From contig JAIOIK010000199.1 of NCBI GenBank assembly GCA_019912545.1, positions 1-37,398 of the forward strand: a stretch of 37,398 nt of DNA. Reading direction: 5' to 3'. This DNA is from Ignavibacteria bacterium. GTDB taxonomy: Bacteria; Bacteroidota; Ignavibacteria; Tepidaquicellales; OLB5. How positions within the stretch are numbered: the stretch's first letter is position 1; every line of letters starts with the position of its first letter. Positions 1 through 37,398 of this stretch are shown in pieces. The translations under genes and the position numbers were made by a program. The notes under the pieces were generated by a model, which saw nothing but the letters and a program-made list of their open reading frames with translations, had not been told where the DNA came from and did no database searches.

Positions 1-1440
1 CCTGATCTCAAATTCACGTTCATTTATTTTTTTCAAATCAAACTTTGCTCCAATTGAGCTTTCCTCCATAGCAGCGGTTTGAACAATATCATTTATAGTA
101 TCGTTAACAACAAAAGCCCTGTGCTTCCAGAAATTGTAAGCCCCGGTCATTTTATCGAATAAAAATGTCTGCTTATACCTTCCGGGATTTCCTATAAGGA
201 TTATTCTCTTTCCCGGTTCAAAATTCTGCTTTAATAAATTATCTACATTTGTTCTGGATTTGTTATACGATGTTTGCCAGTCATTGACTGCAGTATAGCT
301 CCAATAAGACCAAAATACTAGAGCTATTCCAAAAAGAACTCTTAGTACTTTTTTATTCAGGCGGTTGCTGAGTTTTCTTTGAATCCCGTATATCCATAAG
401 ATGTGAATAGTAATGATCACAAAAGGCAGAAGTATCATTTGCGGGCGGATATACCCAACAACAGCATACGGAATGACAATGAGCAGAAACAAAGAAAGCA
501 GCTGCATTATGAATTTGAATATATCCGTTTTTACCATTACCCAGATGAAATAAAATCCTGCGCCATATAGAATAAATAAATACAGTAAAACTATCTTGTT
601 GTCGTTCCTCAGAAGATAATTCATGGTTTGGTAATCAAGCGGTATAGAAAGCGATATCAATGCCCGAGCAAATACTCCCGGTGCATTAGAAAGTGGATTT
701 TCCTGGTAAATTGTTGCTATTTCAATAACATTGTTTCCAAGTATCAGTACTCTTAAAACAAAATATAAGAGTAAGGGAATGAATATGACAATTAAAACTC
801 TTAATTGTCTCTTCAGTCCAATTTTCCCGTGGAAAAAATAAGTTAAAATAAGCAGTGTAAATGGCAAAGTAACAGCCAGCTCTTTTGTCAGTAATGCAGC
901 AGTGACTGAAAAAACAGTTAAGACAAGAAAGATCCGTTTCCTGTAATCATAGTGCAGCAAATATGAATAAATTGCAAGAATATAGAAGAAACAGCAGATA
1001 AGGTCAACTCTTGCAGCTGTCCAGCAGATATTATTAATGTTATTTGTATAGAGCAGCACAGCAGCCAGGGCTGCAAGTGAAAGCGAAACTCTCTTTGTTA
1101 AATGCAGCACTGTGCAGCCTGCAGTGTAGGCAAGCAATACAAATATTACCAGGTTCTGAAATCTGTACCATGCAAAACTATCGGGTGAAAATCCCAGCAA
1201 GTCATGAATATTTACACTCTTTTCAAGTGATAAATAATAGAACGGCCGGATGTGAAATGCGTTTGTAAATGGCAATGAACCCGTAATCTTTCCGTAAAGA
1301 GTCGAATTCAAAGCGTCGTAAAAATTCAAATAATCATCCGAAAGCAAACCTATATTAAAATATCCAATGAAATATAATGCGGCAGAATAGACGAGGACTA
1401 AAGCTACTGCAAATACAGTATATTTTTTGAATTCCCGCAA
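1..1440 (-). CDS. GT-C-like integral membrane glycosyltransferase, 3' end cut by window edge
   Basis: The reading frame is open without a stop from 1440 to the window edge (480 codons), so the C-terminus lies outside. The predicted start is TTG at 1440-1438; an in-frame TGA lies three codons upstream and no ATG lies near the N-terminus. The protein begins with a basic stretch and a membrane helix, then has SDDY at residues 34-37 and HIRPFYYLS around 63-71. This acidic loop plus RPF pattern after TM1 is typical of GT-C enzymes that use polyprenyl-phosphate sugars. About nine further hydrophobic segments follow, and a soluble, probably periplasmic tail starts near residue 385. It starts 1 bp after the stop of the GT2 gene, so it is the last visible gene of the polysaccharide operon. 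Transfer of a lipid-linked sugar on the outer face of the inner membrane is inferred from the family; substrate unknown. It could instead be a non-catalytic membrane protein of the same fold. Confidence 0.75.
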   Translation of the reverse strand, partial: MREFKKYTVFAVALVLVYSAALYFIGYFNIGLLSDDYLNFYDALNSTLYGKITGSLPFTNAFHIRPFYYLSLEKSVNIHDLLGFSPDSFAWYRFQNLVIFVLLAYTAGCTVLHLTKRVSLSLAALAAVLLYTNNINNICWTAARVDLICCFFYILAIYSYLLHYDYRKRIFLVLTVFSVTAALLTKELAVTLPFTLLILTYFFHGKIGLKRQLRVLIVIFIPLLLYFVLRVLILGNNVIEIATIYQENPLSNAPGVFARALISLSIPLDYQTMNYLLRNDNKIVLLYLFILYGAGFYFIWVMVKTDIFKFIMQLLSLFLLIVIPYAVVGYIRPQMILLPFVIITIHILWIYGIQRKLSNRLNKKVLRVLFGIALVFWSYWSYTAVNDWQTSYNKSRTNVDNLLKQNFEPGKRIILIGNPGRYKQTFLFDKMTGAYNFWKHRAFVVNDTINDIVQTAAMEESSIGAKFDLKKINEREFEIR

Positions 1441-1441
1441 T

Positions 1442-2389
1442 CTATTTCAGAAGTGATTTAAGTTCATTTTTATACTTACTTTTAGGTGCAAACATATTTC
1501 CGATCCTGTACCTTAATCTTGAATTTATAAACTTATGAAAATATTCATCAGGTAAAAATGTAGTAAAATATGCAGTCAAATTCTTAACTGAAAATGAATT
1601 CCTGAAATAACTTCTTGATTCTTTTGGATCACCGTAGAAGTAATTTATCCAGGCAATTGTTGAAGCCCAGTAAAAATGATCTCCTTTTGATTTTGAATCC
1701 ATAAGTTTTTTGAAGGCAGGAGGGAAGAGCATTTCATATAGATTTGTTCTCTGTACATCTGACCTGGATCCACTCCTTACCCTGGTATAAGCCAATACCC
1801 GGGGAATATTGCAGAACCTGGCTTTTGATCTTATCCTGTGGAACAGTTCAAAATCTTCACTGCTGGTAAATGATTCATCGTAACCCTCATCTGCTATAAG
1901 ATCTTTCCGGTATATCAACGCAGACTGGTTTAACGGATTGTGAAGATCAAGGTAATCATATATATCTTCATGCAAAGTTGGTTCCTTAAGTACAAAAAGT
2001 ATCTTACCCGGGTCTTTGAAATAAACAGACCATGCAGAGACAACATCATATCCCTGATTGTTATTCAAAAAATTCACCTGTGTTTCAAGTCTTGAAGGGA
2101 TATTTAAGTCATCTGCATCAATTCTTGCCACCCAATCAAAATTACACAGAGTCAAACCGTAATTTAAAGCTGCTGAGGTCCCTTTGTTCTCAGTTTTCCT
2201 GTAATTGATCCTCGCATCATTAAATCCTTTGATGATTTGTTCAGTATTATCAGTAGAGCCGTCATCAACTATTATCAACTCAAAACTGCTGAAGGTCTGG
2301 TTCAAAATACTTTTGATTGATGCAGCAATATAATTCCCGCAGTTATACGCAGGCATGAGCACCGAAATATTTCTTATTTTCTCAGGCAC
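1442..2389 (-). CDS. Family 2 glycosyltransferase
   Basis: This is a 315-residue GT-A fold glycosyltransferase. It opens with ISVLMPAYN, followed by VDDGSTDNT at 41-49 (nucleotide-sugar binding) and the DADD metal-binding motif at 91-94. No membrane segment is apparent, so it probably acts at the cytoplasmic face of the inner membrane, adding a sugar to a lipid-linked glycan. The start is GTG at 2389 and overlaps the end of the upstream GT4 gene by 16 bp, which suggests translational coupling. The C-terminal half (after about residue 220) is family-variable and gives no clue to the sugar. The class is secure; donor and acceptor cannot be read from the sequence. Confidence 0.9.
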   Translation of the reverse strand: MPEKIRNISVLMPAYNCGNYIAASIKSILNQTFSSFELIIVDDGSTDNTEQIIKGFNDARINYRKTENKGTSAALNYGLTLCNFDWVARIDADDLNIPSRLETQVNFLNNNQGYDVVSAWSVYFKDPGKILFVLKEPTLHEDIYDYLDLHNPLNQSALIYRKDLIADEGYDESFTSSEDFELFHRIRSKARFCNIPRVLAYTRVRSGSRSDVQRTNLYEMLFPPAFKKLMDSKSKGDHFYWASTIAWINYFYGDPKESRSYFRNSFSVKNLTAYFTTFLPDEYFHKFINSRLRYRIGNMFAPKSKYKNELKSLLK

Positions 2390-3438
2390 TTTTCGTATAG
2401 ATGTATATGTTTCTCTATCATTAGATCCAGATCAAAAACTTCACTGATTTTTTTGTGAAAGCGCGATGCCATTTCACTATATTTATCGTATCCGTTAATA
2501 GCTTCCCGCAGTTTGGTTTCCAGATCAATAGGATCTCCCTGGCGGAAAAGTACACCATTAACTTTGTCTTCAATAATGCTATCTGCGCCGTCAAAATCAG
2601 AGCTGATTACCAGATTTCCTGTTGCCCCGGCTTCAGTAATAATAGCAGGAAATCCTTCGGATTTGGATATCGATGGGCATACAAGTATGTGGGTAGTTCT
2701 GAGGAGTGAATATATATCAGCAACTCTGCCAAGAAAAATTATGCCGGCATTCAGCCTTTGATTCGTTTCGATAAGGTAACTTTCCTTCCGGCCTTCTCCT
2801 GCAATGTAGAATGCTGCTTTTTCCTTTACATCTTGCTTAAGTCTTTGCACTGCATCTATATATGTATCAAGTCCCTTTTCAAAAGTGAACCGCGAGGCAG
2901 CAATGACTTTCAACTTACCGGAATCTTTGTGGTATTCTTTATCAACAGGTATCCCGCAGCGTATATAGTTGATCTTGTCAACCGGCGCTATCCTGTTCTT
3001 GCGTATATGTTCGTTAATGTGATCATTAATAACAATATAATTATCTGCATTAAATGGCTTTAGCCTTCCAATGGTCTGCAGGAGTCCGTGATTTGTCTGG
3101 ATAGTTGCCGCTTTTGTAAGCTGTGAAGTCCTTTTCGCAATCGAAGCAGTATAATGGGAGTGCGAATGAAGTATTCCGATATTACTCTTCCTCACAAATC
3201 CGGTTAAAAAATTAATTGCAGATATGTAGCCAAAATAGCTCCTGTTCTTATGCAGAAATCTCTCATCGGATATGATGTTAACATTCTGATCACTGAATCG
3301 GCTGATGCCTTCTCCGCCGCCGCAGATTATCCACAAGTTCACTTTCCCTGTATCAAGCAGTCCTTTTGCAAGGTGGAGTATGTGATTAGTAACTCCACAC
3401 GTGTATCTAAGTTCATTTACAAGCAGTAAAATGTTCAT
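2374..3438 (-). CDS. Family 4 glycosyltransferase (GT-B fold)
   Basis: The 354-residue protein has the two-Rossmann GT-B layout. Residues 1-170 form the acceptor domain, with a glycine-rich CGVTNHILHLAKGL loop near 14-27 and HSHSHY at 91-96. The donor domain follows, with ASRFTFEKGLD at 181-191 and the retaining-enzyme E-x7-E motif EGFPAIITE at 261-269. It starts with ATG and overlaps the upstream GT4 gene by 4 bp and the downstream GT2 gene by 16 bp, so it lies inside one transcription unit. It probably extends a lipid-linked oligosaccharide in the cytoplasm; the sugar donor is not predictable. Confidence 0.92.
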   Translation of the reverse strand: MNILLLVNELRYTCGVTNHILHLAKGLLDTGKVNLWIICGGGEGISRFSDQNVNIISDERFLHKNRSYFGYISAINFLTGFVRKSNIGILHSHSHYTASIAKRTSQLTKAATIQTNHGLLQTIGRLKPFNADNYIVINDHINEHIRKNRIAPVDKINYIRCGIPVDKEYHKDSGKLKVIAASRFTFEKGLDTYIDAVQRLKQDVKEKAAFYIAGEGRKESYLIETNQRLNAGIIFLGRVADIYSLLRTTHILVCPSISKSEGFPAIITEAGATGNLVISSDFDGADSIIEDKVNGVLFRQGDPIDLETKLREAINGYDKYSEMASRFHKKISEVFDLDLMIEKHIHLYEKCLRK

Positions 3439-4553
3439 TTTAATATCCCTCCGTAAAGATTGTTGTACATCTCATAGACATTATTCCATGAAAGAGACTC
3501 GAAAATTTTTGCAGCATTTGCCGATAATTCTTTTCTTTTCTGATTGTTCATTCCGGATAATGATTCTATATTATCCTTCAAACTTTTTGTATCACAATAT
3601 TCTACTGTAAAACCGTTAAAACCGCAATCAATATAACGGCTTATTCCTGTATCAGCGGTTATGATGGGAATAAGCCCGGCAGCCATTGCCTCGGCAGTTG
3701 AAATTGAAAATGTGTCGTATTCATTCAGCGATAAAAAAATATCTTTATCCCTGTAAAATTCAGCCAATTTATCGGCGCTCATTTTGCTTCTATAGCAAAC
3801 TGTGATATTGTTTTTTACAGGAAGTTCAATTTCTTCGTTACTTATTATATAGATCTCAATCTCACTTGAGATAATCTCATTTGAAATAAATTTAATTAAA
3901 TAATCCTTCCCGCTCCGGTTCAGATTGCTGTTATGAATAAAAACCAATTTTAATGCTTTGTTTGGACATTCCGGTCTGGTATGATCGTGAAAAATTCTAT
4001 CTATACCGTTTGGGAGAATCAGGGCATTTGATATTTTGAGGCCATAGTATTCTTCTGCAATATCAAGCGCCCGGGCAGAAGGGAACACGATAATATCTGA
4101 ATGTTTCAGAAACCGGTTTTCGCAAAACCTGTTTTTAAGTTTATAGAAGTACGGAAGAATTTTCAGTTCGCTATCTTCATATGCAATTACACTGTGACTG
4201 TTATATATTATCTTTACCTTATTAAAAAATCTAAAAAGAAAGATGAATACTGCAAATCTCTCAAAATTCAGAATATGAATAATATCAGGTTTCTGCTTTT
4301 TTAATATGCCGTAAATCCTGAATAATCCAGCTGTATAGATCACATTCCCGTTCAAAACCAGTTCTTCGATTCCGAACAGCTTCTTATATAAACCATAATT
4401 GCCTCCATCAAAAAAATACTGAATAAAAGAAGCGTTACTTTCCTTTGTATGTTCCGAAAAAATACGGCTTGCGGCCTTAACCGGCCCGCTTATGCTGTTG
4501 TTATCAAATCTGCCTGCGAAAGCTACTTTATGATTTTCTTTTTTTGTCTTCAA
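3435..4553 (-). CDS. Family 4 glycosyltransferase, divergent active-site Glu
   Basis: This 372-residue GT-B protein has VAFAGRFDNNSISGPVKAASR near the N-terminus, PNGIDRIFHDH at 181-191 at the domain junction, and a donor-domain motif at 278-291. The usual E-x7-E reads D280-x7-E288 (YDTFSISTAEAM), so Asp replaces the first Glu. The start is TTG at 4553, because no ATG occurs in the N-terminal part of this frame. It overlaps the methyltransferase gene by 26 bp upstream and the next GT4 gene by 4 bp downstream. It is probably one of the chain-extending transferases of the polysaccharide made here. The Asp substitution is seen in some GT4 members and does not by itself argue against activity. 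Confidence 0.88.
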   Translation of the reverse strand: MKTKKENHKVAFAGRFDNNSISGPVKAASRIFSEHTKESNASFIQYFFDGGNYGLYKKLFGIEELVLNGNVIYTAGLFRIYGILKKQKPDIIHILNFERFAVFIFLFRFFNKVKIIYNSHSVIAYEDSELKILPYFYKLKNRFCENRFLKHSDIIVFPSARALDIAEEYYGLKISNALILPNGIDRIFHDHTRPECPNKALKLVFIHNSNLNRSGKDYLIKFISNEIISSEIEIYIISNEEIELPVKNNITVCYRSKMSADKLAEFYRDKDIFLSLNEYDTFSISTAEAMAAGLIPIITADTGISRYIDCGFNGFTVEYCDTKSLKDNIESLSGMNNQKRKELSANAAKIFESLSWNNVYEMYNNLYGGILK

Positions 4554-5199
4554 ATTTCTCTATGACTTTCTTCAGCCCAAGCTTATGCTTCAGAATATTT
4601 TTCAGGTAAAAATACCTGCCATACTTTTTTGTGAACACTATCCTATTTGCAGAAAGCAATATAACACTATATTCTCTAAGAACATTGTCGTTAAAAGTCT
4701 TTATTATGTTATGCCGGTATTTAGTAAAATCGTTATTATACCAAATGCTTTTGTGGGCTTCATATGGATTAATTTCGCTCCCGGCCTGCTGCCAGTGTTT
4801 CCCGATAGGAATATTTATGAGAACATATTTTCCCTTAGTCATAGCGAACTTTATCAATTCTTCGCCATCGGTTTTGCTGAAATGTTCAACTACATCTCCT
4901 AAATTTATCAGGTCGTATTTATTAACTGTTGAGCCAAGAAAGCGCAATGCATCATCTGTGTAAATATTATTGTAAAAGTACCTGTGATAATCCTTAATAT
5001 ATCCGGGGTAGATCTCAACTCCATCGATAACTCTTTGCCATTTGCCGTCATATTTAGCTCCATCCCAAATTTCAAGGAATTCCCTGAAAAGGATTCCCCA
5101 TCTGCCAAAACCTATACCAATATCAAGAATACTTTGAGGATCAAGTTTACGGACAAGATCTATATTATAGGAAATATTCTGCCAGTTTGATGTTCCCAA
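4528..5199 (-). CDS. Class I SAM-dependent methyltransferase
   Basis: The 223-residue protein has Rossmann methyltransferase motif I (ILDIGIGFGRWG, residues 24-35) for S-adenosylmethionine, an acidic motif II region (VDGVEIYPGY, about 58-67) and DVVEHF at 102-107, typical of the Methyltransf_11/23 group. Its start is TTG at 5199, one base after the flippase stop, and no alternative ATG lies near. Within the operon it may methylate a sugar or cap the growing polysaccharide chain, a common role for such enzymes in O-antigen and capsule loci. That role is inferred from context only. Confidence 0.85.
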   Translation of the reverse strand: MGTSNWQNISYNIDLVRKLDPQSILDIGIGFGRWGILFREFLEIWDGAKYDGKWQRVIDGVEIYPGYIKDYHRYFYNNIYTDDALRFLGSTVNKYDLINLGDVVEHFSKTDGEELIKFAMTKGKYVLINIPIGKHWQQAGSEINPYEAHKSIWYNNDFTKYRHNIIKTFNDNVLREYSVILLSANRIVFTKKYGRYFYLKNILKHKLGLKKVIEKFEDKKRKS

Positions 5200-5200
5200 T

Positions 5201-6445
5201 TCAGTTTTTCATGATCTTTCTGTAGTAATAGTATTCCATTATAAGAATAAAAAATTCGGTAAGCAGGGTAATATAACTTGCTGCTATTATTCCAAATCCA
5301 GGTATAAACAGTATGTTCAGTCCTGTATTCATTGCAAGTGCATAAAGAGTAATATACATCACGATCTTAAAATAACCCATTCCATTCAGGATTATTCCTG
5401 TAAGGTTGTTCATCCCAACAGCGATAATCCCAACCGATAGTATCCTCAGTACGGCAGCAGATTTGTAAAACCTGGATGTATAGAGTGTATCAATGATGAA
5501 GTCCGGAAATAGAAAGAGTATTGCAGATATCATTGCGCAAATCAGGCTTATTATTACTGCGTATTGCCTGAAGAATGAACTTATGCCATCCTTATTCCTG
5601 TTTAGAGACGCCACTTTTGTGAATCCCGGAACAAGAAGGAACGAAAAAGAAAGTGTGGCCGCTTTAAAAATACCGTAGCCAATATTATAATAAGCCACCT
5701 CAGAAAAATCCGTTAGCAAAGAGAGCAGAATTACATCTACCTTATCATATAATAGATTGAATACTACTGCCAAACCAAGAGGTATAGAAAGCGATAGCAT
5801 CGCCTGCATATGCTTTAACGAATAACCGGAAAGAGTGAATTTTATCTTATGTTTGCTTAAGCTTAAATAAACAAGTAAAAGATTCAATGAGAAACCTGCC
5901 AGCATTATCACCATCAGGATCTTTACAGAGAACAGGTAGTAAAACAGTCCAATAACAAAAAGGGAAGTTATTAATATCCTGGGAATAAGAAAAGATAAGA
6001 ACTGGCTCTTAAAATCATTTAATGCAGAAAGCGCCTTGTTGCAAATGTTCACCAGCGATGAACCATAGATCATCAGTGATATGATGACATAAAGAGAAAA
6101 CGGTATATCAGGGTACAAAACAAACAAGACAAGACTCCCCAATGCAAAATAAAAGACAAATAATATGATTCCGGTCAGAAATGCTTTGCTGAACATATCA
6201 GGGGCTGTTGAAGGATTAAGGGAAATTTCACGCTGAAGAAAAAGCGGCAGCCCCAGATCGAATACTGCAGCAAGTATAATTGTAAGTGTAAACAGTGTAA
6301 CAATAATTCCGTAATTATCTGCGGGCAGTTTCCTGGCAAGCATAAGCATTACTGCAAAGGAAAAAAGTTTATCTGTCACATTGATCAGCAATACATACTT
6401 ACTTCCTGATACAATCTCCCAATATTTGCCGATTTCAGCTTTCAA
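5201..6445 (-). CDS. Wzx-type polysaccharide flippase (MOP superfamily)
   Basis: The 414-residue, very hydrophobic protein has about twelve predicted membrane segments and the N-terminal pattern of polysaccharide transporters (LINVTDKLFSFAVMLMLARKLPADNYG, in which charged residues in TM1 are followed by LARxLxxxxYG). Such proteins flip undecaprenyl-linked oligosaccharides to the periplasm. It is the first gene of the minus-strand polysaccharide operon. The start is TTG at 6445, since the next in-frame Met lies inside the first membrane segment. No Wzy polymerase or priming transferase is visible in the window; they may lie beyond the left edge. Confidence 0.88.
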   Translation of the reverse strand: MKAEIGKYWEIVSGSKYVLLINVTDKLFSFAVMLMLARKLPADNYGIIVTLFTLTIILAAVFDLGLPLFLQREISLNPSTAPDMFSKAFLTGIILFVFYFALGSLVLFVLYPDIPFSLYVIISLMIYGSSLVNICNKALSALNDFKSQFLSFLIPRILITSLFVIGLFYYLFSVKILMVIMLAGFSLNLLLVYLSLSKHKIKFTLSGYSLKHMQAMLSLSIPLGLAVVFNLLYDKVDVILLSLLTDFSEVAYYNIGYGIFKAATLSFSFLLVPGFTKVASLNRNKDGISSFFRQYAVIISLICAMISAILFLFPDFIIDTLYTSRFYKSAAVLRILSVGIIAVGMNNLTGIILNGMGYFKIVMYITLYALAMNTGLNILFIPGFGIIAASYITLLTEFFILIMEYYYYRKIMKN

Positions 6446-6632
6446 TTTGTAAAATTAGCGAAGTTTTAAGGATTAATAAAGAATAAAATACAGGGTTCTT
6501 TTTGAGTTTGAGATGTTCTTCTGTATTTCCAAAATGTTCCGAATGTTATCTGAATGAAGAGCATCCAGGAATGAATTTTCATTCAACTTTCCGGGCCTTG
6601 TGAGAGGCTTTAACAAAATGAAGAAAAAATCT

Positions 6633-6661
6633 TTGATAATTTGTTCACTATATGTTATATT
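6633..6661 (+). promoter_or_regulatory. Putative sigma-70-like promoter of the repeat-protein gene
   Basis: TTGATA at 6633-6638 and TATATT at 6656-6661 are separated by exactly 17 bases, close to the sigma-70 consensus. Transcription would begin near 6668, which supports the ATG at 6682 rather than the ATG at 6652 for the gene downstream. FCB bacteria often use a different promoter consensus, so confidence is limited. The rest of the 6446-6651 spacer shows only a 7-bp hairpin at 6569-6584. Confidence 0.4.
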
Positions 6662-6681
6662 ACTTCACTTTTGAATATAAT

Positions 6682-9024
6682 ATGAATAAATTAAGAGTTC
6701 AAATTCTTTCATTATTAGTTCTTGCTTTTGTCACAGCGCATTCATTTTCATCGGGTACAGGCTGGATAGATGTAGGAGGCGGTACAAATTCTTCCGTTAA
6801 AGCTATTACTTCTTATCAGGGAGAACTAATCGCTGGCGGGACTTTCATAAGCGCAGGAAATAATCCTGCAAGCAGAATAGCAAAATGGAACGGAGCTGTT
6901 TGGAGCGCGATTGGCGGCGGATTAAATGGCGATGTAAACGCTCTTGTTGTTTTTAATAATGAGCTGATAGCCGCCGGGCAGTTTACAATAGCGGGGTCAG
7001 ATTCAGCTAGAAATATTGCCAAATGGAATGGCTCAAGCTGGGCGCCGCTTGCTGGTGGACTTAACAACACTGTTTTCGGACTTACCGTTTATAATAATGA
7101 ACTTATCGCGGCTGGTAATTTTACACAGTCGGGTGCTACAAATTTAAATTATATTGCTAAATGGAACGGTACCTCATGGCAGCAGGTGGGACTTGGATTC
7201 AACGCTTTCGCACGCGCATTGTGTATTCACAATAGTGAGCTTTATGCCGGTGGTTTTTTTGTATCATCAGGTGCTATAACACTTAATCGTATAGCAAAAT
7301 GGAACGGAACCGCCTGGGTAGCTATGGGAACAGGAATGAATAACCAGGTATATTCTTTGACTTTTTATAATTCAGAGCTCTATGCAGGAGGTTCCTTCAC
7401 TACTGCAGGGGATAACCCTGCCAACAGGATTGCCAAATGGAATGGCAGTATATGGTCATCAGCCGGAAGCGGGTTAAACGGGCAGGCGAATTCATTGCAC
7501 GTTCATAATAGTAAACTTTATGCAGCCGGAAGTTTTACAACTGCTGGAGGTCTAAATGCTTTAAGGGCAGCTTATTGGGATGGCAGTAACTGGTCTGCTG
7601 CCGGACCGGGCTTTAACTCTCAGGCTCTTGCACTTTTTACCCATAATAATTTGCTGTATTGCGGAGGTGAGTTTAATCAAAGCGCAGGGGAAGTTATTCG
7701 TTTTATAGCACAGGCTGATACGAGTTCAAGAATTTGGAGCGGGCTCCAAAACGGAACAAATAATTCCGTGCTTGCTTTAACGAATTTTAACAGCTTATTA
7801 ATTGCAGGCGGCAGTTTTACATTTGCGGGATCGGATAGCGCCAAACATATTGCATCATGGGACGGTAATAATTGGAATAGCCTGGGTCCTGGAACAAATG
7901 AAGATGTTTACTCACTGACTATGTTTAACGGCGAGTTAATAGCAGGGGGGAATTTCACCGAAGCCGGAGGAGTGAGCGCAAATTATGTTGCGAAATGGAA
8001 TGGTACTTCCTGGCAGCCGCTCGGAAGCGGAATGAGCAATTTTGTTAATGCACTGGTTGTTTTTAATAATGAGCTTTATGCGGGCGGCGCGTTTACAACT
8101 GCAGGGGGAGTGCCTGCAAACAGGATCGCTAAATGGAACGGCACGAGCTGGTCACCTCTTGGAAGCGGAGTTAACAATGTTGTAACTTCTCTTACTGTTT
8201 TTAACAGTCAGTTAATTGCAGGCGGAACATTTTCTCTTGCAGGGGGAAATTCAGCTTCCAGAATTGCTAAATGGAACGGTACAACCTGGTCTCAATTAAG
8301 TACCGGAATGAACAGCTCAGTGTTTGCGCTTACTGTTTTTAACTCAGAGCTTGTTGCAGCAGGTGCATTCAGTACTGCCGGCGGCATAAATGCCAGCAAG
8401 ATCGCAAAATGGAACGGGAGCACATGGTCAGTATTTAATAATAGTATAATTGAAGGCGGTTACGGTCCGACTGTAAATTCACTTTTTGTATTTGATAATG
8501 AACTGATCGTTGGGGGATTCTTTACAGAAATAAATAACCAGTCTATAAGGAACATTACTAAATGGAATGGATCTAACTGGATAGCGTTTGGACAAATGAA
8601 CAGCGCTGTTTACAGTTTTGCTTCGTATAATTCTGAGCTTATTTCAGGCGGAAGCTTCACTAATGCCAGTAACCTGCCTGCTGCGTATATTGCAAAATAT
8701 ACTGTAAAGCCAATTGGCATCAGCCCGTTAACTAATACAATACCTGTAGATTTCAATCTATATCAGAATTATCCAAATCCGTTTAATCCAGTTACAAAGA
8801 TCAGGTTTGATTTACCTGCCGGAGCAAATAGCCAATATGCAATCGCAAAGCTTACATTGTATGATATCAGGGGAAGAGAAGCGGCTTTGCTTTTAAATGA
8901 AGAATTGCATGCCGGTAAATATGAAGTAGCATGGAATGCGGCAAACTTCCCAAGCGGCGTTTATTTTTACGTCTTGCAGTACGCGGGTCAGATTCAATCA
9001 AGAAAAATGATATTAATAAAATAA
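6682..9024 (+). CDS. Secreted 14-repeat beta-propeller-like protein with T9SS sorting domain
   Basis: From the ATG at 6682 the protein has a clean signal peptide (MNKLRVQILSLLVLAFVTAHS). An ATG ten codons upstream (6652) would add an atypical aromatic leader and would lie upstream of the likely -10 box. About fourteen repeats of roughly 47 residues follow, each built on ELYAGGxFTTAGG...IAKWNGxxWxxLGxG. This resembles secreted propeller-type proteins annotated as T9SS cargo. The C-terminus carries the type A sorting domain, with YQNYPNPFNP, LYDIRGRE and SGVYFYVLQ, ending in RKMILIK. It is probably exported by the Sec system, then by T9SS, and attached to or released from the cell surface. Repeat 7-8 is the most degenerate. 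The biochemical role is unknown. It is followed after 7 bp by a second sorting-domain protein, probably in the same operon. Confidence 0.85.
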   Translation: MNKLRVQILSLLVLAFVTAHSFSSGTGWIDVGGGTNSSVKAITSYQGELIAGGTFISAGNNPASRIAKWNGAVWSAIGGGLNGDVNALVVFNNELIAAGQFTIAGSDSARNIAKWNGSSWAPLAGGLNNTVFGLTVYNNELIAAGNFTQSGATNLNYIAKWNGTSWQQVGLGFNAFARALCIHNSELYAGGFFVSSGAITLNRIAKWNGTAWVAMGTGMNNQVYSLTFYNSELYAGGSFTTAGDNPANRIAKWNGSIWSSAGSGLNGQANSLHVHNSKLYAAGSFTTAGGLNALRAAYWDGSNWSAAGPGFNSQALALFTHNNLLYCGGEFNQSAGEVIRFIAQADTSSRIWSGLQNGTNNSVLALTNFNSLLIAGGSFTFAGSDSAKHIASWDGNNWNSLGPGTNEDVYSLTMFNGELIAGGNFTEAGGVSANYVAKWNGTSWQPLGSGMSNFVNALVVFNNELYAGGAFTTAGGVPANRIAKWNGTSWSPLGSGVNNVVTSLTVFNSQLIAGGTFSLAGGNSASRIAKWNGTTWSQLSTGMNSSVFALTVFNSELVAAGAFSTAGGINASKIAKWNGSTWSVFNNSIIEGGYGPTVNSLFVFDNELIVGGFFTEINNQSIRNITKWNGSNWIAFGQMNSAVYSFASYNSELISGGSFTNASNLPAAYIAKYTVKPIGISPLTNTIPVDFNLYQNYPNPFNPVTKIRFDLPAGANSQYAIAKLTLYDIRGREAALLLNEELHAGKYEVAWNAANFPSGVYFYVLQYAGQIQSRKMILIK

Positions 9025-9031
9025 ACTCAAT

Positions 9032-10321
9032 ATGAAACAATTTCTGCTGATAATACTTGTATTAATTCCGGTGAATATTATTTCTCAAACTTGGCAAACA
9101 CTGGCATCCCTGCCTGAGGCGATGGTAAGATATGAAGATGTATGGTTCATCAACGAAAATACAGGCTGGGTAGTAGAGGCCGGAGATGATAAGATCCATA
9201 AAACAACTGACGGCGGGCTGAGTTTCACTTTCCAGTTTCAGGATACAGGTGCGGGTTATATGAGGAGTGTTGCTTTCAATGATGCAAATCTTGGCTGGGT
9301 AGGCACACTTGGAGGCAGATTATACAGAACTGCAAATGGAGGTACAAACTGGGTAAGAGTTGATACGCAGGTAGTGCCTGCTCCATCGGGAGTTTGTGAT
9401 ATTTCTGTTGTTGGTTCACTGACTATGTATGGTTCCGGCAGATACATCGGGCCAACAAATATCATTAAAACCACAGACGGCGGCGTAAGTTACGAAAATA
9501 TTGATATGGGAGCTTACAGCAGTTTCCAGGTTGGAATTTGGTTTTTGAATGCAAATACCGGTTTTGTTGGGGCAAGGAGCAATATAATTTCAGAAGGAAG
9601 TGTTGTACTTAGAACAACCGATGGCGGCAATTCATGGGCAAAAGTATATAAATCCAATATTCAGAATGAGCATGTGTGGAATTTATATTTTCTTAATTCG
9701 CTTACCGGCTTCGGAACTATCGAGAGGTTTGTTACAGGGAACGGAGCCATTGTTAAAACTACAAATGGAGGACTGAACTGGGTAAGAATAGAAATTCCAA
9801 TTACAGGAACTGATCTTGATCCGGTTGGATTCATTAACGCAAACACCGGCTGGGTAGCCAATCACCAGCAATTTATTAACAGTCTGAAGCAGACAACGAA
9901 CGGGGGATTAAACTGGACAAATCTGAATTTTGGCTCAAGCATACACGGAATTTTTGTTGTAAACGATAGCATCGCTTATGCTTCGGGCGGCAGAGTTTAT
10001 AAATATACTTCGGCTATGGTAGGTATTGGGAACAGCAATCAGAATAATTTGGCTGTCAGGAATATTCTTAACCAGAATTACCCTAATCCCTTCAATCCTT
10101 CAACTTTGATCTCATACAGTTTAATTGCAAATACAAATGTACTTGTTGAGATATATAATGCAGCAGGAGAGTTTATTGAAGCAATTGTACCTTTGACCCG
10201 CCAGGGGCCCGGAGAATTTTCTGTAACATGGAATGCGGGGAGCTATCCAAGCGGCGTTTATTTTTATTCGCTGAGAACTGATTTAGGGAATTATTACGGT
10301 AAGGCAATACTCGTAAAATAA
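9032..10321 (+). CDS. Secreted Ycf48/BNR-like repeat protein with T9SS sorting domain
   Basis: This 429-residue protein has a signal peptide (MKQFLLIILVLIPVNIISQ). Six TT(D/N)GG-x-x-(W/F/Y) Asp-box-like repeats, such as TTDGGLSF, TANGGTNWVRV and TTNGGLNWV, alternate with NxNTGWV segments. The pattern matches the Ycf48/HCF136-like seven-bladed propeller fold common in secreted FCB proteins. The C-terminal type A sorting domain (LNQNYPNPFNPSTLISYSL to YGKAILVK) marks it for T9SS export. It starts 7 bp after the 14-repeat gene, so the two are probably co-transcribed. It converges with the permease gene with a single base between the stop codons, leaving no room for a separate terminator. Function unknown; a binding or adhesion role is possible but not shown. 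Confidence 0.85.
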   Translation: MKQFLLIILVLIPVNIISQTWQTLASLPEAMVRYEDVWFINENTGWVVEAGDDKIHKTTDGGLSFTFQFQDTGAGYMRSVAFNDANLGWVGTLGGRLYRTANGGTNWVRVDTQVVPAPSGVCDISVVGSLTMYGSGRYIGPTNIIKTTDGGVSYENIDMGAYSSFQVGIWFLNANTGFVGARSNIISEGSVVLRTTDGGNSWAKVYKSNIQNEHVWNLYFLNSLTGFGTIERFVTGNGAIVKTTNGGLNWVRIEIPITGTDLDPVGFINANTGWVANHQQFINSLKQTTNGGLNWTNLNFGSSIHGIFVVNDSIAYASGGRVYKYTSAMVGIGNSNQNNLAVRNILNQNYPNPFNPSTLISYSLIANTNVLVEIYNAAGEFIEAIVPLTRQGPGEFSVTWNAGSYPSGVYFYSLRTDLGNYYGKAILVK

Positions 10322-10322
10322 G

Positions 10323-11198
10323 TTAGTCTTTCTTTTCAAACGGAATACCATCTGCGGCAGGAGGATTTGCTTTACCAATGAATCCTGCAAGTACGATGAT
10401 AGTTAATACATACGGCAGCATTTGTATGAATTGTGTCGGGATGCCAGAGTTCTGGAATTGAAGTGTAAAGCTCTCTGCAAAACCAAATAGCAGGCATGCT
10501 GCGGCAGCACCAAGGGGATTCCATTTTCCTATAATCATAGCCGCTAGAGCAATATAACCGCGGCCTGCTGACATTCCATCAGTAAAACTATGCTGTTCAA
10601 ATGCCAGCCATGCGCCGCCAAGTCCCGCCAAAGCTCCGCTTATTAACACTCCTGCATATCGTATCCGGTTTACATTAATTCCTAATGAATCGGCAGCTTC
10701 AGGATTCTCTCCGGCAGCACGCAGCCTTAAGCCGAATTTTGTTCTGTAAATAGTGATGTAAGAAATTGCCAGAATTATTATGCACAACAAAAGAAAAGGA
10801 TTAAATGGCAGGTTCAATGTTTCCAGGCCTTCTATCCTGGCCGAGTTGCTTGAGCTGTTAAAAAGAATTTTACAGAAGAACTTTGTAATACCAAGCGCAA
10901 AAATGTTCAGTGCAATCCCTGAAACTATCTGGTTAGCCTTAAAAGTTATTGTAATTATACTGTGAATGTATGCGATCAATACACCTGCAGATACTCCGCA
11001 AACTATCCCAAGCAGTACATTGCCTGTGTAGAAAGTGCCAACTGCAGTACAAAATGCCCCCGCCAGCAATATACCCTCAAGCGCTATATTTATTACGCCG
11101 CCTTTTTCGGAAAATACTGCTCCAACAGATGGCAGCAAATAAGGGATCGTTATCCTCAGAGTCTGAAGCAGGAATGCAATGTCTAAGATCTCATCCAT
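10323..11198 (-). CDS. BMP-type nucleoside ABC importer permease (NupQ/YufQ-like)
   Basis: This 291-residue inner-membrane permease has about eight to nine hydrophobic segments and the family signature FSEKGGVINIALEGIL at residues 29-44. It matches the second permease of purine nucleoside/BMP-family importers. I chose ATG at 11198: AGGA lies 7 bases upstream, the first residues (MDEILDIAFLLQTLR) match the family's normal N-terminus, and the start overlaps the upstream permease stop by 8 bp (ATGGATGA). The frame stays open further upstream to a TTG at 11240. It pairs with the permease encoded at 11191-12213 and the ATPase at 12310. The substrate is inferred as nucleosides from the neighbouring BMP lipoprotein and 5'-nucleotidase. 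Confidence 0.88.
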   Translation of the reverse strand: MDEILDIAFLLQTLRITIPYLLPSVGAVFSEKGGVINIALEGILLAGAFCTAVGTFYTGNVLLGIVCGVSAGVLIAYIHSIITITFKANQIVSGIALNIFALGITKFFCKILFNSSSNSARIEGLETLNLPFNPFLLLCIIILAISYITIYRTKFGLRLRAAGENPEAADSLGINVNRIRYAGVLISGALAGLGGAWLAFEQHSFTDGMSAGRGYIALAAMIIGKWNPLGAAAACLLFGFAESFTLQFQNSGIPTQFIQMLPYVLTIIVLAGFIGKANPPAADGIPFEKKD

Positions 11199-12213
11199 TG
11201 GCAGTTCCTGCATTGAATTTTTTATACCTGCTTTGAGCAATAAAATGATTAATTGATATCATAATCAGTATTACAATTGCCTGCAGTATTGTTATGATCT
11301 CCTTTGGCACAAGGGTATTTATTGTTAATCCGCCGTATTCAAGTATTCCAAAAAAAATCGCGGCTATGATAATTCCCCAGGGATTATTTCTTGCTATCAG
11401 GGCTACTGCTATTCCAATGTAACCAGCATTTTCAGAAAAACCTAATTCTAAATAATGCTTGTAACCGTTGACGAAATTTAAACCGCCAAGACCGGCGAAT
11501 CCTCCTGCAAGCGCCATTGAGAGCATGATAAGTTTTTTTACATTCATTTTGGAATACTCAGCAGCGCCTTTGTTTAAGCCAAGTGTATTGATCTGATAAC
11601 CAAGCGGGGTTTTCCATAACAAATAGTACATTAATAAACATGCCGCAAGCGCAATTAAAAAACTTAAGTTAAACGGCGAGCCTTTGAAAATGCCTGTAAG
11701 CACATCAAACCTCTGAAGCCATGCATTAGGAGATATTTCAGGAGTATGAATTGTAGCAGGCACGGGATAAATATTATTTACTAGATAACTTACAAGTGCA
11801 AGCGCGATGAAGTTAAGCATTATGGTGTTTATAACTTCATGTGAACCAAACTTTGCCTTAAGTACACCTGCAATTGATGCCCACAAAGCACCGCCGATAA
11901 ATCCAGCAAGAATGCTTAAGGGTATGAGAATATACCAGGGCATTGTAACGAAAGTAAATCCAACCCAAGCCGAAGCAAATGCCCCGATATTCAACTGTCC
12001 TTCAGCGCCGATATTGAACAGCCCGGCTTTGAATGCAATTGCTACCGATAGTCCTGTAAGTATCAGGGGAGTGGCTTTGAACAGTACCTGGCCTATTCCA
12101 TATGTATTGCCCAGCGTTTGAGAAAAAAGCTGTAAATACACTTCAAGCGGATTCTGCCCGATAGCAGCAATAAAAATAGCTCCTATCAGCAATGATGTAA
12201 TGACCGATATCAC
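11191..12213 (-). CDS. BMP-type nucleoside ABC importer permease (NupP/YufP-like)
   Basis: The protein has 340 residues from the GTG at 12213 and carries the family signature FKAGLFNIGAEGQLNIG near 61-77, with about nine membrane segments. It is the first permease of a BMP-type nucleoside importer. The N-terminus is uncertain. The frame is open back to the ATPase stop at 12310-12312, yet that stretch holds no ATG, GTG or TTG, and starting at 12213 puts the first residue inside the membrane helix. A CTG at 12255 would give EKIKRSIVIIAGPV ahead of it, a normal charged leader, with AAGGA (12265-12269) 9 bases upstream. It lies between the ATPase and the second permease in one operon. Confidence 0.87.
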   Translation of the reverse strand: MISVITSLLIGAIFIAAIGQNPLEVYLQLFSQTLGNTYGIGQVLFKATPLILTGLSVAIAFKAGLFNIGAEGQLNIGAFASAWVGFTFVTMPWYILIPLSILAGFIGGALWASIAGVLKAKFGSHEVINTIMLNFIALALVSYLVNNIYPVPATIHTPEISPNAWLQRFDVLTGIFKGSPFNLSFLIALAACLLMYYLLWKTPLGYQINTLGLNKGAAEYSKMNVKKLIMLSMALAGGFAGLGGLNFVNGYKHYLELGFSENAGYIGIAVALIARNNPWGIIIAAIFFGILEYGGLTINTLVPKEIITILQAIVILIMISINHFIAQSRYKKFNAGTANG

Positions 12214-12264
12214 CGGCCCTGCAATTATTACTATACTTCGTTTGATCTTTTCCAGAATATCTGT

Positions 12265-12269
12265 TCCTT
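12265..12269 (-). promoter_or_regulatory. Shine-Dalgarno-like AAGGA supporting a non-ATG permease start
   Basis: Read on the minus strand, AAGGA is followed by a 6-base spacer to an ATT codon and a 9-base spacer to a CTG codon (12255). Both are in frame with the permease and upstream of the first canonical start (GTG, 12213). It is the only ribosome-binding-like site I see between the ATPase stop and that GTG. Confidence 0.35.
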
Positions 12270-12309
12270 TTTGGGATTTGACCTTATTGTATTTTTGCTT
12301 TTTTATTTT

Positions 12310-13821
12310 TTACTTTTTACTGTCCTTTGCCATCATTCCCGTCATATACATCCCAATCTCATTCTCATCTGTTTGTACTGCCTTAAACATTCCCGTAATT
12401 GTCCCGTTATACATTACTGCAATTCGGTCTGAAAGCATTAACAATTCGCTCAGGTCTGTTGAAACTAAAACCACAGCTTTCCCTTTTCTTCGTTCCGAAA
12501 GTAATGCTTCATGCACAAATTTCGCAGCCTTAATATCAAGTCCACGGGTTGGGTGACTGGCTATAATCAGATCCGTATCTTTGGTCAGCTCTCTTGCTGC
12601 AACCGCTTTCTGCTGATTGCCGCCTGAGAGTCCGCCCATTAACTGCCCATGATCAGCCGGGCGAATATCAAATTCTTTTATCAGATTATCTGTGTAATTA
12701 ATAAGTTCTTTTTGTTTTAAGTGGTAAGGAGTTGAAAATCCGGATTCACTTTCCCTTCCAAGCAGAATGTTCATATATAGCGGATATTCTTTTACGATGC
12801 CATGTTTATGCCTATCAGCAGGTATATGCGCAATTACATCATTTTGCTGTAATCTCTTGCCATTTAATAATACAGTGCCGGAATCAATTTCTCTTATTCC
12901 GCTCAGAGCTTCAATCAGTTCTGTCTGGCCATTGCCTTCAACTCCGGCAATGCCAAGTATCTCTCCGCTTTGGACCAGAAACGATATATCTTCTATCGCT
13001 AAGAACTTTCTATCATTTTTTATTGAAACATTCTTTACTTCCAGGATTGTATCTTCAAAAGGAGTTTTTACTTTTACTGATAGATCGGCAATTTCTTCTC
13101 CAACAATAAGCCTGCCAAGTTCACTTTTGCCGGTATCCGCAGTATGAAGGTCGCCTGTTACTTTACCGCGCCTGAGTACAGTTATCCTGTCACTTATAGA
13201 AAGTACTTCGCTCATTTTATGCGATATCAGTATTATTGTTTTGCCTTCAGATCTTAATTCTTTAAGCGTTTTGAATAGACCTTCGGTTTCCCGGGGAGTG
13301 AGTACTGCCGTGGGCTCATCAAGAATAAGTATTTCGGCATTGCGGTAAAGTATCTTCAGTATTTCAATTTTCTGCTGAATACCAACAGGAAGCGACCCGA
13401 CCTTTGCATCAAGATCGATATCTATCCGGAAAACAAAAGCCAACTCTTTAATCCTTTTCCTGCAGGTATTGTAATCGATTATTCCGGCAAATCCTGCTGG
13501 TTCATCTCCGAGAATTATATTCTCCAGTACACTTAGTGTTTCTACAAGCATGAAATGTTGGTGAACCATACCGATACCGCCTGAAATTGCTTCGGAAGGG
13601 GAGTGAAATGTTTTTTCTGCTGAATTAATTTTTATGTAACCGCTATCCGGTCTGTACATTCCGTATAGAATATTCATTAAGGTCGATTTGCCAGCGCCGT
13701 TTTCACCTACCAGGGCATGGATATCACCGCGCTTAACTCTGAGGTTTACATTATCATTTGCCTTAAAGCCCTCACCAAATATTTTGGTGATACCAGTCAT
13801 CTCTACGGCATAATTATCCAA
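12310..13821 (-). CDS. Nucleoside/sugar-type ABC importer ATPase with two fused ABC domains
   Basis: The 503-residue protein has two ABC domains in tandem. The first has Walker A GENGAGKST (39-47), the Q-loop region VHQHFMLV and Walker B ILILDEPTAVL. Its signature reads LPVGIQQK, the variant usual in BMP-type importers. The second has a degenerate Walker A (GVEGNGQTEL), a full LSGGNQQK signature, and ASHPTRGLD in place of DEPTRGLD. This asymmetry is normal for the NupO/YufO/RbsA-like group, where one composite site hydrolyses ATP. The start is TTG at 13821, supported by AAGGA 8 bases upstream (13830-13834) and by family length; ATG at 13800 would cut into the first beta-strand. It energises the two permeases encoded downstream. 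Confidence 0.93.
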   Translation of the reverse strand: MDNYAVEMTGITKIFGEGFKANDNVNLRVKRGDIHALVGENGAGKSTLMNILYGMYRPDSGYIKINSAEKTFHSPSEAISGGIGMVHQHFMLVETLSVLENIILGDEPAGFAGIIDYNTCRKRIKELAFVFRIDIDLDAKVGSLPVGIQQKIEILKILYRNAEILILDEPTAVLTPRETEGLFKTLKELRSEGKTIILISHKMSEVLSISDRITVLRRGKVTGDLHTADTGKSELGRLIVGEEIADLSVKVKTPFEDTILEVKNVSIKNDRKFLAIEDISFLVQSGEILGIAGVEGNGQTELIEALSGIREIDSGTVLLNGKRLQQNDVIAHIPADRHKHGIVKEYPLYMNILLGRESESGFSTPYHLKQKELINYTDNLIKEFDIRPADHGQLMGGLSGGNQQKAVAARELTKDTDLIIASHPTRGLDIKAAKFVHEALLSERRKGKAVVLVSTDLSELLMLSDRIAVMYNGTITGMFKAVQTDENEIGMYMTGMMAKDSKK

Positions 13822-13966
13822 GTAGTGTTTCCTTATTTCGCCTTTCCTCTATTCGTGCCACGAATACAATAGTCCTGTAATCATTTTTTGAAATCTAAAA
13901 ACTTATTCAGTTAATGAAGTTTCGTAAAAAAAAGAATTAAGGGAAATCAGAAACTCTTATTGTTTT

Positions 13967-14002
13967 AACCTTACCCTCCGTCTCCCTCTCCTAAGAGGAG
14001 AG
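13967..14002 (+). repeat. AACCTCACC-family palindromic repeat, copy 1
   Basis: A leader AACCTTACCC runs into a hairpin with a 7-bp stem (CTCTCCT/AGGAGAG) and a 3-base loop. It is the more diverged of three copies in this window and faces copy 2 head to head, in the 258-bp spacer between the ATPase gene and the substrate-binding lipoprotein gene of the same operon. Confidence 0.75.
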
Positions 14003-14031
14003 AGAGTGGATGCTATTTTGAAATTTACGTT

Positions 14032-14068
14032 CCCCTCTCCTTTTAGGAGAGGGGTTAGGGGTGAGGTT
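14032..14068 (-). repeat. AACCTCACC-family palindromic repeat, copy 2 (inverted)
   Basis: On the minus strand the unit reads AACCTCACCCCTAACCCC and then a perfect 10-bp hairpin (arms 14032-14041 and 14045-14054, 3-base loop). With copy 1 it forms a large inverted arrangement about 100 bp long just after the substrate-binding gene. It could act as a processing or attenuation hairpin that separates expression of the binding protein from the ATPase and permeases. Confidence 0.8.
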
Positions 14069-14079
14069 ATCAGTAAAGC

Positions 14080-15093
14080 TCATTTCACAGGAATTGTAAT
14101 CTTCCCTTCGATAATTTCTTTCCTGATCGCTTCTACTTTCGTTCTGACTTCATCCGGGATCATGTTTTTATTCTTATCTGAATAGACATAATCAACCCCT
14201 TTTGATTTCAAACCGAATGTCTCGACTCTTCCGCCCTTAAATGTCCCGTCCTTAACTTCCTTTATGATGTCATATACCGAAACGTCAACAACTTTTATCA
14301 TGCTTGTTATGACTATTCCCGGTGCTTCGTCATTTTGATCGGAATCTACACCAATTGCAAACTTCTTCATCTCTCTTGCTGCTTCAAAAACCCCCAGCCC
14401 CGTTACGCCGGATGCATGGTAAATAATATCAACGCCGTCGGAATACTGTCCCATAGCAAGCTCTTTTCCTTTACCCGGATTTTTGAATGCATCACCCGTA
14501 ACTCCCGCATATCCAATCAATATTTGGCAATTCGGATTGGCATGCTTAACCCCAGCTTCGTATGATACCTGGAATTTTTTGATCAGAGGTGATTCCATTC
14601 CTCCAACGAATCCTACCTTATTTGATTTCGTAAGATAACCTGCAATTGCTCCTACTAAAAAAGAGCCTTCTTCTTCCTTGAATTCTATTGCAACAAGATT
14701 TGGGGGTAATGTCTTAGACGTGTCAACAGTGTAATCAACGCATGCGAATTTTTTATCGGGGTATTCTACTGCCATCTTTGTTATCTCATCGGTGAATATG
14801 AATCCAATGCCAAAAATAACGCTGATATCAGATCTGTTAGCGAATTGCCTTAATGCCGCTTCACGGTCAGCCCCGGGGCCGGGTTCTATATATTCGAATT
14901 CAATGCCAAGCTCCTGTCTTGCCTTTTCAAGTCCGCGGTAAGCTGCATCATTAAAGGATTTATCACCCCTTCCGCCCACATCAAAAACCAGACCAACTTT
15001 AAGTTTTCCTGTAACAGTTGAACCTTCTTTTTTGCCGCAAGAGCTGACAAAAAAAACCAATAATATTAAAACGAAAATTATTATTTTATTCAC
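14080..15093 (-). CDS. BMP-family substrate-binding lipoprotein (nucleoside importer)
   Basis: This 337-residue protein has a lipoprotein signal peptide with the lipobox VSSC (Cys19). A BMP/PnrA domain follows, with the characteristic VFDVGGRGDKSFND at 36-49 and the two-lobe periplasmic-binding fold continuing to ITIPVK at the end. The family binds purine and pyrimidine nucleosides. The start is GTG at 15093, preceded by AAGGG 7 bases upstream. It is the first gene of the importer unit; the spacer before the ATPase gene holds two inverted palindromic repeats, which may favour higher expression of the binding protein. It is divergent from the 5'-nucleotidase gene across 117 bp. Confidence 0.93.
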   Translation of the reverse strand: MNKIIIFVLILLVFFVSSCGKKEGSTVTGKLKVGLVFDVGGRGDKSFNDAAYRGLEKARQELGIEFEYIEPGPGADREAALRQFANRSDISVIFGIGFIFTDEITKMAVEYPDKKFACVDYTVDTSKTLPPNLVAIEFKEEEGSFLVGAIAGYLTKSNKVGFVGGMESPLIKKFQVSYEAGVKHANPNCQILIGYAGVTGDAFKNPGKGKELAMGQYSDGVDIIYHASGVTGLGVFEAAREMKKFAIGVDSDQNDEAPGIVITSMIKVVDVSVYDIIKEVKDGTFKGGRVETFGLKSKGVDYVYSDKNKNMIPDEVRTKVEAIRKEIIEGKITIPVK

Positions 15094-15179
15094 AATAAAC
15101 CCTTATTTTTCCTCAAAATTACCTGAATTTTATAACAGGTGCAATTACAATTGTTAACATAGTTTTAACCCTAAATCGC

Positions 15180-15187
15180 TATATTTG
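15180..15187 (+). promoter_or_regulatory. Possible Bacteroidota-type -7 element (TAnnTTTG)
   Basis: TATATTTG matches the TAnnTTTG box of Bacteroidota promoters and ends 23 bases before the 5'-nucleotidase ATG. I see no well-placed TTTG for the -33 box, so the call is weak. Confidence 0.25.
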
Positions 15188-15210
15188 TACATTCCAAACA
15201 AAAAATTCAT

Positions 15211-16755
15211 ATGTATAGAATACAGATATTACTGGCAATATTGTTTTCATTTTCTGCCATGGCGCAGGAAAGCACCAAAGATGTGACCATTCTTCACTGG
15301 AATGATTTCCACGCGCGTAACCAGCCTTACAAAGTATCAAAAAAAGATACGGCCTCAGGAGAGCTGGTTTATTATTATGTAGGGGGAGTAGGGAGTATGA
15401 GCGGTTACCTGAAAAAATACCGCACGCCTAACTCGCTTGTGCTCAATGCCGGAGATGATTTCCAAGGGACGCCTATTTCAAACTTCACACGCGGTAAATC
15501 ACAAATAGAATTGATGAACATGTATAATGTTGATGCATTTGTGCTTGGCAATCATGAATTTGACTATGGACAGTATGCGCTTGATTCTGCTCTTAAGCTT
15601 GCGAAATTTGATGTAATTTCCTCAAATGTCATGTGGAGAACAAATAACAAGCTGATGGAGAGTCCTTATACAATCAAAACCGTGAACGGAGTGAAATTCG
15701 GAATTATTGGTATTACTCTTCCTGAGCTGTTTGAAACTTCAATTCCCGTCAATGTTTCAGAGCTTGCTATGCTGAATCTTGATTCTATTATTACCGAAGG
15801 CATAAGCGAATTGAAAAAAGAGAACTGTGATGTTATTGTGATACTATCTCACTCGGGACTTGAAACCGATAAAGAACTTGCAGATAAATTCTATAAAGAT
15901 GTAGATGTTATTGTTGGCGGACATTCGCATACAACTCTCTTCAAGCCTGTTAAAGTGAACGGCGTTGCAATAGTTCAGGCCGGCTCATACGGGAGGAATC
16001 TTGGTAAGCTTGATCTTAAAATTGATACAGAAAAAGATACTGTTGTAAGTTTTTACGGTACGTTAATTGAAACGGTTTTGGATTCTGCGGTTTTTGATAA
16101 GGAAGCGGCAAGTAAAGTTGAGAACATGATAGCGCAGTATCTGCCTGAACTGAACCAGGTTATCGGAAAGCTTGAATCTGACTGGAAAGCGGGATATGGC
16201 GATGAATCAAATCTCGGGCAGTTCGAAGCAGACGCATTCCGCCAGAAAACCGGCACAGATATTGGCTTTGTTAACGGAGGTGGACTACGAAAGAGCCTTT
16301 TGAAAGGTGATATTTTAGTCGGTGATATTTGGGAGATAAATCCATTTGGCAATGATGTGCAGATATTCACTGTATCAGGAAAAACCCTGAGGCAAATGAT
16401 AAAGAATAATATAAAGATCAGGCGTGAAAAGCAGAAAGCCGGTGAAGGCGCGGAAATACTGCATACTTCAGGGTTAAATTACAGCTATGATTCACGGATA
16501 GTTGATGCAGGCAACGAAGATTTTCTTTTGAGCTTTAATCTCGGCAGGTCAGAGATCTCTGATGACGCTTCATACACAATTGCTACTAACAATTATGTTA
16601 CGGGACAGTTCAAAAAGTTCTTTGGTGAAGTTGAAGGAACAATGGATTTCAAAAACACCGGTTGGATCGACAGGGATTTGATAATTGAAGTTATAAATGA
16701 AACAAAAAATATAAACTCAGTTCTTGAAAAAAGAATTGTAGACGTTGGAAAATAA
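15211..16755 (+). CDS. Secreted 5'-nucleotidase / UDP-sugar hydrolase family enzyme
   Basis: The 514-residue protein has a signal peptide (cleavage after about residue 19, FSAMAQ). The N-terminal metallophosphatase domain contains all the dinuclear-metal motifs: ILHWNDFHARN (D32, H34), NAGDDFQGTP (D82), LGNHEFDYG (N114, H115), LSHSG (H214) and VGGHSHT (H238, H240). The C-terminal nucleotide-binding domain includes NGGGLRKSLLKGDI and NPFGND. The family strips phosphate from extracellular nucleotides so that the nucleoside can be imported, which fits the divergent BMP-type importer next door. It lacks a sorting domain, so it is probably periplasmic. The gene ends ahead of a strong hairpin at 16915-16940. 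Confidence 0.92.
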   Translation: MYRIQILLAILFSFSAMAQESTKDVTILHWNDFHARNQPYKVSKKDTASGELVYYYVGGVGSMSGYLKKYRTPNSLVLNAGDDFQGTPISNFTRGKSQIELMNMYNVDAFVLGNHEFDYGQYALDSALKLAKFDVISSNVMWRTNNKLMESPYTIKTVNGVKFGIIGITLPELFETSIPVNVSELAMLNLDSIITEGISELKKENCDVIVILSHSGLETDKELADKFYKDVDVIVGGHSHTTLFKPVKVNGVAIVQAGSYGRNLGKLDLKIDTEKDTVVSFYGTLIETVLDSAVFDKEAASKVENMIAQYLPELNQVIGKLESDWKAGYGDESNLGQFEADAFRQKTGTDIGFVNGGGLRKSLLKGDILVGDIWEINPFGNDVQIFTVSGKTLRQMIKNNIKIRREKQKAGEGAEILHTSGLNYSYDSRIVDAGNEDFLLSFNLGRSEISDDASYTIATNNYVTGQFKKFFGEVEGTMDFKNTGWIDRDLIIEVINETKNINSVLEKRIVDVGK

Positions 16756-16888
16756 ACAAAAAGGCATCCCGCTAAGCAAAAACGCGGGACTACAAAAGGC
16801 ACAGAAAGTAAAAAGGCAAAAAATGGTTTTGTCATGCTGAATGGAGTGAAGCATCCATAGATTGATATTTCCAATCCTTAAAATTAGC

Positions 16889-16912
16889 GGTGTCAGGTAT
16901 ATACCTGACACC
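16889..16912. repeat. TGTCAGGT palindrome, copy 1
   Basis: A perfect 24-base palindrome with arms GGTGTCAGGTAT and ATACCTGACACC. A close relative (arms TGTCAGGT/ACCTGACA, 4-base loop) occurs at 37286-37305, so it is a dispersed repeat and not a local accident. Confidence 0.8.
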
Positions 16913-16914
16913 AA

Positions 16915-16940
16915 AAAGGCGGAAAGCAATTTCCGCCTTT
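16915..16940. terminator. Terminator-like hairpin after the 5'-nucleotidase gene
   Basis: An 11-bp perfect stem (AAAGGCGGAAA/TTTCCGCCTTT) closes a GCAA tetraloop. A T-rich run follows on the plus strand and an A-run precedes it, so it could end transcripts from both sides. Confidence 0.6.
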
Positions 16941-17057
16941 GCTATTTTACACGTAATCCACCCTCTATGAGACTTCGACTCGATGGAGTCGAAGACAGAC
17001 AAGCGTCCGTTGGAGGGGAATATGATCCTCGATTAAGGAGAATCGAGCCTCAAATTC

Positions 17058-17085
17058 AAAACAAGGGGCAACAGCCCCTTGTTTT
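17058..17085. terminator. Bidirectional terminator-like hairpin
   Basis: A 12-bp perfect stem (AAAACAAGGGGC/GCCCCTTGTTTT) with a 4-base loop (AACA). The A-run on one side and T-run on the other suit a terminator read in both directions between the convergent 5'-nucleotidase and phospholipase-D-like genes. Confidence 0.65.
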
Positions 17086-17129
17086 GTGAATTTTGATTCT
17101 GATTTTTTTGCCTTTTTACTATTGCCTTT

Positions 17130-19475
17130 TCACTTCACTAATACCATTTTTTTTGAATCTATCTTAGTCCCGCCGGAATACAGCGAATAGAAGTAAACGC
17201 CTGAGGTTAACTCAGTTCCTTCAAAAGTCACCGAGTAAGTCCCGGGGTTCTGATTCTCGTTTACCAACTCCATTACTTCCCGGCCAAGCATATCGTAAAC
17301 CTTCACCAATACATTACCCGATTTTGCAACCTGGTATTTAATAGTTGAGCTTGGATTGAACGGATTAGGATAATTTTGATAGAGCTCGAACTTAGACGGT
17401 ATTTCAGCCGAGATCTGTGTAATACCTATTGGATTCGTACCGCCGCCATCCTGGTAACGCTTGTAAAACTCCTGCAAATATAAATTCGTAACCCTTGCAT
17501 CATGGACGATAAGATAATTTTCGTCATTATCAAATGTTGCATTGTTTGAGAAATTATACGAACCTGTTATTGTAACCGGACTGCTTGATGGAGTATATGC
17601 ATCTATCAACATATACTTATGATGCAATTGTCCGGTTTGGTTATCCACCCATACGTCTGCCGGGGGACTCCACAACGGATTTGAACATCCTCCGCCACTT
17701 AGACCTTTCATTGTTCTGTAAACGCTTGATGAACTGTTTTCTTCGGCATCATCAAACACGCCTCTTACATTCTTACCTGCGTCATACTTAACTTTCATCC
17801 TGTTCATGATGTTGCATCTTGTGTAAGCCAGCACGCAAAATAAGATACTGTTATCTGTCTGCAGGTTTATTGTGTTTTCGATCTGTGAAGAGGGGTTATC
17901 ACTTGGCGAAAAATACGCCTCTACTCTTTTTCCTGCAATATTAAGTATATGGGGTACATTATCTGATTTCTGCGCTCCAAATTTAGACCTTACGATATCT
18001 GGCAGGTCAGTTGCGCTGCCCCACATTTCTTCAAATTCGCGTGTGTAAACAGCAGCCAGTGTTTTATCCTGTATCTCAATAACATTATTTGCATCAGTAT
18101 AGAATTGCTGGTTAGTTATATTGGTTGAGCCAGTCCATACCCAGTCATCGTTGCTAGAAGTTGTATTGCGGTAGTCGAATATAAAAATTTTATTATGCAT
18201 TAGGTCTGAAGATGCCGGGCGTTTTATAATCGGAATTCCCGCTGCTATCAGATCATTCACCAATGTCTGGTTAGTCCTTGAGTCGTAAACAAATCTTATC
18301 TTAACGCCTCTTAACTTTGCGCTTATAAGCGCATCCCGGACCTGGGTCAAGTCATCAAAGCTATAGAGCGCCATATCAATTGAATACTGTGCGGCATCTA
18401 TTCTATCAACAAGTTTAGGCCTGAAGTTCGTAAAACCATTTGCATTTTCACCCGTGCTTAAAGTAGTATCTACTGACTTATTGAAATACACATTGATCGT
18501 TCCGGCTGAGCTTGATTGCGTGCAGAAATACTGCATATTGCTTGTTGCAGTGCCGCTGTCATCGGTTGAGCTTACATTATAATAGTATATTCTGCCCTGC
18601 TGAAGACCGCTTAAAACCATGCTGTGATTTGTAGTCAGAGAACCATTGGAGATAGAATCAGTATAAGCAATTACCTGGTAGTTTGAATCAGCAAGCTGCC
18701 AGCGAACCTTTGAGTTTGACGGCGTTGAGGTCTGCCATGAGATAGTGACGCTGTTTTGCAGAATATTTGAGTATGATATTGAGCTTAACAGCGGTCCGGA
18801 ACTGTAAGTAATGAAATCATTCAAAGATCTTGGTAAAATCTGGTATCCGGAAGAGTAAGGAGGAGATGAATCAAACTGGCTGACAAGTGCAATAACATCA
18901 AAAGGGAATGACGGAATAGGTGCATTTGAAATATTAGTAGATGAATATATTCTGATCTCCACAGAATCATTCCCCACAAGTATTCTGTAATTTGTGCCGC
19001 TTGAGCTTGTAGTCCATGTCGTTACATTTGCACCGGATGTATTATGTACCGCAGTCACGCCGTTGATCCTGATAAGCTGTGCTTCATAATTTTCACCGTT
19101 AACTCTTATGTCGCTGCAGGTAACTACTCTTGAAGAATACGGCCTGTTAGTTGCAAGAACTGTCGAACTGTTTACAGGAGTAAATTCTGTTAGCCCGTTA
19201 TACTGAGTAACAACTCCGGTAACTTCAACACTATCACCGCCATTTGTATTAGTCCAGAAATTACCGTCATAACCGATCATCCCGCCGGTTGGGTCCTGGA
19301 AATAAACCAGCGGAGTGGCAAGCTCTAATGACATTGTTACAACACCGCGTACGGTGACCGTCTGACCAAGCAGCAGCGGAACCCCGTTAGCATCCTGTCT
19401 GCGAATAGAATCAATTGGTATTACCTGTGCATACACACTCATGCATGCCAGAAGCAGGAAAATTACTTTTTTCAT
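17130..19475 (-). CDS. Secreted OB-fold / Fn3 / phospholipase-D-like (HKD) protein with T9SS sorting domain
   Basis: The 781-residue protein has a signal peptide (1-17) and then an OB-fold-type region (about 20-220) with the VTVRGVVT...VYFQDPTGG pattern seen in secreted nuclease-associated OB domains. A fibronectin type III domain follows (225-320). Two HKD half-sites come next: H427-x-K429-x4-D434 with GSTN at 449-452, and H618-x-K620-x4-D625 with GSYN at 638-641. The type A sorting domain starts near 697 (YQNYPNPFNP). Both HKD motifs are intact, so a phosphodiesterase is expected. HKD enzymes include phospholipases and nucleases; the OB-folds slightly favour nucleic acid. It is the last gene of the minus-strand envelope cluster, 18 bp after the NHL lipoprotein gene. 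Confidence 0.88.
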   Translation of the reverse strand: MKKVIFLLLACMSVYAQVIPIDSIRRQDANGVPLLLGQTVTVRGVVTMSLELATPLVYFQDPTGGMIGYDGNFWTNTNGGDSVEVTGVVTQYNGLTEFTPVNSSTVLATNRPYSSRVVTCSDIRVNGENYEAQLIRINGVTAVHNTSGANVTTWTTSSSGTNYRILVGNDSVEIRIYSSTNISNAPIPSFPFDVIALVSQFDSSPPYSSGYQILPRSLNDFITYSSGPLLSSISYSNILQNSVTISWQTSTPSNSKVRWQLADSNYQVIAYTDSISNGSLTTNHSMVLSGLQQGRIYYYNVSSTDDSGTATSNMQYFCTQSSSAGTINVYFNKSVDTTLSTGENANGFTNFRPKLVDRIDAAQYSIDMALYSFDDLTQVRDALISAKLRGVKIRFVYDSRTNQTLVNDLIAAGIPIIKRPASSDLMHNKIFIFDYRNTTSSNDDWVWTGSTNITNQQFYTDANNVIEIQDKTLAAVYTREFEEMWGSATDLPDIVRSKFGAQKSDNVPHILNIAGKRVEAYFSPSDNPSSQIENTINLQTDNSILFCVLAYTRCNIMNRMKVKYDAGKNVRGVFDDAEENSSSSVYRTMKGLSGGGCSNPLWSPPADVWVDNQTGQLHHKYMLIDAYTPSSSPVTITGSYNFSNNATFDNDENYLIVHDARVTNLYLQEFYKRYQDGGGTNPIGITQISAEIPSKFELYQNYPNPFNPSSTIKYQVAKSGNVLVKVYDMLGREVMELVNENQNPGTYSVTFEGTELTSGVYFYSLYSGGTKIDSKKMVLVK

Positions 19476-19493
19476 AATGCTTATGTTTTATTA

Positions 19494-20636
19494 TTAATTA
19501 TTATCAGTAGAAAGTATGAATCTCAGCACACGGTTATTGCCCGTATCACAGATATAAAGGGTCTTGTTGAAGAATGCAACACCAAGCGGAGTTCTGAATT
19601 GTGTTGAGAACGAACCGTTGCCTCCAAATGATTCAGATTTAAGCTTGCCAAGAGAATTAAATTTGTACAATGAGTCCTTGTATGAATCAATTACATAAAT
19701 ATTACTGAACTGGTCAAGCGTAATATCTGCAGGCTCTATCATTAAGCCGTTTTTCAGCAGGTCAACATTGCTTGAAGGACTGAACTTTGGTGTATAAGTG
19801 CCTTCCACATCATCATACAAACACCATTGAACCTTAAATGCTGCATTGGATGACTTTTGAATATAAATGAAATCAGAATTATTGTACGTGAAAGTTGTCA
19901 GTCCCGAAACTTCCTGTATTGACATTAATCCCTGCCCGTCAACTTCAAAACCAGGTAATCTTTCGGGCACGGGACTTGTATTATCAAATCTGTCAATTCT
20001 GAAAATAGCGTTATCCGGATCAATAGGGCTTGAGTTATTTGGGCCTGAACGCGAAACCAAATAGTAGTTATCCTGGAATGTTGCTATACCGGAGAACCTG
20101 CCATGATCGCCGGGAATAGGCGTGGGCTGATTGGAACGGAATGCCACAGTTGGCGTAACATTACTCAAAATACCGCCGTTTGGCTGGAGCTTAAACCTGT
20201 AAACAACATCAACTGTATCAAGAATGTTAGGCGGTATAGTATCAATAACTGACCCAATGACAAGAAGATCAAAATTCCTGTCTTGTGTTATCTTCTTAGG
20301 CCTTAAAATAAAGTTGGAATAGCTGACAACTGCGCCTGCAAGATTAAGCTGAACTATCCTGTCATTATTTTTATCTGCAATATAGATCTGCTGGTCATAT
20401 CCAAAGTGTATATCCACCGGCTCGTTGAATCCGGTTACTACCGGAGTTATCGGTATATAAACAGTATCGCCAATTGTCCCCGGGTCTTCGTTTATAGGGA
20501 ATTGCGAAAGATCAATTTTGTCTTCCTCTGCACATCCGGGTACTAATAAGAAAGCAATCAGCAAAATAATGAAATTCATCCAGTACTTTGCTGATGACCG
20601 GATGCTACTTAATATTTGTGTACTTCTGATATTCAA
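19494..20636 (-). CDS. NHL-repeat outer-membrane or periplasmic lipoprotein
   Basis: This 380-residue protein carries a lipobox LVPGC (Cys35) followed by AEED. Repeats of the NHL propeller type include PVDIHFGYDQQIYIADKNND, DQFSNIYVIDSYKDSLYKFN and PLGVAFFNKTLYICDTGNN, the latter near the C-terminus. The start is either TTG at 20636, giving a long basic leader before the hydrophobic core, or ATG at 20579, giving a leader without positive charge; I prefer TTG. It begins 3 bp after the PorV/PorQ-like gene, so it is in the same operon. NHL propellers usually bind proteins or glycans; no catalytic residues are recognisable. Confidence 0.8.
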   Translation of the reverse strand: MNIRSTQILSSIRSSAKYWMNFIILLIAFLLVPGCAEEDKIDLSQFPINEDPGTIGDTVYIPITPVVTGFNEPVDIHFGYDQQIYIADKNNDRIVQLNLAGAVVSYSNFILRPKKITQDRNFDLLVIGSVIDTIPPNILDTVDVVYRFKLQPNGGILSNVTPTVAFRSNQPTPIPGDHGRFSGIATFQDNYYLVSRSGPNNSSPIDPDNAIFRIDRFDNTSPVPERLPGFEVDGQGLMSIQEVSGLTTFTYNNSDFIYIQKSSNAAFKVQWCLYDDVEGTYTPKFSPSSNVDLLKNGLMIEPADITLDQFSNIYVIDSYKDSLYKFNSLGKLKSESFGGNGSFSTQFRTPLGVAFFNKTLYICDTGNNRVLRFILSTDNN

Positions 20637-20639
20637 TAT

Positions 20640-21629
20640 CTATTTTTTCTTATCAAGCAAAAGATTTATACTTAAACGATGAGTAAATCCAAGATCCTTA
20701 AAATTCGCTACAGAATAATCAAAAGATGTTTTGGTGATGGATATCGGTACTTTCAAACCGATTCCGGCTGAATAATTTTCGGCTTCAACATTGAATTTAT
20801 ATCCTGCCCTTAGGAATAGAAAATTCTTGTATGAATATTCCGCGCCGATATTAAGATTCTCTGCATTATCGTTGGGGTGATTCAACTGAATTGCAGTCGT
20901 TAGTTTGTTGGTTTTGTTATCAATCGGGTCATATGCAAAGCCAATCCTGAACATGGTAGGAGGGGGGAATTGCTGGAATTCCGATATAGTCTGCCCGGTA
21001 GAACTTATTATACTTCCGCTTGGCTTAACCTGAGGCCCGAAATTGGAAATAGTTACTGCAAAGCGTGTGTTGGAAAGCCCAGTCCAGTAATACGTACCAA
21101 GATCGAACATGAAGCCCCGCATCTTTAGTTCAGCAAGTGTTTCCTCAACATACTTGACCGTAACTCCAAATGAAAATTGTTCTGTCAGCTTTCTGGCAAA
21201 AGTGAGCCCTATACCCAGATCTCCGTATTTAAAATATTCACCGGTACCGCCCGGCTGGAATTCTGTTGTCTTCCGCATTGCGGGAGTGTTAAGTGAGGTA
21301 ACACTCAAGCCAACAGCATTATTGCCGCCAAACCTGTAAACACCTCCAAAGAATTCATGGTTAAGATCAACTAACCACTCTGCATGAGAGAAATGAACGC
21401 CGTTTTCTTCAAACTGCATAAGCCCGGCGGGATTCCAGTACAAGGCTGTCATATCATTTGCAACTGCAACAAATGTTTCGCCCATTCCCGTAGCTCTTCC
21501 GCCAACTCCTATTTTCAGAAATTGGAATGAAGAAGTTCCCGCACGCTGGTTACCAAGCTGTGGAATTAGCTGAGCGTTTGCAACGGATGCGATCAGGATT
21601 AAGATTAATATGTGTAAATATTTTTTCAA
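20640..21629 (-). CDS. PorV/PorQ family outer-membrane barrel protein (UPF0164-like)
   Basis: The 329-residue protein has a signal peptide (MKKYLHILILILIASVANA). The N-terminal signature of the PorV/PorQ group follows: FLKIGVGGRATGMGETFVAVANDMTALYWNPAGL at about 38-71. Amphipathic beta-strands continue to the C-terminus, consistent with a FadL-like barrel. In T9SS, PorV carries folded cargo to the attachment complex and binds sorting domains. This one lies among T9SS cargo genes and may be a paralogue dedicated to them; that is inference. The start is TTG at 21629. The ending (NLLLDKKK) is less typical of an outer-membrane protein than a terminal aromatic. Confidence 0.82.
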   Translation of the reverse strand: MKKYLHILILILIASVANAQLIPQLGNQRAGTSSFQFLKIGVGGRATGMGETFVAVANDMTALYWNPAGLMQFEENGVHFSHAEWLVDLNHEFFGGVYRFGGNNAVGLSVTSLNTPAMRKTTEFQPGGTGEYFKYGDLGIGLTFARKLTEQFSFGVTVKYVEETLAELKMRGFMFDLGTYYWTGLSNTRFAVTISNFGPQVKPSGSIISSTGQTISEFQQFPPPTMFRIGFAYDPIDNKTNKLTTAIQLNHPNDNAENLNIGAEYSYKNFLFLRAGYKFNVEAENYSAGIGLKVPISITKTSFDYSVANFKDLGFTHRLSINLLLDKKK

Positions 21630-21710
21630 ACTCTATTTAAATTGTATATTCAATTTGTATCTTCTTAGTTGCCGCGACCTTTTAGTCTTAGTTGTTTATT
21701 CAAATGATCT

Positions 21711-21816
21711 ACACACCCCGTCTTCACCTTCTCCGAAGGAGCTCCTTCGGAGCGGTGAATCCACCCCTGCCTGCGCCGAGACTTCGGCTGGCAGGCCTCT
21801 CGAGAGGGGAATTTTA
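21711..21816 (+). repeat. ACACACCCC...CTCTCGAGAG composite palindrome, copy C (interrupted)
   Basis: The unit starts ACACACCCC (21711) and ends in a CCTCTCGAGAGG hairpin followed by GGAATTTTA. About 76 bp separate the two parts, holding a perfect 22-base palindrome (CTCCGAAGGAG/CTCCTTCGGAG, 21731-21752) itself flanked by TTCACC/GGTGAA, and a second hairpin around GCCGA/TCGGC inside CTGCC/GGCAG (about 21767-21795). It lies in the 281-bp spacer between the TonB receptor gene and the PorV/PorQ-like gene. Further right the spacer has TCACTCAA-type low-complexity sequence. Confidence 0.75.
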
Positions 21817-21910
21817 ACTTCTGCCTTTGAGGATAAATATCTTTTTATAACTCTACACCCTCAGCTCACTCAATTCACTCTACTCACTCAATGCACTCAA
21901 CACACTCTAT

Positions 21911-24751
21911 TTAGTACTGGAATGAAACACCAAATCTCAGCTGCCTTGGCGATAAGAATCTAGCAGGATTATACGGATATGGCGAGAGCGGCGCCTGAAG
22001 ATCAGGATATGACGGGTCATTCCACCCGTTTGGTGTCGGGTCGCCGTACTCATAAGCTCGGCCCGTTACCGGATTTATTATAGCAGCATTCTTAATGTTC
22101 AGAATATTTGTAACTTCAAATGTTAACGTTAGCTTCATATTCTTAAACCTGAAATACTTATCAATACTCATATCAAGCCAGAACCAATCAGCGGCAAGTT
22201 TACTTAACGGATTGTTTATGTCAGATTCATATTCGGGCCTTCCATCAGAAAGCGTTCCGACAAGAATTTGCGGAGTATATCTCTTTCCGGATTGGAAGAA
22301 ACCCCTGAACTTAACAGAAATGTCATCCACAATGTTCTTTCCGAATCCGAATATTCCGTTACCCTTGGCAAAGAAGAAACTAGTATTTGCTGATATCTGA
22401 AGCGGCCTATCCCAGCTTAAATAATTCTCGCCAATTGTTTCAAATGCGCCGCCGGTTGCAACAAGATATCCCTGGTCAGGAGAAGAGCTTTTGCCTGTAG
22501 CTATCGAATAGGTAACATTCAGATTACCGTTGAACCATTTACCAATTCGTTTTTTATAATCAAGCTCTATACCGCGTGATTTGGTGTAATCCTGGTTAAC
22601 ATATGTAATAAAACTCTGTCCGGCAAAACGCGGGTCATCTATTTTGGCGGAGACAGTTGCAACATAATCATATATATCTTTGTAGTAAGCCGTTACTGTA
22701 AATACATCGTCATTGGTAAACTGATTTCTTAAACCTAATTCATATGAAACTGTCGTTTCCGGATTCAGGTTCGGATTGCCGAACTTCTGGAATGAAGACT
22801 TAGAGCTTACATTACCAATTTTAGCATATACAAATTGCGGTTTCGGCCTTTTCGAAAAATGCCCGTAACTGAAAAACAGTGTCTGGTTATCAGTGATCGG
22901 ATGCGATATACCAATCCTTGGGGAAAGCCTTCCTTTCCACCTTCTGCCAAACAAGCCATATGTATCCTCCATATAAGCTTTTTTCACTGCTTCAGGAATA
23001 GTTACAGCATTTGGATTATTTATAGCATCATCAACAAGCTTACCCGGGAACCAGTAATCAAACCTTAACCCGAAGTTCAGGATCATTCCTTTAAATGTAA
23101 GCTTATCCTGCGCGTAAAACGCGCCAAACATCGGGTAAACTTTGTAGGCATCATTGTTAAGTCCAAAAGTCCCGATCCACGGCTTGTAAATATCAATAAG
23201 CTGCATTTCCTGGTATCCGGCCTCAAAGCCTGCTTTAAAGCGGTTCTTGGGATTAAAAGTATGGCTAAGGTCACCTTTTAATCTGTATTCATTTACATAA
23301 TGGTCATGCCATGTATAACCATTACCAACATCAAAAAATCCGTCTCCAGGAATTATACCGTAAGGATTATTTGTATCACCGGTATTGTAATACACAAAAG
23401 GAGGTTTTATGATATCCTGCGGCTCTGTGTACTCGTCCCAATTAAGGCCGTTTGCATCAACTCTAAGCTGAGTGAAAAACTTGGTAAGCTTTATCTCGTA
23501 TAATGTCTTTGTTCCTACAGCATGCTCCCAGCCTAAGTTGTGGAAGATGTTAAGGTGAGTATATGTATTGGCATTATCAAGTATCTCCTGGAAATTATAC
23601 TGGTAACCCGGATCAGGCTCAACATACTCAAGGTTTGTCTGCAGGCTCTGCGAATTCTGATTTATGGCTACTGACTGGTTGAACGAATACGAGAGTTTCA
23701 TATTGTCTCTAATTTTCCATGTAGCTTTTGCGAGCCAGTACCAGTTATTATTCTGCCTTGGAGCGAATTTTGTACCTTTATATATAGAGGAATAAAGCTG
23801 CTTTGATTTATACCCCGGGAAATTGTCATCAGTCAATCCCGCAACAGACGTAAACCCGTCCGAAATATTCATTAAGAAATTTCCGAAGAAAGTGATCTCT
23901 CCCGGAATTTTTATTCCCAGTAAACGTTTGAACAGGAATTTCGTGATCGGCTCAGGGCCACTTACGTTGGCTTCAAATACATCTGTATTGAATGATGACT
24001 TTGAATCCTTGTTGAAACCCAGATTATCTCTTTTGTAAGAAAGATTCAGTGAATATTTCTCATATGCCCCGTCTTTTGTCTTAACGTTTACAACCCCTGA
24101 AGTTGCCTGTCCGTACTCAGCATTGTACCCGCCGGTTATGACCTCAACTTCTTCGAGCGCCTGAGCCGATAGCTGCAGCCCGAATCCTGTGCCTGCAAGC
24201 GGATCCTGAACGGAAACTCCATCCAGTAAAAATGAATTATCATCACTTCTTCCGCCGCGTATAAACAAAGCATCATCCTGCTTAATAACGCCCGGCTGAA
24301 GTGTTACAACATCAATAACATTTTCAACTATCTTTCCCTCAATATCTTTGCTTGTCATAACATGCTTGCTTTCGGTCTGCTCAATATCCAGAAGCGGCCG
24401 CTCGCCAACAACAAGTATTTCTTCGCCGACTGTAAATGATGAGGTGCTGAGTACAATATCCAAAATTGTGCTTTGACCGTTTTTGACCTTGATATCAGTG
24501 TACTCTACGGTTTTGTAGCCAATAGAGGAAACTTCGATCGTGTATTCGCCTTCAGGCACGCTTGGCAGGAAGTATTTGCCGTCAATATCGGTAGCAGTGC
24601 CTATATAGCTTCCTTTTATCTTCACATTTACATCCGGCAGGGGATTCTTTGAAGAATCCAGTACGCTTCCGCTTATATCACCATTTTGACTGTATATAGC
24701 GGCAGTCATAATGAAAAATAAAACCAATATTTTAGAAATATGTTTTATCAT
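21911..24751 (-). CDS. TonB-dependent outer-membrane receptor with CarboxypepD-reg-like domain
   Basis: This 946-residue receptor has a signal peptide (1-21) and a carboxypeptidase regulatory-like beta-sandwich (about 24-105, GDISGSVLDSSKNPLPDVNV). The TonB plug follows (about 125-225), with FIRGGRSDDNSFLLDGVSV and GGYNAEYGQATSGVVNV. A 22-strand barrel runs to the C-terminal aromatic residue (RFGVSFQY). It imports a ligand across the outer membrane using TonB energy. Unlike SusC partners it is not paired with a recognisable SusD. Its gene starts 1 bp after the stop of the lipoprotein gene at 24753, which may encode a surface partner. Substrate unknown. Confidence 0.93.
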   Translation of the reverse strand: MIKHISKILVLFFIMTAAIYSQNGDISGSVLDSSKNPLPDVNVKIKGSYIGTATDIDGKYFLPSVPEGEYTIEVSSIGYKTVEYTDIKVKNGQSTILDIVLSTSSFTVGEEILVVGERPLLDIEQTESKHVMTSKDIEGKIVENVIDVVTLQPGVIKQDDALFIRGGRSDDNSFLLDGVSVQDPLAGTGFGLQLSAQALEEVEVITGGYNAEYGQATSGVVNVKTKDGAYEKYSLNLSYKRDNLGFNKDSKSSFNTDVFEANVSGPEPITKFLFKRLLGIKIPGEITFFGNFLMNISDGFTSVAGLTDDNFPGYKSKQLYSSIYKGTKFAPRQNNNWYWLAKATWKIRDNMKLSYSFNQSVAINQNSQSLQTNLEYVEPDPGYQYNFQEILDNANTYTHLNIFHNLGWEHAVGTKTLYEIKLTKFFTQLRVDANGLNWDEYTEPQDIIKPPFVYYNTGDTNNPYGIIPGDGFFDVGNGYTWHDHYVNEYRLKGDLSHTFNPKNRFKAGFEAGYQEMQLIDIYKPWIGTFGLNNDAYKVYPMFGAFYAQDKLTFKGMILNFGLRFDYWFPGKLVDDAINNPNAVTIPEAVKKAYMEDTYGLFGRRWKGRLSPRIGISHPITDNQTLFFSYGHFSKRPKPQFVYAKIGNVSSKSSFQKFGNPNLNPETTVSYELGLRNQFTNDDVFTVTAYYKDIYDYVATVSAKIDDPRFAGQSFITYVNQDYTKSRGIELDYKKRIGKWFNGNLNVTYSIATGKSSSPDQGYLVATGGAFETIGENYLSWDRPLQISANTSFFFAKGNGIFGFGKNIVDDISVKFRGFFQSGKRYTPQILVGTLSDGRPEYESDINNPLSKLAADWFWLDMSIDKYFRFKNMKLTLTFEVTNILNIKNAAIINPVTGRAYEYGDPTPNGWNDPSYPDLQAPLSPYPYNPARFLSPRQLRFGVSFQY

Positions 24752-24752
24752 A

Positions 24753-26141
24753 TTAATTATATATCCCGAAATCGGAGCCTAAAACTTTCCTGATAAAAAA
24801 TACTGCATTGCCGTTGCCGTTCATCCTGTTTAACGGAACAGACAGAAAGAATACTTTCGGATTTACTACTGCATCCTTAATGCATACTGTCAATTTAGTT
24901 GTATCATAAGGCGGATTGAAAGGAACATTATAAATTACCGGTGTTCCGTTCCTGTATTTGATCCCTCTTACGTTATCCGGAGAAGGAGATGCCGCTTCCA
25001 GTACAGGATAATTATTATCCACTACTATTACCTGCGTTTGAAATGTAACATTTGCGAAGAAATTTGTAACGCTATCAACAGGAGCAAAATTTACTATGCT
25101 GCCCTGCTGGTCAATATTATTCGGAAATCCCGTTGAGAAGAATATCTTTCCGCCTGCCACTAAATAAAACGGCAGCGTTTGCTGGGCTAAATCGAAATTC
25201 GCATTATCTGTTGTGCTGTTACCTCTATAAGCATACCAAACTATACAGGGAAAAAGTTTCAGAGTTTCTGTGAACATCGATACGATCTTAGGCAGATTTG
25301 CACCGGCAGATGTTTTAATATCTAGCTTGCTGTAATTCCCAACGGCAGGTGAATCCAAAGCGCCCTGGTAAAACTCAGCTGCCTGCTGATTATCAAGTAT
25401 AGATGAAGGATAATCGTCGATCAACAGAACTCTTCCGCGTGGTTCGCGAACGTACCATGTTTTGCCGGTATCTGGCATTGTAACAACCGGACTGTATATC
25501 CCTGCTATATCTCTGACTTTAAGATAAAGCTTATTGTTTGAATTCGGCACAATACCATTTGATTGCCTTAGGGTCAGCGATGAAGTTGTTGCAGAAACTT
25601 CATTCCATGAACTTGTATCATTCAAAGCCCAAAAGTATTTACTTATAGTGTTATCTCCATCCGGATCAGTTCCTGTCCATGCAAATACAGCTACGGTAAA
25701 AGATGTATCAGGGATAGATGTTCCTGAATTAAAACTAACACTTGGCGCAGAATTAAAAACAGGGTACAAATTTGTTGCAGGTGTTGGATCGATATTTCCC
25801 TTATCGTCAATTGCCGCAACCCAGAATCTGAAAGTGCTATCGTTACCCACAATAACAAGCTGGAAAGTGCTGTCATTTAATGTGGTTGTTGTCCAGTTTG
25901 TGCTATCGAAGCTGAACCGGAATCCGCTCAACAGCCCGTCAGGGTCGTCTCCCCACCATGCTATCTTTATGCGTGTTACATGGGGACTGATAATGCTATC
26001 CGGAAATAAAGATAAATACGTTTGTGGCGGGGAATTGGTTACAGTTCCCTGCGGCAATTCTGTGCAGCTTTGCAGGAATACCATTCCCGAAAGCACTATC
26101 ATCAAAACCGCTAAATTGTATTTATACTTTTTCAACAACAC
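24753..26141 (-). CDS. Lipoprotein with Fn3-like domains, possible TonB receptor partner
   Basis: The 462-residue protein has a lipoprotein signal (VFLQSC, Cys26). Two immunoglobulin/Fn3-like segments follow (about 40-130 and 130-235), the first containing IKIAWWGDDPDGLLSGFRFSF and the second FAWTGTDPDGDNTISKYFWALN. An alpha/beta region with RVLLIDDYPSS near 236-246 comes after that; it resembles secreted proteins with a DUF4159/GATase-like domain but I cannot assign it firmly. The start is GTG at 26141. It lies 1 bp upstream of the TonB receptor gene, the position normally held by SusD-like genes (here in the opposite order). A surface substrate-capture role is therefore possible but unproven. 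Confidence 0.75.
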   Translation of the reverse strand: MLLKKYKYNLAVLMIVLSGMVFLQSCTELPQGTVTNSPPQTYLSLFPDSIISPHVTRIKIAWWGDDPDGLLSGFRFSFDSTNWTTTTLNDSTFQLVIVGNDSTFRFWVAAIDDKGNIDPTPATNLYPVFNSAPSVSFNSGTSIPDTSFTVAVFAWTGTDPDGDNTISKYFWALNDTSSWNEVSATTSSLTLRQSNGIVPNSNNKLYLKVRDIAGIYSPVVTMPDTGKTWYVREPRGRVLLIDDYPSSILDNQQAAEFYQGALDSPAVGNYSKLDIKTSAGANLPKIVSMFTETLKLFPCIVWYAYRGNSTTDNANFDLAQQTLPFYLVAGGKIFFSTGFPNNIDQQGSIVNFAPVDSVTNFFANVTFQTQVIVVDNNYPVLEAASPSPDNVRGIKYRNGTPVIYNVPFNPPYDTTKLTVCIKDAVVNPKVFFLSVPLNRMNGNGNAVFFIRKVLGSDFGIYN

Positions 26142-26194
26142 GTTTAATTGTTTTGCAGGTCAATGGCATGCCTTTGACTTTTATCATAATTCTA

Positions 26195-26258
26195 ACACAC
26201 CCCTTCGACTGCTGTCTTACCAGCCAGCAGTCTCTTCCCCTCTCCAGAGGGGAATTAT
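26195..26258 (+). repeat. ACACACCCC...CCCCTCT composite palindrome, copy B (interrupted)
   Basis: ACACACCCC (26195-26203) and the hairpin CCCCTCT/AGAGGGG followed by AATTATA (26237-26258) are separated by 33 bp. These contain a different hairpin, GACTGCTG/CAGCAGTC (26207-26232). The uninterrupted form is seen at 37206-37226. Confidence 0.78.
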
Positions 26259-26290
26259 ACAGCACAAAAATGTCTTTCCAATACCCTCCC

Positions 26291-26419
26291 CTTTAGAGTC
26301 TGTCTCAAAAGTTCTATTTTTCAGTGGCACAGACATTCTTGTCTGTGATTATTAATCATAAATGTTGTTTTCGACAGACAGGAATGTCTGCCCCACTGGT
26401 TTTGAGACGGCCTCCTTTA
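26291..26419. mobile_element. 119-bp MITE-like element with inverted ends and target duplication
   Basis: The element runs 26296-26414. Its ends GAGTCTGTCTCAAAA and (reverse complement) GAGGCCGTCTCAAAA match at 13 of 15 bases. It is flanked by CTTTA at 26291-26295 and 26415-26419; the shared stretch can be read as 7 bases (CCTTTAG) because the edges are ambiguous. The interior has two inverted 25-base arms (26322-26346 and 26374-26398, 22 of 25 matching), each of which can fold by itself around ACAGAC/GTCTGT-type stems. Removing it restores a palindrome-like CCTCCCCTTTAGGGAG. It encodes no transposase, so it would need one supplied from elsewhere in the genome. Confidence 0.7.
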
Positions 26420-26426
26420 GGGAGTG

Positions 26427-26460
26427 GTCAACGACTCCACGAGTCTGTTGACTCGTGGAG
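26427..26460. repeat. Overlapping, mutually exclusive hairpins
   Basis: CTCCACGAGT/ACTCGTGGAG (26435-26444 with 26451-26460, 6-base loop) is a perfect 10-bp hairpin. GTCAACGACTC (26427-26437) can instead pair with GAGTCTGTTGAC (26441-26452) with one bulge. The two structures share bases and cannot form together. It lies just past the stop of the OB-fold gene on the minus strand. Confidence 0.6.
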
Positions 26461-26470
26461 GTGGGGCACT

Positions 26471-28720
26471 TTACTTTACCAATACCATTTTCTTAACTTC
26501 ACGGAATTTATCACCTTCGAATGTTTTTGCATCCATTACATAAATGTACATTCCCGAAGCGAGATTTGACCCATTTATCTTCACTTCATAGCGTCCTTTG
26601 TTTTGAATTCCGTCAACAAGTCTTAATACTTCCTGCCCAAGCAGGTTATATACCTTCAAAGACACTTCTGCATTTACAGGCAGATTGTAAACAATGTTTG
26701 TAGTCGGATTGAACGGATTCGGATAATTCTGCTTAAGCCAGAATGCAGTTGCGATCTCGGTAATAGGCGCTATACCAATTACTGTTCCAAAATCTGCATT
26801 GGTTCTTGGTACCAATTTATATCTTCCGAAAGCATAATACAACACGCCTTGAAGTGAATTTATTCCATCCCATTTCCACAGTAAATCGCCAGCCAAAGTA
26901 GTATCATAATAATTTGCTTTTGCGGGATCCCATCCATTAACATAACTATGATTTCCGTCCTGTAACTCAATTCTTGCTTCAACATTCTCACCGGGATACA
27001 CTACAAAAATTTCTCCGTAATTTCTTCTGAATGAAGTATCCGGAATCGGGAATTCGCTTGTGCAGCCGGAAAGAGAAGGTGAATTTACACAGCTAATAAC
27101 ACATTGATTATTGAATCTTATAAGAACGCTTTCCCATTTTTCAACGGTAGTATCACCATCAACTTTGTTATCGGCTACTACTGCCGGAGTTAGTACTTCA
27201 AATGCAGGAACAGTACCAGTGCCCAGATTCTGAATATCACCCGGTGTTGCAATGTTAATTCTTGTCATTCCGTTTGATTCTTCAACTGTTCCTCTTATTC
27301 TGACTCTCTGGCCTTTGACAAGCGGGTCAGTTGCATTACCGTTTATCCACAGGCCGCTCCATCCGCCTGCTATTGAGCCGTCCTGAATTATTACTCTTCT
27401 TGGAGAAGTCTGTGTCCCTCCAACACTGGTAAACGAAAACGCCGGGATATCAGAAGTATCACAAGTTACTATACCTTCAGTTGTTACGTCATAGCCATTG
27501 TAGCCTGAAAAGCCGCCGTTATTTGGAGTGTACTGTATATCTTTGATAGTCATCGTATCATTTGTTCTTACATAATAGAAGTAAGTCGATTTCCCTGTAT
27601 CTGAAGGACTTAATCTAAACGCCCCTTGATTATCTTTTGCTTTGATAAAGTACTCAACAAGTGTGCCAAGCGTCTGCGCAGGCATTGTACCGGAATATAT
27701 ATTGCCGGAAGGAGTCATTGCTATTCTGTTATAAGCCCCTTTGTTTACCCTGTAAAAAAGCTGACAGCTATCTACAGAAAGCGGATGATCAAGAGTATCT
27801 GCAACTACTGCATTTACCTGAACTGTGTTTACAGGTTTCGGAACTCCCGGAATCCTGTTCACACTGCTTATAAAAGGTGGGGTATTGCCAAGCACCAGAT
27901 CATTTGGATAAATAGGCACAATAACAAACGGATATAATCCGCCGCCGCCATCAGCGTAAGCGCTGTTTATAATTACTCCCCTGATAGAAGTAACTATTGC
28001 ACCGATCGAAGGAGGCGTCCAGTTCACAAAGCCTGTATCATTGGGAGCAATGGAAAAGAAATTAGAAAAATCCCTGAGATAAATAAAATTTCCGTTTGCA
28101 TCCAGTAGCCTTCTTATATTTCTTGCACCGTTTGGACTTTGGGGACCGATAGTTAAATTTGTCATCTGAACGTACATGCCTTCGTATTTTTCACCAGTTA
28201 CAAAACGCACTGTTCCAAGTGAATCGAAGTCTGTTATATTTACATTAATTGGTGTTGGACGCTTTTTAATAGTCGGTAATTCAGTCACAATTACAGTTGT
28301 ATCAAGAGTTAACTGAGTTGAGCCCGATGAAATTATATCAGGAAACTCAGCAACAAACCCTCTCAAAGTTACTTTCGAACCTGTATCAAGTGATGTGAAC
28401 TGTGTATTTGCAGTTATGCTTGGCTGTCTTACTATAATACCGCCAAAAACAGCACCGGTTGTATCCTGTATATATGCCGTTCTGCTTGTTGTACCTCTAA
28501 GCAAAACCCTGTTATCTATGCCTGCTTTTACAAGCGGTGGAGCGACCACTCTACCGGTAACTGTAACGGTATCGCCTACTTTAAGTGACCTGTCGTGACC
28601 GATCAAAAGTGAATCATTCGGCACGGTTTGAACTTCCATTATTGTTGCATTATATAAAAAGTAAAAGCCAACAGCCATAATTGCTGCAAGCCCTAAAAGA
28701 TATGGTATTATCCGTTTCAT
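26471..28720 (-). CDS. Triple OB-fold/Fn3 secreted protein with T9SS sorting domain
   Basis: The 749-residue protein opens with a membrane segment or long signal peptide (about 4-24). Two OB-fold-type domains follow (about 45-160 and 160-290; patterns VGDTVTVTGRVV...AYIQDTTGAVFGG and KVTLRGFVAEF). A Fn3-like domain occupies about 290-395, and a third OB-fold about 395-505 (VTTEGIVTCDTSD, RVRIRGTVEE). The sorting domain near 660-749 has LKQNYPNPFNPTTNIVYNLP and ends KKMVLVK. The OB-folds resemble the N-terminal part of the HKD protein in the same cluster, suggesting a shared ancestor or ligand. No catalytic motif is recognised. It is probably surface exposed. Confidence 0.82.
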   Translation of the reverse strand: MKRIIPYLLGLAAIMAVGFYFLYNATIMEVQTVPNDSLLIGHDRSLKVGDTVTVTGRVVAPPLVKAGIDNRVLLRGTTSRTAYIQDTTGAVFGGIIVRQPSITANTQFTSLDTGSKVTLRGFVAEFPDIISSGSTQLTLDTTVIVTELPTIKKRPTPINVNITDFDSLGTVRFVTGEKYEGMYVQMTNLTIGPQSPNGARNIRRLLDANGNFIYLRDFSNFFSIAPNDTGFVNWTPPSIGAIVTSIRGVIINSAYADGGGGLYPFVIVPIYPNDLVLGNTPPFISSVNRIPGVPKPVNTVQVNAVVADTLDHPLSVDSCQLFYRVNKGAYNRIAMTPSGNIYSGTMPAQTLGTLVEYFIKAKDNQGAFRLSPSDTGKSTYFYYVRTNDTMTIKDIQYTPNNGGFSGYNGYDVTTEGIVTCDTSDIPAFSFTSVGGTQTSPRRVIIQDGSIAGGWSGLWINGNATDPLVKGQRVRIRGTVEESNGMTRINIATPGDIQNLGTGTVPAFEVLTPAVVADNKVDGDTTVEKWESVLIRFNNQCVISCVNSPSLSGCTSEFPIPDTSFRRNYGEIFVVYPGENVEARIELQDGNHSYVNGWDPAKANYYDTTLAGDLLWKWDGINSLQGVLYYAFGRYKLVPRTNADFGTVIGIAPITEIATAFWLKQNYPNPFNPTTNIVYNLPVNAEVSLKVYNLLGQEVLRLVDGIQNKGRYEVKINGSNLASGMYIYVMDAKTFEGDKFREVKKMVLVK

Positions 28721-28782
28721 AACTGTTATTATTTAATTGTTTGATTTTATTTTGCTTTGTTCTAGTTTCAAGCAATTTACTT

Positions 28783-28850
28783 GTCATTCCTGCGAAAGCA
28801 GGAATCTTAGTTTTTATTTTTAATAGATTCCGCATCAAGTGCGGAATGAC
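28783..28850. repeat. GTCATTCC/GGAATGAC double-hairpin element, intact copy
   Basis: Ends GTCATTCC and GGAATGAC are inverted copies of each other. Inside lie two hairpins, ATTCCTGC-gaaa-GCAGGAAT (28786-28805) and ATTCCGCA-tcaag-TGCGGAAT (28827-28847), joined by an AT-rich spacer. It lies in the 156-bp spacer between two envelope genes. A second, altered copy is at 31164-31247. Confidence 0.8.
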
Positions 28851-28876
28851 AATGCATAGTGAATAAAGCTCAAGAT

Positions 28877-30979
28877 CTACTTTATCACCAAAAACTTTCC
28901 CTTTTTGATAAATCCGGTTTTCTGGTTCTTCACTGTAAACAGGTATAATCCTGTCGCAATTGCCTGATCATCCTTTGAAATCAAGTCCCACGCATGCTCG
29001 CCGCCCGATAGGATCTGAGTTCCATCAGCAAAAGTCTTAAACCACTGAATATCACTTCCGTTGTATGACTTTGAATCATGACTGAACTTCTCAACAACAT
29101 CACCGGCTACTGTATAAATAGTAACCTCGGCAAGTTCAGGCAAATTATAGAAATAAATTTTTCTTTCGCGCTCCTGCTGTCCATCCCATGCTGCTTTAAC
29201 GTAATATGGATTCGGATATACTCCAATTGGAGTAGCTTCATCTTCAGTATTGGGTGAGCCGGGTATAATTCTAAATGAATTGCCTAGCAAGCTGCTTTCA
29301 AGCGATTCTAGTCCGTTTGCAGAGTCACCTCTATCATATGCAGTTAAAGCATACACATACTGCCATCCGTTTAGCTGGCTGTTATATTCAAACCTGTACC
29401 AGTACCTGTTTGTATCACCTGGGAAAGTTTGCGGCTGGTTAAGCTTAATATAATTGAACCCGGTATTATTGCCAATATCATTGATGCTGTCAAAATCTCC
29501 GTTGAGCACAAATGATGATAACAAAGAAGTAGTCAGTGATACATCGGCTCCTGCATTTGTTCTGTAAATTCTGTAACCTTCAAAATCCGCGCCTAGTGAT
29601 ATAGGATCAATGCTTTTTTCCGCGTTGTCAGACCAGTAAACAGTGACCTTACGGTCTTCATTTAATACTTTGGCTTTTGGAGAATTTGGCGGCGCAGGAA
29701 GCAAATACCTGTCTAAAAAGTTATTACCATTAATATCTTCACCCGGGTCAAGCCTGCCGTTTCCGTTTTTGTCTTCGCCGTTATAAGCTTTCTGGCACCA
29801 GTCAGCGTGGCTTCTAAGCTCTGCGCGCTGGTAAGTAGAATCCCATTGCTGAGGATCGTTCCCGGATTTCTTTGAGCAGATTATGCCGAATACAACTTCA
29901 AGAGTATCCATATAATTGAGCGATGTATAAGGACCGCCTGCAACAAGTATCGATCTGTTTGACGGCTGCCTGATCTGAGATACAATTGTCGGATTTATTT
30001 TTGTTGTTCCGGTAAAATATCCCTTCATTTTGCCGTATCTTCCGGTCTGAGTAACAGAACCTTCATCACTCTGCGGAGCAAAATATACCGGGTCAACTGT
30101 GTTTCGGAACTGCCACGTAACAAAATTTCTGCCTGTTGGAATTGTATCTGCCATTGTTGGGCCATAAGGGGTTGAACCAAGAAACTTTACCCCAATGTAG
30201 CTGTTGGTAAACCCGATATCTCCGGCAGCGTCAAACTCATACCCCATATTATAGAGGCTATCCCATCCGTTGCCGCCTTTTGTGTAGAAGGAAGAGCCGC
30301 CCGGTCTTGTTACCTGTGTATTCCTCACAACTAAATCAGTCCACATTCCTGTAAAGAGACTGTCTATCCTTGTGTTATCACCCCTGTATCCAATGTTTAT
30401 AATACGATAACGAAGGATAACGAAAAAATCAGCGTAAGGATAGTTCCAGCAATATGACTGCTGAATAATTTTCAACCCCATAGGTGTGTGGTTTACAATA
30501 ACCTGTCCCCCAATGGTTGTAGAAGTATCGGTATATTCGCAGATAAAATCCTGGTGTGAAATTGCACTTGGTGAATAGAATGGGGAAGTGAGAAGTGATG
30601 ATTTTTGAGTGATTGTCTGTCCGGCAGCATTTGTGTATTCAAATCCTTCGCCGCGGTTGGATGAAGATGCGTCTAGTGCCCCGGTTGTGACTCTGATTAC
30701 GCCGCTTTTATATCCGCCAATCCACAGACCTCCATCAAATAAATGCTCTATTTGTGAACCTTTAGGGTATTCGCAAGAAGGCTGACCCGGCCATAATGTA
30801 AATCCGTGCCCTATCGTGCCAAAGTTGGTTATAGTTAAACCAATATTACCAACATTCGTGAATTTATTCACATCGTCGTCAGCTTCCGCAAACCCGCCAT
30901 ACATCATAATATAGAACAGGAGGGCAGAAATGGAATATTTAACAATACGGTTAAACAAAGAACCGGTATAAATTCTCAT
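28877..30979 (-). CDS. Secreted Ca-loop/Fn3 protein with FlgD-like C-terminal domain
   Basis: The 700-residue protein has a predicted signal peptide (residues about 11-32, ending GGFAEA). A large unassigned N-terminal region follows, rich in aromatic and glycine residues. An EF-hand/dockerin-like calcium loop lies at 403-423 (DKNGNGRLDPGED, then INGNNFLD), then a Fn3-like domain (about 428-560). The C-terminal domain begins GVYPNPYYVKAAW near 590, has VTIYTVAGDVVEKF, and ends KKGKFLVIK. It looks like a variant FlgD-like/T9SS sorting domain without the usual NPFNP block. It is the first gene of the seven-gene envelope cluster. Role unknown; a structural or adhesive surface protein is likely. 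Confidence 0.78.
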   Translation of the reverse strand: MRIYTGSLFNRIVKYSISALLFYIMMYGGFAEADDDVNKFTNVGNIGLTITNFGTIGHGFTLWPGQPSCEYPKGSQIEHLFDGGLWIGGYKSGVIRVTTGALDASSSNRGEGFEYTNAAGQTITQKSSLLTSPFYSPSAISHQDFICEYTDTSTTIGGQVIVNHTPMGLKIIQQSYCWNYPYADFFVILRYRIINIGYRGDNTRIDSLFTGMWTDLVVRNTQVTRPGGSSFYTKGGNGWDSLYNMGYEFDAAGDIGFTNSYIGVKFLGSTPYGPTMADTIPTGRNFVTWQFRNTVDPVYFAPQSDEGSVTQTGRYGKMKGYFTGTTKINPTIVSQIRQPSNRSILVAGGPYTSLNYMDTLEVVFGIICSKKSGNDPQQWDSTYQRAELRSHADWCQKAYNGEDKNGNGRLDPGEDINGNNFLDRYLLPAPPNSPKAKVLNEDRKVTVYWSDNAEKSIDPISLGADFEGYRIYRTNAGADVSLTTSLLSSFVLNGDFDSINDIGNNTGFNYIKLNQPQTFPGDTNRYWYRFEYNSQLNGWQYVYALTAYDRGDSANGLESLESSLLGNSFRIIPGSPNTEDEATPIGVYPNPYYVKAAWDGQQERERKIYFYNLPELAEVTIYTVAGDVVEKFSHDSKSYNGSDIQWFKTFADGTQILSGGEHAWDLISKDDQAIATGLYLFTVKNQKTGFIKKGKFLVIK

Positions 30980-31333
30980 TCAGTGATTTTAGACTCTTAT
31001 TTTTTTGATAATTCGATGTGTAATCTGCCGGAATACGCCCGGCGAGATCTTAGCAATTAACCCAAATTTGCTAATATAAAATAGGCAAAGTCCGTTATAA
31101 AATCAATTCTTATTTTATTAGTTTGATTTTGAGGTAGTGGGGTATTTTCATACCGTTTAGTTTGTCGTTTCCGCCTGTACGGGCTGGCCTGCGAAAGCAG
31201 GAATCTTGCATGATTTTAGTAAGATTCCGCATCAAGTGCGGAATGACAAGGGTGCACAATTTGAGAACACCACTACCGATTTAAATCTCCTGCAAATATC
31301 CGTTAAAAAAACAAGCTGTAATTTAGTTTCCGG
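30980..31333. other. Spacer with nested repeats between envelope cluster and riboflavin genes
   Basis: The 354-bp spacer holds no gene. It has TTAGCAA/TTGCTAA (31050-31074), then GGTAGTGG (31133-31140) and its inverted partner CCACTACC (31270-31277), which enclose an altered double-hairpin element (31164-31247). It separates two minus-strand transcription units. Confidence 0.75.
31164..31247. repeat. GTCATTCC/GGAATGAC double-hairpin element, altered copy
   Basis: The right hairpin (ATTCCGCA-tcaag-TGCGGAAT) and the right end GAATGAC match the copy at 28783-28850. The left arm is interrupted by about 17 bp carrying GCCTGTACGGGC, so its first hairpin starts CCTGCGAAAGCAGG. The whole copy lies between GGTAGTGG and CCACTACC. 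Confidence 0.7.
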
Positions 31334-31987
31334 TTAAGGTTTCATTAGCTTCTTAATCCTTGGATTTGCAGCCAGAAGATTGAGCACATACTTGCCCAGA
31401 AAATCAAATTCCAGATTAACCCTATCACCCTTTTTTAGCTTGCCAAATAATGTATAATTATAAGTATATGGTATTATCGCTACTTTGATCTCAAAGAAAT
31501 TGCCTTTTGGCTTTGTTACTTCGGCAACCGTTAGACTTACACCATCAACGGCAATTGAACCCACATAAATTACAAATTGCGCATGTTTTTTATGTATTTT
31601 GATCCAATATTCCCAGTTATCCGAATCCTTTTTCCCTTTTGCTTTGATCTGCTTAACAGAGGTTACAACTCCGGTATCATCAATATGCCCGAAGACAAAA
31701 TGGCCGCCGATTTTCTTGTTAAGCGTTAGTGAGCCTTCAAGATTTACTTCGTCACCTGTTTTTAGTTCGCCAATGTTTGTCTTTTTGAGTGTTTCATGCA
31801 TGGAAGTGAATTCAAATTCTCTTTTGCCTTTTGAAGTAACCGTGTGGCAAACACCGTTTATGCATACGCTATCACTTTTTGCAAGAGTTTTTGCGATTGA
31901 TTTAGACCTGACAGTAAATTTAAATCCTTCTCCTGTTGCGGCCTTCTTTGTTACGATCCCTTTTTCTTCTACAATTCCTGTAAACAT
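31334..31987 (-). CDS. ribE: Riboflavin synthase alpha chain
   Basis: The 217-residue protein starts MFTGIVEEKG, the invariant start of riboflavin synthase, and has two lumazine-binding barrel repeats (about 1-96 and 97-200). Family motifs include INGVCHTV (repeat 1), GHFVFGHIDDTGVV and VDGVSLTV (repeat 2). It dismutates two 6,7-dimethyl-8-ribityllumazine molecules to riboflavin in the cytoplasm. It starts 4 bp after ribD, so the two are co-transcribed. RibBA and RibH are not in the window. The gene symbol ribC is used for the same enzyme in some species. Confidence 0.96.
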   Translation of the reverse strand: MFTGIVEEKGIVTKKAATGEGFKFTVRSKSIAKTLAKSDSVCINGVCHTVTSKGKREFEFTSMHETLKKTNIGELKTGDEVNLEGSLTLNKKIGGHFVFGHIDDTGVVTSVKQIKAKGKKDSDNWEYWIKIHKKHAQFVIYVGSIAVDGVSLTVAEVTKPKGNFFEIKVAIIPYTYNYTLFGKLKKGDRVNLEFDFLGKYVLNLLAANPRIKKLMKP

Positions 31988-31991
31988 TTTT

Positions 31992-33071
31992 TTATTTTTT
32001 GATATTTACCAGTACATCTGTACCGGAGGTGTAATAGTTAAACTGCTTAAAATTTTTAAACTGATTTGGGATGCTAAATGCTTCGATTCCGCTGCCCATT
32101 ATTTTTGGAGCTATGAATATCATAAACTCATCAACCAGGTTTTTCTTAATAAATTCACTGTATGTAAAACTTCCGCCTTCAACCATTATGCTTGAAACTC
32201 CGATTGAAGCAAGTTTCTTCAATGCATCATTAATATCAATTATTCCATTTGTTGATTTGCAGTAAATTATTTTGACCCCAAGTTTCTCAAGTCCCTTGAT
32301 CCTGCTTATGTTCGCAAGATGCGATGTTATCATGATCGTGTTAGCTGAGAATCTGCCGGCGAATACTTTATTCTTTAAACTCAATTCTGCTTTTTTATCT
32401 ATTACAACTCTGATTGGATCTCTGCCTTTTATCATCCTCACCGTCAGTTCAGGGTTATCATGTTTTACGGTATTTTTGCCCACAAGCACTGCATCATAAT
32501 TTGCTCTTAATGCATGTACAAGTCTTCTGGACTTGGGTGAACTTATCCATTTTGAACGGTTTTTAATATCAGCGATCTTACCGTCAAGCGTCTGCGCAGT
32601 TTTTATCATTACATATGGCAATCCTGTAGTGACAAGCTTAAAGAAGAACCTGTTTATTTCGCGGCACTCTTCTTCCAGTACTCCAACTTTAACTTCTATG
32701 CCGCTATTCTTCAGCAGTCGAATGCCCTTACCTGCAACTAAATGGTAAGGATCTTTAATCCCGATCACTACCCTTGAGAATTTATGCTCAACAATAAGGT
32801 TTGAGCAGGGTGGAGTCTTGCCAAAGTGAGCGCATGGTTCAAGATTCACAAAAAGCTCGGCTCCTTTAAGGCTGATCCCTTTTTTCAATGCGCTGTTTAT
32901 CGCAGCACGCTCTGCATGAAACGCTCCGTATTTTTTATGGAATCCTTCTGCAACTATCTTGCCGTTTTTTACAATTACACATCCAACAAGCGGATTTGGT
33001 GAAACATACCCGGCACCCTTACCTGCAAGCTCAATACAGCGTTCCATGAATATTTCATCGCGAGTGGGCAT
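31992..33071 (-). CDS. ribD: Bifunctional pyrimidine deaminase/reductase RibD
   Basis: The 359-residue protein has an N-terminal zinc deaminase domain with H52-A-E54 and the PCAHFGKTPPC cluster (Cys80, Cys89). The C-terminal NADPH-dependent reductase domain has VLVGKNTVKHDNPELTVR and VEGGSFTYSEF. It performs the two middle steps of riboflavin synthesis, deamination of the pyrimidine and reduction of the ribosyl side chain. Length and domain order are standard and all metal ligands are present. It lies 4 bp upstream of ribE and 9 bp downstream of the RAYT gene, so any promoter must lie beyond or inside the RAYT gene unless one is hidden in its coding region. Confidence 0.96.
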   Translation of the reverse strand: MPTRDEIFMERCIELAGKGAGYVSPNPLVGCVIVKNGKIVAEGFHKKYGAFHAERAAINSALKKGISLKGAELFVNLEPCAHFGKTPPCSNLIVEHKFSRVVIGIKDPYHLVAGKGIRLLKNSGIEVKVGVLEEECREINRFFFKLVTTGLPYVMIKTAQTLDGKIADIKNRSKWISSPKSRRLVHALRANYDAVLVGKNTVKHDNPELTVRMIKGRDPIRVVIDKKAELSLKNKVFAGRFSANTIMITSHLANISRIKGLEKLGVKIIYCKSTNGIIDINDALKKLASIGVSSIMVEGGSFTYSEFIKKNLVDEFMIFIAPKIMGSGIEAFSIPNQFKNFKQFNYYTSGTDVLVNIKK

Positions 33072-33080
33072 TATTATTCT

Positions 33081-33623
33081 CTAGGAAAAAAATTCATCAT
33101 TATTCCATCTTATTGGATTATATATAATATATTCTCTCTCATTATCAAGTTCTTTTTCATCTCTTATTACGCGATCATAGAAGCTATCTTGCCATTTGAA
33201 ATCCTTATTAATTTCTTTTCTAATTCTTTTTGTGCAGATTGATTTAAATTGCCCGACGATTGATCCTAATGAATCCGGTTTTAGAGTTCCATTTGTAGAG
33301 ACGACCCGGTGGGTCGTCTCACTTGAAGTGTTGTTTCGATTATTTCCAGGATTATCCATCAAAGCTATAATTGCATGAAAATGATTCGGCATAACTACAA
33401 ATTGATCTAAAATTACATAATTTCTGACTTCGGGAGTTTTAAGCCATTCTTCAGTTACAATCCTTCCTTCAGGTGATACAATCATTTCCTGGTTGTATAT
33501 CCTGCCAAAATAATGTTTCATACCATTCGTGCAAATCGTAATAAAATATGATGATGGTATCGAATAATCCCAACCTTTTAACCGGGCCGATTCAATTCTA
33601 TATTTATTCCTGAATAATGTCAC
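33081..33623 (-). CDS. REP-associated tyrosine transposase (RAYT, Y1/IS200-like)
   Basis: The 180-residue protein has the HUH motif HFH at 81-83 (VVMPNHFHAII), a probable catalytic Tyr149 in QDSFYDRVIRDEKEL, and the conserved family ending YIIYNPIRW (165-173). RAYTs cut and join single-stranded palindromic REP sequences and are domesticated relatives of IS200 transposases. The start is GTG at 33623. Residues 102-110 (ETTHRVVST) are encoded by a perfect copy of the AGACGACCC palindrome, in the variable linker between the HUH strand and the DSLGSIVGQFKS helix. Another copy lies 15 bp upstream of the start. The gene stops 9 bp before ribD, so it may drive or carry riboflavin gene expression. All catalytic residues appear intact. 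Confidence 0.9.
   Translation of the reverse strand: MTLFRNKYRIESARLKGWDYSIPSSYFITICTNGMKHYFGRIYNQEMIVSPEGRIVTEEWLKTPEVRNYVILDQFVVMPNHFHAIIALMDNPGNNRNNTSSETTHRVVSTNGTLKPDSLGSIVGQFKSICTKRIRKEINKDFKWQDSFYDRVIRDEKELDNEREYIIYNPIRWNNDEFFS
33298..33320 (-). repeat. RAYT-linked REP palindrome inside the RAYT coding region
   Basis: Arms GAGACGACCC and GGGTCGTCTC (10 bp, perfect) with a 3-base loop, reading GGT on the plus strand. It is in frame in the RAYT gene and adds no stop. It lies in opposite orientation to the copy at 33638-33658. Confidence 0.9.
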
Positions 33624-33637
33624 TTTTGCTTTACTTT

Positions 33638-33658
33638 AGACGACCCACCGGGTCGTCT
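33638..33658 (+). repeat. RAYT-linked REP palindrome upstream of the RAYT start
   Basis: Arms AGACGACCC and GGGTCGTCT (9 bp, perfect), loop ACC, followed by CTAC. It sits 15 bp upstream of the RAYT GTG, the usual location of a REP paired with its RAYT. In the transcript the hairpin would be close to the RAYT ribosome-binding region. Confidence 0.9.
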
Positions 33659-33688
33659 CTACAAAAAATATTAAAAAAGCGAATTCAG

Positions 33689-34159
33689 TCAAATATCAAT
33701 CTCCACTAATTTCGAAAACATATCTTCGTCATCCAGATATTTCTTTATCACTTCAAGGCTTTTAATCTGGTTTGGCCAGTGTATCAATTTCGATGCTTCC
33801 TCAAATGTTGCCCACTTATACTCGGTGTGTTCATCTGATATCGTGCATTTATCACTCTTAACAATTGTCAAAAATACCGGTGACATGCAGATCTTATCTG
33901 ATATAGCCAGATAAAATGTGTTTATCCTTGGGATACTGTATATTTTCTGAGGTGTTAAGCCTGTTTCTTCCTGAAGTTCCCTTGTAAGAGTATCTTTTGT
34001 ATGTTCATGTGATTCTATTGTTCCGGTTATCATCTGCCATATTCCGGGGTATATTTTAGCTTTATCGGACCTTTTAAGTAAAAGGAATTTATACTTCTGG
34101 GGATCACTTGTCTTAAGGCAGATATGAAGCTCAATATAATTGGTTACAATTTGAGGCAT
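33689..34159 (-). CDS. Nudix hydrolase
   Basis: The 156-residue protein contains a complete Nudix box at 46-68 in the G-x5-E-x7-R-E-x2-E-E-x-G-L form (G46, E52, R60, E61, E64, E65, G67). It binds Mg2+ and hydrolyses a nucleoside diphosphate linked to another group. The WQMITG lead-in resembles dihydroneopterin triphosphate/dATP pyrophosphatases of the NudB type, but the substrate cannot be fixed from sequence. The start is ATG at 34159. It lies 65 bp upstream of the RAYT gene with the REP palindrome between them, and is divergent from the Spy-like gene. Confidence 0.9.
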   Translation of the reverse strand: MPQIVTNYIELHICLKTSDPQKYKFLLLKRSDKAKIYPGIWQMITGTIESHEHTKDTLTRELQEETGLTPQKIYSIPRINTFYLAISDKICMSPVFLTIVKSDKCTISDEHTEYKWATFEEASKLIHWPNQIKSLEVIKKYLDDEDMFSKLVEIDI

Positions 34160-34342
34160 TACACAAAAATAGCTAAAAATGAATTCATCAAAAAGGAAGA
34201 ATTACGGCAGTTTTCAGTTCAAACTGTAACATTTTTTTACAGTAAGATTACATTAAAATGACAATATTTGTGGTGTTTAAAGCTAGTTTTGTATTGTAAA
34301 CAAATAACATTAAATGCCGCTCTAACCAAAATGCGGTTAAAC

Positions 34343-34348
34343 AAGGAG
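34343..34348 (+). promoter_or_regulatory. Canonical Shine-Dalgarno for the Spy-like gene
   Basis: AAGGAG with an 8-base spacer to the ATG at 34357. It is one of the clearest ribosome-binding sites in the window and fixes this start. Confidence 0.7.
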
Positions 34349-34356
34349 TAATTAAA

Positions 34357-34908
34357 ATGTCTGATATGAATGATTTCAATAATCCGCCTGAATTAGAGGC
34401 TGATACAAAAAAACCGGTCAAGAGAAACAAAGGAAAAATAGTTATTATAACTATGATTGTTGTGTTTGTTGTAACCGGTATTGCAGCGCTTGGATTTGCA
34501 AAAGGATTTTATGATAAACACAAAGGCGGCGGTCCGTGGGGATTCATGATAGGACGCATCGCAGATGACCTTGATCTGAACACTGAGCAAAAAGCCGCAG
34601 TTGATAAGATCAAAGAAGAAATAAAGGCGAAGATGGATGCAAATAAGGAAAGCAGAAAAAAAGATATGACTGAAATGGAACAGATGTTCCGCAGTGATAA
34701 TTTTGATAAGCAAAAGGCACTCGATTTTGCTAAACTGCATGATGCAAAAAGAGAAGAAATGAGAAGCTTTATGATTGATGAAGTTGCAAAATTCCACAGC
34801 ATATTAACACCTGATCAAAGGAACAAGGCTGTTGATAAGATGAAAGAATTCCGTGAAAAGGATAAAGGATTCAAAGACGGTTGGAAAGATAAGAAACAGG
34901 ATAGATAG
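34357..34908 (+). CDS. Membrane-anchored Spy/CpxP-like LTxxQ protein
   Basis: The 183-residue protein has a cytoplasmic N-terminus of about 27 residues, one membrane helix (28-48) and a mainly helical, highly charged periplasmic domain. Two motifs of the Spy/CpxP type are present: LNTEQ at 74-78 (with Asn for Thr) and LTPDQ at 150-154. Spy and CpxP are periplasmic chaperones or sensors that damp envelope-stress kinases. Here the gene precedes an OmpR-type regulator and a CpxA-like kinase, so a feedback role is likely. Unlike the soluble enterobacterial proteins, this one would be tethered to the inner membrane. Confidence 0.82.
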   Translation: MSDMNDFNNPPELEADTKKPVKRNKGKIVIITMIVVFVVTGIAALGFAKGFYDKHKGGGPWGFMIGRIADDLDLNTEQKAAVDKIKEEIKAKMDANKESRKKDMTEMEQMFRSDNFDKQKALDFAKLHDAKREEMRSFMIDEVAKFHSILTPDQRNKAVDKMKEFREKDKGFKDGWKDKKQDR

Positions 34909-34975
34909 AAATATCTGCAAGTGATTATTATGTTTCATCAAGGATTGTTATTTTTGTAATTAATATATTATATGG

Positions 34976-34996
34976 CAAGGGGCTTAAAACCCCTTG
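34976..34996 (+). terminator. Terminator or attenuator hairpin between the Spy-like and regulator genes
   Basis: CAAGGGG and CCCCTTG form a 7-bp stem with a 7-base loop, followed by a short T-rich stretch, 22 bases before the regulator ATG. It could partly end transcripts of the Spy-like gene so that this product is made in excess over the kinase and regulator. Confidence 0.5.
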
Positions 34997-35017
34997 TCTT
35001 TTATAAACCGAAGAGGA

Positions 35018-35722
35018 ATGTCTAAATCAATACTTATAATAGATGACGATAGCAAGCTGAACGATTTGCTGCAGGAGTATCTTGGAAAAAATAACTTCAA
35101 GACTACTGCTGTGGAGAATCCAAATGACGGCTTAGTGAAGCTTAAGAATCAGCATTATGACCTTATCATACTTGATGTCATGCTGCCCGATATGGATGGC
35201 TTTGAAACAGTTAAGCAGATCAGGAAAGATTATGAAACTCCCGTTGTGATGCTTACCGCCAGGGGAGAGGTTACCGATAAGGTTGTGGGGCTTGAGCTTG
35301 GCGCCGATGACTACCTGCCAAAACCGTTTGAGCCACGGGAATTACTTGCAAGGATACAATCAGTTCTAAGAAGAAGCGAGCTTAAGCTTAAAAAGAATGA
35401 ACTCATAAAGCTAAAAGGTTTAGTTGTTGACCCAAATAAGCGAACTGCACACTTCAACAATAAAGATATGGAGCTTACCTCAACAGAATATGAGCTGCTG
35501 CTTCTGTTTGTAATGCATAACGGCAAAGTGCTCTCACGTGATGAGATAATGCAGAACACCCGCGGCATTTCATGGATGAGTTTTGACCGCTCGGTTGATG
35601 TAATGGTTTCAAGGCTAAGGAATAAATTTAAGTCTCTTGGAAGCAAGAAGGAGCAGGTGATAAAAACCATACACAGCATAGGCTACATGTTCTTCCTCGA
35701 AGAGGCAACTGTGAAAAATTGA
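35018..35722 (+). CDS. OmpR/CpxR-type response regulator
   Basis: From the ATG at 35018 the protein has 234 residues. The receiver domain has acidic residues D9-D11, phospho-acceptor D53, T80 and K102. A winged-helix DNA-binding domain of the OmpR class follows (about 130-234), with LTSTEYELLLLF and SVDVMVSRLRNKF. The frame extends upstream to a TTG at 34994, but that lies in the hairpin-rich spacer, while GAGGA directly precedes 35018. It overlaps the kinase start by 4 bp (TTGA). It probably binds DNA near its own operon, including the Spy-like gene, in response to envelope stress. Confidence 0.94.
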   Translation: MSKSILIIDDDSKLNDLLQEYLGKNNFKTTAVENPNDGLVKLKNQHYDLIILDVMLPDMDGFETVKQIRKDYETPVVMLTARGEVTDKVVGLELGADDYLPKPFEPRELLARIQSVLRRSELKLKKNELIKLKGLVVDPNKRTAHFNNKDMELTSTEYELLLLFVMHNGKVLSRDEIMQNTRGISWMSFDRSVDVMVSRLRNKFKSLGSKKEQVIKTIHSIGYMFFLEEATVKN

Positions 35723-37026
35723 AGCAGAATTCTAAATTGAAAATTAAATTCCCGAAACTCACTATTTTCCTTAAGCTTGTTCTCACAGTGCTTCTCTTTG
35801 GTATTATGCTGAATGTCTGCGTAATAATTGTATTCCGCCTAAGCACTGATAATAAGCCGCGAAAGTATTTGCGTGATTTTGCCCGCAAGATGGAAAAGAG
35901 TATTGTTTATGATATCGGCGTACCGCCGGATACCGTTAAGGCAAAGCAAATTTGCGATGACCTGGAAATTGGCATGAGGTTTGATTCACCCGCAAGGAAA
36001 TGGACTACAGCCGAAAGTATCCCTTCGCTTGATGCAATTCTGCAGAATCCGGATGACAGGCGCAGGTTTGATGATGATGAATCAATAATCATTAATTATC
36101 AGGGCAGGCCTTATTCTGTAATACGTTACCCGCAGGGCGTGTTTATCATACAGCCTTTTGATCCGCAGGGATTTTTTAAGCCTGAAAGAGCTGTACTTAT
36201 GCTCATCCTTTTCATTACCGCAATAATTATTTTATTATATTTCCTTCTCAGAATAATTTTTAAACCGCTAAAGGAACTCTCCTCGGCAGTGGTGCAAATT
36301 GGTGACGGCAATTATGACCTTAAAGTTCCTGTTACTACTAAAGATGAGTTTGGTGACCTGGCTGAATCAATAAACGAAATGTCTTCCAAGATAAGTTCTT
36401 CGCTTAAGGCAAAAGAACAATTGCTTATCGATGTATCGCATGAGCTGCGCTCGCCATTAACAAGAATGAAACTCGGGCTTGAAGTCGGATCAAGCAAAGA
36501 GAAGATAGAAGAAGATGTTATCGAAATGGAAAGAATGGTAACTGGCCTGCTTGAAAATTACAGGGCTGACACAAACTTTTCCACTCTAAAACTTGAGAAG
36601 ACCGATGTTGCAGACCTGCTGGATGATACAATTTCCGAATACGAGCAGTCAAGCCGCTTAAAATTCACTAAACCCTCAAAAGAAGCTGAGCTTAATGTTG
36701 ATTCAGAAAAGATGCAGATTGTTTTCCGCAACTTAATAGATAATGCGCTGAAGTATTCCACCGATGATATTGAAATTGGAATAAGAGAACATGGCAGTAA
36801 TCTTGAAGTATCATTCAAAGATAAAGGGCCGGGAATTGCCGCCGAAGACCGGAAATATATTTTCGAGCCATTCTACAGAGCGGACCGTTCACGCTCACGC
36901 AAAACCGGCGGCTTCGGGCTTGGACTTTCTATCTGCAAAAAGATAGTTGATGCGCACAAAGGCGAGATCATAATCAACAGTAAGCAGGGCGTAGGCACGG
37001 AAGTAATTGTGATTTTGAAGAAGTGA
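35719..37026 (+). CDS. CpxA-like sensor histidine kinase
   Basis: The 435-residue kinase has TM1 (about 15-40), a periplasmic sensor region (41-156), TM2 (157-178) and a HAMP domain (179-230). The dimerisation/phospho-acceptor helix holds HELRSPLTR (His241). The ATPase domain has the N box FRNLIDNALKYS (about 337-348), G1 DKGPGI (368-373), the F box IFEPFYRADRSRSR and G2 GFGLGLS (398-404). The HELRSPLTR form is shared with CpxA. The start is TTG at 35719, overlapping the regulator stop, which indicates translational coupling. It would sense envelope stress and phosphorylate D53 of the regulator. All catalytic boxes are intact. Confidence 0.93.
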   Translation: MKQNSKLKIKFPKLTIFLKLVLTVLLFGIMLNVCVIIVFRLSTDNKPRKYLRDFARKMEKSIVYDIGVPPDTVKAKQICDDLEIGMRFDSPARKWTTAESIPSLDAILQNPDDRRRFDDDESIIINYQGRPYSVIRYPQGVFIIQPFDPQGFFKPERAVLMLILFITAIIILLYFLLRIIFKPLKELSSAVVQIGDGNYDLKVPVTTKDEFGDLAESINEMSSKISSSLKAKEQLLIDVSHELRSPLTRMKLGLEVGSSKEKIEEDVIEMERMVTGLLENYRADTNFSTLKLEKTDVADLLDDTISEYEQSSRLKFTKPSKEAELNVDSEKMQIVFRNLIDNALKYSTDDIEIGIREHGSNLEVSFKDKGPGIAAEDRKYIFEPFYRADRSRSRKTGGFGLGLSICKKIVDAHKGEIIINSKQGVGTEVIVILKK

Positions 37027-37032
37027 AGTGTA

Positions 37033-37069
37033 AACCTCACCCCCAACCCCTCTCCTACGAGGAGAGGGG
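37033..37069 (+). repeat. AACCTCACC-family palindromic repeat, copy 3
   Basis: The leader AACCTCACCCCCAACCCC is followed by a hairpin with arms CCCCTCTCCT and AGGAGAGGGG around a short loop, where one base (G) differs. It lies 6 bp after the kinase stop and may end that transcript. Confidence 0.8.
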
Positions 37070-37124
37070 AGAGAAGCAGCAAAGTTTGAGTTTTGTTTAG
37101 ATTATTGGTTTTGACAGATAATTG

Positions 37125-37189
37125 AAATCCCGCTTGCGGGATCATCCCCGCCCCGCATCAATCAATGGGGGTAAATTACACCGGGATTT
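37125..37189. repeat. AAATCCCG...CGGGATTT composite palindrome
   Basis: Outer arms AAATCCCG (37125-37132) and CGGGATTT (37182-37189) enclose a perfect 16-base palindrome ATCCCGC-tt-GCGGGAT (37127-37142) and a weaker CCCC/GGGG pairing (about 37152-37170). The outer and inner left arms share bases, so only one can pair at a time. Confidence 0.6.
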
Positions 37190-37205
37190 TCTTTGCTTTT
37201 TATTT

Positions 37206-37226
37206 CCCTCTAGAGAGGGGGTGTGT
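37206..37226 (-). repeat. ACACACCCC-CCTCT palindrome, copy A (uninterrupted)
   Basis: On the minus strand ACACACCCCC runs directly into the hairpin CCCTCT/AGAGGG and then AAATA. The copies at 21711 and 26195 contain extra hairpin DNA between these two parts, so this copy looks like the empty form. Confidence 0.72.
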
Positions 37227-37245
37227 TATAAAAATTTTTTTGTAG

Positions 37246-37273
37246 AGACGACTCGGTGAGTCGTCTTTTTTTT
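37246..37273 (+). repeat. Variant REP palindrome followed by a T-run
   Basis: Arms AGACGACTC and GAGTCGTCT (9 bp, perfect), loop GGT, then seven T's to 37273. Compared with the RAYT-linked copies, one base in each arm has changed together (C to T and G to A), so pairing is kept. With the T-run it could act as a terminator on the plus strand. Confidence 0.8.
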
Positions 37274-37285
37274 AGAACATTATGA

Positions 37286-37305
37286 TGTCAGGTATTCACC
37301 TGACA
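37286..37305. repeat. TGTCAGGT palindrome, copy 2
   Basis: Arms TGTCAGGT and ACCTGACA with loop ATTC. It matches the core of the perfect palindrome at 16889-16912. Confidence 0.75.
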
Positions 37306-37398
37306 CGCGTCTGCCTGTTGCAGATAGGTCGGGTACACACCCGAGGCCACACCACATCCCAAGTGCGAACGGTCAAAGAAATCTGCTTTTTCATTACC

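Follow-up and report, generated by a model that had tools for sequence, protein, structure and literature searches.

Genes and features at the locus

The window, the whole stretch of DNA analyzed here (37,398 nt), contains a RAYT (TnpAREP) gene with a REP palindrome inside its reading frame and a second, inverted REP just upstream. The relevant features are the following.

33081–33623, minus strand: RAYT/TnpAREP gene; 180 aa, start GTG; HUH motif NHFH (residues 80–83), catalytic Y165, W144
33298–33320, plus strand: in-gene REP palindrome; 10-bp arms, 3-nt loop; codes for E102–S109 in the beta3-alphaC loop
33295–33298, plus strand: GTAG foot adjoining the in-gene palindrome; antisense to the RAYT gene
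33637–33659, minus strand: upstream family member, in reverse orientation to the in-gene REP; its GTAG is on the sense strand of the gene; core 14 nt before the GTG start
37245–37267, plus strand: third family REP; differs from the pattern by 3 mismatches and shows the paired change GACTC/GAGTC
33074–33690, minus strand: RAYT unit with both REPs; present in the window, absent from genome G006

The encoded protein gives a weak match to Pfam Y1_Tnp and a match to NCBIfam REP_Tyr_transpos (E 6.5e-17) whose 61.8 bits lie under the strict cut-off of 80. Its AlphaFold model (mean pLDDT 86) finds its best Foldseek match in PDB 4er8, a TnpAREP bound to a REP hairpin (E 2.2e-6). The HUH motif and Y165 are intact, and Y165 is invariant across 49 sequences. 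Profile and model together identify the gene as a RAYT/TnpAREP, and binding and cleavage of the cognate REP are presumed. The gene is of low genomic copy number and is not an IS: the other RAYT relatives in the genome are at most 49% identical to it, and one locus is common to six species of the genus. RAYTs are regarded as domesticated transposases with no known benefit to the host.

The REP-encoded residues are located in a loop (residues 89–118) between strand 81–88 and helix 119–137. Within it, residues 99–111 form the lowest-confidence part of the model and the sole long stretch with pLDDT < 50, and are predicted to be disordered, which agrees with the tolerant linker proposed by the sequence-only reading. 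The loop corresponds to the variable beta3-alphaC insertion of TnpAREP subclass 2.4, and, as in this subclass, a conserved C-terminal extension is absent, the chain ending at residue 180. The consensus motifs of the subclass are present as NHFH, WQ at 144–145, and YIIYNP; the last has Tyr instead of Asn before NP, as do the nearest relatives of the window RAYT. Judged from these sequence motifs and the loop, the protein falls in subclass 2.4.

The in-gene REP is a perfect palindrome, GAGACGACCC-GGT-GGGTCGTCTC, lying wholly within the gene. Its 23 nt correspond to codons 102–109 (E T T H R V V S), and all 180 codons remain open, confirming the in-frame palindrome with 10-bp arms first noticed from the letters alone. 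The span then given, residues 102–110, holds once the adjoining CTAC foot, which extends into T110, is counted with the core. GTAG is the tag of many REPs. Folded as single-stranded DNA, the element has a predicted energy of -11.4 kcal/mol (z ~ -4.7).

The REP family in the window and genome

When up to 3 mismatches are allowed, three sites in the window match the palindrome (33298–33320, 33637–33659, and 37245–37267), compared with 0.01 expected. We reject a chance palindrome because of this number and of the excess over synonymous-codon shuffles described below. The claim that the element belongs to the RAYT gene's own REP family is supported. The family is small and not abundant: only five GTAG-tagged members with up to 3 mismatches are found in the 3.66-Mb genome.

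The REP flanking of the window RAYT is one-sided, consisting of the upstream inverted copy; no family REP was found within 600 bp downstream of the gene. The 5' part of the gene is enclosed by the in-gene and upstream REPs, which form an inverted pair with 59-nt arms of 78% complementarity, 300 nt apart.

The RAYT clade at the riboflavin locus

RAYT orthologues are found at the rib locus in six species of the genus. They lie between the NUDIX gene and ribD in genomes G000, G002, G005, and G009, and between ribD and ribE in G008 and G012, with the same orientation on either side of ribD (L137, L139, L141). Either the unit moved locally past a single gene or it arrived on two separate occasions. 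An insertion that is recent and specific to the window genome is rejected, since an in-gene REP occurs at the same place in five other genomes of the genus.

Four of the six orthologues (window, G005, G009, and G012) have intact palindromes. Their in-gene arms read AGACGACCC (window, L022), AGACGTCCC (L023), and AGACGCCCC (L024), and the opposite arm is the exact complement each time, so that AGACG[A/T/C]CCC pairs with GGG[T/A/G]CGTCT. The changes between A-T, T-A, and C-G pairs jointly alter residues T/S/P in one arm and V/D/G in the other. Furthermore, the upstream REP carries the same variant as the in-gene REP in this clade. In genomes G002 and G008 (L026 and L050), the loops are enlarged by long inserts and one arm is damaged; L025 and L050 were taken as the same gene of one genome. 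L050, the closest relative that bears a name, stems from an Ignavibacteria bin, which makes this group the most likely source of the window.

The RAYT unit is absent from the NUDIX–ribD junction in G003, G006, G010, and G011. G006 is the nearest relative of the window genome (ribD 91% identical), and here the stop codon of the NUDIX gene overlaps the start codon of ribD. More distant species carry the RAYT at the same junction, which suggests that G006 lost it.

In-gene palindromes across RAYT relatives

An inverted repeat with a score of at least 8 is present in the linker of 75 of 105 distinct sampled RAYT homologues. Synonymous-codon shuffles reach this score in 8.6% of cases, and the N-terminal portion of these genes does so in 5/105. 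A sample of public genomes gave a similar picture, with an in-linker palindrome at 63 of 79 distinct loci from more than 20 phyla, and nearly all additional Bacteroidota RAYT genes carry one. Roughly 20–30% of RAYT relatives have no detectable in-gene palindrome. The palindromes match the REPs around their own gene: with up to 3 mismatches allowed, 51% of in-gene cores have a match in their own 600-bp flanks, compared with 2% when flanks are swapped. The types of mismatch (9 G-U versus 6 A-C) do not separate RNA from DNA hairpins.

The peptides encoded by the REPs are wholly different among relatives (VETLQCNVST, SRDAMHCVST, and VGATRRVAPT, among others). Palindrome-bearing relatives encode other residues in other frames, and those without a palindrome (L035, L037, L049) have other, usually shorter linkers. 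In the set examined, no homologue encodes the same linker residues without forming the palindrome. The sequence-only reading had named the existence of such homologues as evidence against itself, and its proposal withstands this comparison.

On the sense strand, the GTAG of in-gene REPs is in phase 0 in 34 cases, in phase 1 in 11, and never in phase 2, in which TAG would be a stop codon. On a quick tree with many weak branches, the in-gene REP must have switched frame 13 times or more, and one REP is read in different frames in the sister genes L065 and L095. These two observations indicate repeated gain or replacement of in-gene REPs throughout the family. A clean gain, recognizable by an empty linker in a close relative, was not found: the linkers of L088/L118 and L051/L053 are too divergent, and in Flavobacterium all 12 orthologues have the REP.

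The linkers of L036, L166, L168, and L133 contain tandem arrays of REPs or half-REPs, all in frame. The array in L036 (minus strand, about 970–1770) comprises many VETPNV units, and that in L168 repeats VETGHA. In L065, L079, L082, L092, L104, L114, and L161, the in-gene palindromes run several base pairs past the GTAG/CTAC feet and look as if they derived from inverted REP dimers whose center was lost.

The main rival to a role for the in-gene hairpin is tolerated insertion. REPs spread by the RAYT would land near or in its own gene, the flexible loop would be the only site where they survive, and the in-gene copy would be roleless, renewed by insertion or by conversion from the flanks. This account explains the frame changes and the tandem arrays; the varied offsets, the single REP read in two frames in L065/L095, the predicted disorder of the loop, and the occurrence of REPs in many unrelated genes (PMC3733652) also favor it. 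Palindrome scores, however, are bimodally distributed with a peak at complete 13-bp arms, and do not form a continuum of decay. Furthermore, the account does not explain the conservation of single copies described below, and overall we consider it rather unlikely.

Single-copy conservation in Flavobacterium

The in-gene REP is present in 12 of 12 Flavobacterium orthologues, whose proteins are 85–94% identical and whose neighboring genes are the same. With 1 mismatch allowed, the 20-mer AGACAGGGCATGCCCTGTCT has, in 11 gene-bearing genomes, a single site located in the RAYT gene, or no site if the stem differs. No site occurs in 12 genomes that lack the RAYT gene. A diverged hairpin downstream of the gene has not been homogenized with the in-gene REP. 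Despite this lack of another close copy for renewal, the 14-nt core is invariant across the 12 species, whereas the surrounding linker is hypervariable in length and sequence.

The four-fold and six-fold degenerate codons of the core are invariant in 4 of 4 cases, compared with 17 of 51 elsewhere in the gene (chance roughly 0.01). The core lies within an invariant run that ranks among the four longest, but its invariance is not unique, as 24 of 459 other 14-nt windows are also fully invariant. Two species carry double changes that preserve pairing and replace both amino acids (GAGGCAGG/CCTGCCTC and GATACAGG/CCTGTATC). The covariation is modest, being equaled in 34 of 500 shuffles. These findings in Flavobacterium speak for selection on pairing and against a core renewed from elsewhere in the genome, and the evidence they provide is moderate.

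In a second single-copy genus, also of Bacteroidota, the picture is mixed: the REP is partly decayed in L157, the only intact gene, and L210 and L211, which have an internal stop, keep more of theirs.

Relation to known systems

The arrangement itself was published in 2018. Quentin et al. (PMC6006769) describe in-frame REPs between HuH and Y as a distinguishing and unique feature of TnpAREP subclass 2.4, which corresponds to RAYT group 4 of Bertels, and the window gene is a further instance of this trait. According to the same text, subclass 2.4 has GTAG-tagged long or double-foot REPs and is abundant in Bacteroidota and Cyanobacteria. The window RAYT shares with it the NH[IFV]H HUH, WQ, and Y-xxx-NP motifs, the beta3-alphaC loop of variable length, and the in-frame REP between HuH and Y; we find no structural differences. 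That text takes the view that in-gene REP insertions may have little impact. To this picture our analysis adds the swapped-flank comparison, the paired substitutions that change amino acids, the single-copy conservation in Flavobacterium, and the counts of reading frames. Relative to the accessible part of the 2018 study, the new element is evidence, drawn from sequence comparison, that points to conservation of the in-gene hairpin as such.

The E. coli TnpAREP (PDB 4er8) belongs to subclass 2.2. It has a like fold and presumably a like GTAG-based recognition of REP hairpins, with 16% sequence identity to the window RAYT. PMC6006769 describes the in-gene REP as unique to subclass 2.4.

GTAG/CGTC REPs have also been described inside many unrelated genes (BMC Genomics 2013, PMC3733652), where, as in the window RAYT, in-frame REPs are tolerated in coding regions. 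The host genes in that study are mostly unrelated to the REP, whereas in the window it is the gene for the presumed REP-binding enzyme that hosts the REP. A further difference is that the site in the RAYTs, the loop between HUH and Y, is common across phyla. Our search of an open-access library turned up no account of a RAYT regulating itself by way of a REP within its gene.

Origin and possible role of the in-gene hairpin

The sequence-only reading had left two alternatives side by side, a REP inserted into a tolerant linker and a REP that the gene keeps. The data lean to the second, through the paired substitutions and the Flavobacterium conservation, and weaken tolerated insertion.

Another explanation is a REPIN-like unit, in which the upstream REP and its inverted in-gene counterpart would be two ends around the 5' half of the gene and serve transposition or local rearrangement. 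The inverted pair described above, the conservation in orthologues of the upstream REP near the start, and the position of the RAYT on either side of ribD among species of the genus are consistent with such a unit. A mobile unit with these two ends was not found, though, many relatives have a downstream REP only or no flanking REP, and the empty site in G006 lacks the whole gene instead of its 5' half, and this explanation is improbable. A constraint on the protein, with a required loop peptide whose codons form the palindrome by accident, would fit the conserved TGHAL peptide of Flavobacterium, but is rejected as having hardly any likelihood because the palindrome appears in other frames with wholly different peptides and paired substitutions alter amino acids in both arms, the low yield of synonymous-codon shuffles and the predicted disorder of the segment also standing against it.

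The explanation that we favor, and hold to be moderately probable, is that the loop of a subclass 2.4 RAYT gained a cognate REP, which has since been retained as a hairpin acting in cis and co-evolving with the enzyme's REP specificity. The disordered beta3-alphaC loop would tolerate any peptide, allowing a cognate REP to be gained there in frame, and across the family such gains or replacements would have recurred. Once present, the sequence would be retained as a hairpin and not as a peptide, tracking the specificity of its own RAYT. We infer that cis binding by the encoded enzyme maintains the hairpin, in single-stranded DNA during replication or in the mRNA. Such a hairpin would label the gene as a substrate of the enzyme that it encodes, providing a site for transposition, nicking, or autoregulation.

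Support for this explanation comes from the palindrome excess, the identity with flanking REPs, the paired amino-acid-changing substitutions, the occurrence in two frames, and the single-copy conservation. Part of the palindrome excess may reflect rapid turnover instead of selection.

More tentatively, and with somewhat less than an even chance in our estimation, the in-gene REP could be a conserved cis-acting element of subclass 2.4 that is selected as nucleic acid, with the enzyme recognizing its own gene or mRNA for self-targeting or autoregulation, and that is kept even where the genome has no REP population. That a hairpin is retained in coding sequence across many phyla, even as the only close copy, suggests that the RAYT acts on its own gene, in a role that would be independent of REP spreading.

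Other repeats and RAYT-like genes

Other in-gene palindromes are found in three further RAYT paralogues of the same genome, L013, L014, and L015 (GGAACGGTC, GAGACAGGTTT, and GGGACGAC), and the flanks of these genes hold related copies; the reading frame of L015 is interrupted by an internal stop. Distant RAYT-like genes of the same genomes have flanking hairpins, and those of L018 all lie outside the matched stretch of the gene. A dispersed repeat with CCCCTCTCCTACGAGGAGAGGGG is found in the window at 37033–37072 and 14032–14071, and also in two other species of the genus (L144 and L146), three times in L146.
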